64,000 nucleotides of DNA, taken from contig NZ_CP045417.1 of NCBI RefSeq assembly GCF_009363755.1, positions 1 through 64,000 on the forward strand. Reading direction: 5' to 3'. Origin of the DNA: Halomonas sp. THAF5a (GTDB lineage Bacteria; Pseudomonadota; Gammaproteobacteria; Pseudomonadales; Halomonadaceae). Under the pieces are notes generated by a model. The model searched no databases. It was not told where the DNA came from and was given only the letters and a program-made list of their open reading frames with translations. Shown here piece by piece: positions 1 through 64,000 of this stretch (position 1 is the first letter of the stretch; each line of letters opens with the position of its first letter). The position numbers were made by a program, and so were the translations under genes.

Positions 1-1470
1 GTGTCACAGGCTCTCTGGCAACAATGTCTGGATACCCTTCAGGATGAACTGAATTCGCAACAGTTCAACACCTGGATCCGTCCGCTGCAGGCGGAGGAAG
101 GGGAGTCCAACCAGTTGCGCCTGCTGGCGCCGAACCGCTTCGTGCGCGACTGGGTCAGCGACAAGTATGCCAAGCGGATCAGCGAGCTGATGCGCGAGCT
201 CTCGCCGGCCAAGCCGCCCAAGGTGGTGCTGACCGTGGGCAGCCGGCGCAGCGCGGCGCCGAACCCGCAGCCCCGGGAGCTGGGCAACCCGGTCTCGGCG
301 GCGCCCCGGGCACCCGCGGCGCCCGCCGTGCAGGTCCCGCCCCGCGGCGACGTGGCCGACGAGCGCGAGATCGACCAGCTGCGCGAGGAGGGGGCCGGCC
401 AGCGGCGCGGTGGCGAGCGCGAGGTGCAGGTGGAGGGCAGCCTCAAGCACAACAGCGGCCTTAACCCCAACTTCACCTTCGAGACCTTCGTCGAGGGCAA
501 GTCGAACCAGCTGGCCCGCGCCGCCTCCCGCCAGGTCTCCGAGAATCCCGGCGGGGCCTACAATCCGCTCTTCCTCTACGGCGGCGTCGGCCTGGGTAAG
601 ACCCACCTGATGCATGCGGTCGGTAACGCCCTGGCGACCCGGCGCGAGAACGCCCGCGTCGTCTACCTTCATTCGGAGCGTTTCGTCGCCGACATGGTGA
701 AGGCGCTCCAGCTCAATGCGATCAACGATTTCAAGCGGTTCTATCGCAGCGTCGACGCCCTGCTGATCGACGACATCCAGTTCTTCGCCGGCAAGGAGCG
801 CTCCCAGGAGGAGTTCTTCCACACCTTCAATGCGCTGCTCGAGGGCGGCCAGCAGATGATCCTGACGTCAGACCGATATCCCAAGGAAATCAGTGGGGTA
901 GAGGAGCGGTTGAAGTCTCGCTTCGGCTGGGGCCTGACGGTGGCCATCGAGCCGCCGGAGCTGGAGACCCGCGTCGCCATCCTGATGAAGAAGGCCGACC
1001 AGGCCAAGGTCGACCTGCCCCACGATGCCGCCTTCTTCATCGCCCAGAAGATCCGCTCCAACGTCCGTGAGCTGGAGGGTGCCCTGAAGAAGGTGATCGC
1101 CGACTCCCACTTCATGGGCAAGACGATCACCCAGGATTTCATCCGCGAGTCGCTCAAGGACCTGCTGGCACTGCAGGACAAGCAGGTCGGGGTGGATAAC
1201 ATCCAGCGCACCGTGGCCGAGTACTACAAGATCAAGCTCTCCGATCTGCTCTCCAAGCGTCGCTCGCGCTCGGTGGCCCGCCCCCGCCAGGTGGCCATGG
1301 CGCTCGCCAAGGAGCTCACCAATCATAGCCTGCCCGAGATCGGCGACGCCTTCGGCGGCCGCGATCACACCACGGTGCTGCACGCCTGCCGCAAGGTGAA
1401 GTCGCTGCAGGAGGAGAGCGCGGACATCCGCGAGGACTACAAGAATCTGCTGAGGCTGTTGACCAGCTGA
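1..1470 (+). CDS. dnaA: Chromosomal replication initiator DnaA
   Basis: DnaA binds DnaA boxes at oriC, melts the origin and loads the helicase. The 489-aa product has an N-terminal domain I (about 1-80), a long Pro/Arg-rich linker (about 85-150), an AAA+ domain with Walker [10 protein letters not shown] near residues 194-202 and Walker [10 protein letters not shown] near 254-262, and the C-terminal DNA-binding signature [11 protein letters not shown] near 453-463. The start is GTG at base 1, so the 5' regulatory region and the usual oriC position upstream lie outside the window. The gene heads the classic dnaA-dnaN-recF-gyrB series. Identity is certain; the exact start follows the GTG placed at the window edge. 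Confidence 0.98.
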
Positions 1471-1531
1471 ACGGAACACCAGCGGTCGGGACGCCGGCCT
1501 CAATCCCTCCAGGACAAGTAGTGGAGTCGAC

Positions 1532-2635
1532 ATGAAATTTTCCATCTCCCGAGAAGCGCTGCTGCGCCCGCTGACGCTGGTTGCCGGCGTGGTGGAGCGG
1601 CGCCAGACCCTGCCGGTACTCTCCAACGTGCTGATCCAGGTCGACCAGGACCAGGTGTCGCTGACCGGCACCGACCTCGAGGTCGAGCTGATCGGGCGCA
1701 CCGCGGCCAGCCTCGTGGAGGAGCCGGGCTCCGCCACCGTGCCGGCCCGCAAGCTGATGGATATCTGCAAGTCGCTGCCCGACCAGTCGGAGATCCAGCT
1801 GACCCTCGAGGAGGGGCGGGCCGTGCTGCGCAGCGGCCGCTCGCGCTTCACGCTCTCGACCCTGCCGGTCGCCGAGTTCCCGAACATCGAGGACGACCAG
1901 GGCACCGTCGAGCTGAGCCTGCCCCGAGGCACGCTCAAGCACCTGATCGATGCCACCTCCTTCGCCATGGCCCAGCAGGACGTGCGCTACTACCTCAACG
2001 GCATGCTGCTCGAGATGGGCCCCAACCTGGTGCGCACCGTGGCCACCGACGGTCACCGCCTGGCGGTCTGCTCGCGCTCCGCCGATATCCAGGTGGAGCC
2101 GTCCCAGAAGCTGATCGTGCCGCGCAAGGGCATCATGGAGCTGGTGCGCCTGCTCGACGACGGTGAGGAGCCGGTCAGCCTGACCCTCGGCGCCACCCAC
2201 GTGCGCGCCCACACCGGCGACTTCACCTTCACCTCCAAGCTGGTGGACGGCAAGTTCCCGGACTACGAGCGGGTCGTGCCGCGCGGCGGTGACAAGGTCT
2301 TCATCGCCGATCGCGCCGAGCTGCGCCAGGTGCTGTCGCGTACCGCCATCCTCTCCAACGAAAAGTACCGCGGCGTGCGCCTGCATCTCGAGGAGGGGAA
2401 CCTGCGGGTCATGGCCAACAACCCCGAGCAGGAGGAGGCCGAGGAGAACGTGGCCATCGAGTACAGCGGTCCGGCCATGGAGATCGGCTTCAACGTCGGC
2501 TATCTCGTCGACGTGCTCAGCGTCCTGGACGAGGATCGCGTGCAGATGACCCTCGCCGATTCCAACAGCAGCGCGCTGATGGAAGAGCCCGGTGGCGGCG
2601 ACGCCATGTACGTCGTCATGCCCATGCGCCTCTGA
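1532..2635 (+). CDS. dnaN: DNA polymerase III beta sliding clamp
   Basis: This is the ring-shaped processivity clamp that tethers polymerase III and other partners to DNA. The 367-aa length equals the family norm (366 in E. coli). The N-terminus MKFSISREALLRPLTLVAGV and the C-terminal MYVVMPMRL are diagnostic; the latter forms the partner-binding pocket edge. It follows dnaA after 61 bp with no obvious terminator between them, so co-transcription with dnaA is likely. No DnaA boxes (TTATCCACA type) were seen in the gap. Confidence 0.98.
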   Translation: MKFSISREALLRPLTLVAGVVERRQTLPVLSNVLIQVDQDQVSLTGTDLEVELIGRTAASLVEEPGSATVPARKLMDICKSLPDQSEIQLTLEEGRAVLRSGRSRFTLSTLPVAEFPNIEDDQGTVELSLPRGTLKHLIDATSFAMAQQDVRYYLNGMLLEMGPNLVRTVATDGHRLAVCSRSADIQVEPSQKLIVPRKGIMELVRLLDDGEEPVSLTLGATHVRAHTGDFTFTSKLVDGKFPDYERVVPRGGDKVFIADRAELRQVLSRTAILSNEKYRGVRLHLEEGNLRVMANNPEQEEAEENVAIEYSGPAMEIGFNVGYLVDVLSVLDEDRVQMTLADSNSSALMEEPGGGDAMYVVMPMRL

Positions 2636-2690
2636 GACGCCGTCCGGCGGCACCCGGTGAGGGTGCCGCCGACGCTGTCGATCCGCTCTT

Positions 2691-3818
2691 ATGCCTCTCG
2701 ATCGCCTCGCCTTCCAGGGCCTGCGCAACCTGCAGGCCGTCGATATCACGCCCGGCCCCCGCATCAACCTCGTCACCGGCGCCAACGGCAGTGGCAAGAC
2801 CAGCCTGCTCGAGGGCATCCATGTCCTCGGCATGGGGCGCTCGTTCCGAGCGCGTCAGCTGCGCCACGCCATCGCCCACGACGCCGACGCCATGACGCTG
2901 CACGCGCGGCTGTCCGGACGGCTGTCCGGTGACCCCGCCACTTCCATCGGGGTGCGTCGCCACCGCGAAGGCGCCGAGCTCGAGATGCGCCTCTCCGGCG
3001 AGCGCCTCGACCGGGTCTCGCGGCTGGTGGAAACCCTCCCGCTGCAGCTGATCAACCCCGACGCCTTCCGGCTGCTCGAGGGGCCGCCGGCCGGGCGGCG
3101 CGAGTTCCTGGACTGGGGTGTGTTTCACGTGAAACATGAATTCCTCGACGCCTGGCGCCGCTTTCGGCGGGCGCTGAAACATCGGAATGCCCTCCTCAGG
3201 CATGGTAGAATGTCGGATGCTTCACTGGATGCCTGGGAACAGGAACTGGTGCACTGGAGCGGGCTGCTGGACGGCATGCGCCGCGACTGGATCGAGGGAT
3301 TCCTGCCGGTGTTCGAGGACACCCTGCGGGAGCTCATCACGCTCCCCGGCCTGGCCGTGCGCTACGCGCGAGGCTGGGACCGCAAGCGTGAACTGAGCGA
3401 TATCCTCCGCCAGGCGCGCCACACCGATCACCAGATGGGCTTCACCCAGCAGGGGCCGCAGCGCGCCGAGCTGAGCATACGGCTCGGCAAGCGGCCGGCG
3501 GTGGAGGTGCTCTCGCGCGGCCAGCAGAAGCTGGTGGTGAGCGCCCTGAAGCTGGCCCAGGGGCGTCTGCTCGAGCAGCTGACCGGGCGGACCTGCCTCT
3601 ACCTGATCGATGATCTGCCTGCCGAGCTCGACAGCGACCACCGGCGCGTCTTCTGCCAGTGGCTGGAGCGCATGCAGTGCCAGGTATTCATCACCAGCGT
3701 CGACCCCGATGCCCTGGCGGGCCTGTGGCAGGCGGACACCCAGTTGACGATGTTTCACGTGGAACATTCCGAATCAGGCCAGGGGCAGCTGCTGCCAATG
3801 GACAGACAGACTTCATGA
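2691..3818 (+). CDS. recF: DNA replication/repair ATPase RecF
   Basis: RecF is an SMC/ABC-type ATPase that helps load RecA at single-strand gaps. The 375-aa product has Walker A GANGSGKT at 30-37, an ABC signature LSRGQQKLVVSALKLAQ beginning near 274, and Walker B YLIDDLPAELD near 304-314. The ATG start has only a weak Shine-Dalgarno, as is common for recF. Two parS palindromes are embedded in the reading frame and translated as the peptides FHVKH (about 144-149) and FHVEH (about 354-359), so part of this coding sequence also serves chromosome partitioning. It lies 11 bp upstream of gyrB. Confidence 0.96.
   Translation: MPLDRLAFQGLRNLQAVDITPGPRINLVTGANGSGKTSLLEGIHVLGMGRSFRARQLRHAIAHDADAMTLHARLSGRLSGDPATSIGVRRHREGAELEMRLSGERLDRVSRLVETLPLQLINPDAFRLLEGPPAGRREFLDWGVFHVKHEFLDAWRRFRRALKHRNALLRHGRMSDASLDAWEQELVHWSGLLDGMRRDWIEGFLPVFEDTLRELITLPGLAVRYARGWDRKRELSDILRQARHTDHQMGFTQQGPQRAELSIRLGKRPAVEVLSRGQQKLVVSALKLAQGRLLEQLTGRTCLYLIDDLPAELDSDHRRVFCQWLERMQCQVFITSVDPDALAGLWQADTQLTMFHVEHSESGQGQLLPMDRQTS
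3121..3136. promoter_or_regulatory. parS site 1 (inside recF)
   Basis: TGTTTCACGTGAAACA is a perfect 16-bp palindrome identical to the classic bacterial parS consensus bound by ParB (Spo0J). It lies inside recF, about 3.1 kb from the dnaA start, where ori-proximal parS sites are expected. Confidence 0.95.
3751..3766. promoter_or_regulatory. parS site 2 (inside recF 3' end)
   Basis: TGTTTCACGTGGAACA matches parS with one half TGTTTCAC and the other the GGAACA variant. It overlaps codons near residue 354-359 of recF, 52 bp before its stop. Confidence 0.92.
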
Positions 3819-3826
3819 CGGAGTAG

Positions 3827-6250
<2,424 letters not shown>

Positions 6251-6262
6251 TGGCCCCGGCGA

Positions 6263-6278
6263 TGTTTCACGTGGAACA
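6263..6278. promoter_or_regulatory. parS site 3 (after gyrB)
   Basis: TGTTTCACGTGGAACA, identical to site 2, lies 13 bp after the gyrB stop codon in the gyrB-gmhB gap. Confidence 0.93.
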
Positions 6279-6313
6279 TCGCCGGATTCGTCCTCTACGG
6301 CGAGCACCATCAA

Positions 6314-6345
6314 CGACGAGGCCGGCTAATTAGCCGGCCTCGTCG
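6314..6345. terminator. Perfect 32-bp palindrome between convergent gyrB and gmhB
   Basis: The sequence reads identically on both strands; each arm is CGACGAGGCCGGCTAA. It would fold into a very stable hairpin between the ends of gyrB and gmhB and probably acts as a bidirectional terminator. There is no T-tract on either side, so Rho-independent function is less certain. Confidence 0.6.
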
Positions 6346-6370
6346 CGTTCAGGGGTGACGACGTGTCGCC

Positions 6371-6940
6371 TCAGTCGGCGCCGCCACCCTCCTCTCTCAG
6401 CAGCCACGTCACGAAGGCGGCCAGATCGTCGAAGACCACCGCCCGGTCGAGTCCCTCTCCCTTCGCCTCCGTACGACGCCCCTTCCCGGTCCTGACCAGT
6501 ACCGGGCGACAGCCCATCGGTTCTCCCGCCTGCAGGTCGCGTAGGCTGTCGCCGACCATCCAGCTGCCCGCCAGGCTCTCCAGGCCAAGCGCCCGGCGCA
6601 CCTGCTCGAGCAGGCCGGTCAGCGGCTTGCGGCAGTCGCAGCCGTCGTCCGGACCGTGGGGGCAGTAGGCGATGTGGGCGATCTTTCCACCGGCCTGTCG
6701 GACCAGCTCGTCCAGCCGCTCATGCATGCTCGCGAGGACCGCCTCGCTGTAGTAGCCCCGGGCGATGCCCGACTGGTTGGTGGCGATCGCCACGGTCCAG
6801 CCGGCCCGGCTCAGCCGGGCGATGGCCTCGATGGCGGTGGGGTAGGGGATCCATTCGTCGAGGGACTTCACGTAGGCATCGGAGTCGTGATTGATGACGC
6901 CGTCGCGATCGAGGATCACGAGTTTCGAGGGATGGGGCAT
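6371..6940 (-). CDS. gmhB: D-glycero-beta-D-manno-heptose-1,7-bisphosphate 7-phosphatase
   Basis: GmhB is a HAD-family phosphatase that removes the C7 phosphate between the two steps catalysed by HldE in ADP-heptose synthesis. The 189-aa product begins MPHPSKLVILDRDGVIN, with the HAD nucleophile/acid pair D11 and D13. It also carries the Zn-binding Cys/His loop (CPHGPDDGCDC) typical of this family, and motif III (MVGDSLRDLQAG). An upstream in-frame ATG at 7156 would add residues encoded by parS and tandem-repeat DNA and is not credible; the start at 6940 gives the normal length. Its pathway partners hldD and hldE are 4-14 kb away in the same window. Confidence 0.93.
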   Translation of the reverse strand: MPHPSKLVILDRDGVINHDSDAYVKSLDEWIPYPTAIEAIARLSRAGWTVAIATNQSGIARGYYSEAVLASMHERLDELVRQAGGKIAHIAYCPHGPDDGCDCRKPLTGLLEQVRRALGLESLAGSWMVGDSLRDLQAGEPMGCRPVLVRTGKGRRTEAKGEGLDRAVVFDDLAAFVTWLLREEGGGAD

Positions 6941-6979
6941 GGGGCGCGTCCGGTGATAGTAGCCAGGAGATGGCGGGAG

Positions 6980-6995
6980 TGTTTCACGTGGAACA
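6980..6995. promoter_or_regulatory. parS site 4
   Basis: TGTTTCACGTGGAACA lies in the gmhB upstream region, 40 bp from its start codon and 8 bp from the tandem repeat. Confidence 0.93.
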
Positions 6996-7002
6996 TCGTC
7001 TG

Positions 7003-7074
7003 CCAAGCGGCCAAGCGGCCAAGCGGCCAAGCGGCCAAGCGGCCAAGCGGCCAAGCGGCCAAGCGGCCAAGCGG
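7003..7074. repeat. Nine exact tandem copies of an 8-bp unit (CCAAGCGG)
   Basis: Seventy-two bases consist of nine perfect head-to-tail copies of CCAAGCGG, followed by a decayed copy. The array sits in non-coding DNA between parS sites 4 and 5 and upstream of gmhB. A perfect 8-bp array of this size is prone to replication slippage, so copy number may vary between strains. Function is unknown. Confidence 0.95.
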
Positions 7075-7134
7075 TCAGCGGCCAGCCGTACGCATGACCT
7101 CGCGCCGCCGCCGCAATGCCGGTTGCCGCTCCAA

Positions 7135-7150
7135 TGTTCCACGTGGAACA
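7135..7150. promoter_or_regulatory. parS site 5
   Basis: TGTTCCACGTGGAACA is a perfect palindrome and the variant form typical of Pseudomonas-type parS. It lies just beyond the terminator of glyS. Confidence 0.94.
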
Positions 7151-7157
7151 TCGCATG

Positions 7158-7188
7158 AAAAAGGGCCGGCGATCATTCGCCGGCCCTT
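7158..7188 (-). terminator. Rho-independent terminator of glyQS
   Basis: On the minus strand an 11-bp stem AAGGGCCGGCG, a 6-base loop and its complement are followed by a run of T. It lies 21 bp after the glyS stop codon. Confidence 0.88.
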
Positions 7189-7209
7189 GGGGTCTCGAGA
7201 GGGAAGCGC

Positions 7210-9275
7210 CTACTGCTGGAGCAGGGCGATGTCGGCCACCTCGAGGAACAGCGCCTGCAGGCCGGCCAGCAGCGCCAGGCGGTTGCGCTTCACCGCCTCG
7301 TCATCGGCCATCACCATGACGTCATCGAAGAAGCTGTCGACCGGCTGGCGCAGGGTCGCGAGCACGTCCAGGGCATCGCTGTAGCGCGCCTCGGCGAACA
7401 GCGGGGCGACCTTCCCGCGGCAGCCGCTCAGCGCCTCGGCCAGGGCCTTCTCGGCGTCCTCCTGCAGCAGACCGGCGTCGACCTCGACGGTCACGTCGCC
7501 GCCCTGCTTGGCGAGGATGTTGGAGACCCGCTTGTTGGCGGCGGCCAGTGCGGCGGCCTCCTCGCGACGCGCGAAGCCCTGCACCGCGTGCAGGCGGCGG
7601 GCGAAGTCGAGGGGCTCGGTGACCGGGCGGGCCCGCACGGCCAGGTAGACCTCGGTGTCGATGCCCTCGTCGCCGGCCCAGGCACGGAAGCGGTCGAGCA
7701 TGTAGGTGAGGACCTCGTCGACGAGCCCCTCGGCGTAGGGCAGCTCCTGGTGCTGGGCGGCCGACAGCTCGAGCAGCTCGCGCAGGTCGAGGCTGAGCTG
7801 GCCCTTGACCAGGATGTTGATCACGCCGATGGCCGCACGGCGCAGGGCGAAGGGGTCCTTGGTGCCGCTGGGGCGCTGGCCGATGCCGAAGATGCCGGTC
7901 AGGGTGTCGAGGCGGTCGGCCAGCGCCAGCGCCAGGCCGGTGCGGCCCTGGGGGATGGCGTCGCCGGCGAAGCGCGGCAGGTACTGCTCCTCCAGCGCCA
8001 GGGCGACCTCCTCGGGTTCGCCGTCGTTGAGCGCGTAGTAGCGGCCCATGGTGCCCTGCAGCTCCGGGAACTCGAGCACCATCTCGGTGACCAGGTCACA
8101 CTTGGCGAGCTCGGCGGCGCGCCGGGCATCGTGCACGTCGCCGTCGATCTTGCCGGCGATGAAGGCGGCCACGGCGGCGTTGCGGTGCGCCTTGTCGGCC
8201 AGGCTGCCGAGCTGCTTCTGGAACACCACGCCGGCCAGCGCCGGGGCGCGCTCGGCCAGGGTCTGCTTGCGATCGGTGTCGTAGAAGAAGGCGGCGTCGG
8301 CCAGGCGCGGGCGGATCACCCGCTCGTTGCCCTGGATCACCTGCTCGGGGTCGGCGCTGTCGATGTTCGAGACGGTGATGAACAGCGGCTTGAGCCGGCC
8401 TGCCTCGTCCAGCAGGTGGAAGTACTTCTGGTTGGCCTTCATCGACGAGATCAGACATTCCGGCGGCACCTCGAGGAAGCGCTCGTCGAAGCTGCCGGTC
8501 AGGGCGACGGGCCACTCCACCAGGCCGCTGACCTCGACCAGCAGGTCCTCGTCGATCACCGCGGTGGCTTCCTGGACCTCGGCCTCGGCCAGCACCTGCT
8601 CACGGATGCGCTCGCGGCGCTGCTCGCGATCGGCCAGCACCCAGGCGCCCTCGAGGGCGGCGAGGTAGTCGTCGGCATGGGCGAGCTCGATGGGGGCGGG
8701 CGCGTGGAAGCGATGGCCGCGGGTGGTGCGGCCGGCCTCGAGGCCCAGGGCGCTGGCCTCTACCACCTGGCTGCCGTAGAGCATCACCAGCCAGTGGACG
8801 GGGCGGGAGAACTCGACGCGCGAGGCGCCCCAGCGCATGTTCTTGGGCACCGGCAGGGCGCCGATGGCCTTCTCGACGATGCCGGGCAGCAGGGCGGTGG
8901 TGGCCTCGCCGGGCTGGTGCTCCCGGTAGCCGAGCCAGGTGCCCTTGTCGGTCTCGAGGTGGATCAGCTGGTCCACGCCGACGCCGCAGGAGCGGGCGAA
9001 GCCCTCGGCGGCCTTGGTCGGCTGATCCTCCTTGAAGGCGGCGGCCAGCGCCGGGCCGCGGCGCTCGACCTCGCGGTCGGGCTGCTTGTCGGCGAGCTCG
9101 CGGACCTGCACGGCCAGGCGGCGTGGGCTCGCGTAGGCCAGCACCTCGCCGGCGTCGATGTCGGCCTCGCCAAGGCCGCGGCGGATGCCGTCGGCCAGGG
9201 CATCGGAGAGTTCATCGATGGCGCCCGGCGGCAGTTCCTCGACGCCCAGTTCGACCAGTAGGGTGTTGGCAGCCA

Positions 9276-9276
<1 letters not shown>
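7210..9276 (-). CDS. glyS: Glycyl-tRNA synthetase beta subunit
   Basis: This is the beta chain of the alpha2-beta2 glycyl-tRNA synthetase, which binds tRNA(Gly) and cooperates with GlyQ in charging. The 688-aa length (689 in E. coli) and N-terminus LLVELGVEELPPGAIDEL are characteristic; internal landmarks include RWGASRVEFSRPVHWLVMLYG and the C-terminal anticodon-binding region. Its ATG overlaps the glyQ stop in a TGATG arrangement, implying translational coupling. A strong terminator follows. Confidence 0.98.
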
Positions 9277-10238
<962 letters not shown>

Positions 10239-10274
10239 TGGAAGCACCGTTGGCCATGAATTCACGAGCCGTCA

Positions 10275-10284
10275 AGTATACAAT
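10275..10284 (-). promoter_or_regulatory. Probable -10 element for glyQS
   Basis: The minus strand reads ATTGTATACT, i.e. TGTATACT, a strong -10-like element about 37 bp before the glyQ start. No good -35 box is visible. The core GTATAC is palindromic and lies midway in the glyQ/hldD divergent gap, so it could serve either strand. Confidence 0.45.
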
Positions 10285-10330
10285 TACTGGCAGATCGGTT
10301 ATAGGCGCAGGCCCGGAGAAGAGGTTTTCC

Positions 10331-11287
10331 ATGATCGTAGTAACTGGCGGAGCCGGCTTCATCGGCTCGAATCTGGTCAAGGCGCTGAATGCCCGCGGCC
10401 GCAACGACGTCCTGGTGGTCGACGACCTCAGCGACGGCACCAAGTTCGTCAACCTGGCCGACTGCACGCTGGGCGACTACCTGGACAAGGACGACTTCCT
10501 GGCCCGGGTGAAGGCGGCGATGAACGGCGAGGAGTCGCACCTGCCGCCCATCGAGGCGATCTTCCACGAGGGCGCCTGCTCGGACACTACCGAGTGGGAC
10601 GGCCGCTTCATGCTCGAGAACAACTTCGAGTACTCCAAGGTGCTGCTGCACTTCTGCCAGCGCGAGGGCATTCCCTTCCTCTACGCCTCCTCGGCCGCCA
10701 CCTACGGCGGCAGCGAGGTGTTCTATGAGGCGCCGGAACACGAGAAGCCGCTCAACGTCTACGGCTACTCCAAGCTGCTCTTCGACCAGTATGTGCGCGC
10801 CCGCCACGACGAGTTCGAGAGCCAGGTCGTGGGCTTCCGCTACTTCAACGTCTACGGCCCCCGCGAGCAGCACAAGGGCAAGATGGCCAGCGTCGCCTAC
10901 CACCATCACACCCAGATCAGCGCCGGCCATGACCTCAAGCTGTTCGGTGCCTGGGACGGCTATGAGGCCGGCATGCAGAGCCGCGACTTCGTCTATGTCG
11001 GCGACGTGGTGGACGTGAACCTCTGGTTCCTTGACCACCCCGAGGCCTCCGGCATCTTCAACCTGGGTACCGGCCGCGCCGAGCCCTTCAAGGCCATCGG
11101 CGAGGCGGTCATCGACCACTACGGCAAGGGCAAGATCGAGTACATCGACTTCCCCGAGGAGCTCAAGGGGCGCTACCAGAGCTACACCCGGGCCGACATC
11201 TCGCGGCTGCGCGAGGCGGGCTACGACCGCGAGTTTCGCACGGTGGCCGAGGGCGTGAGCGCCTACCTGGAGTGGCTGAATGGGTGA
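10331..11287 (+). CDS. hldD: ADP-L-glycero-D-manno-heptose 6-epimerase
   Basis: HldD is a short-chain dehydrogenase/epimerase that converts ADP-D,D-heptose to ADP-L,D-heptose, the donor for inner-core LPS. The 318-aa protein has the NADP-binding GGAGFIGSN at residues 6-14, the catalytic Y144-x-x-x-K148 pair, and [11 protein letters not shown] typical of HldD. The ATG at 10331 fits the usual [12 protein letters not shown] start and is preceded by AGAAGAGG. Its end overlaps the waaF start by 8 bp, so the two are probably co-translated. Confidence 0.97.
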
Positions 11288-12335
11288 GGCCCCGGCGCCG
11301 ACCGGCGGGGAGGGGCAGCGTATCCTGGTGGTCGGCCCCTCCTGGGTCGGCGACATGGTCATGGCCCAGAGCCTGTTCAAGACCCTCAAGGCGCGCCATC
11401 CGGGTTGTCGCATCGGCGTGGTGGCTCCCGGCTGGTCGCGGCCGATCCTCGAGCGCATGGACGAGGTCGACGAGGTCGCGGGCCTCGAGGTGGGCCACGG
11501 CGAGTTCGGCCTGGTAACGCGGCGGCAGCTGTCGGTCTCCCTCAAGGGACGCTTCGACCGGGCGATCGTGCTGCCGCGCTCCTGGAAATCGGCGCTGGTG
11601 CCCTTCCTGGCGCGCATCCCCCGGCGGACCGGCTTCACCGGCGAGCAGCGCTACGGGCTGCTCAACGATCGCCGGCCCCTCGACAAGGCGATCCTCGACC
11701 AGACCGTCAAGCGTTTCGTGGCGCTCGGCCTGCCCCGGGAGGAGGCCGAGCGCGGCGACTTCGCGCTGCCTCGCCCGGCCCTGCGCCTGGACATCGACAA
11801 CCTGGTCGAGCAGCGCCTCGCCCTGGGCCTCTCGTCGCGCCCGGCCATCGGCATGATGCCGGGCGCCGAGTACGGTCCCGCCAAGCAGTGGCCGCTGGCA
11901 CACTTCCGCGAGCTGGCCCGGGCGCTGGTGGTGGAGGGGTTCGAGGTGCGGGTGCTGGGTGGGCCCAAGGACGTCGAGGCCGGCGAGACGATCGCCGATG
12001 GCCTGCCCCATACCCACAACCTCTGCGGACGGACACGGCTGGCGGACGCCGTCGACCTGCTGGGCGACTGCCGTCAGGTGGTGACCAACGACTCGGGGCT
12101 GATGCATGTGGCCGCGGCGGTGGGGACCCGGGTCCAGGCCATCTACGGCTCCTCGTCGCCGGCCTACACGCCGCCACTGACCGACAACGCCGAGATTCAC
12201 CACCTGGCCCTGGACTGCTCGCCCTGCTTCCAGCGCACCTGCCCGCTGGGCCATACCGACTGCCTGAAGCGCCTCACCCCCGAGCGCGTCCTGAAGGCGG
12301 TGCTGGCGGCGACGCCCTCCTCCTCACCCTCCTAG
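11280..12335 (+). CDS. waaF: ADP-heptose:LPS heptosyltransferase II
   Basis: This GT9-family enzyme adds the second heptose to the LPS inner core at the cytoplasmic face of the inner membrane. The 351-aa protein carries [18 protein letters not shown] near the N-terminus, the signature [14 protein letters not shown] in the middle, [15 protein letters not shown] and [15 protein letters not shown], all characteristic of WaaF rather than WaaC. It overlaps hldD by 8 bp. The stop codon shares a CTAG with the convergent opgB-like gene. Confidence 0.95.
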
Positions 12336-13963
12336 CGGTGGCCCGCCGAGGCGGCCTCGGGCGGCGCGTTCGAGGCGTCGTTCCGGGTGGGGGCCAGGCC
12401 CTCCCACAGCCGCTCCTGGAGGGCGGTCTCCTCCCGCAGGCGGGCGTTCAGCGTCTCCAGGCCATGCGCCTCGACCAGCGTTGGCTGGTCGGAGAGCAGC
12501 GAGACGCCGAGCCCCGCCCGGTGCCAGTCGATGACGAAGCCCATGGCCTCGAGCACCGTCGGCAGGACGTCCATGGTCGACGCCTCGACCCTGAGCCGGC
12601 GCGCCTCTAGCCCCTCGCCCAGCAGCATCAGGGTGTTCTCCCGCGGCGTCGCGACCAGCTGCTCCCAGGCGGAGACGCGCATGGTCAGGTGGTCGCTGGC
12701 GATCACCACCAGGGTGTTCTCCAGCAGCCCCTCCGACTCGAGACGCTCCACCAGGCGGCGTGCCAGCCAGGCCGAGCATTCCACCGAATAGAGGATGTCG
12801 GTGCCGTCGAACTCGCCCTGGCGCTCGCGGCAGGTGCGGGCCGGATACCCGTGGGGAGCGTGGCCGGCGAGGCTCAGGTTGACCAGGCCCCAGGGGCCGC
12901 CCCGGGCCTCCAGGCGGCGGATCTCCTCGACCGTGAGGTCGTAGAGCGTATCGTCGTAGAGCCCCCAGCTGTTGACGTAGTCGGGGTCCGGCAGCCGCGG
13001 CTCCAGCTCCTCGCGCCCCATGACCCGCTCGAAGCCATGATCGCGGTAGAAGACGCCCTTGCCGGCGAAGCGGGTGCTGGCCCCGCCCAGGTAGGAGAGC
13101 GCATAGTCGCGCTCGGCGAGCAGGTCGCCCAGGCAGTCGACCCCCGGCACGACTCGACCGAGGGGCTCGAACTGGCTGTCGTGGAGCAGGCCGGCCGGCA
13201 TCAGCGGCGTGCCGCACTGGCTGGCGATCATGCCGGCCATGGTCCAGCCGGTGTTGTCGAGCTGGCGCACCCCCTCGACGACCAGGGCGCGCTCGCCCAG
13301 GGCCTCGAGCGGCGCATAGGCATCGCCGAAGCGCTCCGGGTCGGCGTAGGTGCGCTCCAAGCTCTCCAGGTAGATCAGCAGCAGGTTGGGGGGTGAGCGA
13401 GGCGCGTCGAGGATCACCGGCGCCACGTACTGCCGATCGAGCCAGGCGCCGTCGTCGGTGACGATGGCGGCGCCGCGCTGGCCGAGGCCGTAGAGCATGG
13501 GGTTGAGGGCCAGCAGCGCCACGGCCAGCAGGCGCTCCGTGGTCCGCCAGCGGCGATCGACCCTCACCAGCCAGGTGAAGGCGGCGAGCAGCAGCAGCAT
13601 GCCCAGGGTATGCAGCAGGGCGGAGACGATCCGCTCCGCGCCGCCGTGTTCCGACATGCCGGCCTGGAGGTGGAAGAAGACCGCCCCGAGGTCGACCTCG
13701 CCGAAGCTGGCGGCCAGGTAGACGTAGAAACCCCACAGGGCCAGGGGAAGGAGTGACCAGGGCCACACCCGGGTCGGCGGGTGGGGATGCCGGGGGGCGC
13801 CCCAGCGGCGCCAGCGGGCCAGCAGCAGCCAGGCGCCGGTCACCGCGGGCAGCGCCCAGGTCGGCAGCCGGGTCAGCATGGCCAGGGCATAGCCGAGCCA
13901 CAGGCCCAGCACCAGCAGCGCCCACCAGCGCGGATGACGGAGTCGACGCGCTGCCCTAGGCAT
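12332..13963 (-). CDS. opgB: OpgB-like phosphoglycerol transferase (alkaline-phosphatase/LtaS superfamily)
   Basis: The product has several N-terminal membrane helices (roughly residues 10-160) followed by a periplasmic sulfatase/LtaS-type domain. It matches OpgB (MdoB) motif for motif: LLLIYLESLERTYADPERFG, GWTMAGMIASQCGTPLMPAG, STRFAGKGVFYRDHGFE, and VIASDHLTMRVSAWEQL. OpgB moves sn-phosphoglycerol from phosphatidylglycerol onto periplasmic glucans. At 543 aa it is shorter than E. coli OpgB (about 760), lacking the C-terminal extension. No opgG/opgH are in the window; it overlaps a GT2 gene of a core-LPS operon, so its acceptor might instead be LPS. Family is sure, substrate inferred. Confidence 0.85.
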   Translation of the reverse strand: MPRAARRLRHPRWWALLVLGLWLGYALAMLTRLPTWALPAVTGAWLLLARWRRWGAPRHPHPPTRVWPWSLLPLALWGFYVYLAASFGEVDLGAVFFHLQAGMSEHGGAERIVSALLHTLGMLLLLAAFTWLVRVDRRWRTTERLLAVALLALNPMLYGLGQRGAAIVTDDGAWLDRQYVAPVILDAPRSPPNLLLIYLESLERTYADPERFGDAYAPLEALGERALVVEGVRQLDNTGWTMAGMIASQCGTPLMPAGLLHDSQFEPLGRVVPGVDCLGDLLAERDYALSYLGGASTRFAGKGVFYRDHGFERVMGREELEPRLPDPDYVNSWGLYDDTLYDLTVEEIRRLEARGGPWGLVNLSLAGHAPHGYPARTCRERQGEFDGTDILYSVECSAWLARRLVERLESEGLLENTLVVIASDHLTMRVSAWEQLVATPRENTLMLLGEGLEARRLRVEASTMDVLPTVLEAMGFVIDWHRAGLGVSLLSDQPTLVEAHGLETLNARLREETALQERLWEGLAPTRNDASNAPPEAASAGHR

Positions 13964-14729
13964 GGTCGGAGGGTGCCACGGCCCGTTCGTTTTCGTGCAG
14001 CTCGTTCAGCTTGGCGTACTTCATGTAGGCGTGGAACGCCGTGGTGATCGCGACCGTCATGCCATCCGCCCCCTGGAAGAGTCCGCCCTTGAGGATCAGC
14101 TTGCGCAGCATGGCGCTGGCGGCATGCAGGGTGGGGCGCCAGCGCGAGGGGCCCTTGCCGCGCTCCTTCATCGCCCAGGCGTCGCGGCTCGAGAGCTGGT
14201 CGATGCGGGTGATCCAGTGGGAGAGGTCGCGATAGGTGAAGTGCCGGATGTGGCTGTGGGTATCCACGACGGCGGGGGCCTGCACCGAGGAGTGCGCCTT
14301 CTTCGGCAGGTAGCCCGAGGTGGTGCGGTTGTAGAGCCGCGTCACGGGGTCGGGATAGAAGCCGGCCGCCTTGATCCAGTGATGTCCGGCGAAGTTGCGG
14401 CGATTGAAGCGGTACGCCTGGCGTGGGTCGTCCAGCGGCAGGGCGCGGATCGCCGCGACCGCGTCCTCGTCGAGGCGCTCGTCGGCGTCGAGGGCGAGGA
14501 TCCAGTCGTGCCGCGCCTGGGGCACGGCGAAGGCCTTCTGGGGGCCGTCGCCGAGGTAGGGCTGGTGGATGACCCGGGCGCCCAGCGACTCGGCGATGGC
14601 CGCGGTGTTGTCCCGGCTGCCCGAGTCGACGACGAGGATCTCGTCGCAGACCGGCCGCAGCGAGGCGATGCAGTCGGCGATGTTTTCCGCCTCGTCGAGG
14701 GTGATGATGATACCGGTGATGGGGGTCAT
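13956..14729 (-). CDS. Glycosyltransferase family 2 (WaaE/KdtX-like core glucosyltransferase)
   Basis: A compact 257-aa GT-A glycosyltransferase: GIIITLDEAENIADCIASL at the N-terminus, EILVVDSGSRDNTA, and the DxD-type metal-binding site LALDADERLDED. GFYPDPVTRLYNR and a C-terminal HAYMKYAKLNE-type tail resemble the WaaE/KdtX family that adds beta-1,4-glucose to the first heptose. It is the middle gene of a three-gene minus-strand operon: its ATG overlaps the upstream GT9 stop (ATGA) and its 3' end overlaps the opgB-like start by 8 bp. Exact donor and acceptor are not decidable from sequence. Confidence 0.85.
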   Translation of the reverse strand: MTPITGIIITLDEAENIADCIASLRPVCDEILVVDSGSRDNTAAIAESLGARVIHQPYLGDGPQKAFAVPQARHDWILALDADERLDEDAVAAIRALPLDDPRQAYRFNRRNFAGHHWIKAAGFYPDPVTRLYNRTTSGYLPKKAHSSVQAPAVVDTHSHIRHFTYRDLSHWITRIDQLSSRDAWAMKERGKGPSRWRPTLHAASAMLRKLILKGGLFQGADGMTVAITTAFHAYMKYAKLNELHENERAVAPSDHA

Positions 14730-15826
14730 GGGGTCGTCTCACGGGTCGAGAGGGGCAGCAGGTGCTCGGCGATGCGCGTCGCCGCGGCGTCGAGGTCGAT
14801 GCTCGACATGTCGCGCTCGCCCGCCCCCTCCGGGGGGCAGAAGGCCAGGCGATGGGCCTTTGCGTTGCAGGTCTGCCAGCGCAGCGGAGTGGCCGAACGG
14901 CGCGACGGATAGAACCCCGCCGTCGGACGGTCCAGGGCCCCGGCGATGTGCAGCGGGCCGGTGGAGCCGGCGACGAACAGGTCGGCGGCCGCGAGGCTCC
15001 GGGCGAAGTCGTCGATGCCGCGGCGGGCGGGCAGCCGGTGGGCGGTGATCGCCGCCTCGGCGAGCCGCTCGCGGAGCCGGTCGGCCGCCGCCTCCTCGCC
15101 CGGGCCTGCGGTCAGCACCCAGCATGGCCGCTCGGCCCCGGCGGCGTCCAGCCGCGCGTCGACGGCGACCACCAGGCGGGCGTACTGCTCGAGGGTGAGG
15201 TTGACCGCCGAGCCGCCGCTGCCCGGGTGCAGGAAGGCCCAGCACGCCGCGGGGGCCAGGGGGAGCTCGTCGGCGAGCCGTGCCCGCTCGGCCTCGCGGG
15301 TGCCGGCCGGCAGCGGCCAGAAGGGCGGTGCGGGGCGCGGCGGCACGGCGAGGCCCAGGGCCTCGACCAGGGCCTCGGCCAGCTCCAGGTTGTAGACGTA
15401 TTCGGGTTTCTCCGAACGCGACCTGCGCTGGGTGACCCGGCGGTTGTAGAATAGCTGCGCCCACTTGGTGGCCGGCGCCAGGCGCAGCGGGATGCCGGCT
15501 CGCCAGCCCAGCCAGCCGATGCGCGGAGTCGAGAAGAGGGTCAGCAGCGCATCGAAGCGGCCTGCGCGCAGGGTGTCGAGCAGCGCGCGCTGCGCCTCGC
15601 GGCCGGCGTCGTCGCCGGGGTCGAGCAGCACCTCGTCGATCCACGGGCACTGCCGGGCGAGTGGCGCCGTGTAGGCCGGCACCAGCACGCTGACATGGAG
15701 GGCCGGCTCGGCCGCCTTGAGGCAGGCCAGCGCCGGCCAGGCCAGCATGAAGTCGCCGAGCTTGTCATTGCGCACGACCAGCAGGCGAGGGTGGCCGCCG
15801 TCCCTGGCAGGAGAAAGTGTCATCAT
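14726..15826 (-). CDS. Glycosyltransferase family 9 (heptosyltransferase-like)
   Basis: The product is a 366-aa GT9 protein with RLLVVRNDKLGDFMLAWPAL at its start, a FLHPGSGGSAVNLTLEQYARL donor-binding loop and LFVAGSTGPLHIAGAL near the C-terminus. These are the heptosyltransferase fold signatures; WaaF-specific features are absent. Two adjacent ATG codons at 15826 and 15823 are possible starts; a GGAG-like motif is not obvious. It leads the GT9-GT2-opgB operon and is divergent from the GT4 gene. Likely role: LPS core sugar addition. Confidence 0.85.
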   Translation of the reverse strand: MMTLSPARDGGHPRLLVVRNDKLGDFMLAWPALACLKAAEPALHVSVLVPAYTAPLARQCPWIDEVLLDPGDDAGREAQRALLDTLRAGRFDALLTLFSTPRIGWLGWRAGIPLRLAPATKWAQLFYNRRVTQRRSRSEKPEYVYNLELAEALVEALGLAVPPRPAPPFWPLPAGTREAERARLADELPLAPAACWAFLHPGSGGSAVNLTLEQYARLVVAVDARLDAAGAERPCWVLTAGPGEEAAADRLRERLAEAAITAHRLPARRGIDDFARSLAAADLFVAGSTGPLHIAGALDRPTAGFYPSRRSATPLRWQTCNAKAHRLAFCPPEGAGERDMSSIDLDAAATRIAEHLLPLSTRETTP

Positions 15827-15867
15827 CCGGGCTCCCGGGCCCCGCAACCGCACGTAAGGAGAGCGCC

Positions 15868-17007
15868 TTGTCCTGCAAGTCGTCCCGCAAGGTCCTGCAC
15901 ATCTGCCTCTCGAACGGCTGGGGCGGACTGGAAATGTATCCGTCACGCATTATACCCGAGCTTGCGCGACAGGGGTGGGAGGCCCACGGCCTGGCCCTGG
16001 CCGGTTCCCGGGTGGCCGAGAGCCTCGTCGAGGCGGGGATCGCGCCGCTGACGGTGGCCTCGCGCGGTCGCGCGCTGCTGGGCATCGGCCGGCTGCTGGG
16101 CTACCTCAAGGCCCACGGGATCGGCGTGCTGCACTGCCACAAGTCCAGCGACCTGCGCCTGGGGGCCCTGCTGGTGAGCCTGCGCCCCTCCCTGCGGCTC
16201 TTCTTCACCGACCACATGGGGGGCACCCGCCCCAAGAAGGACCCCTACCATCGCTGGGCCTACGGCCGCGTCACCCGGGTCTTCTCCATCAGCGAGACGA
16301 CTCGCCGGCGCAACCGGGCGGCCTTCCCCCTGCCTGCCGAGCGCATCCAGCGTCTCTACCTCGGCATCGACCCGACGCCCTATACGCCGCGGCTGTCGCC
16401 GGAGGCGCGGGCGGCGCTGCGCGATGAGCTCGGCGTGGCGCCGGGCAGGGTGGCGATCGGCCTGGCGGGGCGGTTGACCCCGGGCAAGGGGCAGCGGGTG
16501 TGGATCGAGGCGCTGGCCTGGCTGGCCGAGCAGCGGCCGGCCCTGGCCTGGCAGGGGGTGCTGGTCGGCGGACTCACGGCCGGCGAGGGCAGCAACGAAG
16601 CCTTCGTCGCGGAGCTGCGCGACCGGGTCCGCGCGCTCGGCCTGGAGGAGCGCATCGCCTTCGTCGGCTTTCGTCGTGACCTGCCGCGGCTCTTCGAGGC
16701 GCTGGACATCGTTTGCGTGCCGTCGCGCAACGAGGCCTTCGGCCTGACGGTGATCGAGGCCATGGCGGCGGGCAAGGCGGTGGTCGGCAGCGACAGCGGC
16801 GCCCTGCCCGAACTGATCGAGCCCGCGACGGGGCGCCTCGCTCCGCCCGACGATCCCGTCGCCTGGGGACAGGCCCTGGCCGAGCTGGCCGACGATGCGG
16901 CCCTGAGGGAGACCCTGGGAGAGGCGGCGCGCGCGCGGGTGGCGCGCGACTTCACCCTCGAGGCGCACGTGACGAGTCTCGTGGCCGCCTACGCCGAGGC
17001 GTCGTAG
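15868..17007 (+). CDS. Glycosyltransferase family 4
   Basis: A 379-aa GT-B glycosyltransferase with VLHICLSNGWGGLEMYPSRI at the N-terminus and the retaining-enzyme E-x7-E region SRNEAFGLTVIEAMAAGKAVV. AAGRL-type donor loop appears as GLAGRLTPGKGQRVWIEAL. The best start is TTG at 15868, preceded by AAGGAG at a 6-base spacing; an upstream ATG at 15817 would overlap the divergent GT9 start and lacks such a site. Its 3' end overlaps the convergent kdkA by 19 bp. Context indicates LPS core assembly; sugar specificity is unknown. Confidence 0.85.
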   Translation: MSCKSSRKVLHICLSNGWGGLEMYPSRIIPELARQGWEAHGLALAGSRVAESLVEAGIAPLTVASRGRALLGIGRLLGYLKAHGIGVLHCHKSSDLRLGALLVSLRPSLRLFFTDHMGGTRPKKDPYHRWAYGRVTRVFSISETTRRRNRAAFPLPAERIQRLYLGIDPTPYTPRLSPEARAALRDELGVAPGRVAIGLAGRLTPGKGQRVWIEALAWLAEQRPALAWQGVLVGGLTAGEGSNEAFVAELRDRVRALGLEERIAFVGFRRDLPRLFEALDIVCVPSRNEAFGLTVIEAMAAGKAVVGSDSGALPELIEPATGRLAPPDDPVAWGQALAELADDAALRETLGEAARARVARDFTLEAHVTSLVAAYAEAS

Positions 17008-17714
17008 CCCCGGCGCACGGCCGCCATGGCCTCGGGGGCGCCGAACTTCTCGAAGGAGCGCTGCAGGCGCGCCAGGTTGGCCGCCCGCCAGCGACCGGGG
17101 CGCCTGAGCCGGCAGCGATCCAGGTCGATCAGCCAGACCCGTCCCTCGGGGTCGATCAGCAGGTTGCGGGCGTTGAGGTCGACGTGGTCGAGGCCTTCGT
17201 CGTGGAAGCGGCGCACCATGGCGCCGACCCGTGCGAGCAGGGCGTCGTCGGCCTGTCCGCGCGTGAGCCGGTCGGCCAGGGCGCGGGCACCGGGAATGCG
17301 CACGGTGATGAGCGCCGCCTCGTAGCCGAGCCCGTGGCGCGTCACCCGGGCGGCCACCGGGCGCGGCACCGGCAGGCCCCTCTCGTAAAGGCGGGCGGTG
17401 AGGCGCAGCTCGCGGAAGGCGCGGGTGCGCTCCAGGCCGGTCCAGGGATAGCGGGTCTCGCTGAGTCGCGCGATCAGCCCGCCCCGGCGGTAGGGTCGCA
17501 GCACCCACTCGATCCCGTCGCCGGCGTCCAGGAAGAGGCTGGCGCCCCGGCCCGGCGCCTCGCCGGTGACCCGACCGGCGTCGCGCCACCAGGCGGGGTC
17601 GAAGCCCTCGGCGAGGAGTCGCGGCGCGGTTTGTGGCGCCCGCCCGGCGTCACATAAACTGTCCGCATCATATAGAATGCAACTCTTTCCCGCTCGATAC
17701 GTTGCCAACCGCAT
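16989..17714 (-). CDS. kdkA: 3-deoxy-D-manno-octulosonic acid (Kdo) kinase
   Basis: KdkA phosphorylates O-4 of Kdo in lipid A-Kdo, as in Haemophilus and Vibrio. The 241-aa length equals that of H. influenzae KdkA. Diagnostic motifs are WVLRPYRRGGLIARLSETRY, FRELRLTARLYERGLPVPRP and the kinase catalytic loop DHVDLNARNLLID followed by VWLIDLDRCR. The start ATG at 17714 has AGAGG seven bases upstream and shares its CATG with the start codon of the divergent GT9 gene. The end overlaps the GT4 gene tail by 19 bp. Confidence 0.93.
   Translation of the reverse strand: MRLATYRAGKSCILYDADSLCDAGRAPQTAPRLLAEGFDPAWWRDAGRVTGEAPGRGASLFLDAGDGIEWVLRPYRRGGLIARLSETRYPWTGLERTRAFRELRLTARLYERGLPVPRPVAARVTRHGLGYEAALITVRIPGARALADRLTRGQADDALLARVGAMVRRFHDEGLDHVDLNARNLLIDPEGRVWLIDLDRCRLRRPGRWRAANLARLQRSFEKFGAPEAMAAVRRGYDASA
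17649..17676 (+). promoter_or_regulatory. Candidate promoter for the GT9-hldE-waaA operon, inside kdkA
   Basis: GTCACA and TATAGA are separated by 16 bp in an AT-richer stretch of the kdkA 5' coding region. The predicted start near 17682 would leave a leader of about 30 bases before the GT9 ATG at 17713. Confidence 0.5.
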
Positions 17715-18813
17715 GAAGCATCCTCTGCCCGATCGACCCCAGCATATCTGCGTGCTGCGACTCTCCGCCCTGGGCGATGTCTGTAACCTGGTGCCGACAG
17801 TCCGTGCCCTGCAGCGTCAGTGGCCCGAGGCGCGGATCACCTGGATCGTCGGCAAGGGCGAGCACAGTCTACTGGCGGGCCTCTCCGGGGTCGAGTTCGT
17901 GGTCTACGACAAGGCGACGGGCCTGGCCGGCATGCGGGCCCTGTGGCGGCAGCTCGCCGATACGCGCTTCGACCTGCTGCTGCACATGCAGCAGGCGCTG
18001 CGGGCCAGCGTGCTCTCCCTGGGGCTCAAGGCCGACCTGCGGGTGGGCTACGACAAGGCGCGGGCCAAGGATGCCCAGCACTGGTTCACCCAGCGCCAGC
18101 TGGCCCCCCATCCGAGGGCCCACGTGCTCGAGTCCTACCTCGACTTCGCGCGCCTGCTCGGCGTCGAGGACCTCTCGCTCGCCTGGGACCTGCCGGTGCC
18201 CGAGGCCGCCGTCGAGGAGGCCCGCGGCATCACCGGCGAGGCCCCGTACCTGCTGATCAGCCCCTGCGCCAACCCACGGCTGCGCAACTTCCGCAACTGG
18301 TCCGCCGAGGGCTATGCGGCGGTGATCGAGCACGCCTGGCGTCAGCACGGGCTCAAGACCGTGCTGACCGGCGGCGGCAGCACCCAGGAGCGCGAGCTCG
18401 GCGAGCGCATCCAGGCGCTCTGCTCGGCGGAGGTGGTCACCGACGTCATCGGCGAGACCTCGCTGAAGGGCCTGCTGGCCCTGATACGGGACGCCCGGGC
18501 GGTGATCGCCCCGGATTCCGGGCCGGTGCACATGGCCAACGCCCTGGGCGCGCCGGTGGTCGGGCTCTACGCCACCACCAACCCCGACCGGGCGGGTCCC
18601 TACTGCTGGCGATCGTTCGTGGTGAATCGCTACCCCGACGCCGTGCGCACCTACCTGCACAAGGATCCCGAGACGCTGCCCGCCTGGGGTCAGCGGGTCC
18701 GCCACCCCGACGCCATGTCGCTGATCCGTGCCGAGGACGTCATCGACCGTCTCGAGGCACTGCTGAGCCACCCCGAGTCCCCTATCGAGACGGAGTCCCC
18801 CGATGAAGCTTGA
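17713..18813 (+). CDS. Glycosyltransferase family 9 (LPS heptosyltransferase-like)
   Basis: A 366-aa GT9 enzyme with the signature [20 protein letters not shown] at residues 12-31, [20 protein letters not shown] in the middle, and [20 protein letters not shown] near the C-terminus. It resembles the heptosyltransferase group found next to hldE/kdkA in marine gammaproteobacteria (recalled, not searched). The ATG at 17713 shares a CATG with the divergent kdkA start; an in-frame ATG at 17677 is the alternative. It overlaps hldE by 11 bp, so GT9-hldE-waaA form one operon. WaaC (heptosyltransferase I) is not otherwise visible, so this may fill that step. Confidence 0.85.
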
Positions 18814-20233
18814 CCTGACCGCCCTGGAGCGCTCCCGCCTGCTGGTGGTAGGCGATGTGATGCTCGACCGCTACTGGCACGGCGGCACCTCGCGGATCTC
18901 CCCCGAGGCCCCGGTCCCGGTGGTCAGGGTCGACGAGGCCGAGGACCGCCCCGGCGGCGCCGCCAACGTGGCGCTCAACGTCGCCTCCCTCGGCGCCCAT
19001 GCCGCCCTGGCCGGCCTGGTGGGCGAGGACGACAACGCCGACCGGCTGGTCTCCCGCCTCGAGGACGCCGGAGTGAGCACTCGCTTCGCGCGCAGCGCCG
19101 GCATTCCGACCATCACCAAGCTGCGCGTGATGAGCCGCAACCAGCAGCTGATCCGCCTCGACTTCGAGGAGAAGCTCGGCGAGGTCGATACCTCGGGGCT
19201 CCTTTCCCAGGTCGAGGCGGCCCTGCCCGGCTGCGACCTGGTGATCCTCTCCGACTACGGCAAGGGGACCCTCAACCGCGTCGAGGAGCTGATCCGGATG
19301 ATCCGCGGCGCCGGCAAGCGGGTGCTGGTGGACCCCAAGGGTGGCGACTTCCGCAAGTATCGCGGGGCCAGCGTGATCACCCCCAACCTCGGCGAGTTCG
19401 AGGCGGTCATGGGCCCCTGCCGCGACGACGCCGAGCTCGCGGCCAAGGGCGAGACGCTGCGTGCCGAGCTCGAGCTCGAGGCGCTGCTGGTCACCCGCAG
19501 CGAGAAGGGCATGACGCTGATCCGCGAGGGGCACGAGCCGCTGCACCTGCCGACCCGCGCCCGGGAGGTCTACGACGTCACCGGCGCCGGCGACACCGTG
19601 ATCGGCGTGCTGGGCCTGGCGCTCGCCGCCGGGCACGGCTTCCCCGAGGCGATGACCCTGGCCAACCTGGCCGCCGGCCTGGTGGTGGCCAAGCCCGGCA
19701 CCGCGACGCTCTCCATCGCCGAGCTCTACACCGCCCTGCACGGCGACAAGCTGGCCGAGTTCGGCGTCATCGAGGAGGCGCCCCTGGTCGAGGCGGTGCG
19801 CGCCGCCCAGGCCCGCGGCGAGCGGGTGGTGATGACCAACGGCTGCTTCGACATCCTCCACGCCGGCCACGTCGCCTACCTGGAGCAGGCGCGCCGCCTC
19901 GGCGACCGGCTGGTGGTGGCGGTCAACGACGATGCCTCCATCGGCCGCCTCAAGGGGCCCAAGCGACCCATCAACCCCCTGGCCCGGCGCGTGCAGGTGC
20001 TGGCCGGCCTCGGCGCCGTGGACTGGGTGGTGCCCTTCGGCGAGAACACCCCCCAGCGGCTGATCGAGACGGTGCTGCCGGACGTGCTGGTCAAGGGCGG
20101 CGACTACCGCCCCGAGGAGATCGCCGGCGGCGCCGCCGTGCGCGAGGCCGGCGGCGAGGTGCGGGTGCTGGGCTTCGAGGACGGCGTCTCCACCACCGCG
20201 ATGATCTCCACCATCCTCGATCGCGAGACCTGA
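18803..20233 (+). CDS. hldE: Bifunctional heptose-7-phosphate kinase / heptose-1-phosphate adenylyltransferase
   Basis: HldE carries out both nucleotide-dependent steps of ADP-heptose synthesis. The N-terminal ribokinase-like domain (about 1-320) has [31 protein letters not shown] and the anion-hole/catalytic [10 protein letters not shown]. The C-terminal cytidylyltransferase-like domain (from about 335) has [16 protein letters not shown] and the KGPKRPINP loop. Length is 476 aa versus 477 in E. coli. Its TGA overlaps the waaA ATG (TGATG). Works with GmhB and HldD encoded elsewhere in this window. Confidence 0.97.
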
Positions 20234-21534
20234 TGGGCCTCTCGCCGGCCTGGGCCCGCCGCGCCTACTCGGCGGCCCTCTACCTGCTCGCGCCGCTGGT
20301 CTGGAAGCGGGTGTGGCGCGAGCAACTGCCCGGTCGCCCGCGGTGCGAGCGGCTGGGGCTCGTTCCCCCCGCCGGCGAGCGCGAGCGGGTCCTCTGGCTG
20401 CACTGCGCCTCGGTGGGCGAGGTGCAGGCCGCCCGCCCGCTGATCGCGGCGCTGGCCGAGCGCTGGCCCGGGTATCGCCTGGTGATCACCACCATGACTG
20501 CCACCGGCGCCGAACGGGTGCTGGCGCTCTCGGAGGCGTCCGGTCAGGAGGGGGCGTCCGGCGAAGTGAGCCATCACTTCGTGCCGCTGGACTTCCCCGG
20601 CGCCGCGCGGCGCTTCGTCACCCGGCTGCGCCCGGCGCTCGCCCTCTTCTTCGAGACCGAGCTGTGGCCCAACCTGCTGGCGGCCTGCGATCGCGCGGGC
20701 GTGCCGGTGGCGGTGGTCAACGGCCGGCTCTCGCCCCGCGCCTTCCGCGGCTATCGCCGTCTGAGGCCGCTGATGCGCGACGTCCTGGGCCGGGTGCGCT
20801 GGCTGGCGGCCAAGTCCGGCGAGGATGCCGCCCGCTTCCAGGCCCTCGGCATGCCGGCCGAGCGCAGCGACGTGGTGGGCAGCCTGAAGTTCGACCTCGC
20901 CATCGACGACGCGACCCACGAGGTGAGCGAGCGCTTGCACACCCGGCTGGGCGACCGGCCCGTCTGGGTGGCCGGGTCCACTCACCCCGGGGAGGACGAG
21001 GCACTGCTGGCGGCCCATGCCCGGCTGCGAGCGCAGCGGCCCGAGGCGCTGCTGGTGCTGGTGCCGCGCCACCCCCGGCGCTTCGAGGAAGTGGCCGCCC
21101 TCTGTGCCCGGGCGGGCCTCGCGGTGGCGCGCCGCTCCCGGGGCGAATGGCCCGGCGCCGACACGGCCGTCTACCTCGGCGACACCATGGGCGAGCTGCT
21201 GGCGCTCTACGGCGCGGCGGACCTGGCCTTCGTGGGGGGCAGCCTGGTGCCCATCGGCGGGCATAACCTGCTGGAGCCGGCGGCGCTGGGCGTGCCGGTG
21301 CTCACCGGCCCCGAGCTTGCCAACTTCCTCGACGTGGCCGAGGCGCTGCGCGAGGCCGAGGCGCTGGTCGAGGTGGCCGACGCCGATGCGCTGGGCGACG
21401 CCCTGGGGCGGCTCTTCGACGACGCCGCCGAGCGCCGGCGGCTCGCCGAGGCCGGCCGCGGCGTGGTGGCGGCCAACCGCGGCGCCCTCGCGCGGACCCT
21501 GGCGGGCCTGGAGGCGCTGCTGCCGGCGAAGTAA
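20233..21534 (+). CDS. waaA: Kdo transferase WaaA (KdtA)
   Basis: WaaA attaches Kdo to lipid IV-A at the inner membrane. The 433-aa product has an N-terminal hydrophobic anchor (AYSALLYLLAPLVW-like, about residues 10-24), LWLHCASVGEVQAARPLI, FFETELWPNLLAACDRAGVP and the C-terminal VGGSLVPIGGHNLLEPAALG, all WaaA hallmarks. The presence of KdkA suggests a monofunctional enzyme adding one Kdo. The stop codon TAA is part of the 8-bp target duplication created by the adjacent MITE-like element. Confidence 0.96.
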   Translation: MGLSPAWARRAYSAALYLLAPLVWKRVWREQLPGRPRCERLGLVPPAGERERVLWLHCASVGEVQAARPLIAALAERWPGYRLVITTMTATGAERVLALSEASGQEGASGEVSHHFVPLDFPGAARRFVTRLRPALALFFETELWPNLLAACDRAGVPVAVVNGRLSPRAFRGYRRLRPLMRDVLGRVRWLAAKSGEDAARFQALGMPAERSDVVGSLKFDLAIDDATHEVSERLHTRLGDRPVWVAGSTHPGEDEALLAAHARLRAQRPEALLVLVPRHPRRFEEVAALCARAGLAVARRSRGEWPGADTAVYLGDTMGELLALYGAADLAFVGGSLVPIGGHNLLEPAALGVPVLTGPELANFLDVAEALREAEALVEVADADALGDALGRLFDDAAERRRLAEAGRGVVAANRGALARTLAGLEALLPAK

Positions 21535-21755
21535 GGTCCATCGCATTTTGGCGTGAAGCCGTTTGGCAAGAAATGAGGTAGGCAGCTTTCCTGTGGGAGC
21601 GATGCTTGCATCGCGAAAGAAGGCCGAAGGCCTTCTCGGCTTTAAGCACAAACTCCGAGGCGCCTGTCGGCGCCAATCGCGGTGCAAGTCGAGGCGTCGA
21701 ACCGACCACTCCCACAAGGGTTTCTCGCCCCGTTCACGCTAATCTGCGAAGATCC
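21535..21755. mobile_element. 221-bp MITE-like element with ISL3-type ends
   Basis: The left end begins GGTCCATCGCATTTTGGCGT; the right end, read inward on the other strand, begins GGATCTTCGCAGATTAGCGT. Perfect 8-bp direct repeats CGAAGTAA flank it (21527-21534 and 21756-21763). The right end matches the left inverted repeat of the ISL3-family element at 62093 in 21 of 23 bases; the left end matches that element's right repeat in 19 of 23. The interior has no credible gene but holds perfect hairpins at 21599-21614, 21618-21636 and 21659-21674, enclosed by TGTGGGAG (21592) and CTCCCACA (21709). It is best read as a non-autonomous derivative mobilised by an ISL3 transposase. Confidence 0.85.
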
Positions 21756-21800
21756 CGAAGTAAGCGTTCACGCTACCCTTTCTTCAAGCTCGTTCGAGCG

Positions 21801-22475
21801 TCAGGCGGGCGTCAACCGCTCCACGCCCTGCTCGCCGCCGAGCAGCAGTAGGTCCGCGCCCCGGGCGGCGAAGAGCCCGTTGGTGACCACCCCCACGATA
21901 GCGTTGATCCGCGCCTCCATGGCGACCGGGTCCTCGATCATGAACTCGAAGCAGTCGAGGATCTGGTTGCCGTTGTCGGTGACCACGCCCTGGCGGTAGA
22001 CCGGGTCGGCGCCCAGCTTGACCAGCTCGCGGGCCACGTAGGAGCGCGCCATGGGGATCACCTCGACCGGCAGCGGGAAGTCGCCCAGGGTCGCGACCTT
22101 CTTCGAGGCGTCGGCGATGCAGACGAAGCGCTCGGCGCAGGCGGCGACGATCTTCTCGCGGGTCAGGGCCGCGCCGCCGCCCTTGATCATGTGGAGGTGA
22201 GCGTTCACTTCGTCGGCGCCGTCGACATAGACCGGCACGGTGCCCACCTCGTTGAGCTCGAAGCACTCGATGCCGTGGCCGCGCAGACGCTCGGCGCTGG
22301 CCTCGGAGCTCGCCACGGCGCCGCGGAAGTCGCCGCGCAGGCCGGCCAGCCGGTCGATGAAGCGGTTCGCGGTGGAGCCGGTACCGACGCCGATCACGCT
22401 GTCACGGCCGAGGTGCGGGCGGATCTCGTCGATGGCGGCGGCGGCCACCGCGTCCTTGAGTTCGTCCTGGGTCAT
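21801..22475 (-). CDS. rpiA: Ribose-5-phosphate isomerase A
   Basis: RpiA interconverts ribose-5-phosphate and ribulose-5-phosphate in the pentose phosphate pathway. The 224-aa product starts [10 protein letters not shown], as in E. coli, and shows [15 protein letters not shown] (phosphate loop), [25 protein letters not shown] and [12 protein letters not shown]. An upstream in-frame ATG at 22502 is less likely. The gene is divergent from ilvA, a common gammaproteobacterial pairing, and its 3' end faces the MITE-like element and waaA. Confidence 0.97.
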
Positions 22476-22624
22476 GTCGGGCTCGCTGTCTGATGGGGCC
22501 AAAGGGCGTCATTATAGGCCATGGCGCCGCTGGGTGCTGGACGCCGCGGCCGCGGGAATGCTACCAATACGGGTTCCTCGCGGCGCCGCCCATGGCGCCC
22601 TCGCGTCACTTCTGGGATATCAGG

Positions 22625-24139
22625 ATGCTCGAAGCTACCGTCAAGAAGATTCTCCAGGCCCGGGTCTACGAGGCCGCCCGGGAAACCCCCATCTCGCCGG
22701 CCCCCTTCCTTTCCCGTCGCTTCAACAACCAGATCCTGATCAAGCGCGAGGACCTCCAGCCGGTCTACTCCTTCAAGATCCGCGGCGCCTACAACAAGAT
22801 GGCGCAGCTCTCCGACGAGCAGAAGGCCAAGGGCGTGATCGCCGCCTCGGCGGGCAATCACGCCCAGGGGCTGGCCATGGCGGCGAAGCTGATGGGCGTC
22901 AAGGCGGTGATCGTCATGCCGCGCATCACGCCGGAGATCAAGGTGGCCGCGGTGCGGGCGCGGGGCGCCAAGGTGGTGCTCAAGGGCGATGCCTTCGCCG
23001 AGGCCGCGGCCCATGCCCAGGAGCTGATCGCCGAGCACGGCTACACCTATATCCCGCCCTTCGACGATCTCGACGTCATCGCGGGCCAGGGCACCATCGC
23101 GGTGGAGATCCTGCGCCAGCACGGCGGGGCGATCGACGCCATCTTCGTGCCGGTGGGCGGCGGCGGCCTGATTGCCGGCGTGGCGGCCTACGTCAAGTAC
23201 CTGCGCCCCGAGATCAAGGTGATCGGCGTGGAGTCCGAGGACAGCGCCTGCCTCAAGGCGGCCCTGGCGGCGGGCGATCGCGTGGTGCTGGACCAGGTCG
23301 GCGTCTTCGCCGAGGGGGTCGCCGTGTCGCAGATCGGCGAGGCGCCCTTCGCCGTGATGCGTGGCCTGATCGACGACGTCATCACCGTCAACACCGACGA
23401 GATGTGTGCGGCGGTCAAGGACATCTTCGAGGACACCCGGGCGGTCTCCGAGACCTCCGGCGCGCTGTCGCTCGCCGGACTCAAGAAGTACATCCAGCAG
23501 ACCGGCGCCGAGCACGAGACCCTGGTCTGCATCAATTCCGGGGCCAACACCAACTTCGATCGCCTGCAGCACATCGCCGAGCGCACCGAGCTCGGCGAGC
23601 AGCGCGAGGCGATCCTCGCCGTGACCATCCCCGAGAAGCCGGGCAGCTTCAAGAAGTTCTGCCGCACCATCGGCAAGCGCATGGTCACCGAGTTCAACTA
23701 TCGCTACGCGGAGCCCGAGCAGGCTCACATCTTCGTCGGCGTGCAGGTGAAGCCCGGCGGCGAGGATCGCCAGGCGGTGATCGACCGGCTGCGCGATGCC
23801 GGCTACCCGGTGGAGGACCTCACCGACAACGAGCTGGCCAAGCTGCATATCCGCCACCTGGGCGGCGGCCGCCCCAAGGAGCAGTTCGAGGAAGAGGTCT
23901 ATCGCTTCGAGTTCCCGGAGCGCCCCGGCGCGCTGATGAACTTCCTCACCCACCTGCCCCAGGACTGGAACATCTCGCTGTTCCACTACCGCAATCACGG
24001 CGCCGCCTATGGCCGGGTGCTGGTCGGCATGCAGGTGCCCAATGGTGACCGCCGCCACGTCGAGGGCTACTTCGACGAGATCGGCTATCGCTACTGGAAG
24101 GAGAGCGACAACCCGGCCTATCGGCTCTTCATGGCCTGA
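22625..24139 (+). CDS. ilvA: Threonine ammonia-lyase (biosynthetic)
   Basis: IlvA is the PLP-dependent enzyme converting threonine to 2-oxobutanoate, the committed step to isoleucine. The 504-aa protein has the PLP-lysine motif YSFKIRGAYNKM, SAGNHAQGLAMAA and the PLP-phosphate loop VPVGGGGLIAGVAAYVKYL. Two ACT-like regulatory domains follow (about 325-410 and 420-504; LAVTIPEKPGSFKKFCRT and FEFPERPGALMNFL), so feedback regulation by isoleucine is expected. The ATG at 22625 gives the usual start; longer upstream reading frame is excluded because it runs into the rpiA start region. Confidence 0.97.
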   Translation: MLEATVKKILQARVYEAARETPISPAPFLSRRFNNQILIKREDLQPVYSFKIRGAYNKMAQLSDEQKAKGVIAASAGNHAQGLAMAAKLMGVKAVIVMPRITPEIKVAAVRARGAKVVLKGDAFAEAAAHAQELIAEHGYTYIPPFDDLDVIAGQGTIAVEILRQHGGAIDAIFVPVGGGGLIAGVAAYVKYLRPEIKVIGVESEDSACLKAALAAGDRVVLDQVGVFAEGVAVSQIGEAPFAVMRGLIDDVITVNTDEMCAAVKDIFEDTRAVSETSGALSLAGLKKYIQQTGAEHETLVCINSGANTNFDRLQHIAERTELGEQREAILAVTIPEKPGSFKKFCRTIGKRMVTEFNYRYAEPEQAHIFVGVQVKPGGEDRQAVIDRLRDAGYPVEDLTDNELAKLHIRHLGGGRPKEQFEEEVYRFEFPERPGALMNFLTHLPQDWNISLFHYRNHGAAYGRVLVGMQVPNGDRRHVEGYFDEIGYRYWKESDNPAYRLFMA

Positions 24140-24241
24140 GGGCCGGGCGAAGCGGCGAGACACGGCCAGAAGTGAGCGCTGACTCACCGCGCGGTCTCGG
24201 TCATGCAAGTGTTTCGATATGTATCGTAGTGAGAGCGCCGG

Positions 24242-24271
24242 TTGCCATGCGTAAGCTCGAGGCTCTATAGT
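24242..24271 (+). promoter_or_regulatory. Candidate sigma-70 promoter for the 31-aa peptide gene
   Basis: TTGCCA (24242-24247) and TATAGT (24266-24271) are separated by 18 bp, about 87 bp upstream of the ATG at 24358. The intervening leader is not coding. Confidence 0.45.
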
Positions 24272-24357
24272 CTCGCGAGTGTCATCGCCGTCGCGGTGAT
24301 ATCGTTACCCTCTTCACCCCGGACCGATGCGGTCCCGTCTCCTTGGAGTCCATTACA

Positions 24358-24453
24358 ATGAAGCGCAAGCCCGATCTGGTCATGGCACTGGTGCTGGTCT
24401 TTGGCATCGGGATCGTGGCCACCGGCTACGCCCAGGCGCTGGCGGGCGGCTGA
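24358..24453 (+). CDS. Small single-span membrane peptide (31 aa)
   Basis: A short gene with a GGAG ribosome-binding site nine bases before its ATG, its own candidate promoter and a strong hairpin downstream. The product starts MKRKPDLVMALVLVFGIGIV and continues with a short ATGYAQALAGG tail. A positively charged start followed by one hydrophobic helix (about residues 7-23) predicts an inner-membrane, N-in peptide. I recall similar short peptides in marine gammaproteobacteria but cannot verify this. No function can be assigned. It sits between ilvA and the convergent 5-FCL gene. Confidence 0.7.
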   Translation: MKRKPDLVMALVLVFGIGIVATGYAQALAGG

Positions 24454-24499
24454 GGCCCGCGCTGCAGAGCGGCCATCGCCCTGCCCGCTCCCGCCCGAT

Positions 24500-24533
24500 G
24501 ACGACGGCCGATGCTTACGCATCGGCCGTCGTC
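24500..24533. terminator. Bidirectional hairpin terminator
   Basis: A perfect 15-bp stem (GACGACGGCCGATGC) with a TTAC loop lies between the small peptide gene and the convergent 5-FCL gene. A real T-run is lacking, so the strength is uncertain. Confidence 0.7.
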
Positions 24534-24576
24534 GTTGATGGCGCCCGGCGCCGGCGGACGCCATGCCGGGAGGGCC

Positions 24577-25209
24577 TCAGGGGCGGAGCACGCGGGCGTC
24601 GCTGACGATGGCGTCCAGCGGCACGTCCCAGGGCGCCGCCGGCAGGCGCGCGACGCGCTGGCCGTCATGGGCCAGGCCGATCAGCCGCGGGCGCGGTCCC
24701 GGACGGCGGGTGAAGGCCAGGGTGCGGTCGTAGAAGCCGCCGCCCATGCCGATGCGCTGGCCGTGATCATCGAAGCCCACCAGCGGCAGCAGGATCAGGT
24801 CCAGCGCCCAGGCCGGGGTGCGCCGGGCGCGGTGCGCCCCGTACCGGGTCTCGGGCTCGGGAATGCCGAAGCGGTTGGCCACCATGGGCGTGCCGGCATG
24901 GTAGTGCACGAACCACAGCCGGTTGTCGCAGAGCGGCTTCAGGACCGGCAGGTGGACGCGGCTGCCGCGGCGCTCGAGCCAGTCGATCAGCGGGGTGGGA
25001 TCGATCTCGCCGTCGTTGGGCAGGTAGAGGGCCACGCGGCGGGCGCGCTGGAGTTCGGGGAGACGGCGCAGGCGACGGCAGAGTCGCTCCGCGGCCTCGC
25101 GGCGCTGACGGGACGAGAGTTCGCGGCGGCGGCGACGCAGTTCGCGTCTCAGCCGGCGACGCTCATCGTCGGAAGGGGTGGGTGCGGCGATATCCTGCAT
25201 GGTGGTCAT
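24577..25209 (-). CDS. 5-formyltetrahydrofolate cyclo-ligase
   Basis: This ygfA/fau-type enzyme converts 5-formyl-THF to 5,10-methenyl-THF using ATP. The 210-aa product has RLRRELRRRRRELSSRQR at the N-terminus, RRVALYLPNDGEIDPTPLI, and the family signature LPLVGFDDHGQRIGMGGGFYDRTL followed by LIGLAHDGQRV. Starts at ATG 25209 or 25200 are both possible. It lies directly downstream of the 6S RNA gene, as in E. coli ssrS-ygfA, so the two are probably co-transcribed. Confidence 0.93.
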   Translation of the reverse strand: MTTMQDIAAPTPSDDERRRLRRELRRRRRELSSRQRREAAERLCRRLRRLPELQRARRVALYLPNDGEIDPTPLIDWLERRGSRVHLPVLKPLCDNRLWFVHYHAGTPMVANRFGIPEPETRYGAHRARRTPAWALDLILLPLVGFDDHGQRIGMGGGFYDRTLAFTRRPGPRPRLIGLAHDGQRVARLPAAPWDVPLDAIVSDARVLRP

Positions 25210-25216
25210 GTCGGAT

Positions 25217-25402
25217 CGGAGTTCCCCAGAGTGCCGCTGTCGTTCTGGCCCTTGAACCCATTGGTTCAAGGTGGGTGGCCGCAGCCGAACCGTCAGGCTT
25301 TCCGACGCACGGACGTGCACACGGGTTCGGCTAGCTTTGGCCCCCTGGGTACTGCGCATAGGCTCGAGGGACTATAACGACTGGCCAACACCCCAGGGAA
25401 CC
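25217..25402 (-). ncRNA. ssrS: 6S RNA
   Basis: 6S RNA binds the sigma-70 holoenzyme and down-regulates transcription in stationary phase. The minus strand between zapA and the 5-FCL gene is the canonical ssrS position. The ends pair (GTTCCCTGGGGTG near 25401-25389 with CACTCTGGGGAAC near 25233-25221, 13 consecutive pairs counting G-U). The conserved 3' block CACCTTGAACCAATGGGTTC, close to the E. coli sequence, is present near 25275-25256. About 186 nt; ends are approximate. Confidence 0.92.
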
Positions 25403-25455
25403 ACCTCAGTCTACCAGAGGCCGGGGCCGGGCCAAAGCGGGGAATGCGTCCCGGC

Positions 25456-25755
25456 TCAGCGGCCGGGGACGGCGTCCAGCGCCTTCTCGAGGCGGGCGGT
25501 GAGCGCGTTGAGGCTCTCCTCCCCGGCGCGCTGGTCGTCGAGGGTCTCGAGCAGCTCGTGGGCGATGTTGAGCGCCGCCATGATGGCGATCTTCTCGCGG
25601 TCGACCACCCGGCCCTGGGCGTGGATGCCCTGCATGGCGCGATCGAGGTAGCGGGCGGCCCGCTCCAGCTTGTCCTGCTCCTCGGGCGGGCAGGCGATGG
25701 AGTAGGAGCGCTCCAGGAGGGTGATCTCGGTGGTCGGCCGTGTCGGCTCGGTCAT
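25456..25755 (-). CDS. zapA: Cell division protein ZapA
   Basis: ZapA bundles FtsZ protofilaments at the division ring. The 99-aa product has ITLLERSYSIACPPEEQDKL at the N-terminus, then DRAMQGIHAQGRVVDREKIAIMAALNIAHELL, including the conserved ALNI core, and a C-terminal coiled coil. The ATG at 25755 has GGAG seven bases upstream; an upstream TTG in frame is less likely. It precedes ssrS and 5-FCL on the same strand and is divergent from ygfB. Confidence 0.93.
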   Translation of the reverse strand: MTEPTRPTTEITLLERSYSIACPPEEQDKLERAARYLDRAMQGIHAQGRVVDREKIAIMAALNIAHELLETLDDQRAGEESLNALTARLEKALDAVPGR

Positions 25756-25916
25756 GGCAGGCTCCGGCAAGGGCCAGTGGCAGCGGGGGCGCAGCGGGTG
25801 CGCGTCATGCAGGGTCGATGCGTTAACATCGAGGCCTGAAGCGAAACCCAGTCACTATAAGAGAGCCGTTTGCGGGCGGTCAACGCGCCCGCCGGCTCCC
25901 CCAGCGGAACCTTGCC

Positions 25917-26495
25917 ATGTCACTGATCAACGAGCGCCAGGACTTCTCCACCATCGCCGATACCTTCCTGCTCCACGGCAGCATGCAGTCGCCGGCCTTC
26001 CTCGACGGTCGCCTCTGCGCCTCCCTCGCCCTGCATGACCTCACCCCCGAGGCCTGGCTGGAGGAGGTCTGCCTGAGCCTGGGCGTCGAGCAGCCGCGCG
26101 ACGAGGCCAGCGCCGAGCGCCTGCTGGGCTGGCGCCGCCAGACCCTCGAGGCGCTGTCGGCCGCCGAGCTCAACCTCGAGCCGCTGCTGCCCGACGAGCT
26201 GTTCTCGCTGGCCGAGCGCGCCCAGGGCCTTCAGGAGTGGACCCTGGGCTTCCTCGAGGTGGTGGCCGACGCCGGCGACGCCCCGCGGCGCGACTGGTCG
26301 CCGGCCCTGCGCGAGGCCATCGAGGACCTCGCGGGCCTGGCCTCCATCGAGACCGACCTCGAGGACAGCGCCGAGAACGAGAACGACCTCTTCGCCCTCA
26401 CCGAGCATGCGCGCATGGCCGCCATGCTGCTCTACACCGAGCAGCATCCCGGCAAGCCCCAGGTCGAGCAGGTCGACGAGCCGACCCAGCACTGA
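25917..26495 (+). CDS. ygfB: UPF0149 family protein YgfB
   Basis: A 192-aa all-helical acidic protein of the YgfB/YecA family: DTFLLHGSMQSPAFLDGRLCA near the N-terminus, ELFSLAERAQGLQEWTLGFL in the middle and ETDLEDSAENENDLFALTEHAR near the end. In Pseudomonas YgfB has been linked to beta-lactamase regulation; here the function is not established. It opens the ygfB-pepP-ubiH-ubiI cluster seen in E. coli and Pseudomonas, 33 bp before pepP. Confidence 0.92.
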   Translation: MSLINERQDFSTIADTFLLHGSMQSPAFLDGRLCASLALHDLTPEAWLEEVCLSLGVEQPRDEASAERLLGWRRQTLEALSAAELNLEPLLPDELFSLAERAQGLQEWTLGFLEVVADAGDAPRRDWSPALREAIEDLAGLASIETDLEDSAENENDLFALTEHARMAAMLLYTEQHPGKPQVEQVDEPTQH

Positions 26496-26528
26496 GCCGC
26501 CGCCCCACCCCGCCACCGAGGAGCCGTG

Positions 26529-27866
26529 ATGTCCCCCGAGACCCTGCCCCGCCCCGCGCCGATCGCCGTTGATGAGTACCGCGCGCGGCGCCGTGCCCTG
26601 ATGGCCGAGCTGCCCGCCGGCAGCGCCGTGCTGCTGCCGGGGGCCTCGCTGGTCACCCGCTCGCGCGACAGCGAGTTCCCCTTCCGGCAGGACAGCGACG
26701 TTCACTACCTGACCGGCTTTCCCGAGCCCGAGGCGCTGCTGGTGCTGCTGCCGGGTCGCGAGGCCGGCGAGAGCGTGCTGTTCTGCCAGGACCGCGACCC
26801 GGCGATGGAGGCCTGGACCGGCCGGCGCCTGGGGGCCGAGGGCGCGGTGCGCGAGCACGGCGTCGACGAGGCCTTCGAGAACGCCGAGCGCGACGAGCGC
26901 CTGGCCCCGCTGCTGGAGGGTCGCGAGACCCTCTTCCTGCCGCTGGATGACGCCGGTGCCCTGGCGCTCGCCGAGGAGGTGCGCGGCGAGCTGGCGGCAC
27001 AGGCCCGCCGCGGGGGGGCGACGCCCGCGGCCTTCGCCGACGTCAGTGCGCTGATCCACGAGCAGCGCCTGATCAAGAGCCCGGCGGAACTCGCGCTCTT
27101 GCGCCACGCCGGGGCGATCTCCGCCCGGGCCCAGGCGCGCGCCATGCGGGCCTGTCGCCCGGGGCTCATGGAGTTCCAGCTGCAGGCGGAGCTCGAGCAC
27201 GAGTTCCGCTGGCAGGGCGCCAGCGGCCCGGCCTACGCCAGCATCGTCGGTGGCGGCTCCCATGCCTGTGTGCTGCACTATCTCGAGAACGACGCCCCGC
27301 TGCGGGACGGCGAACTGGTGTTGGTCGACGCCGGCGCCGAGTTTGACCTCTATGCCGGCGACATCACCCGCACCTTCCCGGTGAACGGCCGCTTCACGGC
27401 CGCCCAGCGGGCCCTCTACGAGGTGGTGCTGGCGGCCCAGGAGCGCGCCGTCGCGGCGGTGCGCCCCGGCGCCACCCTGGCCTCGATCCATGCCGGCGTG
27501 GTGCGCGACCTGACCGCCGGGCTGATCGAGCTGGGGCTGCTGACCGGCGACGTCCAGGCGCGCATCGACGACGGCAGCTACCAGCGCTTCTACCTGCACT
27601 CGACCTCCCACTGGCTGGGGCTCGATGTGCACGACGTCGGTGCCTACCGCCAGGGGGGCCAACCGCGCCCCCTGCGTCCCGGCATGGTCCTCACCGTGGA
27701 ACCGGGTCTCTACGTGCCCGACGCCGAGGACCTTCCGGCGGCCTTCCGGGGCATCGGCATTCGTATCGAGGACGACGTGGCGGTCACCGCCGAGGGCAAC
27801 GAGGTGTTGACTGCCGACGTGCCCAAGCGGGTGGCCGATATCGAGGCCCTTATGGTCACGAAATGA
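26529..27866 (+). CDS. pepP: Xaa-Pro aminopeptidase PepP
   Basis: PepP is a cytosolic dinuclear-metal (Mn) M24B peptidase that removes N-terminal residues preceding proline. The 445-aa product has the N-terminal creatinase-like domain with SEFPFRQDSDVHYLTGFPEP and the catalytic pita-bread fold. Metal ligands are visible in LVLVDAGAEFDLYAGDITRTF, STSHWLGLDVHDVG, VLTVEPGLYVP and GIGIRIEDDV. The adjacent GTG (26526) and ATG (26529) both fit the GAGGAG site; ATG is preferred. Confidence 0.96.
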   Translation: MSPETLPRPAPIAVDEYRARRRALMAELPAGSAVLLPGASLVTRSRDSEFPFRQDSDVHYLTGFPEPEALLVLLPGREAGESVLFCQDRDPAMEAWTGRRLGAEGAVREHGVDEAFENAERDERLAPLLEGRETLFLPLDDAGALALAEEVRGELAAQARRGGATPAAFADVSALIHEQRLIKSPAELALLRHAGAISARAQARAMRACRPGLMEFQLQAELEHEFRWQGASGPAYASIVGGGSHACVLHYLENDAPLRDGELVLVDAGAEFDLYAGDITRTFPVNGRFTAAQRALYEVVLAAQERAVAAVRPGATLASIHAGVVRDLTAGLIELGLLTGDVQARIDDGSYQRFYLHSTSHWLGLDVHDVGAYRQGGQPRPLRPGMVLTVEPGLYVPDAEDLPAAFRGIGIRIEDDVAVTAEGNEVLTADVPKRVADIEALMVTK

Positions 27867-27931
27867 CCAGTCGATGGGAGGGCTTTCATGCCTTTATGTA
27901 ATGTACGTTACGAAATGGAGGGGCGGCGAGC

Positions 27932-29167
27932 ATGACGTCGACGCGGGAGGAGGCAGTCGCGGAACAGCGGGGCGAGCGAGTCGATATCGCCATCGTCGGC
28001 GGCGGCCTGGTGGGGGCCAGCCTGGGCTGCGCCCTGGCCGAGCGGATCGAGCGGACGGGGCTCAGGGTGGCGGTGATCGAGCCGGCGCCGCTGGATCGCC
28101 GGCTGGCCGAGCCCTGGCAACCGAGCTTCGACGCCCGGGCCAGCGCCATCGCCTGCGGCTCGGCCCGCCACTTCGCGCGCCTGGGCGTCTGGCAGGCCAT
28201 GGCCGAGCAGGCGGCGCCGATCCGCACCATCCACGTCAGCGAGCGGGGGCGGCTCGGCGTGACCCGGCTGCGGGCCGCGGAGCTCGGCGTCGAGGCGCTG
28301 GGGCACGTGGTGCCCAACGCCTGGATGGGGCGCGCCCTGCACGGCCGGCTCGGCGAGCTGCCGCTGGACTGGCACTGCCCGGCGAGGGTGGAGGGCATCG
28401 CGCCCGTCGCCGAGGGGCACCGGCTCACCCTCTCGGACGGCAGCGTGCTGGAGGCGGGCCTGACGGTGCTCGCCGACGGCGGGCGTTCGGGGCTCAAGGA
28501 GCGCCTGGGCATCGAAAGCCGCGAGCGGCCCTATGATCAGGTGGCGCTGATCGCCAGCGTCGAGGTCGGCCGTCCCCACGACGGCATCGCCTATGAGCGC
28601 TTCACCCCCGAGGGGCCCATCGCCCTGCTGCCCCTGCCGGGGCAGGCCATGGAGCTGGTCTGGACCCACGCCCGGGGCGAGGAGGCGCGGCGGCTGGCGC
28701 TCGCCGACGGCGACTTCCTGGCCGAGCTGCAGCGCGCCTTCGGCGATCGCGCTGGGCACTTCCGCCGGGTCGGTCGCCGCCACGCCTACCCGCTCTCGCT
28801 GGTGACGGCGCGGGAGACGGTGCGCCCGGGGCTGGCGGTGCTCGGCAACGCGGCCCACTCGCTGCACCCGGTGGCCGGCCAGGGCTTCAATCTGGCGCTG
28901 CGCGGGGTGATGGACCTGGTGGCGGCGATCGAGGCCGGCGGGGAGAGCGGCGAGGCGCCGGGGAGCGCGGCCGTGCTGCAGGACTTCGAGGCGCGCCGCG
29001 ACGGCGATCGCCAGGACGTCATCCGCTTCAGCGACGGCCTGATCCGGCTGTTCGGCCTCGACCATCCCGTGCTCTCCCACGCCCGGGCGGCGGGGCTCGT
29101 CGGCCTGAACCTGGTGGGGCCGCTGCGCCGCACCCTGGCCCGCCGGGCCATGGGGCTGGAACGCTAG
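27932..29167 (+). CDS. ubiH: 2-octaprenyl-6-methoxyphenol hydroxylase (UbiH)
   Basis: A FAD-dependent aromatic hydroxylase of ubiquinone synthesis. The 411-aa product has the dinucleotide-binding IAIVGGGLVGASLGCAL at about residues 19-35, the middle motif TVLADGGRSGLKERLGI (DG motif), and the second FAD motif AVLGNAAHSLHPVAGQGFNLALRG, all typical of the UbiH/UbiF/UbiI family. Ordering after pepP and before a second family member supports ubiH. GGAGG precedes the ATG at the right spacing. Confidence 0.93.
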   Translation: MTSTREEAVAEQRGERVDIAIVGGGLVGASLGCALAERIERTGLRVAVIEPAPLDRRLAEPWQPSFDARASAIACGSARHFARLGVWQAMAEQAAPIRTIHVSERGRLGVTRLRAAELGVEALGHVVPNAWMGRALHGRLGELPLDWHCPARVEGIAPVAEGHRLTLSDGSVLEAGLTVLADGGRSGLKERLGIESRERPYDQVALIASVEVGRPHDGIAYERFTPEGPIALLPLPGQAMELVWTHARGEEARRLALADGDFLAELQRAFGDRAGHFRRVGRRHAYPLSLVTARETVRPGLAVLGNAAHSLHPVAGQGFNLALRGVMDLVAAIEAGGESGEAPGSAAVLQDFEARRDGDRQDVIRFSDGLIRLFGLDHPVLSHARAAGLVGLNLVGPLRRTLARRAMGLER

Positions 29168-29251
29168 ACGTGACAACGAGGAGGATCCGGTGGAGAGGGA
29201 CGCAACAGGCCGCATGAACAGGCGGCGGGGCCATCATGAGGAGCAGACGCC

Positions 29252-30535
29252 ATGAGCGCAGAACCAAAGTCCGCACCAGGGGCGTTCGAGGCGATCATCG
29301 TCGGCGGCGGCATGGTGGGCGCGACCCTGGCCTGCCTGCTGGGCCGGGCCGGGATCACGGTGGCCCTGCTGGACGCCCGGGAGGCGCCCCTCGACGGGCA
29401 GGCCGTGGGCCGGGGCGCGCCCGGGATGCGGGTCAGCGCCCTGACCCCGGTCTCCCGCCAGCTGCTGGAGGGGTTGGGTGCCTGGCCGAGGATGACCGCG
29501 CGTCGGGTCAGCCCCTACCGCTTCATGCAGGTGTGGGACGGCGAGGGCAGCGGCGAGGTGACCTTCTCCGCGGACCAGGCCGGGGTGCCGGTACTCGGGC
29601 ACATCGTCGAGAACGACGTGACCCTGGCGGCCCTCGAGGCGTGCCTGGCGGAGCTGCCCACGGTCACCCTGCGCTACGGCGCCCGGGTGGCCGAGCTCGA
29701 GGCCGGGGACGAGACGGAGGGCGCGTCGCGCGCGGTGGTGCTGGAAGGTGGCGAGCGGCTCAGCGCCCCGCTGGTGGTGGCCGCGGACGGCGCCCGCTCG
29801 CCGCTGCGCGAGCGGGTCGGCATCGAGACCCGGGAGCGCGACACCGGCCAGGTGGCGGTGGTCACCACGGTGCGCACGGCCCGCGTGCACGGCGAGGTGG
29901 CGCGCCAGGTCTTCCTGCCGACGGGGCCCCTGGCCTTCCTGCCGCTCTCCGTCGAGGGCGATCGCCACCACTGCTCCATCGTCTGGTCGACGACGCCGGC
30001 GGAGGCCGAGCGCCTGACGTCGCTCTCCGCGCACGACCTGGGTCGGGCGCTGGGCGCGGCCCTGGAGCATCGCCTGGGCGAGGTGACGGTGGTCGACCGG
30101 GCCTTGGCGGTACCGCTGATCCAGCGTCACGCTCAGGCGTACGTGCGCCCGGGCTTCGCCCTGGTGGGGGATGCGGCGCACAGCATTCATCCGCTGGCGG
30201 GCCAGGGGGTGAACCTGGGGCTGATGGATGCCGCGGTGCTGGTCGAGGAGGTCATCGAGGGTCGCCGGCGGGGCCTCACGGCCGGCGATGCGACCCTGCT
30301 GGCCCGCTATGCCCGCCGGCGTCGCGGCGACAACGCCGCCATGCTGGCGCTGATGGACGGCTTCCGGCTGCTGTTCGGGGCGCGCCATCCGGCGCTGACC
30401 CTGGCGCGCAACCTGGGGCTCTCCGGGGTGGATCGGCTGGGGCCCCTCAAGCGGCTGCTGATGCAGCAGGCGACCGGCCATCGTGGCCGGCTGCCCGCCG
30501 CCTGTCGTCCGCTCAGCCGTCGCGACGCCGGCTGA
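29252..30535 (+). CDS. ubiI: UbiI-type FAD-dependent hydroxylase (VisC family)
   Basis: The 427-aa flavoprotein has AIIVGGGMVGATLACLLGRA near residues 14-33, VVAADGARSPLRERVGIETR and ALVGDAAHSIHPLAGQGVNLGLMD. The position directly after ubiH is that of ubiI/visC, which hydroxylates C5 of the ubiquinone precursor in E. coli. A short gap of 84 bp separates it from ubiH. The 3' end overlaps the end of convergent ctpA by 23 bp. Confidence 0.9.
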   Translation: MSAEPKSAPGAFEAIIVGGGMVGATLACLLGRAGITVALLDAREAPLDGQAVGRGAPGMRVSALTPVSRQLLEGLGAWPRMTARRVSPYRFMQVWDGEGSGEVTFSADQAGVPVLGHIVENDVTLAALEACLAELPTVTLRYGARVAELEAGDETEGASRAVVLEGGERLSAPLVVAADGARSPLRERVGIETRERDTGQVAVVTTVRTARVHGEVARQVFLPTGPLAFLPLSVEGDRHHCSIVWSTTPAEAERLTSLSAHDLGRALGAALEHRLGEVTVVDRALAVPLIQRHAQAYVRPGFALVGDAAHSIHPLAGQGVNLGLMDAAVLVEEVIEGRRRGLTAGDATLLARYARRRRGDNAAMLALMDGFRLLFGARHPALTLARNLGLSGVDRLGPLKRLLMQQATGHRGRLPAACRPLSRRDAG

Positions 30536-31814
30536 GCACGTCGAGGGCCTTCAGCAGGTTCAGGGCCTCGCCGAGCTGGTAGTCCTCGCGCAGCCGCTCG
30601 CTCGCCTCGCGGCGGGCCCGCTGCTCGTCGGGGGCGTCCAGGTGGCCCTGGAGGTCCGCCTCGCGCACGTCCAGGCCGCTGCTCTCGGCGACCTCCAGGC
30701 GGCCGCGGATCACCTCCACGTCGGGCTCGATGCCCTGGGCCTGGATCGAGCGGCCGTCGGGGGTGAAGTAGAGCGCCGTGGTCAGCTTGAGCCCCTCGTC
30801 GTTGCCCAGCGACATGATCTGCTGCACCGAGCCCTTGCCGAAGCTGCGGGTGCCCATCACCACGCCGCGGCGCTGGTCCTGGAGGGCGCCGGCGACGATC
30901 TCCGCCGCCGAGGCGCTGCCGCCGTTGATCAGTACCACCAGCGGCACCTCGGGCGCCGCCGTCTCGCGGCCCGCGGAGAAGCGCATCGCGCTGTCGGCCA
31001 GGCGCCCCTCGGTGTAGACGATCAACCCGCTGTCGAGGAAGGCGTCGGCCACGTCCACCGCCGCCTGGAGCACGCCGCCGGGATTGTTGCGCAGGTCGAG
31101 CACCAGCCCGCGGAGGGGGCCGTCGCGGCGCAGGCGGTCCAGGGCCTCGTCGACCTGCTCGCCGGTGCGGCTCTGGAACTGGCTGACGCGCAGGTAGCCG
31201 TAGCCCTCTTCCAACAGCTCGTGCTTGACGCTTCGGGTGCGGATGATCTCCCGGGTCAGGGTGACCTCCTGCGGCGCGTTGGCGTCCTGGTGGAGGATGG
31301 TCAGCCGCAGCCGGGTGCCCGGCTCGCCGCGCATCAGGTTGACCGCCTCCTGCAGCGAGAGCCGGTCGGTGGGGGTGTCGTCGATGCGCAGGATCCGATC
31401 CCGGGAGCGCAGGCCGGCCCGGGAGGCCGGCGTATCGTCGATGGGCGTGATCACCGTCAGCTGGCCCTCCTCCATGCCTACCTCGATGCCCACGCCGCCG
31501 AACTCGCCCTGGGTGGACTCGCGCAGGCTCTCGAACTCCTCGCTGTCCAGGTAGGCGGAGTGGGGATCGAGCTCGCTGAGCATGCCGCGCATGGCGTTGC
31601 GCAGCAGGTCCTCGTCCTCGACCTCCTCGACGTAGGCGCGCTTGATGCGCTCGAACACCTCGGCGAAGGCCTGGATCTCGGCCACCGGCAGGTCATCGTC
31701 CGCCGTGTCCTGGGCGGCGGCGGACAGGGGCGCGGCGGCCAGCAGGGCGATCGGCAGCAGCATCGAGCCCAGGCGGCGCGTCACAGAAGGCGGTACGGCG
31801 GGACGTAGGGGCAT
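30513..31814 (-). CDS. S41 family C-terminal processing protease (CtpA-type)
   Basis: An exported serine protease of the tail-specific/C-terminal processing family. The 433-aa product has an N-terminal signal peptide (MLLPIALLAAAPLSAAAQ, residues 18-35), a PDZ domain (about 90-175; GEFGGVGIEVGMEEGQLTV), and the catalytic region with LRNNPGGVL, the nucleophile Ser in LINGGSASAAEI and the general-base Lys in TRSFGKGSVQQI. It follows envC and gpmI on the same strand (84 bp after envC), an order common in proteobacteria, where CtpA tunes peptidoglycan hydrolases. It may therefore act with EnvC. Confidence 0.92.
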   Translation of the reverse strand: MPLRPAVPPSVTRRLGSMLLPIALLAAAPLSAAAQDTADDDLPVAEIQAFAEVFERIKRAYVEEVEDEDLLRNAMRGMLSELDPHSAYLDSEEFESLRESTQGEFGGVGIEVGMEEGQLTVITPIDDTPASRAGLRSRDRILRIDDTPTDRLSLQEAVNLMRGEPGTRLRLTILHQDANAPQEVTLTREIIRTRSVKHELLEEGYGYLRVSQFQSRTGEQVDEALDRLRRDGPLRGLVLDLRNNPGGVLQAAVDVADAFLDSGLIVYTEGRLADSAMRFSAGRETAAPEVPLVVLINGGSASAAEIVAGALQDQRRGVVMGTRSFGKGSVQQIMSLGNDEGLKLTTALYFTPDGRSIQAQGIEPDVEVIRGRLEVAESSGLDVREADLQGHLDAPDEQRARREASERLREDYQLGEALNLLKALDVLSRRRDG

Positions 31815-31898
31815 GCAGACTCTCGCGGTTGCGGGGCGGGCGGCCCAGCATAGCCCGCGCCCCGGCGTCGATGGAATAGCCGCGGGGCCGGCGGCGGC

Positions 31899-33083
31899 TC
31901 AGGGCCGGCTGGCGATCCAGCCCCGCGGGTCGATGGGCTGGCCGTCGCGGCGCACCTCGAAGTAGAGCCCCGGCCGGCCCTGGCCACCGCTGGCGCCCAC
32001 GGCGCCCAGGGTGTCGCCGCGGGCGACCTCGCTGCCCACCCCGGCGGAGAAGCGCTGCAGGTGGGCGTGCAGGGTCATCACCCGGTCGCCGTGATCGACG
32101 ATCAGCAGGTTGCCGAAGCCGCGCATCCAGTCGGCGAAGACCACCCGGCCGGGGTGCACGGCGCGCACGGGCGTACCCTCGGCGGCGCGGATCACCAGGC
32201 CGTTGAGGTGCACCCCCTCGCCGTGGCGGAAGCCCGAGGCGATGCTGCCCTGCACCGGCCAGGGCAGCGCGCCGCGGGTCTTTTCGATGGCGGTGGAGGG
32301 GGGCGGTCGCTCGAGGCGGGCGAGGCGCTCCTGCACCTCGCGCAGGGTGCGCTCGGCATGGGCACGGTCCTGGGCGAGGGTCGCCAGGCGGGCCTGCTCG
32401 CTGGCGAAGCGCTCGTCCAGCGTCGCCACCAGGGCGGCGCGCTCGGCGCTCTGCTCGGCCAGGGCGGCGCTGCGCTCGTCGAGGCGGGTCGTCACGGCCG
32501 CCAGCCGCTCGCCGCGCTCGGCCAGCGCCCGGCGCGTCTCGGCGAGCTCGCGCTCCAGGCGCTCGAGCGCATCGAGGCGCTCGTGGCGGGCCCGGGCCAG
32601 GCGGTTGAGGTAGTGCTGCAGGCGGTCGAGGCGGGCCGGGTCGTCCTGGTTGAGCAGCAGCTTGAGCTGGGGGGTGAGGCCGAGCCGGTAGAAGGCCTCG
32701 AGCTGGACCTCCAGGGACTCGAGCTGCTCGCGTCGCTCGTCGGCCAGGCGCTCGCGGCGCGCCTCGAGATCGAAGATCTCGTCGTTCAGGGCGCGCCGCT
32801 CGGCCTGCAGGGCGTCGAGGCGGCGATGGGTCTCGGCCAGCGTCGTCTCCACCTCGCGCAGCGCCTCGCTCGCCTCGTCGCGGGCCTCCCGGGTGGTGGA
32901 GAGCCGGCCGGAGGCGGCCAGGATCTCCTCGCCCAGGGCGTCGAGTCGCGCCTGGGCCTCGCGCTCGGAGGGCGCGGCGAGAAGCGGGCCGCCCAGGGCG
33001 AGGCCCAGCACCAGGCCCGCCAGCAGGCCGCCCAGGGGGGGGCGGCGCGGCGCCACGCCCTGGCGCGCCGGGCTCGGGGTCAC
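31899..33083 (-). CDS. envC: Murein hydrolase activator EnvC
   Basis: EnvC is a periplasmic coiled-coil protein that activates the septal amidases AmiA/B. The 394-aa product has a signal peptide ([18 protein letters not shown], about 20-37), a long heptad-rich coiled coil (about 40-265, dense in Glu/Arg/Leu/Ala) and a C-terminal degenerate LytM domain (about 275-394: [50 protein letters not shown]). GTG at 33083 overlaps the gpmI stop as GTGA, implying translational coupling; the longer reading frame through gpmI is an artefact. Confidence 0.92.
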
Positions 33084-34648
33084 TCGGCCTCGATCAGCAC
33101 GCGTCCGGTCATCTCCTCGGGCACCGGCTGGTCCATCATGGTCAGCAGGGTCGGGGCGATGTCGCACAGCCGGCCGTCGTCGAGCAGGCGCACCGGACGC
33201 GGCCCGACATAGATCAGCGGCACGTCGAAGGTGGTGTGGGCGGTCTGGGGGGCGCCGGTCTCGGGGTGGATCATCTGCTCGGCGTTGCCGTGGTCGGCGG
33301 TCACCAGGCAGGCGCCGCCGACGCGCTGGATTGCCTCCACCACCCGGCCGACGCAGGCGTCCACGGCCTCGATGGCCTTGACCGCGGCATCGAACTGGCC
33401 GGTATGGCCGACCATGTCGCCGTTGGCGTAGTTGCAGACGATCAGGTCGTACGCGCCGCCCTCGATCGCCTCGACCAGTCGGTCGGTGACCTCCACGGCG
33501 CTCATCTCGGGCTTCTCGTCGTAGGTCTTCACCTCCTGGGGAGAGGGCACCAGCACCCGGGTCTCGCCCCGGTACTCCTGCTCGCGCCCGCCGGAGAAGA
33601 AGAAGGTGACGTGGGCATACTTCTCGGTCTCGGCGATGCGCAGCTGGGTCAGGCCGCGCGTCTCCATCACCTCGCCCAGGGTGTTGACGAGCTCCGCCGG
33701 CGGGAAGGCGGCCGGGGCCGGGATGTCTGCGGCGTACTGGGTCAGCATCACCAGCCCCTCGCCGGCCAGCCGGGGCCGCGCCTGGCGGGTGAAGCCCGCG
33801 AAGTCGTCCTCGACGAAGGCGCGGGTCAGCTCCCGGGCGCGGTCGGCGCGGAAGTTCATGAAGATGGCCGCGTCGCCGTCGGCCATGGCCACCGGCGCGC
33901 CGGCGGGGCGGAGGCTGGTGGCGGTGACGAACTCGTCGGTCTCGCCGCGGGCGTAGGCCTGCTCGAGGCCACGTTCGGCGGTCTCGGCGGTGACCTCGCC
34001 CACGCCTTCGGTGATCAGCCGGTAGGCCTGCTCGACGCGGTCCCAGCGGTTGTCGCGGTCCATGGCGAAGTAGCGGCCGATGATCGAGGCCACGAAGCCG
34101 TGCTCGGCGCCCACCAGCTCGGCGAGGCGCGCGTTGGCGCGTTCGATCGAGGCCATCGCGCTCTTCGGCGCCGTGTCCCGGCCGTCCAGGAAGGCGTGGA
34201 GATAGATCTGCCGGGCCCCGCGGCGGGCGGCCAGCTCGGCCATGGCCAGGATGTGGTCCTCGTGGCTGTGCACGCCGCCCGGCGAGAGCAGGCCCAGCAG
34301 GTGCACGGCCCGGCCGGCGGCCACGGCGGCGTCGATCGGCGCGGTCAGGGCGGCGATGGCGTCGAGCTCGCCCTCCTCGACGGCCTTGGTGATGCGGGTG
34401 AAGTCCTGGTAGACGATGCGCCCGGCCCCCAGGTTCATGTGGCCGACCTCGGAGTTGCCCATCTGGCCGTCCGGCAGGCCCACGTAGCGGCCGTCGGTGT
34501 GGATCAGGCTGTGGGGCTGCTCCTGCCACAGGCGGTCCATCACCGGGGTGCGGGCGGCGAGGACGGCGTTGTCGTCGGGCGACTCGTTGTGGCCGTAGCC
34601 GTCGAGGATGATCAGGGCTACCGGACGCGGGGTACGGGGGTCGGTCAT
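33080..34648 (-). CDS. gpmI: 2,3-bisphosphoglycerate-independent phosphoglycerate mutase
   Basis: GpmI interconverts 3- and 2-phosphoglycerate using two Mn ions and a phosphoserine intermediate. The 522-aa length fits (514 in E. coli). [20 protein letters not shown] holds the first metal ligand, [20 protein letters not shown] holds the catalytic serine, and ADHGNAEQM the C-terminal metal site. The ATG at 34648 ([19 protein letters not shown]) is preferred to an upstream in-frame ATG at 34720. First gene of gpmI-envC-ctpA, divergent from the rhodanese gene. Confidence 0.97.
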
Positions 34649-34801
34649 GGGGGAGGGCCTCGTGGTCGGGGTCGTGCCTGGCCTGCCTGCCTGCGAGGCG
34701 GCCAGGGTCGCGACTTGCATCAGCTTGCGGCATCATATCGCACGGCACCGCCGGACGTCATTTTGACCGGCGTCCGGGCCGCGGCGCGCCGCGGCTTTGT
34801 G

Positions 34802-34807
34802 TATACT
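34802..34807 (+). promoter_or_regulatory. -10-like element upstream of the rhodanese gene
   Basis: TATACT, preceded by TGTG, lies 63 bp before the ATG at 34870. It is in the gpmI/rhodanese divergent gap. No convincing -35 at proper spacing was found. Confidence 0.4.
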
Positions 34808-34869
34808 GGGCGCCGCCGCGACCGGCCTGCCCCGTTCACCGTGTACCCGATAAAGAGTTAGCCGAACCC

Positions 34870-35292
34870 ATGATCGATCAGCTGTTCGAATTCGTGCAGA
34901 ATCATCCCCTGCTGGTGGGGGCCTTCCTGGTGGTGTTGATCGCCTGGCTCGCCTACGAGGTCCGCAACAGCAGCGCCGGAGGCGTGACCTCCAGCGAGGC
35001 CACCCAGCTGGTCAATCGCGAGGACGCCGTGGTGGTCGACCTGCGCGACGCCAATGACTTCAAGGCGGGCCACATTGCCGGGGCGCGCAACATTCCCCAG
35101 AGCAAGCTCGACGATCGCCTGCGCGAGCTCGAGAAGTTCAAGGGCAAGCCGATCATCGTGGCCTGCAAGCACGGCCAGAGCGCCGGCGTCGCCCAGGCCA
35201 AGCTCGCCAAGGCGGGCTTCGAGCGCGTCCTGAAGCTCAAGGGCGGCATGACCCAGTGGCAGGCGGACGGCCTGCCGGTCGTCAGGAAGTAG
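34870..35292 (+). CDS. Membrane-anchored rhodanese-like protein (YibN)
   Basis: The 140-aa product has an N-terminal membrane helix (about 14-29, LLVGAFLVVLIAWLAY) followed by a single cytoplasmic rhodanese domain. AVVVDLRDANDFKAGHIAGA contains the conserved Asp, and IIVACKHGQSAGVAQ has the active-site Cys in the CxxGxSA loop. YibN lies next to secB (and grxC) in enterobacteria; here it sits 61 bp before secB. Sulfur transfer activity is possible but unproven. Confidence 0.93.
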   Translation: MIDQLFEFVQNHPLLVGAFLVVLIAWLAYEVRNSSAGGVTSSEATQLVNREDAVVVDLRDANDFKAGHIAGARNIPQSKLDDRLRELEKFKGKPIIVACKHGQSAGVAQAKLAKAGFERVLKLKGGMTQWQADGLPVVRK

Positions 35293-35353
35293 GCTGCCCC
35301 GCATCACCCGGACCCGTTATCCCGATACTTTCACCGGACATAGGACCTTTCCC

Positions 35354-35878
35354 ATGGCGGAAGAGAACAACCAGAACGCCGGCGCCGATGGTCAGGCGTC
35401 GGGCCAGCAGGACAAGCCGCAGCTGCAGTTCGCCCTGCAGCGCATCTACGTCAAGGACCTCTCCTTCGAGGCGCCCAACTCGCCGGCGATCTTCCAGCAG
35501 CCGTTCAAGCCCAAGGTCGGCCTGGACCTGAACACCACCCACCAGCAGGTCGGGGAAGGCCTCTACGAGGTGGTGATCAAGGTCACCGCCCAGGTCACCC
35601 ACAGCGAGGAGGGCACCACCTCCTTCCTGGCCGAGATCGAGCAGGCCGGCCTGTTCCGCATCGGCGGCCTCGAGGGGCAGCAGCTCGATCACACCCTGGG
35701 CGCCTTCTGCCCCAACGTGCTGTTCCCCTATGCCCGCGAGTGCATCGACAGCCTGGTCAACCGCGGCGGCTTCCCGCCGCTGATGCTGGCGCCGGTCAAC
35801 TTCGAGGCGATCTACGCCCAGAAGAAGAAGCGCGAGGCCGAGCAGGCCCAGGCCGCCGGCGAGCAGGCGACCCAGTAA
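35354..35878 (+). CDS. secB: Protein-export chaperone SecB
   Basis: SecB is a tetrameric cytosolic chaperone that keeps precursors unfolded and delivers them to SecA. The 174-aa protein has FALQRIYVKDLSFEAPNSP, HTLGAFCPNVLFPYARECID and GGFPPLMLAPVNFEAIY, all invariant SecB segments. Both ends are longer and more polar (Gln/Ala/Glu-rich) than in E. coli SecB (155 aa), which is common in halophiles. Confidence 0.97.
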   Translation: MAEENNQNAGADGQASGQQDKPQLQFALQRIYVKDLSFEAPNSPAIFQQPFKPKVGLDLNTTHQQVGEGLYEVVIKVTAQVTHSEEGTTSFLAEIEQAGLFRIGGLEGQQLDHTLGAFCPNVLFPYARECIDSLVNRGGFPPLMLAPVNFEAIYAQKKKREAEQAQAAGEQATQ

Positions 35879-35911
35879 GCCGATGCCGAGCCTTTTGAGC
35901 GAGGGCCGCCC

Positions 35912-36637
35912 GTGAAGGCGCCGCGCATCCACGTCGCCGCCGACTTCCAGGTCGGCGGCGACGTCGTTCTGCCCGAGGGGCCGGCGCGCCACGTGGCGCG
36001 GGTGCTGCGCCTGGGCGAGGGGGCCGAGCTGCGCCTGTTCGACGGCGCCGGCCTGGAGGCCTGGGCGGTGCTGGTCGAGGCCTCCCGCAAGCGGGTGGTG
36101 GCGCGCCTCGAGGCCGTCGAGCCGGGCCGCGGCGAGTCGCCGCTGGCGGTGCACCTCGGCCAGGCGATCTCCAAGGGGGATCGCATGGACTACGCCATCC
36201 AGAAGGCGGTCGAGCTCGGCGTGGCGGCCATCACCCCGCTCTACACCGAGCACGGCGACGTGCGGCTCAAGGGCGACCGGGCGGCCAAGAAGCTCGCCCA
36301 CTGGCAGGCCGTGGCCGCCAGCGCCTGCGAGCAGTGCGGCCGCGCGACCCTGCCGCCGGTGCACGCCCCGATGGGGCTCGCCGAGTGGCTCGCCGCCCGC
36401 GACGAGGCGCTGCGCCTGGTGCTGCACCCCGGCACCGCCGGTGCCCTGGACGTGGCCGAGGCGCCGGCCAGCGCCGCGGTGCTGATCGGTCCGGAGGGCG
36501 GGCTCGCCGAGGCCGAGGTCGTGGCCGCCCGGGCCGAGGGCTTCGCCCCGCTCTCCCTCGGCCCGCGGGTGCTGCGCACCGAGACCGCGCCGGTGGTGGC
36601 GCTGTCGCTGCTGCAGGCCCGCTTCGGCGACCTCTGA
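35912..36637 (+). CDS. rsmE: 16S rRNA (uracil-1498-N3)-methyltransferase
   Basis: RsmE is a SPOUT methyltransferase that methylates U1498 of 16S rRNA. The 241-aa product has an N-terminal PUA-like domain (about 1-70) with ARHVARVLRLGEGAELRLFDG, and the knotted SPOUT domain with ISKGDRMDYAIQKAVELGV, VLIGPEGGLAEAE and the terminal LGPRVLRTETAPVVALSLLQ. GTG start with a GAGGG site upstream. In many genomes rsmE is adjacent to gshB, as it nearly is here. Confidence 0.96.
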   Translation: MKAPRIHVAADFQVGGDVVLPEGPARHVARVLRLGEGAELRLFDGAGLEAWAVLVEASRKRVVARLEAVEPGRGESPLAVHLGQAISKGDRMDYAIQKAVELGVAAITPLYTEHGDVRLKGDRAAKKLAHWQAVAASACEQCGRATLPPVHAPMGLAEWLAARDEALRLVLHPGTAGALDVAEAPASAAVLIGPEGGLAEAEVVAARAEGFAPLSLGPRVLRTETAPVVALSLLQARFGDL

Positions 36638-36698
36638 GCCCCGCGCTCGGCTATCCTCCTTTCCAGCGCCACGCTCTCCGCTCCCTACTCTCTACCGG

Positions 36699-37427
36699 AT
36701 GCCCGCCATGCCCGATTCCCGAGACCGCCGCTCGCCGCGCTCCTCCGCCTCGCATGCCGCCGCGCCGCGGCGCCACCGCGCGCCCCGGGCCGCCGTCGGC
36801 GAGGTGGTCTACCTCGAGGTGGTCACCGTCAACGAGACCGGCGCCTTCCTCGACTGGGGCCACCCCCGCGACCTGCTGCTGCCCTACGGCGAGCAGCGCT
36901 TCCGCCCCAGCGTCGGGCGGCGGGTGCTGGTGAGGATCTACGAGGACCAGCAGGGCCGGCCGGTGGCCTCCCAGCGCCTCGACCGCTTCCTGGCCGACGA
37001 GGCCGAGGGCCTGGCGGCGGGCGACGAGGTGGCGCTGGTGATCGCCGAGGCGACCGACCTGGGCTACAAGGTGGTGGTCGACCAGCGCTTCTGGGGCCTG
37101 CTCTACCGCGATGACGTGAACCGGCCGCTGCGCCGCGGCCAGCGGCTCACCGGCTACGTGAAGCGGGTGCGCGACGACGGGCGCCTGGACCTCTCGCTGC
37201 TGCCGCCGGGGCCGGCGCGCCTCGACGTGGTGGGCGAGAGGGTGCTCAAGGCGCTGCGCGAGAGCGGCGGCTACCTGCCGCTGGGCGACAAGAGCGACGC
37301 GGGTGAGATCAAGGCGCGCCTGGGGGTGAGCAAGAACGCCTTCAAGCAGGCCATCGGGCGGCTCTACAAGCAGCGGCGCATCCTCCTGGAGCCCGGTGGC
37401 ATCCGGCTGGCCCCGACCGGGGAGTAG
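36699..37427 (+). CDS. S1-domain RNA-binding protein, CvfB/YitL family
   Basis: The 242-aa protein contains repeated S1-like barrels (VVTVNETGAFLDWGHPRDLLLP; LGYKVVVDQRFWGLLY; GYVKRVRDDGRLDLSL). A C-terminal winged-helix, YLPLGDKSDAGEIKARLGVSKNAFKQAIG..., is characteristic of CvfB-type proteins. A basic N-terminal stretch (about 1-33) precedes the domains. The family is thought to act in RNA regulation; target unknown. ATG at 36699 is adopted; a second ATG at 36708 is possible. Confidence 0.85.
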   Translation: MPAMPDSRDRRSPRSSASHAAAPRRHRAPRAAVGEVVYLEVVTVNETGAFLDWGHPRDLLLPYGEQRFRPSVGRRVLVRIYEDQQGRPVASQRLDRFLADEAEGLAAGDEVALVIAEATDLGYKVVVDQRFWGLLYRDDVNRPLRRGQRLTGYVKRVRDDGRLDLSLLPPGPARLDVVGERVLKALRESGGYLPLGDKSDAGEIKARLGVSKNAFKQAIGRLYKQRRILLEPGGIRLAPTGE

Positions 37428-37754
37428 CCCGGAGGTCCTGAGCGGATTGCGAGGGGCGCCGGGGGCAGGCCGAAGAGGAGGTCCGAGGACCAGGGGTGAG
37501 GAGGACTCCTCCGAACGGGCTGGCCATGGATGGCCAGCCCCGGTCCTGCAAGCGGAGCAGGATGCGAGAGCACCGCAGGGCATCGGTAGCGCCCAGGGAG
37601 GGGTTCACAGCGCCTCCTCGATGGTTCGGCACCCCGGGGCCTGTCGGCCGGATCAGCCCCGAGCGAAACAGCGCCCGCAGCGCCCCTTGCTTGGTGCGCC
37701 GCTGGCCGCTGCGGCATACTGAGCGCATTCACTCCCGACCGGAAACACGACGCC
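37428..37754. other. Structured 327-bp intergenic element upstream of gshB
   Basis: No credible gene fills this gap. It contains a perfect 10-bp-armed palindrome GGCTGGCCAT/ATGGCCAGCC (37518-37539), a TCCTGC/GCAGGA hairpin (37544-37562), a GGAGG/CCTCC-rich block (37498-37512) and a GGGGTTCACAGCG segment (37601-37613). The minus strand is open in two frames only because the DNA is GC-rich. Similar hairpin-plus-GTTCACAGCG sequences recur between genes in related marine gammaproteobacteria as I recall, so this may be a dispersed repeat, but that is unverified. The gshB promoter presumably lies near its 3' end. Confidence 0.5.
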
Positions 37755-38720
37755 ATGAGCGAACGCGCGCTGAAGATCGGCGTGGTGATGGACCCCATCG
37801 CCGATCTCACCTACAAGAAGGACACCAGCCTGGCCATGCTGTGGGCCGCCCAGGATCGTGGCTGGTCGCTGCACTATCTCGAGCAGGAGGACCTGTTCCT
37901 GCGTGAGGGGCGCGCCTTCGCCCGGATGCGCGATCTCCGGGTGCATCGCGATCCCGCACACTGGCATGACCTCGGCGAGCCCCAGGTGGGGCCCCTGGCC
38001 GAGCTCGACGTCATCCTGATGCGCAAGGATCCGCCGGTCGACGGCCACTTCCTCAACGCCGTCTACCTGCTGGGCTTCGCCGAACGCGAGGGCGTGCTGG
38101 TGGTCAATCCCACCCAGGCGCTGCTGGAGTGCAACGAGAAGCTCTTCGCCCAGCAGTTCCCCCAGTGCTGCACCCCCACCGTGGTCTCCTGCGACGAGGC
38201 CGTGCTGCGCGCCTTCCACGCCGAGCACGGCGACGTGATCTTCAAGCCGCTGGACGGCATGGGGGGCACCGGGATCTTCCATGTGCGCCCCGACGGCCGC
38301 AATCTCGGCGCCATCATCGAGATGCTGAGCGAGCGCGGCCAGCGCCAGATCATGGCCCAGCGCTACATCCCCGAGATCAAGGACGGCGATACCCGCATCC
38401 TGCTGGTGGACGGCGAGCCGGTGCCCTATGGGCTCGCCCGGGTGCCCATGGCCGGCGAGACCCGTGGCAACCTCGCCGCCGGCGGCACCGGGGTCAGCCG
38501 CGAGCTCACCGCCCGCGACCACTGGCTGATCGAGCAGGTGCAGCCGGTGATCCGCGAGAAGGGGCTGATGTTCGTCGGCCTCGACGTGATCGGCGACTAC
38601 ATCACCGAGATCAACGTCACGAGCCCCACCTGCGTGCGCGAGATCGACGACCAGCGCGGCACCGACATCGCCGGCCTGCTGATGGACGCCATCGTGCGGC
38701 GCCTCGACGCGCGGGCCTGA
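37755..38720 (+). CDS. gshB: Glutathione synthetase
   Basis: GshB is the ATP-grasp ligase joining gamma-glutamylcysteine and glycine. The 321-aa product matches the family (316 in E. coli): KIGVVMDPIADLTYKKDTSL at the N-terminus, VILMRKDPPVD, FKPLDGMGGTGIFHV, GDTRILLVDGEPV and FVGLDVIGDYITEINVTSPT, which supplies metal/ATP ligands. It opens the gshB-tonB-yqgE-yqgF cluster typical of pseudomonads, with 18 bp to the next gene. Confidence 0.97.
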   Translation: MSERALKIGVVMDPIADLTYKKDTSLAMLWAAQDRGWSLHYLEQEDLFLREGRAFARMRDLRVHRDPAHWHDLGEPQVGPLAELDVILMRKDPPVDGHFLNAVYLLGFAEREGVLVVNPTQALLECNEKLFAQQFPQCCTPTVVSCDEAVLRAFHAEHGDVIFKPLDGMGGTGIFHVRPDGRNLGAIIEMLSERGQRQIMAQRYIPEIKDGDTRILLVDGEPVPYGLARVPMAGETRGNLAAGGTGVSRELTARDHWLIEQVQPVIREKGLMFVGLDVIGDYITEINVTSPTCVREIDDQRGTDIAGLLMDAIVRRLDARA

Positions 38721-38738
38721 CCCGGGAGGTCGGCGGCC

Positions 38739-39656
38739 ATGTCCAGCCCCCTCAGCGATCCGATCCAGTACGCCCCGGTGACCCGGCCGCACCGGCACTG
38801 GCTGGCCTGGTCGCTGGCGCTGCTGCTGCACCTGGTGGTGATCGGGGTGGTGGCGAGCCGCCAGTTCGCCCCGGCCCCATCCGCGGCGCCGACCAGCGTC
38901 GACGTGGTGCTGGTGAGCCGTCCTGCCGAGGCGCCGGTGGAGGCCGAGGCGATCGCCGAGGCCGACCAGCGCGCCGCGGGCACCCCCGAGGCCCAGGCGC
39001 CGGCCGAGGCCCGCGCCGCGCCCAGGGAGGCGCTGCCCGAGCGCCAGGCCGCCGAGCCCGAGGTGGATCCGGCCACGCCGGCCGCCCCCCAGCCGGCCCA
39101 GGCGCCCGCCACCGAGCGCGATCGCGAGGCGCCGGCCGCCGAGGCCATCCGGGAGGCGCCGTCGACCCCCGAGCCCCGCGAGAGTGCTCCCCAGTCCGCC
39201 GAGGCCTCGGCGCCGCCCACCGCCGCGGCGCCCTCGGCCTCGGGGCGCGACCTGCTCGCCCAGGCCACCGCCAGCATCCGCGACCAGGGGCTCTCGGCCG
39301 AGTACGCTGGCGAGCAGCCGGGCGAGGGGCGCCCCGCCGCCCAGCAGGCCGCCGAGGCGCGCTACATCGACGACTGGACCCGCCGGGTCGAGGACTACGG
39401 CAACCGCGTGCACCCGGCGCCGCGCGAGCTCGCCGGCCAGCTGCGCATCCGAGTGGTGATCGGCCGCGACGGTCAGGTTCGCCAGGCAGAGGTGATACAA
39501 TCCTCGGGACATGCCGAACTCGACCAGGCGGCCCTGGACACGGTGCACGGTGCCGCCCCCTACCGGCCCTTCGACCGGGGCATGGGGCGCCTGGACAGCC
39601 TGTCCATCACCCGGGTCTGGCGGTTCGGCCAAGGCAATCATTACGGCGTGCACTAG
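38739..39656 (+). CDS. TonB-family energy transducer
   Basis: The 305-aa protein has a cytoplasmic N-terminus, one membrane helix (about 24-42: WLAWSLALLLHLVVIGVVA), a very long Ala/Pro/Glu-rich periplasmic spacer (about 48-190) and a C-terminal TonB domain (about 205-300: RVHPAPRELAGQLRIRVVIG, VIQSSGHAELDQAALDTV). The His in LLLHLVV is the kind of membrane His used by TonB. No exbB/exbD are nearby. In P. aeruginosa the tonB3 gene occupies this same position between gshB and yqgE. Confidence 0.9.
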   Translation: MSSPLSDPIQYAPVTRPHRHWLAWSLALLLHLVVIGVVASRQFAPAPSAAPTSVDVVLVSRPAEAPVEAEAIAEADQRAAGTPEAQAPAEARAAPREALPERQAAEPEVDPATPAAPQPAQAPATERDREAPAAEAIREAPSTPEPRESAPQSAEASAPPTAAAPSASGRDLLAQATASIRDQGLSAEYAGEQPGEGRPAAQQAAEARYIDDWTRRVEDYGNRVHPAPRELAGQLRIRVVIGRDGQVRQAEVIQSSGHAELDQAALDTVHGAAPYRPFDRGMGRLDSLSITRVWRFGQGNHYGVH

Positions 39657-39673
39657 GTCCGCCGGGGAGTCCC

Positions 39674-40246
39674 ATGCAATCCGTGCAACACTTCGGCTTG
39701 AAACACCACTTCCTGCTGGCGATGCCGCACCTGGAAGATCCCAACTTCGCCGGCAGCTTGAGCTATCTCTGCGACCATGACGAGAACGGCACCATGGGCG
39801 TGATCGTCAACCGCCCCCTGGAGCTGACCCTCGACGCCCTCTTCGAGCAGCTGGAGCTGGGGGGCGAGGAGAGTCCCCATCGCCAGGCGCCGGTCTACTA
39901 CGGCGGCCCGACCCACAAGGATCGCGGCTTCATCCTGCATCGCGGCGACAGCGACGCCTGGGACTCCAGCATCCAGGTCGCCGAGGACATCGCCCTGACC
40001 ACCTCCATGGATATCCTCCAGGCGCTGGCCGACGGCCGCGGCCCCGGCGAGTTCCTGGTCTGCCTGGGCTGCGCCGGCTGGGAGGCGGGCCAGCTCGAGA
40101 ACGAGCTCAAGGAGAACGCCTGGCTGACCGTCGAGGGGCAGGCCGAGATCCTCTTCTCGGTGCCGCCGGAGCAGCGCCTGGGCGCCGCCGCGGGCATCCT
40201 CGGCATCGACCTGAACCTGATGACCCGCGAGGCGGGGCACTCCTGA
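39674..40246 (+). CDS. yqgE: YqgE/AlgH family protein
   Basis: A 190-aa DUF179 protein: HHFLLAMPHLEDPNFAGSLS, LCDHDENGTMGVIVNRPLEL, VYYGGPTHKDRGFILH and FLVCLGCAGWEAGQLENELK. Pseudomonas AlgH was first linked to alginate regulation, but the molecular role is unclear. The ATG at 39674 has GGGGAG upstream. Its TGA overlaps the yqgF ATG (TGATG), so the two are coupled; this pairing is conserved widely. Confidence 0.94.
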   Translation: MQSVQHFGLKHHFLLAMPHLEDPNFAGSLSYLCDHDENGTMGVIVNRPLELTLDALFEQLELGGEESPHRQAPVYYGGPTHKDRGFILHRGDSDAWDSSIQVAEDIALTTSMDILQALADGRGPGEFLVCLGCAGWEAGQLENELKENAWLTVEGQAEILFSVPPEQRLGAAAGILGIDLNLMTREAGHS

Positions 40247-40689
40247 TGGCCGACGCCGGCGCGCGCCTGATCCTGGCCTTCGACTTCGGCACCCGCCGCA
40301 TCGGCGTGGCGGTGGGCAACGAGCTGCTCGCAAGCGCCCGGGAGCTCGCCCCGCTGCCGGCCCGGGACGGCATCCCCGACTGGGCCGAGGTGGCCCGCCT
40401 GGTGGACGAGTGGCGCCCGGACCTGTTCGTGGTGGGGCTGCCGCTCAACATGGACGACAGCGAGTCGGTCATGAGCACCCGGGCGCGCAAGTTCGGCAAG
40501 CGCCTCTTCGGGCGCTTCGGGGTGCCCTGCGAGATGGTCGACGAGCGAGGCTCCACCCGCGAGGCCAAGGCGATCGCCCGGGAGGGCGGCCACCGCGGCA
40601 ACTACCGCCAGGAGAGCGTCGACGGCATCGCCGCGGTGCTGATCCTGGAGGGCTGGTTCGCCCGCGCCGAGGGGCTGCCCCCACGCTGA
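40246..40689 (+). CDS. yqgF: Putative Holliday junction resolvase / pre-16S rRNA nuclease YqgF (RuvX)
   Basis: YqgF has an RNase H-like fold and processes the 5' end of 16S rRNA; it was earlier proposed as a Holliday-junction resolvase. The 147-aa protein has the catalytic LAFDFGTRRIGVAVGN, VVGLPLNMDDSESVMSTRAR, VDERGSTREA and the C-terminal SVDGIAAVLILEGW. It is coupled to yqgE and ends just before a hairpin terminator. Confidence 0.94.
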   Translation: MADAGARLILAFDFGTRRIGVAVGNELLASARELAPLPARDGIPDWAEVARLVDEWRPDLFVVGLPLNMDDSESVMSTRARKFGKRLFGRFGVPCEMVDERGSTREAKAIAREGGHRGNYRQESVDGIAAVLILEGWFARAEGLPPR

Positions 40690-40712
40690 GCGCCTCTCGC
40701 CTCCGAGACCAC

Positions 40713-40738
40713 GACGCCCGGGCCATGGCCCGGGCGTC
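40713..40738. terminator. Palindromic terminator between yqgF and pyrB
   Basis: GACGCCCGGGCCATGGCCCG... is a perfect 26-bp palindrome (40713-40738) between two convergent genes, suitable as a bidirectional terminator. It lacks a clear T-tract. Confidence 0.7.
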
Positions 40739-40768
40739 GGTCGTTATGCGTGGGGAAGGACGCGCCCA

Positions 40769-41794
40769 CTAGAAGCGGGTGTCGTCCACGCCCACGGTCG
40801 GCGGCACGAACCAGGGCACGTCGCGCAGGTCGCGCTCGATGTGCTCCTCGACCTTCAGCAGGGTGGCGAAGATCGCCATGCGCACCGGGATGCCGTTGTC
40901 GGTCTGGCGGAAGATCGCCAGGCGCGGGTCGCCGTTCACGTCGACGTCGAGATCGTTGGCCTCGGGCCGGCTGTCCCGGGGCAGCGGGTGCATGACGATG
41001 GTGGAGGCGTTGCAGCGGCTGTCGAGGAAGGCGCGGTCGACGGTGAAGTCCCGGGAGAGGTTGAAGCCCTCGATCATCTCGGCGGTGAAGCGCTCCTTCT
41101 GGATGCGCGTGGTGTAGACCACGTCGACGTCGGAGAAGTCGCCGGCCAGGCTCTCGCGCACCTCCACGTCGAGTCCCTGGCGGCTGACGCGCTCGATCAG
41201 GTGGTGGGGCATCTCGAGCCCCGGGGGCGCCACCAGGGTGACGCGCAGCGGGCCGTAGAGGGCCAGCAGCTTGAGCAGCGAGTGGACGGTGCGCCCGTAC
41301 TTCAGATCCCCGGTCATCAGCACGTGGGCGCCCTTCAGCGACTTGCCCTGGCGGGCGAACTCCTTGTCGATGGTGTAGATGTCGAGCAGCGCCTGGCTCG
41401 GGTGCTCGCCGGGGCCGTCGCCGGCGTTGATCACCGGCACATGGGTGGCGGCGGCGAACTCCGCCACCGAGCCCTGCTCGGGGTGGCGCATCACGATGGC
41501 GTCGCAGTAGCCGCTCATCACCCGGCTGGTGTCGTAGAGCGACTCGCCCTTGGCCATGGAGGAGAAGGTGAAGCCGGTGGTGTCGCAGACGCTGCCGCCG
41601 AGCCGCGAGAAGGCGGTGTGGAAGCTGACCCGGGTCCGGGTGCTGGCCTCGAAGAAGAGGTTGCCGAGCACCGCGCCCTCCAGGATCCGGGTGACCTTGC
41701 GCCGCTGGGCGACGGGTTCCAGGCGCGCGGCGACGCGCATCAGGTGGTCGATCTCGTCGCGGGAGAGGGAGTCGATGGAGAGCAGGTGGGACAT
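40769..41794 (-). CDS. pyrB: Aspartate carbamoyltransferase catalytic chain
   Basis: PyrB condenses carbamoyl phosphate and aspartate, the first committed step of pyrimidine synthesis. The 341-aa product shows the carbamoyl-phosphate loop FFEASTRTRVSFHTAFSRLG, a MAKGESLYDTSRVMSGYCDAI segment, GDGPGEHPSQALLDIYTI and MHPLPRDSRPE. GTG at 41797 and ATG at 41794 are both possible starts behind a GAGG site. No pyrI or dihydroorotase-like pyrC' gene is adjacent, unlike the Pseudomonas pyrRBC' cluster. Confidence 0.95.
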   Translation of the reverse strand: MSHLLSIDSLSRDEIDHLMRVAARLEPVAQRRKVTRILEGAVLGNLFFEASTRTRVSFHTAFSRLGGSVCDTTGFTFSSMAKGESLYDTSRVMSGYCDAIVMRHPEQGSVAEFAAATHVPVINAGDGPGEHPSQALLDIYTIDKEFARQGKSLKGAHVLMTGDLKYGRTVHSLLKLLALYGPLRVTLVAPPGLEMPHHLIERVSRQGLDVEVRESLAGDFSDVDVVYTTRIQKERFTAEMIEGFNLSRDFTVDRAFLDSRCNASTIVMHPLPRDSRPEANDLDVDVNGDPRLAIFRQTDNGIPVRMAIFATLLKVEEHIERDLRDVPWFVPPTVGVDDTRF

Positions 41795-41921
41795 CACGGC
41801 GGCCTCGGCAGGGGGAACGGGCGCTAGTGTAACGCCGCGCGGGCACGGCTTCAGCCCTCTTGCCGGCCCCCGAACGCTTGCGCCCGGCCGAGGCCGGGCG
41901 TGGTGGCGAGGGACGGGGCGG

Positions 41922-42749
41922 CTACCAGGGCTCCGGCACCCGGCCGCCCAGGCGCGCGGTGATCTCGGCGGCGGTCTCGCGGACCAGCTGGCCGAGCTCC
42001 GGCAGCCGCGCCTCGGGAATCCGCGCCACCGGCCCGGAGACCGAGATGGCGGCCAGCGGGATGCCGTGCTCGTCGTGGATGCAGGCGGCCACGCAGTGCA
42101 GGCCGATGGCGTGCTCCTCGCGGTCGCAGGCGAAGCCCTGGCGACGGATCTCGGCCAGGCCCTCGCGCAGCGACTCGGGCGTGTGCAGGGTGTTCTCGGT
42201 CACCCGCGCCAGGCCCCGCTCGTCGAGGATGCGCTCGAGCTCGTCCTCGGGCAGCCAGGCCATCAGGGCCTTGCCCACGCCGGAGGCGTGCAGGGGCGCC
42301 CGGGAGCCGAGTCGGGTGATCATGCGCATCATCTGTGGCGATTCGCTCTGGGCGAGGAACACCGCGGTGCCGTCGTCGCGCACGCCGAGGTTGGCCGTCT
42401 CGCCGGTCAGCGCCGTGAGGCGGCGCAGGAAGGGCCGGCTGGTGGCGAGGTAGTCGCGCGCCTCGAGGAAGCTGTTGCCGATGCGGAAGGTCTTGACGTC
42501 GATCTTCCAGACGCCGAGCTCGCTGTCCTGGGTGACGAACCCCTGGCTCTGCAGCGCCTGCAGCAGGCGGTGCGTGGTGGAGGGGGCGAAATCCGCCTCC
42601 TCGGCCAGCTCCGACAGGGCGAGGCCGCCGGGGCTCGCCGCCAGGCGCTCGAGCAGGTTGAGCCCGCGCACCAGCGACTGGCTGTGGCCGCTGGTGCTCT
42701 TGCCTGAACCGGCGGGACGCCCCGCCGTCCTGCGCTTGCCTTCGGTCAC
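41922..42749 (-). CDS. IclR family transcriptional regulator
   Basis: The 275-aa protein has an N-terminal winged HTH (about 25-90: SLVRGLNLLERLAASPGGLA, STTHRLLQALQSQGFV) and a C-terminal IclR effector-binding domain (ETANLGVRDDGTAVFL, APLHASGVGKALMAWLPEDE, AISVSGPVARIPE). The basic N-terminal tail resembles AllR-like regulators. It lies on the same strand as the enoyl-CoA hydratase, NCS2 permease and deaminase genes, so control of that purine-related group is plausible but inferred. Confidence 0.9.
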   Translation of the reverse strand: MTEGKRRTAGRPAGSGKSTSGHSQSLVRGLNLLERLAASPGGLALSELAEEADFAPSTTHRLLQALQSQGFVTQDSELGVWKIDVKTFRIGNSFLEARDYLATSRPFLRRLTALTGETANLGVRDDGTAVFLAQSESPQMMRMITRLGSRAPLHASGVGKALMAWLPEDELERILDERGLARVTENTLHTPESLREGLAEIRRQGFACDREEHAIGLHCVAACIHDEHGIPLAAISVSGPVARIPEARLPELGQLVRETAAEITARLGGRVPEPW

Positions 42750-42850
42750 CCGATCTCTCCTGTCACTTGCATTAGCGGCCTAGGATACCGATCCATCGGG
42801 GCGATGTCGCGCTTCGGAAATGGTTTCCAACCTGCCGTGAGGCCGGACGC

Positions 42851-43639
42851 TCAGCGGTGTCGCCAGCGGGGCGGGCGCTTCTCCAGAAAGGCGTCGATCC
42901 CCTCGCCGGCGTCCTCGGCCATCATGTTCCCCGCCATCACCTGAGCGGCGAAGTCGTAGGCCTCGGCGAGGGGCATCTCCTGCTGGCGCGGGAACATGCC
43001 CTTGCCGGTGCGCACCGCCACCGCGCTCTTGGCGCAGATACTGGCGGTCAGCTCACCGAGCGCCTCGTCGAGGGCGTCGTCGGCGGTGACCCGGTTGACC
43101 AGCCCCCAGTCGTGGGCCCGGTCGGCATCGATGAACTCGCCGGTGAAGAGCATCTCCAGGGCCCGCTTGCGGCCGATGTCCCGGGAGAGTGCCACCGCCG
43201 GGGTGGAACAGAACAGGCCGACCCCGATGCCGGAGACGGCGAACCGGGCGCTGCGTGCCGCGACGGCCAGGTCGCAGCTGGCCACCAGCTGGCAACCGGC
43301 GGCGGTGGCCAGCCCCTGCACCCGGGCGATGACCGGAACCGGCAGGGCGACGATCGCCTGCATCAGGGCGCCACAGCGGGTGAAGAGGTCGCGGTAGTAG
43401 GCCTCCTCGGACGACGCGCGCATCTCGCGCAGGTCGTGGCCGGCGCAGAAGGCGCGGCCCCGGGCGGCGATGACCACGCAGCGCACCTCGCCGTCGTCGG
43501 CGAGCGCGTCGAGGGCCGCGGCCAGCGCCTCGAGCACCTCCTCGGAGAGGGCGTTGAAGCGCTCGGGGCGGTTCAGGGTGAGGGTGGTCACGCCGTCGGC
43601 GTCGTGGCGCAGTACCGGGGCATCGTCCGCGTCTTGCAT
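42851..43639 (-). CDS. Enoyl-CoA hydratase/isomerase family protein
   Basis: A 262-aa crotonase-fold protein: VTTLTLNRPERFNALSEEVL near the N-terminus, VVIAARGRAFCAGHDLREMR (oxyanion-hole loop), QGLATAAGCQLVASCDLAVA and GVGLFCSTPAVALSRDIG. It most resembles the ECHDC3-type subgroup; the usual hydratase glutamates are not evident at the GxxxxGGG-like position (ATAAGCQL), so true hydratase activity is uncertain. Its link to the neighbouring purine genes is unclear. Confidence 0.85.
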   Translation of the reverse strand: MQDADDAPVLRHDADGVTTLTLNRPERFNALSEEVLEALAAALDALADDGEVRCVVIAARGRAFCAGHDLREMRASSEEAYYRDLFTRCGALMQAIVALPVPVIARVQGLATAAGCQLVASCDLAVAARSARFAVSGIGVGLFCSTPAVALSRDIGRKRALEMLFTGEFIDADRAHDWGLVNRVTADDALDEALGELTASICAKSAVAVRTGKGMFPRQQEMPLAEAYDFAAQVMAGNMMAEDAGEGIDAFLEKRPPRWRHR

Positions 43640-43762
43640 CGTCGTACTCCTCGGGGTAAAGCCCCCAGCCTAACGCCAGGCGGGCCGCCCGGGGGGAGGC
43701 CTACGACCAAAGGCGGCCCCTGTCGACGACCGCCCCGGACGGAGCGGTCGCGAGACAGTGCT

Positions 43763-45109
43763 TCAGACGTCGTCGCGGAAGGAACGCTCCTGCCTGGGCA
43801 GCACCAGGTTGAGCACGATGGCGCACAGCGCGCCGGGAATCAGCCCGGACTCGATGATCGCCTGGACGTTATCGGCGAGGCCGGCGTAGAGGCCCTCCTG
43901 GGCCGGCAGGCCGATGGCTGCCGACAGCGAGACGCCGATGATCACCATGTTGCGCTTGTTGAAGTCGATGTGGGAGAGCATCTTGATGCCGGCGCTGGCG
44001 ATCATGCCGAACATGATCAGCACGGCGCCGCCCAGCACGGCGTTGGGGATGCTCGAGATCAGTCCGCCGAGCTTGGGCAGCAGCCCCGCCAGCACCAGGA
44101 AGCCGCCGCCGATGGCCACCACGAAGCGGCTGACCACCCCGGTCAGCGCCACCATGCCGACGTTCTGGCTGAAGCTGATCTGCGGGAAGGCGTTGAAGAC
44201 GGCGGCGAACACGCTGGCCAGGCCGTCGGCCATCACCCCGCCGGAGAGCTCCCTGGCCGTGGGCTCGCGGTCGAGGCCGCCGGCGGTGGTGCCGACGATG
44301 TCGCCGATCGACTCGGCGCAGGTCACCACCGCCAGCAGCACCACCGGCAGGATGGCGGCCAGGTGGAACTCCAGGCCGATGGTCAGCGGCATGGGCAGCG
44401 AGACCCAGTCCGCCGCGGCGATCGGGCCGACGTCCACGAGGCCGGCGGCCATGGCGGTCGCGTAGCCTACGACCAGGCCGATCAGCGGCGCGGTCTCGGA
44501 CCAGATGCCGCGGCCGAACTGGTGCAGGCCCAGGGTGACCACCAGCACCAGCGCCGCCAGCAGCAGGTTGTGCAGGGCGCCGAAGTCCTCGGCACCGAAG
44601 CCGCCGCCGGCGTAGGCGAAGCCCACCGGCATCAGCAGGGTGCCGAGCATGATCACGAAGGTGCCGGTGACCACCGGCGGGAACAGGAAGCGAAACCAGG
44701 GTAGGAAGAGCCCCACCAGCGCCATGGCGATGCCGCCGCACAGGGCCGCGCCGAGCGCCGCCGGCAGCCCCATGCCCACGGCGATGGGGATCAGCACCGG
44801 CACGAAGCCGAAGCTGGTGCCCATGACGATCGGCAGGCGGGCGCCGATCGGCCCCAGCCCCAGCGACTGCACCAGGGTCGCGATGCCGGCGACGAACATC
44901 GCCGCCTGGATCATGAAGGCGGTCTGGGCCTCGGGCAGGTCGGCGGCGCCGGCGATGATGATCGGCACGGTGACGTTGCCGACGAACATCGCCAGCACGT
45001 GCTGCAGCCCCAGCGGGATGGCCCGGTGCAGGGGCGGCATGGCGTTGACGTCGTGGGTGCTGCGCACCCGTGGCGTCGCCGCCTCGCCGGCGGTCTCGGG
45101 GGTCGACAT
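43763..45109 (-). CDS. NCS2 family purine/xanthine permease
   Basis: A polytopic inner-membrane nucleobase:cation symporter. The 448-aa product contains about 12-14 hydrophobic segments and the NCS2/NAT signature ISFSQNVGMVALTGVVSRF (Q-N-x-G-x4-T), plus PIGARLPIVMGTSFGFVPVL, typical of xanthine/urate-type members. The ATG at 45109 has AGGAG upstream at 8 bases; reading further upstream is not supported. It sits 65 bp after the deaminase gene, indicating uptake and deamination of oxidised or normal purines together. Substrate not determinable. Confidence 0.9.
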   Translation of the reverse strand: MSTPETAGEAATPRVRSTHDVNAMPPLHRAIPLGLQHVLAMFVGNVTVPIIIAGAADLPEAQTAFMIQAAMFVAGIATLVQSLGLGPIGARLPIVMGTSFGFVPVLIPIAVGMGLPAALGAALCGGIAMALVGLFLPWFRFLFPPVVTGTFVIMLGTLLMPVGFAYAGGGFGAEDFGALHNLLLAALVLVVTLGLHQFGRGIWSETAPLIGLVVGYATAMAAGLVDVGPIAAADWVSLPMPLTIGLEFHLAAILPVVLLAVVTCAESIGDIVGTTAGGLDREPTARELSGGVMADGLASVFAAVFNAFPQISFSQNVGMVALTGVVSRFVVAIGGGFLVLAGLLPKLGGLISSIPNAVLGGAVLIMFGMIASAGIKMLSHIDFNKRNMVIIGVSLSAAIGLPAQEGLYAGLADNVQAIIESGLIPGALCAIVLNLVLPRQERSFRDDV

Positions 45110-45174
45110 GGTGGTGGCTCCTGTTGTCGTTGTTGAAGCGGAAACCCTGGGAGATGTCCTGTCTCGTCGTGTCG

Positions 45175-46524
45175 TTAGGCCCTCAGCGCCCGGGCCGCGC
45201 GGTCGTGGCGGGCCAGCAGCTCGTCGAGGTCGATGCCCAGCGGCCGCCCCTCGGCCACCCGCCACCGGCCGGCGACCATCACCCGGTCGGCGCGATGGGC
45301 GCCGCACAGCAGCAGCGCGGCGACGGGATTCTCGGCGCCGGAGAAGCGGGCCTCGTCGAGGCGGAACAGCGCCAGGTCGGCCTGCTGGCCGGGCGCCAGG
45401 CCGCCGATGTCGTCGCGGCCCAGGCAGCCGGCCGAGCCGCGGGTCGCCCAGCGGATCACGTCGTCGTGGCTGACCTCGCTCGGTGAGTAGCGCAGCCGGC
45501 CGAGCAGCAGCGCCTGGCGCATCTCCTCGGCGAGGTTGGAGTGGTCGTTGGAGGCCGAGCCGTCCACCGCCAGGCCCACCGGGCAGCCGGCGGCCTCCAG
45601 CTCCAGGGTGCGGCACAGCCCCGAGCCCAGCACCATGTTCGACGACGGGCAGTGGGCGATGCCGGTGCCGGCGGCGCCGAGCCGGGCGATCTCGCCGTCG
45701 TCGAAGTGGATGCCGTGGGCCAGCCAGGTGCGCGACGAGAGCCAGCCGGTGGCCTCCAGGTAGTCCAGCGGGCGCATCCCGAACAGTCGCTCGCAGTAGG
45801 CGGTCTCGTCCTCGGTCTCGGCCAGGTGGGTGTGCAGGCGCACGTCCTTCTCCTCGGCCAGCCGCGCGCTCTCCTGCATCAGCTCGCGGCTCACCGAGAA
45901 CGGCGAGCAGGGCGCCAGGGCGATGGTGGTCATGGCGCCGTCGCCGCGCTGGTGGTAGGCGTCGATCAGCCGCGCGCTCTCGTCGAGGATGGTGCGCTCG
46001 TCCTGCACCACCGACTGGGGCGGCAGGCCGCCGTCGTCGCGGCCCACGCTCATCGAGCCGCGGGTCAGGGCGGCGCGCACGCCGAGTCGCCGGGCGGTCG
46101 CCACCTGGACGTCGATGGCGTGTTCAAGCGCGCCGGAGAACACGTAGTGGTGGTCGGCCACGGTGGTGCAGCCGCTCATCAAGAGCTCGACCATGGCCAG
46201 CTCGCTGGCGACGGCCAGCTGCTCCTCGGTGAGGTGGGCCCAGACGTCGTAGAGCGTCGTCAGCCAGGGGAACAGTGCCTTGTTCAGCGCCGGCGAATAG
46301 GCGCGGGTCAGGGTCTGATAGAAGTGGTGGTGAGTGTTCACCAACCCGGGCAGCAGCACGTGCCGAGAGGCATCGAAGGCGGCATCGATCGGCGTGGCGG
46401 GCGTGGCGCCCGCCGGTACGGCCTCGACGATGCGTTCATCGCGGATCACCACCCCGCCGGCGGCGGCGGGATCGCTGCAGGCGCGGGGGTGGCGGATCCA
46501 GAGGGTCGGAGAGGTCGGGGCCAT
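45175..46524 (-). CDS. 8-oxoguanine/guanine deaminase (amidohydrolase family)
   Basis: A 449-aa TIM-barrel metallo-amidohydrolase. Metal/substrate ligands are visible in LPGLVNTHHHFYQTLTRAYS, LHTHLAETEDETAYCERLFG, LAHGIHFDDGEI and VGLAVDGSASNDHSNLAEEM. The overall pattern, especially the HHHFYQTLTRA start, matches bacterial 8-oxoguanine deaminases (as in P. aeruginosa PA0142) rather than classical guanine deaminase; related triazine hydrolases cannot be wholly excluded. The ATG at 46524 has AGGAGG seven bases upstream. It precedes the NCS2 permease, likely in one operon from the promoter near 46670-46699. Confidence 0.85.
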   Translation of the reverse strand: MAPTSPTLWIRHPRACSDPAAAGGVVIRDERIVEAVPAGATPATPIDAAFDASRHVLLPGLVNTHHHFYQTLTRAYSPALNKALFPWLTTLYDVWAHLTEEQLAVASELAMVELLMSGCTTVADHHYVFSGALEHAIDVQVATARRLGVRAALTRGSMSVGRDDGGLPPQSVVQDERTILDESARLIDAYHQRGDGAMTTIALAPCSPFSVSRELMQESARLAEEKDVRLHTHLAETEDETAYCERLFGMRPLDYLEATGWLSSRTWLAHGIHFDDGEIARLGAAGTGIAHCPSSNMVLGSGLCRTLELEAAGCPVGLAVDGSASNDHSNLAEEMRQALLLGRLRYSPSEVSHDDVIRWATRGSAGCLGRDDIGGLAPGQQADLALFRLDEARFSGAENPVAALLLCGAHRADRVMVAGRWRVAEGRPLGIDLDELLARHDRAARALRA

Positions 46525-46670
46525 GTTGTCCTCCTGAGGGACCACCGGCGGTGGCCCCTGTTTGTGGACAAAGGGTTACTCAAGTCTCACCGGGAGCTGG
46601 TGCCTTGGTTCAGGTGCCTTTGCGCTCATGTGTACGATGCCGGGCTGAAATCGATCCAGGCATTGTGTAC

Positions 46671-46699
46671 AAGATGCGAGGGGGCGTGCCCCCTGTCAA
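46671..46699 (-). promoter_or_regulatory. Promoter with palindromic spacer for the deaminase-permease operon
   Basis: On the minus strand a perfect -35 TTGACA (46699-46694) is followed after 17 bp by CATCTT (46676-46671). The spacer is almost entirely the palindrome GGGGGC-AC-GCCCCC (46693-46680), a plausible repressor operator. Just beyond are TTGTACACAA (46671-46662) and a related TGTAC element near 46629-46640. The rest of the 46525-46817 gap shows no gene. Confidence 0.55.
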
Positions 46700-46817
46700 G
46701 ACGGGCGCGCCATGCTGGCCCCGTTCTTGAGCTCGGGTGCATCGCGCCGGCCCTGCGGCAGGGCGGGCTGCCTTGAGCGGGGAGCGGAGGGGGAAAGAGG
46801 CGTCTCATGCCCACCAA

Positions 46818-46850
46818 CAACACCGCCGCGTCGATGACGCGGCGGTGTTG
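46818..46850 (-). terminator. Terminator of serA
   Basis: A perfect 15-bp stem CAACACCGCCGCGTC with a 3-base loop lies 27 bp after the serA stop. Minus-strand downstream bases TTGG give a partial T-tract. Confidence 0.75.
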
Positions 46851-46876
46851 GCGTGGCCCGGGCCTCGAGGCGAGGT

Positions 46877-48127
46877 TCAGCCCTCGAAGCTGGACTCGGA
46901 GTAGAGCACCCGCACGCGCTTGGTGTGGGTCACCTGGCTCAGGGCCTCCAGGGCCTTCGCGCCGTAGTCCTGGTCGACGTCGATGACCACGTAGCCGATG
47001 CGCTCGTTGGTCTGCAGGTACTGGCCGAGGATGTTGATGCCGTTCTCGGAGAGCACGCGGTTGATCTCGGAGAGCACGCCGGGCACGTTGTCGTGGATGT
47101 GCAGCAGGCGGTGCTTGCCCGGGTGGGCCGGCAGGGCGACCTCGGGGAAGTTGACCGAGCTGACGGTGGTGCCGTTGTCGGAGTAGGTCACCAGCTTCTC
47201 GGAGACCTCGATGCCGATGTTCTCCTGGGCCTCGAGGGTGGAGCCGCCGATGTGCGGGGTGAGGATGACATTGGCCAGGCCGCGCAGCGGGCTGACGAAC
47301 TCTTCGTCGTTGCCCTTGGGCTCGACCGGGAAGACGTCGACGGCGGCGCCGGCGAGGCGGCCGGCCTCGAGGGCCGCGGCCAGCGCCTCGATCACCACCA
47401 CGCTGCCGCGCGAGGCGTTGATCAGGATGCTGCCCGGCTTCATCAGGGCGATCTCGGCCTCGCCGATCATCCAGCGGGTGGAGGCGAGGTCCGGCACGTG
47501 CAGGCTGACCACGTCGGCGCGGGCCAGCAGCTCCTCGAGGCTGCCCACCTGGCGGGCGTTGCCCATGGCGAGCTTGGTCACCACGTCGTAGTAGATGACG
47601 TCGAAGCCCAGGGACTCGGAGAGCACCGAGAGCTGCGAGCCGATGCTGCCGTAGCCGATGATGCCGAGGGTCTTGCCGCGCGCCTCGTGGGAGTTCTTGG
47701 CCGATTTCAGCCAGCCGCCCTGATGGGCATGGTGGCTCTTCTCGGGGATGCCGCGCAGCAGCATGATGGCCTCGGCCAGCACCAGCTCGGCGACCGAGCG
47801 GGTGTTGGAGTAGGGAGCGTTGAAGACCGGGATGCCGCGCACCAGGGCGGCGTCGAGATCGACCTGGTTGGTGCCGATGCAGAAGCAGCCCACCGCCACC
47901 AGCTTCTCGGCGGCGTCGAAGACGCGCTCGTTGAGCTGGGTCCGCGAACGGATGCCGATGAAGTGAACGTCGCGGATCTTCTCGATCAGCGTCGCTTCAT
48001 CGAGCGAGGTCGGCAGGTGTTCGATGTTGGTGTAACCGGCATTGAGAAGATTGTCCACCGCACTCTGGTGGACGCCCTCGAGCAGCAGGATCTTGATCTT
48101 GCTCTTGTCCAGGGACGTTTTGGCCAT
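46877..48127 (-). CDS. serA: D-3-phosphoglycerate dehydrogenase
   Basis: SerA performs the first step of serine synthesis from 3-phosphoglycerate. The 416-aa length (410 in E. coli) indicates the short type with a C-terminal ACT domain (about 340-416, IHDNVPGVLSEINRVL), which usually confers serine feedback inhibition. NAD-binding GIIGYGSIGSQLSVLSESLG and active-site elements ILINASRGSVVVIEAL and TPHIGGSTLEAQENIG are present. ATG at 48127 (MAKTSLDKSKIKILLLEG) fits the family; an upstream in-frame ATG is rejected. The gene is divergent from xseB. Confidence 0.97.
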   Translation of the reverse strand: MAKTSLDKSKIKILLLEGVHQSAVDNLLNAGYTNIEHLPTSLDEATLIEKIRDVHFIGIRSRTQLNERVFDAAEKLVAVGCFCIGTNQVDLDAALVRGIPVFNAPYSNTRSVAELVLAEAIMLLRGIPEKSHHAHQGGWLKSAKNSHEARGKTLGIIGYGSIGSQLSVLSESLGFDVIYYDVVTKLAMGNARQVGSLEELLARADVVSLHVPDLASTRWMIGEAEIALMKPGSILINASRGSVVVIEALAAALEAGRLAGAAVDVFPVEPKGNDEEFVSPLRGLANVILTPHIGGSTLEAQENIGIEVSEKLVTYSDNGTTVSSVNFPEVALPAHPGKHRLLHIHDNVPGVLSEINRVLSENGINILGQYLQTNERIGYVVIDVDQDYGAKALEALSQVTHTKRVRVLYSESSFEG

Positions 48128-48356
48128 GGTCGATTCAACCCCTTCGTCGGCGCGCGCCGCATGCATGTGTCATGAAGATGCTGATGAGCCTGGGGCCGGC
48201 CGGTTGCGCTTCGCCCGGGGCAAGGCAGGCTCGAAACAGGGCCGCTATAGTACCACAGCCGGCATGAGTCGGGATGAAAATGCTGTGGGGCGAGGATGAG
48301 CGGCCTGCATGTTGGCACCCCCGCGGGCCGGGGCAGACGACCCCCCGGGGAGAGCG

Positions 48357-48364
48357 TGTATACT
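48357..48364 (+). promoter_or_regulatory. -10-like element of the xseB-ispA-dxs operon
   Basis: TGTATACT lies 37 bp before the xseB ATG. The upstream -35 region is GC-rich and without a clear TTGACA. Confidence 0.45.
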
Positions 48365-48400
48365 GTCGGGCCACGTATCATCCACCGGCGAGTAGAGGCG

Positions 48401-48694
48401 ATGGCGGAACACCATAGTCAAGGCAGGGACGGGGCCGGCGACGAGGCGGCCCCGGCCGACTTCGCCGCCACCGTCGAGCGGCTCGAGCAGCTCGTCGAGC
48501 GCCTGGAGTCCGGCGAGCTGTCGCTGGAGGGCTCGCTCGCGGCCTTCGAGCAGGGCGTGCGCCTGACCCGGGACGCCCAGCGGCGACTCGACGAGGCCGA
48601 GCTCAAGGTGCGCACCCTGACCGAGGGCGACGGCGGTGGCGTCGATCTCGCGCCCTTCGAGGCCCCATCCGCGGAGGACGACGGTGAGCGCTGA
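48401..48694 (+). CDS. xseB: Exodeoxyribonuclease VII small subunit
   Basis: XseB is the small subunit of exonuclease VII. The 97-aa product contains the core [35 protein letters not shown] followed by [14 protein letters not shown], which is diagnostic; it is longer than E. coli XseB (80 aa) by acidic tails. The ATG at 48401 is preceded by a GTAGAGGCG site. The gene overlaps the GTG of ispA by 11 bp, so xseB-ispA-dxs is a coupled operon as in other gammaproteobacteria. Confidence 0.94.
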
Positions 48695-49568
48695 TCAACT
48701 GACGGCCCGGCTGGCCGCGGACCGTACTCGGGTCGACGCTCGTCTCGCGTCGCTTTTCACCGAGCGGGCGGCGCCCTCGCCGCGCCTGGAGGCGGCGATG
48801 CGCCACGCCCTGCTGGTGGGCGGCAAGCGCCTGCGCCCGGTGCTGGTCTACACCGCCGGCCGCGCCCTGGGCGCCGCGGACGACGACCTGGACGCCCCGG
48901 CCATGGCGCTGGAGCTGATCCACGCCTACTCGCTGGTCCACGACGACCTGCCGGCGATGGACGACGATGACCTGCGTCGCGGCCAGCCCACGGTGCATCG
49001 CGCCTATGACGAGGCCACGGCGATCCTGGCCGGCGACGCCCTCCAGGCGCTGGCCTTCGAGGTGCTGGCGACAAGCAAGCACCCGCGGACCGGCGCCCTG
49101 GTCGCCGGGCTCGCCCGGGCCGCCGGGCGCGACGGCATGGTGGCCGGCCAGGCGCTGGACCTGGCCGCCGTGGGCGGCCAGCCGGACGTCACGGCACTGG
49201 CCACCATGCACGGCCACAAGACCGGGGCGCTGATCCGCGCGGCGGTGCGCCTCGGCGGGCTGATCGCGGTCGACGAGCATGACCCGCGGCTGGCCGCCCT
49301 GGACGCCTATGCCGACGCCATCGGCCTGGCCTTCCAGATCCACGACGACGTGCTGGACGTGACCGGCGACACCGCCACCCTCGGCAAGACCTCCGGCGCC
49401 GATGCCGCCCGTGCCAAGCCGACCTATCCGAGCCTGCTGGGGCTCGAGGGCGCCCGCCGTCGCGCCCGCGACCTGGTCGAGGCGGGCGTGGCGGCCCTGG
49501 CGCCGCTGGGCGAGGGCGCGGCGCCCCTGGCCGACCTGGCCCGCTACATGATCGAGCGTGACCACTGA
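48684..49568 (+). CDS. ispA: Farnesyl diphosphate synthase (polyprenyl synthetase)
   Basis: IspA condenses IPP with DMAPP and GPP to give FPP for ubiquinone and undecaprenyl phosphate. The 294-aa product shows the first Asp-rich motif [17 protein letters not shown], the second [13 protein letters not shown], and [15 protein letters not shown] near the N-terminus. The GTG at 48684 ([19 protein letters not shown]) is preferred because GGAGG precedes it by 7 bases; upstream in-frame codons overlap xseB further. Dxs follows after 15 bp. Confidence 0.95.
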
Positions 49569-49583
49569 CACCACAGGGCCCAC

Positions 49584-51500
49584 ATGAAGCTGTTCGATGA
49601 CATTCCCATCGAGCGTCCGGCGACGCCGCTGCTCGACACCCTGGAGGCGCCGGCCGCCCTGCGCGCCATGAACGCCGGCCAGCTGGCCCAGGTGGCCGAC
49701 GAGCTGCGCGCCTATCTGCTCTACAGCGTGGGCGTCTCCGGCGGCCACTTCGGCGCGGGCCTCGGCGTGGTGGAGCTCACCGTGGCCCTGCACCAGGCCC
49801 TGGAGACGCCCCACGACCGGCTGGTGTGGGACGTGGGCCACCAGGCCTACCCCCACAAGATCCTCACCGGCCGCCGCGAGGCGATGACCGGCATCCGCCA
49901 GTACGGCGGCCTGGCCGCCTTCCCGCGGCGCGCCGAGTCGGAGTTCGACACCTTCGGCGTCGGCCACTCCAGCACCTCGATCTCGGCGGCGCTGGGCATG
50001 GCGCTGGCCGCCCGGACCCGCGGCGAGTCGCGCCGGGTCTGCGCGGTGATCGGCGACGGCGCCCTGACCGCCGGCATGGCCTTCGAGGCCCTGGCCCATG
50101 CCGGTCACGTCGATGCCAACCTGCTGGTGGTGCTCAACGACAACGAGATGTCGATCTCCGAGAACGTCGGCGGCATGGCCAGCTACCTGGCGCGCATCCT
50201 CACCAGCAAGCCCTACACCAGCATGCGCGAAAGCGGCAAGAAGGTGCTCTCCCACCTGCCCGGCGCCCTGGAGCTGGCGCGGCGCACCGAGGAGCACATG
50301 AAGGGCATGATCAGCCCGGCCACGCTCTTCGAGGAGCTGGGCTTCAATTACATCGGGCCCATCGACGGCCACGACCTGCCGCTGCTGGTGGAGACCCTGG
50401 GCAACATGCGTGACCTGGAGGGGCCGCAGTTCCTCCACGTGAAGACCCGCAAGGGCAAGGGTTTCCTGCCCGCCGAGGCCGACCCCATCGGCTACCACGC
50501 CATCACCAAGCTCGAAAAGCGGGAGCCGGAGAAGCCGGGCGCGACCCCGCCGCCGCTCACGCCGGCCACCCCGGCCGGGCCCAAGCCGAAGAAGTACTGC
50601 AGCGTCTTCGGCGACTGGCTCTGCGACATGGCGGCGGCGGACCCGCGGCTGATCGGCATCACCCCGGCGATGCGCGAGGGCTCCGACCTGGTGCGCTTCT
50701 CCAAGGAGTACCCTGAGCGCTACTTCGACGTGGCGATCGCCGAGCAGCACGCCGTGACCCTGGCCGCGGGCATGGCCTGCGAGGCGATGAAGCCGGTGGT
50801 GGCGATCTACTCCACCTTCCTGCAGCGCGGCTACGACCAGCTGATCCACGACGTGGCGGTGCAGGAGCTCGACGTCACCTTCGCCATCGACCGCGCCGGT
50901 CTGGTGGGCGAGGACGGCCCCACCCACCACGGCAGCCTGGACCTCTCCTACCTGCGCTGCATCCCCGGGCTCGTGGTGCTGGCGCCGGCCGACGAGGCCG
51001 AGTGCCGGGCCATGCTCAGCGCCGCCTACCGGCATCCCGGCCCGGCGGCGGTGCGCTACCCCCGCGGCACCGGGCCGGGGGTCGCGATGCCCGACCACCT
51101 CGAGCCTCTGGAGATCGGCCGGGCCGAGTGGCGGCGGCGCGGCGAGGCGCGGGTGGCGCTGCTTGCCTTCGGCAGCCTCAACGGCCCGGCGGCCGAGGTC
51201 GCCGAGCGCCTCGACGCCACGCACCTCAACATGCGCTCGATCAAGCCGCTGGATCGCGACGCCGTGCTGGCGGCCGCCGACGACCACGACCTGCTGGTGA
51301 CCCTGGAGGAGAACGTGGTCGCCGGCGGCGCGGGCAGTGCCGTCAACGAGCTGCTGATGGCCGAGGGCGCCGCCGTCGAGGTGCTCAACCTGGGCCTGCC
51401 CGACGCCTTCGTGGAGCACGGCAAGCCCGCCGAGCTGCTCGTCGAGTGCGGCCTCGATGCCGACGGCATCGAGGCGGCGATCCGTGCCCGGCTGGGCTGA
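49584..51500 (+). CDS. dxs: 1-deoxy-D-xylulose-5-phosphate synthase
   Basis: Dxs is the thiamine-diphosphate enzyme that starts the MEP isoprenoid pathway from pyruvate and glyceraldehyde-3-phosphate. The 638-aa product shows [20 protein letters not shown], the TPP-binding [20 protein letters not shown]...[13 protein letters not shown], and the transketolase-like [20 protein letters not shown] with the catalytic Glu. [20 protein letters not shown] is also typical. It works with IspA directly upstream, linking precursor and prenyl-chain synthesis. Confidence 0.97.
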
Positions 51501-51527
51501 TTCCTTCCCCCGACCTGCGAGGCGACG

Positions 51528-52289
51528 ATGCTCTTTCTGACTCTGCTCGGTGCGCTACTGGGCTTCTGGATCGGCGGCCCCCTGGGGCTGCTGGTCGGTG
51601 CCGGCCTCGGCTACTGGCTGGTGCGGCGGCTGCGCAAGAGCGTGCTGGGCCGGCTGGCCGGCGCCCAGGCGCAATTCCTCGACTCGACCTTCGCGGTGAT
51701 GGGCTGCATGTGCAAGGCCGACGGCCGCGTCACCGAGGATGAACTGGAGGCCTCCCGGCAGCTGTGGGATCGCCTGCGGCTCAATGAGGCGCAGCGTGCC
51801 CAGGCGCGGGCCGCCTTCACCCGCGGCAAGGCGCCGGACTTCGACCTGGAGGCGGAGCTCGCCAAGGTGCGCCAGGTCGTCGGCCGCCAGCACGCCCTGT
51901 TGCAGGTGTTCCTGCAGGTGCAGCTCGCGGCCATCGCCGCCGACGGCGAGCTGCATCCCGCCGAGCATGAGATGCTGCTGCGGGTGGCGCGGGGCCTGGG
52001 CTGCTCCGAGGCCGAGATCGCCCAGATCGAGGCGATGCTGCGCGGTGGCCCCCAGGCGGCGCGCGACCAGGGCCCCTCGCTGGAGGACGCCTATCGAGTG
52101 CTGGGCGTCGCGGCCGAGGCCAGCGATGCCGAGGTCAAGAAGGCCTACCGCCGGCTGATGAGCGAGAACCACCCCGACAAGCTGGCCGCCAAGGGGCTGC
52201 CCGAGAGCATGCGCGAGATGGCCAAGGAGCGGACCAGCGAGATCGGCAACGCCTACGAGCGCATTCGCAAGGCCCGCGAGACGGCCTGA
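51528..52289 (+). CDS. djlA: Membrane-anchored DnaJ-like co-chaperone DjlA
   Basis: The 253-aa protein has an N-terminal membrane segment (about 3-33, LLGALLGFWIGGPLGLLVGA), a TerB-like helical domain (about 45-160; DSTFAVMGCMCKADGRVTEDE, LAAIAADGELHPAEHEML) and a C-terminal J domain (about 185-253; DAYRVLGVAAEASDAEVKKAY and the HPD motif in ENHPDKLAAKG). This order is that of DjlA, a DnaK co-chaperone anchored in the inner membrane. It ends 32 bp before a strong terminator. Confidence 0.92.
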   Translation: MLFLTLLGALLGFWIGGPLGLLVGAGLGYWLVRRLRKSVLGRLAGAQAQFLDSTFAVMGCMCKADGRVTEDELEASRQLWDRLRLNEAQRAQARAAFTRGKAPDFDLEAELAKVRQVVGRQHALLQVFLQVQLAAIAADGELHPAEHEMLLRVARGLGCSEAEIAQIEAMLRGGPQAARDQGPSLEDAYRVLGVAAEASDAEVKKAYRRLMSENHPDKLAAKGLPESMREMAKERTSEIGNAYERIRKARETA

Positions 52290-52321
52290 TCCCGCGCCGC
52301 GTCACCGCGGCAGCGCCCACG

Positions 52322-52349
52322 AAAAAGCCCCCGAGATCGGGGGCTTTTT
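52322..52349. terminator. Strong bidirectional Rho-independent terminator
   Basis: AAAAAGCCCCCGA-GA-TCGGGGGCTTTTT gives a 13-bp stem with T-tracts on both strands. It ends djlA on the plus strand and the first duplicated exported-protein gene on the minus strand. Confidence 0.93.
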
Positions 52350-52391
52350 GCGTGTTGCGTGCCGGGCGTGGCCCGGGTCGGGCCGGTGCCC

Positions 52392-52685
52392 TCAGCTAGT
52401 GGCCTCGCGGGCGAGGCGGTAAGCGTCGTCGTTGTCGGCGAAGTCGGTCGTGGCGGCCTGCTGGGAGCGCAGCCGCAGGCGGGCCTGGGCCATGGCGTCG
52501 CTGCCGCCGTCGAGGCGCTCGAGGTCGACGGTGGCCTCGTTCGCGGCGGAGACGGCCGCGGCGGACACGGCGCTCGAGAGCGGCTCCTGGTTCAGTTGGA
52601 AGGCGCGCTCGGAGGCCGGGTCGGCCTGGGCGGCGAGCGGCAGGGCGGCGAGCATCAGGGTCGCGGTGATCAGGGTGGTCTTCAT
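52392..52685 (-). CDS. Small exported protein of unknown function, copy A
   Basis: The 97-aa product has a signal peptide, MKTTLITATLMLAALPLAAQ followed by A, with likely cleavage at AQA-DP (about residue 21). The mature part of about 76 residues is Ala/Ser/Glu/Asp-rich, with NQEPLSSAVSAAAVSA, VDLERLDGGSDAMAQARLRL and FADNDDAYRLAREATS; no cysteines, no known motif recognised. It is probably periplasmic and helical. Copy B, 0.5 kb away, differs at only two residues (both in the SSAVSAAAVSA stretch). No function can be assigned. Confidence 0.8.
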   Translation of the reverse strand: MKTTLITATLMLAALPLAAQADPASERAFQLNQEPLSSAVSAAAVSAANEATVDLERLDGGSDAMAQARLRLRSQQAATTDFADNDDAYRLAREATS

Positions 52686-52841
52686 GGGTAAAACCTCATC
52701 GTCGTATGGATGGATGCCGTGAATAATAATAGCGAGCTAAACGTTAGGATAGTTACAGGTTTCGATGGGGGCGATTGAGCGGGCCTATCGCAAGGCCCGC
52801 ACGCGGGCCTGACCGCCTGCCTTGCCCCGGCTCCGCCCACG

Positions 52842-52868
52842 AAAAAGCCCCCGAGATCGGGGGCTTCT
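52842..52868. terminator. Second copy of the terminator, downstream of exported-protein gene B
   Basis: The same GCCCCCGA/TCGGGGGC stem as at 52322, with one T-to-C change in the plus-strand tail (CTTCTT). The minus-strand T-tract, needed for copy B, is intact. Confidence 0.88.
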
Positions 52869-52903
52869 TGTGTACCGGGCATGGTCGCGCTGGGGCGGAG
52901 CCC

Positions 52904-53197
52904 TTAGCTGGTGGCCTCGCGGGCGAGGCGGTAAGCGTCGTCGTTGTCGGCGAAGTCGGTCGTGGCGGCCTGCTGGGAGCGCAGCCGCAGGCGGGCCTGG
53001 GCCATGGCGTCGCTGCCGCCGTCGAGGCGCTCGAGGTCGACGGTGGCCTCGTTCGCGGCGGAGACGGCGTCGGCAGACACGACGCTCGAGAGCGGCTCCT
53101 GGTTCAGCTGGAAGGCGCGCTCGGAGGCCGGGTCGGCCTGGGCGGCGAGCGGCAGGGCGGCGAGCATCAGGGTCGCGGTGATCAGGGTGGTCTTCAT
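52904..53197 (-). CDS. Small exported protein of unknown function, copy B
   Basis: Tandem paralogue of the gene at 52392-52685, 95 of 97 residues identical; here the variable part reads SSVVSADAVSA. The signal peptide and the C-terminal DAYRLAREATS are unchanged. An upstream in-frame ATG at 53257 exists, but the ATG at 53197 corresponds to the copy A start and gives a proper signal peptide. Each copy has its own upstream AT-rich region and terminator, so both may be transcribed separately. Confidence 0.8.
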   Translation of the reverse strand: MKTTLITATLMLAALPLAAQADPASERAFQLNQEPLSSVVSADAVSAANEATVDLERLDGGSDAMAQARLRLRSQQAATTDFADNDDAYRLAREATS

Positions 53198-53320
53198 GGG
53201 TAACAGCCTCATCGTCATTGGGATGGATGCCATGAATAATAATAGCGAGCTAAACATTAGTATAGTTATTGGTTTCGATGAGGGTGATTGGGTGGGGCTA
53301 TCGCGGGCCTGTCGCGCGTT

Positions 53321-53372
53321 GGTCTATTGCGAAGGTCTTTTGCGAAGGTCTATTGCGAAGGTCTTTCGCGAC
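53321..53372. repeat. Four tandem copies of a 13-bp repeat
   Basis: GGTCTATTGCGAA, GGTCTTTTGCGAA, GGTCTATTGCGAA and the decayed GGTCTTTCGCGAC follow each other exactly. The array lies between the tandem duplication and the GST gene. No coding or protein-binding role is evident. Confidence 0.9.
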
Positions 53373-53474
53373 GGCATGCCGCGCCAGGCGCTCGCGGGGC
53401 GGGCCGCCTGGCTCGCCACATCCCCGAGGGTGCGCTAGCGTGGTGGGAACCGAGACAGCGCAAGGAACCGCCCG

Positions 53475-54095
53475 ATGATCACCCTCTACGGCTTCCCCAA
53501 CTCCCGCTCGCTGCGGGTCGCCTGGGCCCTGGAAGAGCTGGGCCTCACGTATGACTATCGCCACGTCGACCTGGGGCGCGGGGAGGGCCAGTCGGAAGCC
53601 TTCCTGAGACGCCATCCCGACGGCAAGGTGCCGGTGCTGGAGGATGACGCGCTGACGCTCTTCGAGTCGGCGGCGATCTGTCGCTACCTGGCGGAGCGCT
53701 ACGGCGTGCCGGGCGACCTGCTGCCGGCGGACGTCGAGGGGCGGGCCCGGGTCGACCAGTGGCTCTTCTTCATCATCGGCGAGCTGGAGCAGCCGCTCTG
53801 GACCCAGGCCAAGCACAAGTTCGCGCTGCCGGGCGAGCAGCGCATCCCGGCGGTGCTGCCGACCGCCGCCTGGGAGTTCCAGCGGGCGCTGGCGGCGCTG
53901 GGGCGATGCTTCGACGGTGAGGGCTGGCTGGTGGGGGGGCGTTTCACCCTGGCGGACCTGTTGCTGGCCCACACCCTGACCTGGGCCAAGCAGTGCAAGA
54001 TGCGCCTGCCGCCGGCGCTTTCGGCCTATCGCGAGCGGGTCATGGCGCGGCCGGCGCTGACCCGGGCAACGGCCCGGGAGCGCGAGGCCGCCTAG
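53475..54095 (+). CDS. Glutathione S-transferase family protein
   Basis: A 206-aa cytosolic GST: thioredoxin-like N-terminal domain (about 1-78) with ITLYGFPNSRSLRVAWALEE, the cis-Pro/ES glutathione-binding elements GKVPVLEDDALTLFESAAIC, and an all-helical C-terminal domain with GRFTLADLLLAHTL. The putative catalytic residue is Ser10 or nearby (PNSRSLR). A GGAA site precedes the ATG. It is convergent with trhA. Substrate unknown. Confidence 0.92.
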   Translation: MITLYGFPNSRSLRVAWALEELGLTYDYRHVDLGRGEGQSEAFLRRHPDGKVPVLEDDALTLFESAAICRYLAERYGVPGDLLPADVEGRARVDQWLFFIIGELEQPLWTQAKHKFALPGEQRIPAVLPTAAWEFQRALAALGRCFDGEGWLVGGRFTLADLLLAHTLTWAKQCKMRLPPALSAYRERVMARPALTRATAREREAA

Positions 54096-54111
54096 TCGGA
54101 CTGACGCCGGC

Positions 54112-54783
54112 TCAGGCCGCGAAGGGCAGGACGGCGGTGACCACCGCGAAGTAGTGGCAGGTGCTGCCGCCCATCACGAAGAGGTGCCAGATCGCGTGGT
54201 TGAAGGGGATGGCGCTGACGGCGTAGAAGACCACCCCCAGGGTGTAGGTGAGCCCGCCGGCGATCAGCAGCGCGAGGCCGGTGGTGGAGAGGCGGGCGGC
54301 CAGGGCGTCGCCGGCCAGCACGATCAGCCAGCCCATCAGCAGGTAGATGGCGACCCGCAGCGCCTCGAAGCGATGGGGCCAGGCGAGCTTGCAGGCGATG
54401 CCGGCCAGCGCCAGCGACCAGACCGTGGCGAGCAGCGTCCAGCCCGTGGGGCCGCGCAGGTTGACCAGCAGGAAGGGCGTGTAGGTGCCGGCGATCAGCA
54501 GGTAGATCGCGCAGTGGTCCAGGTGCTGGAACAGGCGCTTCAGGCGCGGATGACGCACCCCGTGATAGAGGGTGGAGGCGGTGTAGAGCAGCACCAGGCT
54601 GGTGCCGTAGAGGCTGATGCCGACGATCTTCCAGGGGTCGGCCTGGGTGCCGAGGCCGGCGAGCACCAGCAGCACCACCAGCCCGGCGAGGCTCAGGACG
54701 GCGCCGATGCCGTGGCTGATGCTGTGCAGCCGCTCCTCGAGCACGCTGTAGGGGGATGCGCCGTGCGCCGGGGAGGGTGTCAT
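54112..54783 (-). CDS. TrhA/hemolysin III family membrane protein
   Basis: The 223-aa protein has seven predicted membrane helices and the PAQR/Hly-III signatures SISHGIGAVLSLAGL, TASTLYHGVRHPRLKRLFQHLDHCAIYLLIAGTYTPF and NHAIWHLFVMGGSTCHYFAV, which supply the conserved His/Asp metal-site residues. The E. coli TrhA (YqfA) is involved in membrane energetics homeostasis; the haemolysin label is historical. It is convergent with the GST gene and lies 69 bp after ribA on the same strand. Confidence 0.92.
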   Translation of the reverse strand: MTPSPAHGASPYSVLEERLHSISHGIGAVLSLAGLVVLLVLAGLGTQADPWKIVGISLYGTSLVLLYTASTLYHGVRHPRLKRLFQHLDHCAIYLLIAGTYTPFLLVNLRGPTGWTLLATVWSLALAGIACKLAWPHRFEALRVAIYLLMGWLIVLAGDALAARLSTTGLALLIAGGLTYTLGVVFYAVSAIPFNHAIWHLFVMGGSTCHYFAVVTAVLPFAA

Positions 54784-54852
54784 CGGGGTGCCTCCTGTCA
54801 GGCCACCACCCCGATGCCGGTCGCCCGATGCCGGTCGGCGCGTCGCGAGGGG

Positions 54853-55488
54853 TCAGGGCTTGCGTTCGATGTCCACGTCGTCGGCCTGGGTGAAGTCGCC
54901 CAGGGCCATCATGTGGCCCAGCTTGCCCGCCTTGGTGGTCAGGTATTGTTCGTTGTGCGGGTTTAGACCGGTGGTCAGCGGCACGCGTTCCCTGACCGTC
55001 ACGCCGGCCTGGGTCAGGGCATCGACCTTGCGCGGGTTGTTGGTCATCAACCTGAGGGCCGTGATCTGGAGGTGGTCGAGCATCGGCACGCAGAGGTCGT
55101 AGCGGCGCAGGTCGGCGGCGAAGCCCAGCTGCTCGTTGGCCTCCACGGTGTCGGCGCCCTGGTCCTGGAGGTGGTAGGCGCGGATCTTGTTGAGCAGGCC
55201 GATGCCGCGCCCCTCCTGGCGCAGGTAGAGCAGCACCCCGCGGCCCTCCTCGGCGATGCGCTTGAGTGCCTCCTGGAGCTGGAAGCCGCAGTCGCAGCGC
55301 ATCGAGAAGAGCGCATCGCCGGTCAGGCACTCCGAGTGGACCCGGCCCAGCACCGGTTCGCCATCGGCCACGTCGCCCAGGGTCAGGGCGATGTGATCCT
55401 TGCCGGTGGCCTCGTCCTCGAAGCCGTGCATGGTGAAGGTGGCCCAGGGGGTGGGCAGCCGGGAGGCGGCGATGAATCGAATCGTCAC
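54853..55488 (-). CDS. ribA: GTP cyclohydrolase II
   Basis: RibA opens GTP in the first step of riboflavin synthesis. The 211-aa length is typical of the stand-alone enzyme. Zinc ligands C54, C65 and C67 fall in [20 protein letters not shown], followed by [20 protein letters not shown] and a [19 protein letters not shown] segment. The ATG at 55488 is preceded by GGAGG-like bases (CCGAGGTA). No FMN riboswitch was recognised upstream. Confidence 0.96.
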
Positions 55489-55643
55489 GATGTACCTCGG
55501 AGGAAGACCACGGCGTTGCCGACGAGTGAAGGCTCATTCTAACAGGAAGGCCGGGCAGGCTCACCGTATGCGTCACGGGGCTCATCCCAGGCGCCTTCGA
55601 TGGGGTACAATGGCGCCCACATTTTCCGTGGACGAGTGTGCGC

Positions 55644-56720
55644 ATGGAACTCAAGAACGACCGCTTTCTGCGCGCCCTGGCGCGTCAACCCGTCGACCGT
55701 ACCCCGGTCTGGATGATGCGTCAGGCCGGTCGCTACCTGCCGGAGTATCGTGAGGTGCGGGCCCAGGCCGGCAGCTTCATGGATCTGTGCCGCAACCAGG
55801 AGCTGGCCTGCGAGGTCACCCTGCAGCCCCTGGAGCGCTATCCGCTGGACGCGGCCATCCTCTTCTCGGACATCCTCACCATCCCCGACGCCATGGGGCT
55901 GGGGCTCTACTTCGAGACCGGCGAGGGGCCGAAATTCCGCAAGCCGGTGCGCACCGCGGCCGAGGTGGACGCCCTGGCGGTGCCGGACGCCGAGCGCGAC
56001 CTGGACTACGTGATGCGGGCCGTCTCGACCATCCGCCGCGAACTGGGCGGCCGGGTACCGCTGATCGGCTTCTCCGGCAGCCCCTGGACGCTGGCCACCT
56101 ACATGGTGGAGGGCGCCTCCAGCAAGGACTTCCGCCACGTCAAGACGATGCTCTACGACGCGCCGGATGCCATGCACCGGCTGCTCGACAAGCTGGCCCA
56201 CGCGGTCACCGACTACCTCAACGCCCAGATCCGCGCCGGGGCCCAGGCGGTGCAGATCTTCGATACCTGGGGCGGGGCGCTGTCGACGCCGGCCTACCTG
56301 GAGTTCTCGCTGCGCTACATGGAGCAGATCGTGGCCGGCCTGATCCGCGAGCACGAGGGGCGCCGGGTGCCGGTGATCCTGTTCACCAAGAACGGTGGCC
56401 AGTGGCTCGAGGACATCGCGGCGGCGGGCTCCGACGCCGTGGGCCTGGACTGGAGCACCGAGCTCTCCTCCGCCCGGGCGCGGGTCGGCCATCGCGTCGC
56501 CCTGCAGGGCAACCTCGACCCCAACGTGCTCTTCGCCCGTCCCGCGGCGATCCGCGCCGAGGTGGCGCGTATCCTCGACAGCTACGGCCAAGGCCCCGGG
56601 CACATCTTCAACCTGGGCCACGGCATCAGCCAGTTCACCGACCCGGACCACGTCACGGCCTTCATGGACGCCCTGCACGACCTGAGCCCGGCCTATCACC
56701 GCCAGATCGCCCAGGAGTGA
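55644..56720 (+). CDS. hemE: Uroporphyrinogen decarboxylase
   Basis: HemE decarboxylates uroporphyrinogen III to coproporphyrinogen III in haem synthesis. The 358-aa protein shows [20 protein letters not shown] near the N-terminus, [20 protein letters not shown] with the catalytic Asp, [16 protein letters not shown], and [20 protein letters not shown] near the C-terminus. The ATG at 55644 is preferred to the GTG at 55638. Length matches E. coli (354). Confidence 0.97.
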
Positions 56721-56727
56721 ACCGGCG

Positions 56728-57111
56728 ATGGCGCCGGGCGTGACGAAAGATCAGGTGACATGGCGCCGCCTCTGGGCGGCGCTGGCCGTGCTGGCGGCGC
56801 TCACGATCGCCTGGGGCAGCCTGACCCCGGGCAGCGAGCTGCCCGCTTCGCTCCCCTGGGACAAGGCCAGCCACTTCATCGGCTACGGTGGCCTGGCGGG
56901 CCTGATCGGGCTCGCCGGGGTGCGCCTGCCCCTGGCCCTGCTGATCAGCGTGCTCTTCGGCGTGACCATCGAGGTCGCCCAGATCCCCGTGCCGGGCCGC
57001 TTCGGCGGCGACGGGCACGATATCCTCGCCAACACCCTGGGGGCGGCCTGTGCGGTGGTCGCGCTCAGGGTCCTGCGCCATCTGAAGGGGCGCCGCCCCA
57101 CCCGGGGATAA
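56728..57111 (+). CDS. VanZ-family membrane protein
   Basis: The 127-aa protein has four hydrophobic helices and the VanZ-type features WDKASHFIGYGGLAGLIGLA and FGVTIEVAQIPVPGRFGGDGHDILANTLGA. VanZ-domain proteins are widespread; apart from teicoplanin resistance in some Gram-positives their role is unknown. It follows hemE by 7 bp, so is likely co-transcribed. Start assigned at ATG 56728. Confidence 0.85.
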   Translation: MAPGVTKDQVTWRRLWAALAVLAALTIAWGSLTPGSELPASLPWDKASHFIGYGGLAGLIGLAGVRLPLALLISVLFGVTIEVAQIPVPGRFGGDGHDILANTLGAACAVVALRVLRHLKGRRPTRG

Positions 57112-57153
57112 GCCGGGAGGGGGCAGGCCGCGACGCCTGCCCCAGTCCCGCCC

Positions 57154-57627
57154 CTAGAGCCGCGGCTCGTTGGCCGCCGGCTCCGGCTCGTGCGGCCGGG
57201 CGAGGTCCAGGGTGGGCTCATCGGTGGCCCGGCGCACCACCCGCGGGGGGCCCACCACGTCCTCCTCGTCGGCGGCCCGGCGCGCCTCGCGGCTCCATTC
57301 GGCCTCGTCATACACCGCCGGGCGCCGTGCGTAGGAGCGGGTGACCACCGCGGCCGGGGCGAAACCCGGTCGCGGCGCCGCCTGGTGGTGGGGCAGCAGG
57401 GCGAGCTCGGCCACCAGGCGCAGCGCCATGGCGGCCAGCAGCCAGAGCCCGCCGCCCAGCGCCAGGGGGAGCCAGTCGTGGGGTGTCGCGTCGCTCATCG
57501 TGAGCCACGGCGCCTGGGGGACCAGCCACAGGGCGGCCGCGGCCAGCAGGCCGAGCTGCAGCAGCAGGTGGCAGGTCAGCACGGTGGCGCGAGCCAGCGG
57601 CCGGCGGGGAAACAGGAACTGTCGCAT
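57154..57627 (-). CDS. Uncharacterised two-helix membrane protein
   Basis: I do not recognise the family. The 157-aa product, starting MRQFLFPRRPLARATVLTCH, has two hydrophobic segments (about 14-38 and 52-74) followed by a hydrophilic, charged tail (about 80-157) with RRPAVYDEAEWSREARRAADEE and PEPAANEPRL-like low-complexity residues. The ATG at 57627 has GGGAGG upstream, making this start convincing. The N-terminus probably faces the cytoplasm with the acidic tail also cytoplasmic. Convergent with the VanZ-like gene. Confidence 0.7.
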   Translation of the reverse strand: MRQFLFPRRPLARATVLTCHLLLQLGLLAAAALWLVPQAPWLTMSDATPHDWLPLALGGGLWLLAAMALRLVAELALLPHHQAAPRPGFAPAAVVTRSYARRPAVYDEAEWSREARRAADEEDVVGPPRVVRRATDEPTLDLARPHEPEPAANEPRL

Positions 57628-57838
57628 GGGGGATCCTCCCGGGGGAATGCACATCGCAGCGATGAGGCGCGTCGACCTCCGTGTCGGGCGAGCCGCGATG
57701 CTACCCCAGTTCCCGCCGCGCTGCAGTCCCGGCGTTGCCTGTTGACCAACCCCGGGGCGCTTGCCAAGGTGAAGTAGAGGCGAGGGCGGCTGTCCGTCGG
57801 ACGGATCCTCGTCCACTCACCGGCATCGAGGAGCGACT

Positions 57839-58267
57839 ATGACGACCTATATCGTGGTGGCGGATGCGGCGCGGGCACGCCTGTTTACCCGCGATGGAAT
57901 CGCGATCAGCGAGCTGGATAGCCTGGTGCACGCCGAGGGGCGCCTGCACGAGGGCGACCTGGTCACCGACCGGGGCGGCGATGTCCACGAGTCGACCTCG
58001 ACCACGGCCCGCAGCGCCGGCGGCGAGAGCGTGGCGACCCAGCACCACGAGGAGATGTTCGCCCGCGAGGTGGCCGAGCGGCTCTACCGCGCCCGCGTCG
58101 ACAACAGCATGGAAAAGCTGATCCTGGTGGCCCCGCCGCGCTTCCTCGGCCAGCTGCGCGACAAGGTCGATGGCCCCACCGCCAAGCGGGTGATCCACTC
58201 CCTGGCCAAGGACCTGACCAAGGCCTCCGTCGCCGAGATCCAGGAGGCGGTTCGGGACCTGCGCTAG
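57839..58267 (+). CDS. Host-attachment protein family (PF10116-type)
   Basis: A 142-aa protein of the family annotated as required for attachment to host cells (AtsE-like): YIVVADAARARLFTRDG at the N-terminus, a variable DRGGDVHESTSTTARSAGGE loop, FAREVAERLYRARVDNSMEK and LVAPPRFLGQLRDKV near the C-terminus. The fold resembles eRF1 domain 1-type proteins; the attachment name comes from a plant-associated bacterium and need not apply. Its ATG has GAGGAG eight bases upstream. Confidence 0.85.
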   Translation: MTTYIVVADAARARLFTRDGIAISELDSLVHAEGRLHEGDLVTDRGGDVHESTSTTARSAGGESVATQHHEEMFAREVAERLYRARVDNSMEKLILVAPPRFLGQLRDKVDGPTAKRVIHSLAKDLTKASVAEIQEAVRDLR

Positions 58268-58283
58268 GCGCCCCCGCGCGATG

Positions 58284-58312
58284 AACGGCCCGGCCCCCTC
58301 GGCCGGGCCGTT
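58284..58312. terminator. Bidirectional terminator
   Basis: A 12-bp perfect stem AACGGCCCGGCC with a 5-base loop lies between the convergent host-attachment-type gene and finR. T-tract is weak on both sides. Confidence 0.75.
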
Positions 58313-58331
58313 GGCGTTTGGTCCTTTCGCG

Positions 58332-59258
58332 TCAGGGCACCTGGGGCAGGTCGATCTCGTCGCTGCGGCGAATGCCCTCGGTCATCTGCCGGCACAGCTT
58401 GAGGAACTCGCGCATGCCGGTGGCCAGGTACTTGTGGCGGTGCCAGATGAAGGTGAACTGGCGGCTCAGGTCGAGCTCCGGGGTGGCGATGGGCACCAGG
58501 CTGCCGCGGCGGAAGGCGTCGCGCAGCGCGAGCTTGGAGACGCAGCCGATGCCGAGTCCCGATTCCACTGCCCGCTTGATGCCCTCGGTGTGCTCCAGCT
58601 CGAGCAGGATGTTGAAGCGCCCGCGGCGGTGACGCGCGGCCTGCTCCAGGGTCAGGCGGGTGCCGGAGCCCTGCTCGCGCATGATCCAGGCCTCGCGCAG
58701 GAGCCGGTCGAGCTCCACCGGGCCGCCGTGGGCCAGCGGGTGGCGCGGCGAGCAGAACACGGCCAGCTCGTCCTCCACCCAGGGCTGGGTGATCACGTCT
58801 TCCTCCTCGCACTGGCCCTCGACCAGCCCCAGGTCGAGCTCGTGCTGGCGCACGCTCTCGATGATGGTGCGGGTGTTGCGCACCGAGAGGCGCACCCGGC
58901 TGCCCGGGTGGCGCTGCATGAAGTCGCTGATCAGCAGCGTGGCCAGGTAGTTGCCGATGGTCAGGGTGGCGCCCACGTCGAGGATGCCGATGCCCTGCTG
59001 GCCGCGCAGCAGCTCCTCCACCTCCTCGGCGCGGTCGAGCAGGGCCACCGCCTTGGGCAGCAGCTGGAAGCCCAGCGCGTTGAGCTTGAGGCGCTTGCCG
59101 AGGCGGTCGAGCAGCCGGCAGTCGAACTGGCGCTCCAGCTCGGCCAGGGCGGTGCTGGTCGCCGACTGCGAGAGCGCCAGGGCCCGGGCCGCCCGGGAGA
59201 CGCTCTCGTGCTGGGCGACGGCGACGAAGACCTCGAGCTGACGCAGGGTGTAGCGCAT
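58332..59258 (-). CDS. finR: LysR-type regulator, FinR-like
   Basis: The 308-aa product has the LysR winged helix at its N-terminus (LRQLEVFVAVAQHESVSRAA, ALALSQSATSTALAELERQF) and a LysR effector domain (LTIGNYLATLLISDFMQRHP, HELDLGLVEGQCEEEDVITQ). Its divergent position next to fpr is the arrangement of finR-fprA in pseudomonads, where FinR activates fpr under superoxide stress and low sulfite. The name is inferred from that context. Operator candidates lie in the 160-bp gap. Confidence 0.85.
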   Translation of the reverse strand: MRYTLRQLEVFVAVAQHESVSRAARALALSQSATSTALAELERQFDCRLLDRLGKRLKLNALGFQLLPKAVALLDRAEEVEELLRGQQGIGILDVGATLTIGNYLATLLISDFMQRHPGSRVRLSVRNTRTIIESVRQHELDLGLVEGQCEEEDVITQPWVEDELAVFCSPRHPLAHGGPVELDRLLREAWIMREQGSGTRLTLEQAARHRRGRFNILLELEHTEGIKRAVESGLGIGCVSKLALRDAFRRGSLVPIATPELDLSRQFTFIWHRHKYLATGMREFLKLCRQMTEGIRRSDEIDLPQVP

Positions 59259-59302
59259 GATGCTCCTTGGCGGGTTCGATACCGGGCTCAGTCTATCCAG
59301 AG

Positions 59303-59323
59303 TATAGATAAGCGTTATCCATA
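59303..59323. promoter_or_regulatory. Candidate LysR operator 1 in the finR-fpr gap
   Basis: TATAGATAAGCGTTATCCAT A has the perfect core GATAA-GCG-TTATC (59307-59319) with near-symmetric flanks TAT/ATA. This is a dyad of the size used by LysR regulators, 45 bp upstream of the finR ATG. Confidence 0.6.
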
Positions 59324-59354
59324 CAATCCATTTAACAGATAATACCCCGGCTCT

Positions 59355-59388
59355 TAGAATTGCCGTATCGATCTACCAGGCAATTCTA
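59355..59388. promoter_or_regulatory. Candidate regulatory dyad 2 upstream of fpr
   Basis: TAGAATTGCC (59355-59364) and GGCAATTCTA (59379-59388) form a perfect 10-bp inverted repeat with a 14-bp spacer, ending 29 bp before the fpr ATG. It could be an operator pair or an mRNA stem-loop in the fpr leader. Confidence 0.55.
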
Positions 59389-59417
59389 TTCGTTTTTGGA
59401 ATATCAAAGGAGCCGGC

Positions 59418-60194
59418 ATGAGCAAGTTTGCCCTCGAGGACGTTCTCAGCGTTCACCACTGGAACGACACCCTGTTCAGTTTCCGTACCACCCGGGAGCG
59501 CAGCCTGCGCTTCAAGAACGGCCAGTTCGTGATGATCGGCCTCGAGGTGAACGGCAAGCCGCTGATGCGGGCCTACTCCATCGCCAGCCCCAACTACGAG
59601 GACCACCTGGAGTTCTTCAGCATCAAGGTGCCGGACGGCCCGCTGACCTCGCGGCTGCAGCACCTCCAGGTGGGCGACCAGATCATGGTCAGCCGCAAGC
59701 CCACCGGCACCCTGGTCACCGACGACCTGCTGCCGGGGCGCAACCTCTACCTGCTCTCCACCGGCACCGGCCTCGCGCCCTTCATGAGCCTGATCCAGGA
59801 TCCGGAAGTCTACGAGCGCTTCGAGAAGGTGGTGCTGGTGCACGGCGTGCGCAACGTCAACGAGCTGGCCTACGCCGACTTCATCCAGAAGGACCTGCCG
59901 GCCCACGAGTACCTGGGCGAGGAGATCAGCGAGAAGCTGATCTACTACCCCACGGTGACCCGCGAGGAGTTCCACACCATGGGGCGCCTGACCGACCACA
60001 TCCGCAGCGGCAAGCTCACCGACGACAAGGGCCTGCCGGCCATCGATCCGAAGCAGGACCGCGCCATGATCTGCGGCAGCCCGGCGATGCTCGACGACAC
60101 CAGCGCCCTGCTCGACGAGCTCGGCTTCACCATCTCGCCGCGGATGGGCGAGCCGGGTGACTACGTGATCGAGCGCGCCTTCGTCGAGAAGTAA
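59418..60194 (+). CDS. fpr: Ferredoxin-NADP+ reductase
   Basis: A 258-aa flavoprotein that exchanges electrons between NADPH and ferredoxin/flavodoxin and supports oxidative-stress defence. The FAD-binding RAYSIASPNYEDHLEFF (R-x-Y-S), the pyrophosphate loop QHLQVGDQIMVSRKPTGTLV, and the NADP domain LLSTGTGLAPFMSLI and MICGSPAMLDDTSALL are those of the bacterial (subclass I/II) Fpr. The C-terminus ERAFVEK is typical. AGGAG is eight bases before the ATG. Divergent from finR. Confidence 0.96.
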   Translation: MSKFALEDVLSVHHWNDTLFSFRTTRERSLRFKNGQFVMIGLEVNGKPLMRAYSIASPNYEDHLEFFSIKVPDGPLTSRLQHLQVGDQIMVSRKPTGTLVTDDLLPGRNLYLLSTGTGLAPFMSLIQDPEVYERFEKVVLVHGVRNVNELAYADFIQKDLPAHEYLGEEISEKLIYYPTVTREEFHTMGRLTDHIRSGKLTDDKGLPAIDPKQDRAMICGSPAMLDDTSALLDELGFTISPRMGEPGDYVIERAFVEK

Positions 60195-60240
60195 GCGCCG
60201 AGCGTCGCCGAGCGCCACCGGCTGAGCGTCACGAATTCAA

Positions 60241-60273
60241 GGGCCCGCGATACTGTCGCGGGCCCCTTCGTTT
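60241..60273 (+). terminator. Rho-independent terminator of fpr
   Basis: GGGCCCGCGA-TACTG-TCGCGGGCCC (60241-60265) is followed by CTTCGTTT, 46 bp after the fpr stop. Confidence 0.88.
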
Positions 60274-60414
60274 GCGCGCTTTCTCGTCGAGCTGCCCGCG
60301 GCGGGGCGAGCGCTTCGCCCAGGAGCTCGGAGGCCGGCCAGCGGCTCGGCTCGTGGGCAGCGAACCCTCTGTTGTCCTTGTGATGCGTGCCGTGCCTGGC
60401 CGAGGGCCGTCGCC

Positions 60415-61101
60415 TCAGGCATCTCGGGTCAGCAGCAGTTCGACCCGGCGGTTGGCGGCGCGCCCCTCGCGACTGTCGTTGCTCTCCAGGGGCTGGGTGT
60501 CGGCGTAGCCGATGGCCCGCAGGCGCGACTCGGACAGGCCGCTCTTCACCAGGTGGCGCAGCACCGAGATCGCACGGCCGGTGGAGAGCTCCCAGTTGGA
60601 GGGGAAGCGACGCGTGGCAATCGGCACGTTGTCGGTATGGCCCTCGACCGAGATGCGCCCGTCGAAGTCCCGGAGCGTCGCCACCAGGCCCTGCAGCACG
60701 CCCTCCCCGCGGCGCGTCAGGCGCGCCTGGCCGCTGGCGAACAGCAGGTTGTTGTCGATGCGCAGGGTGATGCCGCCCTTGCCCTCGGCGACGCTGACCC
60801 CCTCCATCTCGAGGCCCTTGAAGCGCGGCTTAAGGCCCTCGTGGCGGGGCCTCAGGCCGGTGGCCCCGGGCGCCATGCCGCGGGCCACCGCCAGCGAGGC
60901 CGCCTGGGCGGCGGGCGAGATCGCCGGGTCGGCATGGGGGCTGTCGCTCCCGGCCTGGCCGTTACCCGCCATCGAGAGCAGCAGCACGAACAGGGTGATC
61001 AGCAGGGTCAGCACGTCCAGGTAGCTGGTCAGCCAGCCATCTCCATCGCCCTCGCCCTGGCCGGTGGGAGCGAGTGCCTCGCTGATCGACCGGTTATGCA
61101 T
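60415..61101 (-). CDS. motB: Flagellar motor stator protein MotB
   Basis: The 228-aa protein has a short cytoplasmic N-terminus, one membrane helix with the proton/sodium-path Asp29 (GWLTSYLDVLTLLITLFVLL), a plug/linker and a C-terminal OmpA-like peptidoglycan-binding domain (about 115-225; EGHTDNVPIATRRFPSNWEL, NRRVELLLTRDA). The short length and the lack of the usual lysine-rich N-terminus resemble MotD/PomB-like variants. ATG 61101 overlaps motA by 8 bp. An upstream in-frame ATG at 61137 lies deep in motA and is less likely. Confidence 0.9.
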   Translation of the reverse strand: MHNRSISEALAPTGQGEGDGDGWLTSYLDVLTLLITLFVLLLSMAGNGQAGSDSPHADPAISPAAQAASLAVARGMAPGATGLRPRHEGLKPRFKGLEMEGVSVAEGKGGITLRIDNNLLFASGQARLTRRGEGVLQGLVATLRDFDGRISVEGHTDNVPIATRRFPSNWELSTGRAISVLRHLVKSGLSESRLRAIGYADTQPLESNDSREGRAANRRVELLLTRDA

Positions 61102-61936
61102 GCTGGCCCTTCTCGCCCCGGTGCGGGCCCGCTTCACCCCCCTCTCGGCGTTCGGCGGGGCTCTGCGGGTCGCGGATCTCGTCGTGGTAGTTGGCGACGA
61201 AGGAGTTCAAGGTCTCCTCGATGAAGGAGGGCAGGCGCCGCTTGGTGATCAGCGAGATGCCCTCGAGCACCATGTTCATGGCGATCAGCCGCTCCTCGGT
61301 GCGCCGCTCCAGCTTCACGGCGATCGGCTTGAAGACCAGGTTGGCCAGCAGGATGCCGTAGAAGGTGGTGAGCAGCGCCACGGCCATGCGTGGGCCGATC
61401 ACGTGCAGGTCTCCCGCCTCCATCACCTCCAGCATGTTCACCAGGCCCACCAGGGTGCCGATCATGCCGAAGGCCGGCGCATAGGTGGCCATGGTGCGAA
61501 AGATCTGGGCCTCGGCATGCTCGCGCGCCTTTAGCCGTGAGATCCGCCAGCGCAGAAGATCGAAGATCTCCTCTTCCTTGGTGTTGGCGATCACCAGCTG
61601 GATGCCGGTGCGCAGGAAGGGGTTGCGGGTGTGCTCCAGGGCGTTCTCCACCGAGCGCACGTCGCCCTTGAGCCACAGCCGGGAGAGGTCGACCAACTCG
61701 GCGATGTCGTCACGGATGTAGGTGTTCTCGCGCCGAAAGACAATGGCGACCAGTCGCACCACCCGCAGCACCTCCTTCAGGGGATAGCTGATGAAGGTCG
61801 CCGCCAGGGTACCGGCCACGACGATGGCGAGTCCCGGCAGGTTGATGAAGCTCTGCGGGGACTCGGCGGTAAAGAACAGCACGCTCGCGAGGAGCACGCA
61901 GCTGGCCAGTATGCCGATCAGTGTCGATGGATTCAT
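61094..61936 (-). CDS. motA: Flagellar motor stator protein MotA/PomA
   Basis: The 280-aa membrane protein has four membrane helices and the cytoplasmic loop that touches FliG. LIGILASCVLLASVLFFT and INLPGLAIVVAGTLAATFIS form the first two helices, and APAFGMIGTLVGLVNMLEVM and AVALLTTFYGILLANLVFKP the last two with the conserved Pro and Tyr/Gly residues. MotA and MotB form the 5:2 ion-driven stator. The final 30 residues are charged and Gly/Glu-rich. GGAG lies 8 bases before the ATG, and a sigma-28-type promoter about 40 bp further upstream. Confidence 0.93.
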   Translation of the reverse strand: MNPSTLIGILASCVLLASVLFFTAESPQSFINLPGLAIVVAGTLAATFISYPLKEVLRVVRLVAIVFRRENTYIRDDIAELVDLSRLWLKGDVRSVENALEHTRNPFLRTGIQLVIANTKEEEIFDLLRWRISRLKAREHAEAQIFRTMATYAPAFGMIGTLVGLVNMLEVMEAGDLHVIGPRMAVALLTTFYGILLANLVFKPIAVKLERRTEERLIAMNMVLEGISLITKRRLPSFIEETLNSFVANYHDEIRDPQSPAERREGGEAGPHRGEKGQHA

Positions 61937-61976
61937 TCACGGCTCCGGACCGTAGGTGAAAGGGGAAATACAGGGA

Positions 61977-62003
61977 TTATCGGACGCCGTGCGGGATACT
62001 TTA
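61977..62003 (-). promoter_or_regulatory. Sigma-28 (FliA) promoter of motAB
   Basis: The minus strand reads TAAAGTAT, 11 bp, TCCGATAA, closely matching the FliA consensus TAAAGTTT-N11-GCCGATAA. It lies 41 bp upstream of the motA ATG, indicating late flagellar-class expression. Confidence 0.85.
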
Positions 62004-62084
62004 ACCCTCGCGCTTCAGGGCACGGACAGTCCTTTGGCTGGGGTGCTACTCTTTGCATCATAAAATCTGCTGGCAATGGCTCTC

Positions 62085-62092
62085 AAAAATAA
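62085..62092. repeat. Left 8-bp target duplication of the ISL3 element
   Basis: AAAAATAA directly abuts the left inverted repeat and is repeated exactly at 63421-63428, immediately after the right end. Confidence 0.93.
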
Positions 62093-63420
62093 GGTTCTTC
62101 GCAGATCAGCGTGAAACAGGCAGGGCTTGAGGCGAGGGCTGGATAGAGAAACGGCGGTGAATCCGAGTAAGCTGATATTCGCCAAAACGTCAGCCTACGG
62201 ACACCGCCGTTGCCATGGATGCTACCCCGCTCAGCCTGTTCTGGAAAGGGTTCACTGTCGCCCACCACGAGTTCCTGGATCCTCAGACGCTACGGCTCCA
62301 GTTGGAGCCCGATGACCTGACCCCGCCTGTCTGCAGCGGCTGTGACCACGCCTGTTGCCTGGTCCATGACGTGCATCGCCGGCGCGTCCGCGAGGCGCCG
62401 CTGCTGATCTACCGAGTGGAGCTGGATGTCCCGGTGCGGCGCCTGCGCTGCCCGACCTGTGGTCCGACACGAGAGCGCATCGACTGGCTACCCGGGCGCT
62501 CGCCGGTCACCACCACACTGCGCCAGTGGGTGGAGCGCCTGGTCACGTTGCTGCCGATCCGGCATGTCGCGGATCTGGTCGGCTTGCACTGGCATACCGT
62601 CAAGACCATCGACAAGCAGCGCCTGCAACGCGACCTGCCGGCACCGGATCCGACACGCTTGCGGCGGCTGATGATGGACGAGTTTGCCCTGCACAAGGGA
62701 CACCGCTACGCCACCGTGGTCGCCTGCGCCGACACTCAGCAGGTGGTATGGATCGGCGAAGGCCGCTCCCGCGAGTCGATCCGCCCCTTCTTCGCGTGGC
62801 TGGGCGAGGCACGAGAGCTGATCGAGGCCGTGGCCATGGACATGAACTCGGCCTTCGATTGTGAGGTGAAGGACCAGTGCCCCAACGCCGAGGTGGTCTA
62901 CGACCGCTTCCACGTGGTGGCCAAGTACGGGCGCGAAGTGATGGATCGGGTACGCGTCGATCAGGCTAACCAGCTGCGCGACGACAAGGCGGCCCGCAAG
63001 GTGATCAAGGGCAGTCGTTGGCTGCTGCTGCGCAACGCCGACAATCTCAAGCCCGAGCAGGCGGTGAAGCTGGAGGAGCTGCTGGCGGCCAATGCGTCAC
63101 TGACCACGGCGTACCTGCTCAAGGATCAGCTCAAGACCCTGTGGTTTGCCGACGACGAAGCCACCGCCCGAAACGCCTGGCAGGAGTGGCATGCCATGGC
63201 GACCAGCAGTGGCATCGAGGCCTTGGAACGTTTCGCCAAGCGGTTGGTCCCGTACCTCGAAGGGATCCTGTCCAGCGCCCGGCACCGGCTGAACACCAGC
63301 GTGCTGGAGGGCATGAACAACCGGATCAAGGTCATCAAGCGGATGGCCTACGGGTATCGCGACACGGCGTACTTCTTCCTGAAGATCCGTGCCGCATTTC
63401 CCGGCAAAGTGCGATGAACC
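62093..63420 (+). mobile_element. Complete ISL3-family insertion sequence (1,328 bp)
   Basis: The ends are imperfect inverted repeats: left GGTTCTTCGCAGATCAGC..., right (complement) GGTTCATCGCACTTTGCC.... Eight-bp direct repeats AAAAATAA flank it, the duplication length known for ISL3. A single transposase gene fills most of the length, its stop codon only 3 bp from the right end. The 5' leader carries an AACGGCGGTG/CACCGCCGTT inverted repeat (62150-62159 and 62202-62211). Intact repeats and frame suggest a recent, potentially active insertion. Confidence 0.93.
62215..63417 (+). CDS. ISL3 family transposase
   Basis: The 400-aa product begins MDATPLSLFWKGFTVAHHEF. Two zinc-ribbon-like Cys clusters (CSGCDHAC and RCPTCGPTRERI, residues about 38-86) and an HTH (LVGLHWHTVKTIDKQRLQRD) precede a DDE-type catalytic core with LMMDEFALHKGHRYATVVAC, AVAMDMNSAFDCEVKDQCPNAEVVYDRFHV and the C-terminal RHRLNTSVLEGMNNRIKVIK holding the conserved Glu. 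This is the ISL3 (IS204/IS1001/IS1096/IS1165) type. No frameshift or stop interrupts it. Confidence 0.95.
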   Translation: MDATPLSLFWKGFTVAHHEFLDPQTLRLQLEPDDLTPPVCSGCDHACCLVHDVHRRRVREAPLLIYRVELDVPVRRLRCPTCGPTRERIDWLPGRSPVTTTLRQWVERLVTLLPIRHVADLVGLHWHTVKTIDKQRLQRDLPAPDPTRLRRLMMDEFALHKGHRYATVVACADTQQVVWIGEGRSRESIRPFFAWLGEARELIEAVAMDMNSAFDCEVKDQCPNAEVVYDRFHVVAKYGREVMDRVRVDQANQLRDDKAARKVIKGSRWLLLRNADNLKPEQAVKLEELLAANASLTTAYLLKDQLKTLWFADDEATARNAWQEWHAMATSSGIEALERFAKRLVPYLEGILSSARHRLNTSVLEGMNNRIKVIKRMAYGYRDTAYFFLKIRAAFPGKVR

Positions 63421-63428
63421 AAAAATAA
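63421..63428. repeat. Right 8-bp target duplication of the ISL3 element
   Basis: AAAAATAA, identical to 62085-62092. The next gene starts 35 bp further on. Confidence 0.93.
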
Positions 63429-63463
63429 GTACTTCAGATATCAGTCTCAGGGAGTAATACCGC

Positions 63464-64000
63464 ATGACAGGCCAGGGCGTGACGGAAGCCTTCACCATCG
63501 CACTGCATCCGATCCACGACGCCGACTACCGGCACGTCGCCGACCGGCTCGTCTACCCGCCGCCTGGTGACGGGGAGGAGGACCCGGTGGGCCACCTGGC
63601 GAAGGCGCTGAGCATCGTGATCTACGAGCTGGACGAGGCGCAGCGGCAGGCCGCCCGAACCCTGCTCATCGCGCTGCCCGGCGAGTGGCTGATGCGCCCG
63701 GAACTGCTGCCGACGCCGCCCGAGCGGGTGATCATCGGGGTGCCGGCCGAGCTCGAGATCACCCCGGCGGTGATCGAACGTCTCGAGCGTATCGCCGAGC
63801 GCCACTACCGCATCGCCGTGCCCGACCCGACGGGCCATCCCCTGGAGACCGAACTCTCGGCGCTGGCCGACATCGTCGAGATCGACGCCTCCGCGCCCTT
63901 CGACCTCGAACGCCTGCGCGCCCTCAAGGCGCGCGGCCACCGACTGCTGGTGGAGCACATCCCGGATCATGGGCGCCTCGAGCAGTGCCTCGAGCTTGGC
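63464..64000 (+). CDS. Degenerate EAL / HDOD-type (YuxH-like) signalling protein, partial
   Basis: The gene begins at ATG 63464 (AGGGAG nine bases upstream) and is still open at the window end, giving 179 visible residues. They resemble the degenerate EAL half of YuxH-type proteins, which pair an EAL-like domain with an HDOD domain. IALHPIHDADYRHVADRLVY stands in for the usual ARQPIFD start, PTPPERVIIGVPAELEIT for the ExLE strand, and ALADIVEIDASAPFDLERL and GHRLLVEHIPDHGRLEQCLE for later strands. The catalytic EAL glutamates appear lost. The upstream IS may have cut it from its promoter. Confidence 0.75.
   Translation, partial: MTGQGVTEAFTIALHPIHDADYRHVADRLVYPPPGDGEEDPVGHLAKALSIVIYELDEAQRQAARTLLIALPGEWLMRPELLPTPPERVIIGVPAELEITPAVIERLERIAERHYRIAVPDPTGHPLETELSALADIVEIDASAPFDLERLRALKARGHRLLVEHIPDHGRLEQCLELG

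Follow-up and report, generated by a model that had tools for sequence, protein, structure and literature searches.

What kind of DNA lies between the convergent genes waaA (Kdo transferase, NF004388) and rpiA (NF001924), and how did it come to be there? The sequence analyzed, referred to here as the window, comprises the opening 64 kb of a 3.81-Mb genome represented by a single contig. The initial annotation of this DNA described a 221-bp element with a perfect 8-bp target duplication at the waaA stop codon; its coordinates and numbers were found to be correct. From comparisons of sequence, we consider the element to be very probably a non-autonomous miniature element (MITE) of the ISL3 family that is moved in trans and carries a captured REPIN.

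Structure of the element

The features of the waaA-rpiA junction are as follows.

20233–21534: waaA open reading frame, ending with TAA inside the left CGAAGTAA
21527–21534, plus strand: left 8-bp target duplication CGAAGTAA, which holds the waaA stop codon TAA and is present in one copy at the junction in L087, L093, and L097
21535–21755, plus strand: ISL3-type miniature element (MITE), 221 bp, with full-length copies in its own genome and in relatives
21535–21557, plus strand: left terminal repeat, matching the IRR of the ISL3 insertion sequence (IS) at 19/23 positions
21593–21616, plus strand: REP GTGGGAGCGATGCTTGCATCGCGA, with GGAG head and stem-loop; identical from GGAG onward to REPs next to the RAYT of G071, with free REPs of the same type in its own genome
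21618–21636, plus strand: hairpin AGAAGGCC/GGCCTTCT, between the REPs
21659–21674, plus strand: hairpin GGCGCC-TGTC-GGCGCC, between the REPs, found in most alignment rows of element copies
21677–21715, minus strand: second REP, inverted, with the plus-strand end CTCCCAC, broken by a micro-insert at 21688–21704
21733–21755, minus strand: right terminal repeat, matching the IRL of the ISL3 IS at 21/23 positions
21756–21763, plus strand: right 8-bp target duplication CGAAGTAA

The 8-bp direct repeats CGAAGTAA are identical on both sides of the element. They can also be read as 9 bp (CGAAGTAAG), the first base of the element being G; the 8-bp reading is preferred because the ends of the IS (GG...) and the duplications of other copies agree with 8. 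As had been proposed, the waaA stop was preserved on insertion: waaA terminates with the left CGAAGTAA, TAA included. The element folds strongly, with RNA folding energies 5.3 and 5.7 s.d. below those of shuffled sequences for the two strands. At 221 bp, below a limit of about 300 bp, and lacking a transposase gene, it has the size and gene content of a MITE.

A search of the window with Rfam at gathering scores gave a single match, 6S RNA (RF00013, 103.9 bits) at 25219–25402 on the minus strand, and assignment of the element to a known RNA family was rejected. Plasmid and phage vehicles for the element were also sought; a search of 72,556 plasmid records and 50,697 phage records gave no match at E 1e-3, and none of the viral contigs contained one exact end pattern.

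Ends shared with a resident ISL3 insertion sequence

The window contains an ISL3-family IS, with the following features.

62085–62092 and 63421–63428: 8-bp duplication AAAAATAA of the IS
62093–63420, plus strand: ISL3-family IS, 1328 bp, flanked by AAAAATAA; likely autonomous partner of the element
62215–63417, plus strand: ISL3 transposase gene, 400 aa (PF01610, E 2.3e-70; NF033550, E 3e-98)

The likeness between the ends of the element and those of the IS at 62093 was reproduced. Over 23 bp, the right end matched the IRL at 21 positions and the left end matched the IRR at 19, as the initial annotation had stated; the swapped comparisons scored 16 and 17. The inner motif GCGTGAA is present in both ends of the element and is lacking from the resident IRR. 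When a weight matrix for the ends was run over both strands of the window, four sites exceeded 14 bits, the element's two ends and the two ends of the IS; this result serves as a consistency check, the matrix having been trained on 13 hand-picked copies that include the window copy. The element thus has the ISL3-like terminal repeats and the 8-bp duplication that are found in the IS. Between the ends, similarity to the IS extended no further than words of 8–9 bp (best E 0.66).

The genome contains five full copies of the transposase gene, of which four are protein-identical and one is 99% identical, together with a fragment and a 28% paralogue. Five near-identical full copies indicate that the resident ISL3 IS was probably active recently.

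Copies of the element and empty sites

Three copies of the element were found in its own genome: the window copy, another of full length (88%), and a diverged third copy. The 88% copy lies within the T-tract of an intrinsic terminator, and its duplication, as drawn, matches at 7/8 positions; that of the third matches at 2/8. The two full-length copies, 88% alike, probably predate the burst of the IS, which left four identical transposases. A search of the whole genome with the end pattern, allowing up to two mismatches, gave 44 matches vs. 11 for the reversed control. Ten matches were free of mismatches; four of them belonged to ends of the three elements, and the other six were ISL3 left ends of the IS type.

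For the survey of the junction, 140 genomes (own included) were searched for rpiA, and the 30 best-scoring loci of the 134 genomes with a match were used; waaA was also present in 28 of them. Within this sample from the best 30 of 134, the element was present at one of 28 junctions, that of its own genome, and absent from all 27 relatives, whose junctions measured 11 to 226 nt. Three of these empty junctions (L087, L093, and L097) contained a single CGAAGTAA; the one in L093 reads GGCGAAGTAAGCGCTTACTG, with one CGAAGTAA. The element is dispersed and multi-copy, as a MITE should be, and empty sites exist at the waaA locus, three of them with one CGAAGTAA; the insertion proposed in the initial annotation withstood the comparisons by which it could have been refuted. 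Two other junctions, L079 and L086 (178 and 226 nt), contain a longer, different, repeat-like insert in which no ISL3 end scores above 8 bits.

Identity of the core as an inverted REP pair

REPs are normally moved by RAYT, a tyrosine transposase. The interior of the element had been described as nested hairpins rather than a remnant of the transposase gene. No remnant was found, and that part of the description held; what had been missed is that the hairpins constitute an inverted pair of REPs, each with a GGAG head and a stem-loop, and two small hairpins between them, as in a REPIN. The REP of the element was the only strict match of its kind within the window, and free REPs of the same kind were present in eight of the nine other loci of the genome that were checked (L004–L012).

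In three relatives (G071, G047, and G013) a small RAYT gene (NF047646, E about 1e-38) has REPs of the window class on both sides, and the neighboring reading frames suggest that these three loci are one chromosomal place. Two of the REPs flanking RAYT in G071 are identical to the window REP from GGAG onward. In the element's own genome, no Y1_Tnp match was obtained at E 1e-3 (5 of 14 control genomes were positive), and a relative's RAYT used as the query, in a search run without a positive control, gave no match. A Y1 transposase of some kind was found in 42 of 90 genomes of the genus. The element therefore has two of the attributes of a REPIN, the two inverted GGAG/GTAG-headed REPs and the presence of the same REP class beside RAYT in relatives; the third, a RAYT in the same genome, was not detected.

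A micro-insert of 15–17 bp (GTCGAGGCGTCGAACCG and forms resembling its reverse complement) breaks REP arms in L003, L004, and L005. It occupies the right REP of the window copy (21688–21704) and the left REP in L003, is also found in REPs outside the elements, and is not present in the sister copy L002.

Distribution in related genomes

DNA of the element was matched at E 1e-3 in 37 of 145 genomes (own included), with most of the rows listed covering the interior only. The interior is alike across species; in G015 the likeness is about 70% over the full length. A pattern consisting of an end, a REP head, and an inverted REP head was found in 20 of the 90 genus genomes (reversed control pattern, 1). 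The 11 named stretches with the element pattern were from ten Halomonas and one Pseudomonas akapageensis. Patterns specifying the ends only, and requiring nothing of the interior, detected 16 distinct elements in 11 of the 90 genomes, with 0 control matches; because these patterns demanded exact agreement at the specified end bases and limited the spacing, diverged elements are missed by this count.

A broader census was made by applying the weight matrix to a collection of loci, most of which were chosen for matching the core or the ends, and some of the 13 copies used to train the matrix were among them. Ends were paired if each exceeded 9 bits, both together reached 22 bits, and they lay 100–420 bp apart; the duplication played no part in selection. 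Six alternative pairings at L048 were merged into one, reducing 35 pairs to 30, and every site was counted, whether or not it might be orthologous to another. The census comprised 30 end-paired elements of 168–281 bp in up to 17 genomes, a number in which SSL-5 and H. icarae may duplicate genomes behind other rows. The flanking duplications were perfect over 8 bp in 11 of the 30 and matched at 7/8 or better in 20, vs. 0.06% and 1.3% of mismatched pairings; none was perfect over 9 bp. Seven elements, including the third copy from its own genome, had no more than five matching bases.

An inverted pair of REP heads was present in all 16 elements identified by their ends only and in all 30 overall, vs. 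26% of shuffled interiors. A stricter test, demanding a head plus an uninterrupted stem of at least 6 bp on both strands, was passed by 14 of the 30 (6 of the 16), vs. 1.4%; the window copy fails the stem test, its right REP being broken by the micro-insert. The distance from the end of the element to the REP head, located with a loose head motif, ranged from 27 to 75 nt.

The interiors fell into two groups with no BLAST similarity to each other at E 1e-4 over 45 bases: 27 of the GGAG type and three of the GTAGGCCGGATAAGC type (G002, G011, and G027). The second REP class, GTAGGCCGGATAAGC...GCATCCGGC, is carried by ISL3-ended elements at about 1494–1676 in L193, L194, and L195, of whose duplications two are perfect and one matches at 7/8. 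We take the GTAGGCCGGATAAGC-type REP to resemble the REP of E. coli. Because the two groups of interiors lack mutual similarity, REP pairs would have entered ISL3 ends at least twice, or would have been swapped inside them.

A close ISL3 transposase (E 1e-60) was found in 15 of the 90 genus genomes, own included. It was present in four of the 11 genomes with ends-only elements, and so the partner appears to have been lost, or to be more distant, in most of these hosts.

Two loci showed unusual arrangements of ends. L048 (1236–1626, from G004) has a cluster of ISL3-like ends, two left and three right, which suggests repeated end sequences. In L153 (453–627, from Pseudomonas akapageensis), a single ISL3-like end (26.4 bits) lies beside a REP pair, and may represent half an element or a chance match; no second ISL3 end was found within the 1,200 bases scanned, and the locus was not counted in the census.

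Target sites

Thirty IS loci were examined for comparison with the sites of the elements. No end pair was found in four of them (L240, L242, L244, and L253), and four others (L235, L246, L247, and L251) were left out because of contig ends or wrong pairing, leaving 22. Perfect 8-bp duplications flanked 18 of these 22 IS copies, and were A/T-rich like those of the MITEs. The mean A/T content of the targets was 6.4 of 8 positions for the elements and 7.1 of 8 for the IS, where at least six A/T was found in about 2% of control 8-mers.

Many of the sites were T-tracts of intrinsic terminators: 11 of 30 for the elements and 6 of 22 for the IS, vs. 0.7 and 0.6 expected from A/T-matched positions. 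When only sites with a run of at least four Ts were considered, a hairpin was present at 11 of 19 element sites (P 4e-6) and 6 of 17 IS sites (P 0.01), compared with 27 of 251 control runs. No recognizable terminator was found at the remaining 19 of 30 element sites, including that at waaA. By these counts the element and the IS both favor the T-tracts of intrinsic terminators; the preference may reflect choice by the transposase or the survival of harmless insertions, and could be survivorship. A T-tract that is hit is present in both copies of the duplication, and the terminator upstream is therefore expected to remain intact; at waaA the sequence copied includes the stop codon.

Proposed mechanism and alternatives

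In the mechanism that we propose, ISL3 transposase from copies such as that at 62093 would act in trans on the two terminal repeats of the element, inserting it into short A/T-rich targets of which 8 bp are duplicated. The cargo would be a REPIN, its two inverted REPs enclosing two small hairpins and no transposase remnant. Since RAYT was not detected in this genome, the ISL3 pathway would be the likely remaining route by which the REP pair could move there. Insertion would be quiet, as the targets are often at the ends of genes, in terminator T-tracts or, at waaA, at a stop codon, and are regenerated by the duplication, so that a T-tract would remain behind its hairpin or the stop codon would remain in waaA. 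Some observations weigh against this reading: the scarcity of close ISL3 transposases in the genus and among the hosts of ends-only elements, the agreement of the left end with the resident IRR at just 19/23 positions and the lack of the inner GCGTGAA from that IRR, the poorly matching duplications of seven of the 30 elements, the 19 of 30 element sites away from recognizable terminators, and the probably greater age of the two 88% copies relative to the IS burst.

In one alternative, RAYT would have placed the REPIN in a pre-existing empty ISL3 MITE, or in the space separating two ISL3 ends that lay close together, with the composite remaining passive since then. REPs of the element's class are linked to RAYT in relatives, the distance between end and REP head is variable (27 to 75 nt), and other bacteria have REP dimers enclosed by larger palindromes, according to the part of the account cited (PMC3733652). 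We nevertheless regard such an origin as unlikely. The duplications of 7/8 or 8/8 in 20 of the 30 elements flank complete composites, beyond their ISL3 ends, which argues that the composite itself moved, and there was no ISL3-ended element without REP heads among the 16 ends-only elements. Still less credible is derivation of the element from an ISL3 IS by internal deletion, with decay of the interior past recognition; we give this almost no weight. It would explain why the terminal repeats match the ends of the IS, but no similarity links the interior to the resident IS, in keeping with the initial annotation, which had rejected simple deletion as the element's origin. Moreover, the interiors are alike between species (the 70% of G015) and have matching REP structures, and no intermediate combining an ISL3 transposase remnant with the element's interior was seen in this analysis.

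A different proposal is that the element has been domesticated as a bidirectional terminator, or as a stabilizer of mRNA 3' ends, for the convergent waaA and rpiA genes and is kept by selection. Its strong folding on both strands and its position between convergent genes are in accord with such a role; its insertion also divided a palindrome that in some relatives overlaps the waaA stop. A scan of 21300–22000 yielded one terminator-like match, which falls inside the element (minus strand, 21640–21623), vs. 0.8 expected in these 700 bp. That number is no greater than chance would give, there is no T-tract after the element at waaA, and the combination of a GC-rich hairpin followed by a T-tract that defines an intrinsic terminator is lacking there; the suggestion in the initial annotation of a terminator between waaA and rpiA was not upheld. 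The element was also absent from all 27 relatives read among the best 30 of 134, and domestication appears improbable. We return to the reading of the element as an ISL3 MITE with a REPIN cargo in what follows.

Relation to known systems

IS derivatives without genes are familiar, as are REPINs; their combination as an ISL3 MITE with a REP core appears to be new, and it recurs in related bacteria. Our searches of the open-licence literature revealed neither a description of ISL3 MITEs that have REP cores nor one of Halomonas REPs as mobile elements. Insertion sequences inserted into REPs were reportedly described by Tobes and Pareja in 2006. In the cases of this kind covered by the relevant part of PMC8450116, as in ours, an IS and a REP are associated; here the nesting is reversed, with the REP pair within the mobile element.

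The nearest counterparts of the ends are the IS-derived MITEs, as presented in the cited portions of work on P. syringae MITEs (PMC3189936) and TIMEs (PMC4133298), which are likewise short and gene-less, with IS-like terminal repeats and a target duplication, and are likely moved in trans. The present element differs from these in its ISL3 ends and in having a REP pair in place of an IS remnant. The core has its counterparts in the REPINs and BIMEs associated with RAYT, according to the sections cited (PMC3116915; PMC2817692): the inverted pair of GGAG/GTAG-headed palindromes, the free genomic copies, and the RAYT between such REPs in relatives are all alike. Here, in contrast, the pair lies inside ISL3 ends and an 8-bp duplication, and RAYT was not detected in the same genome. 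Similar in overall arrangement are REP dimers of A. variabilis and H. neapolitanus, which are regularly found inside a longer palindrome that was not found without a REP (PMC3733652, in part). Section 7 of that paper assigns no transposase to the outer palindrome and gives no target duplication, whereas ISL3 ends, 8-bp duplications, and empty sites are present here.

The element joins, with an explicit anatomy, two systems of mobile DNA that are usually kept apart, the DDE-type IS and MITEs and the RAYT/REPIN system, and it offers a testable route for the spread of REPs without RAYT. It also suggests that an element that duplicates 8 bp can exploit terminators and stop codons as sites of low cost, because the duplication restores what the insertion hits. 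More speculatively, the ISL3 MITEs of the genus might be dedicated carriers of REPINs, with two REP classes captured independently and REP pairs spread by this carriage without RAYT. Retention of the REP hairpins would then follow from the insertion of these elements at terminators by the ISL3 machinery, since a folding cargo that restores mRNA 3' ends costs the host least at such places. We hold this extension to be possible and rather doubtful.

The native flank at waaA

Just outside the element, a recurrence of the motif TAGCGTGAACG had been taken as a hint of a second, decayed end. This did not hold up; scored as an ISL3 end on the minus strand of 21756–21800, the motif reached no more than −0.9 bits. 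A second end was also rejected by comparison with L083, which lacks the element and carries GAGTGAGCGTTCACTTCGG at that place, with the core GCGTTCAC, identifying the sequence as native flank. The TAGCGTGAACG motif is part of a native palindrome over the waaA stop, for which a perfect stem of at least 6 bp was found in 8 of 27 relatives vs. 2.8% of shuffled sequences. In some relatives among the junctions L079–L106, the waaA stop codon is overlapped by a palindrome like AGTRAGYGCTYACT.
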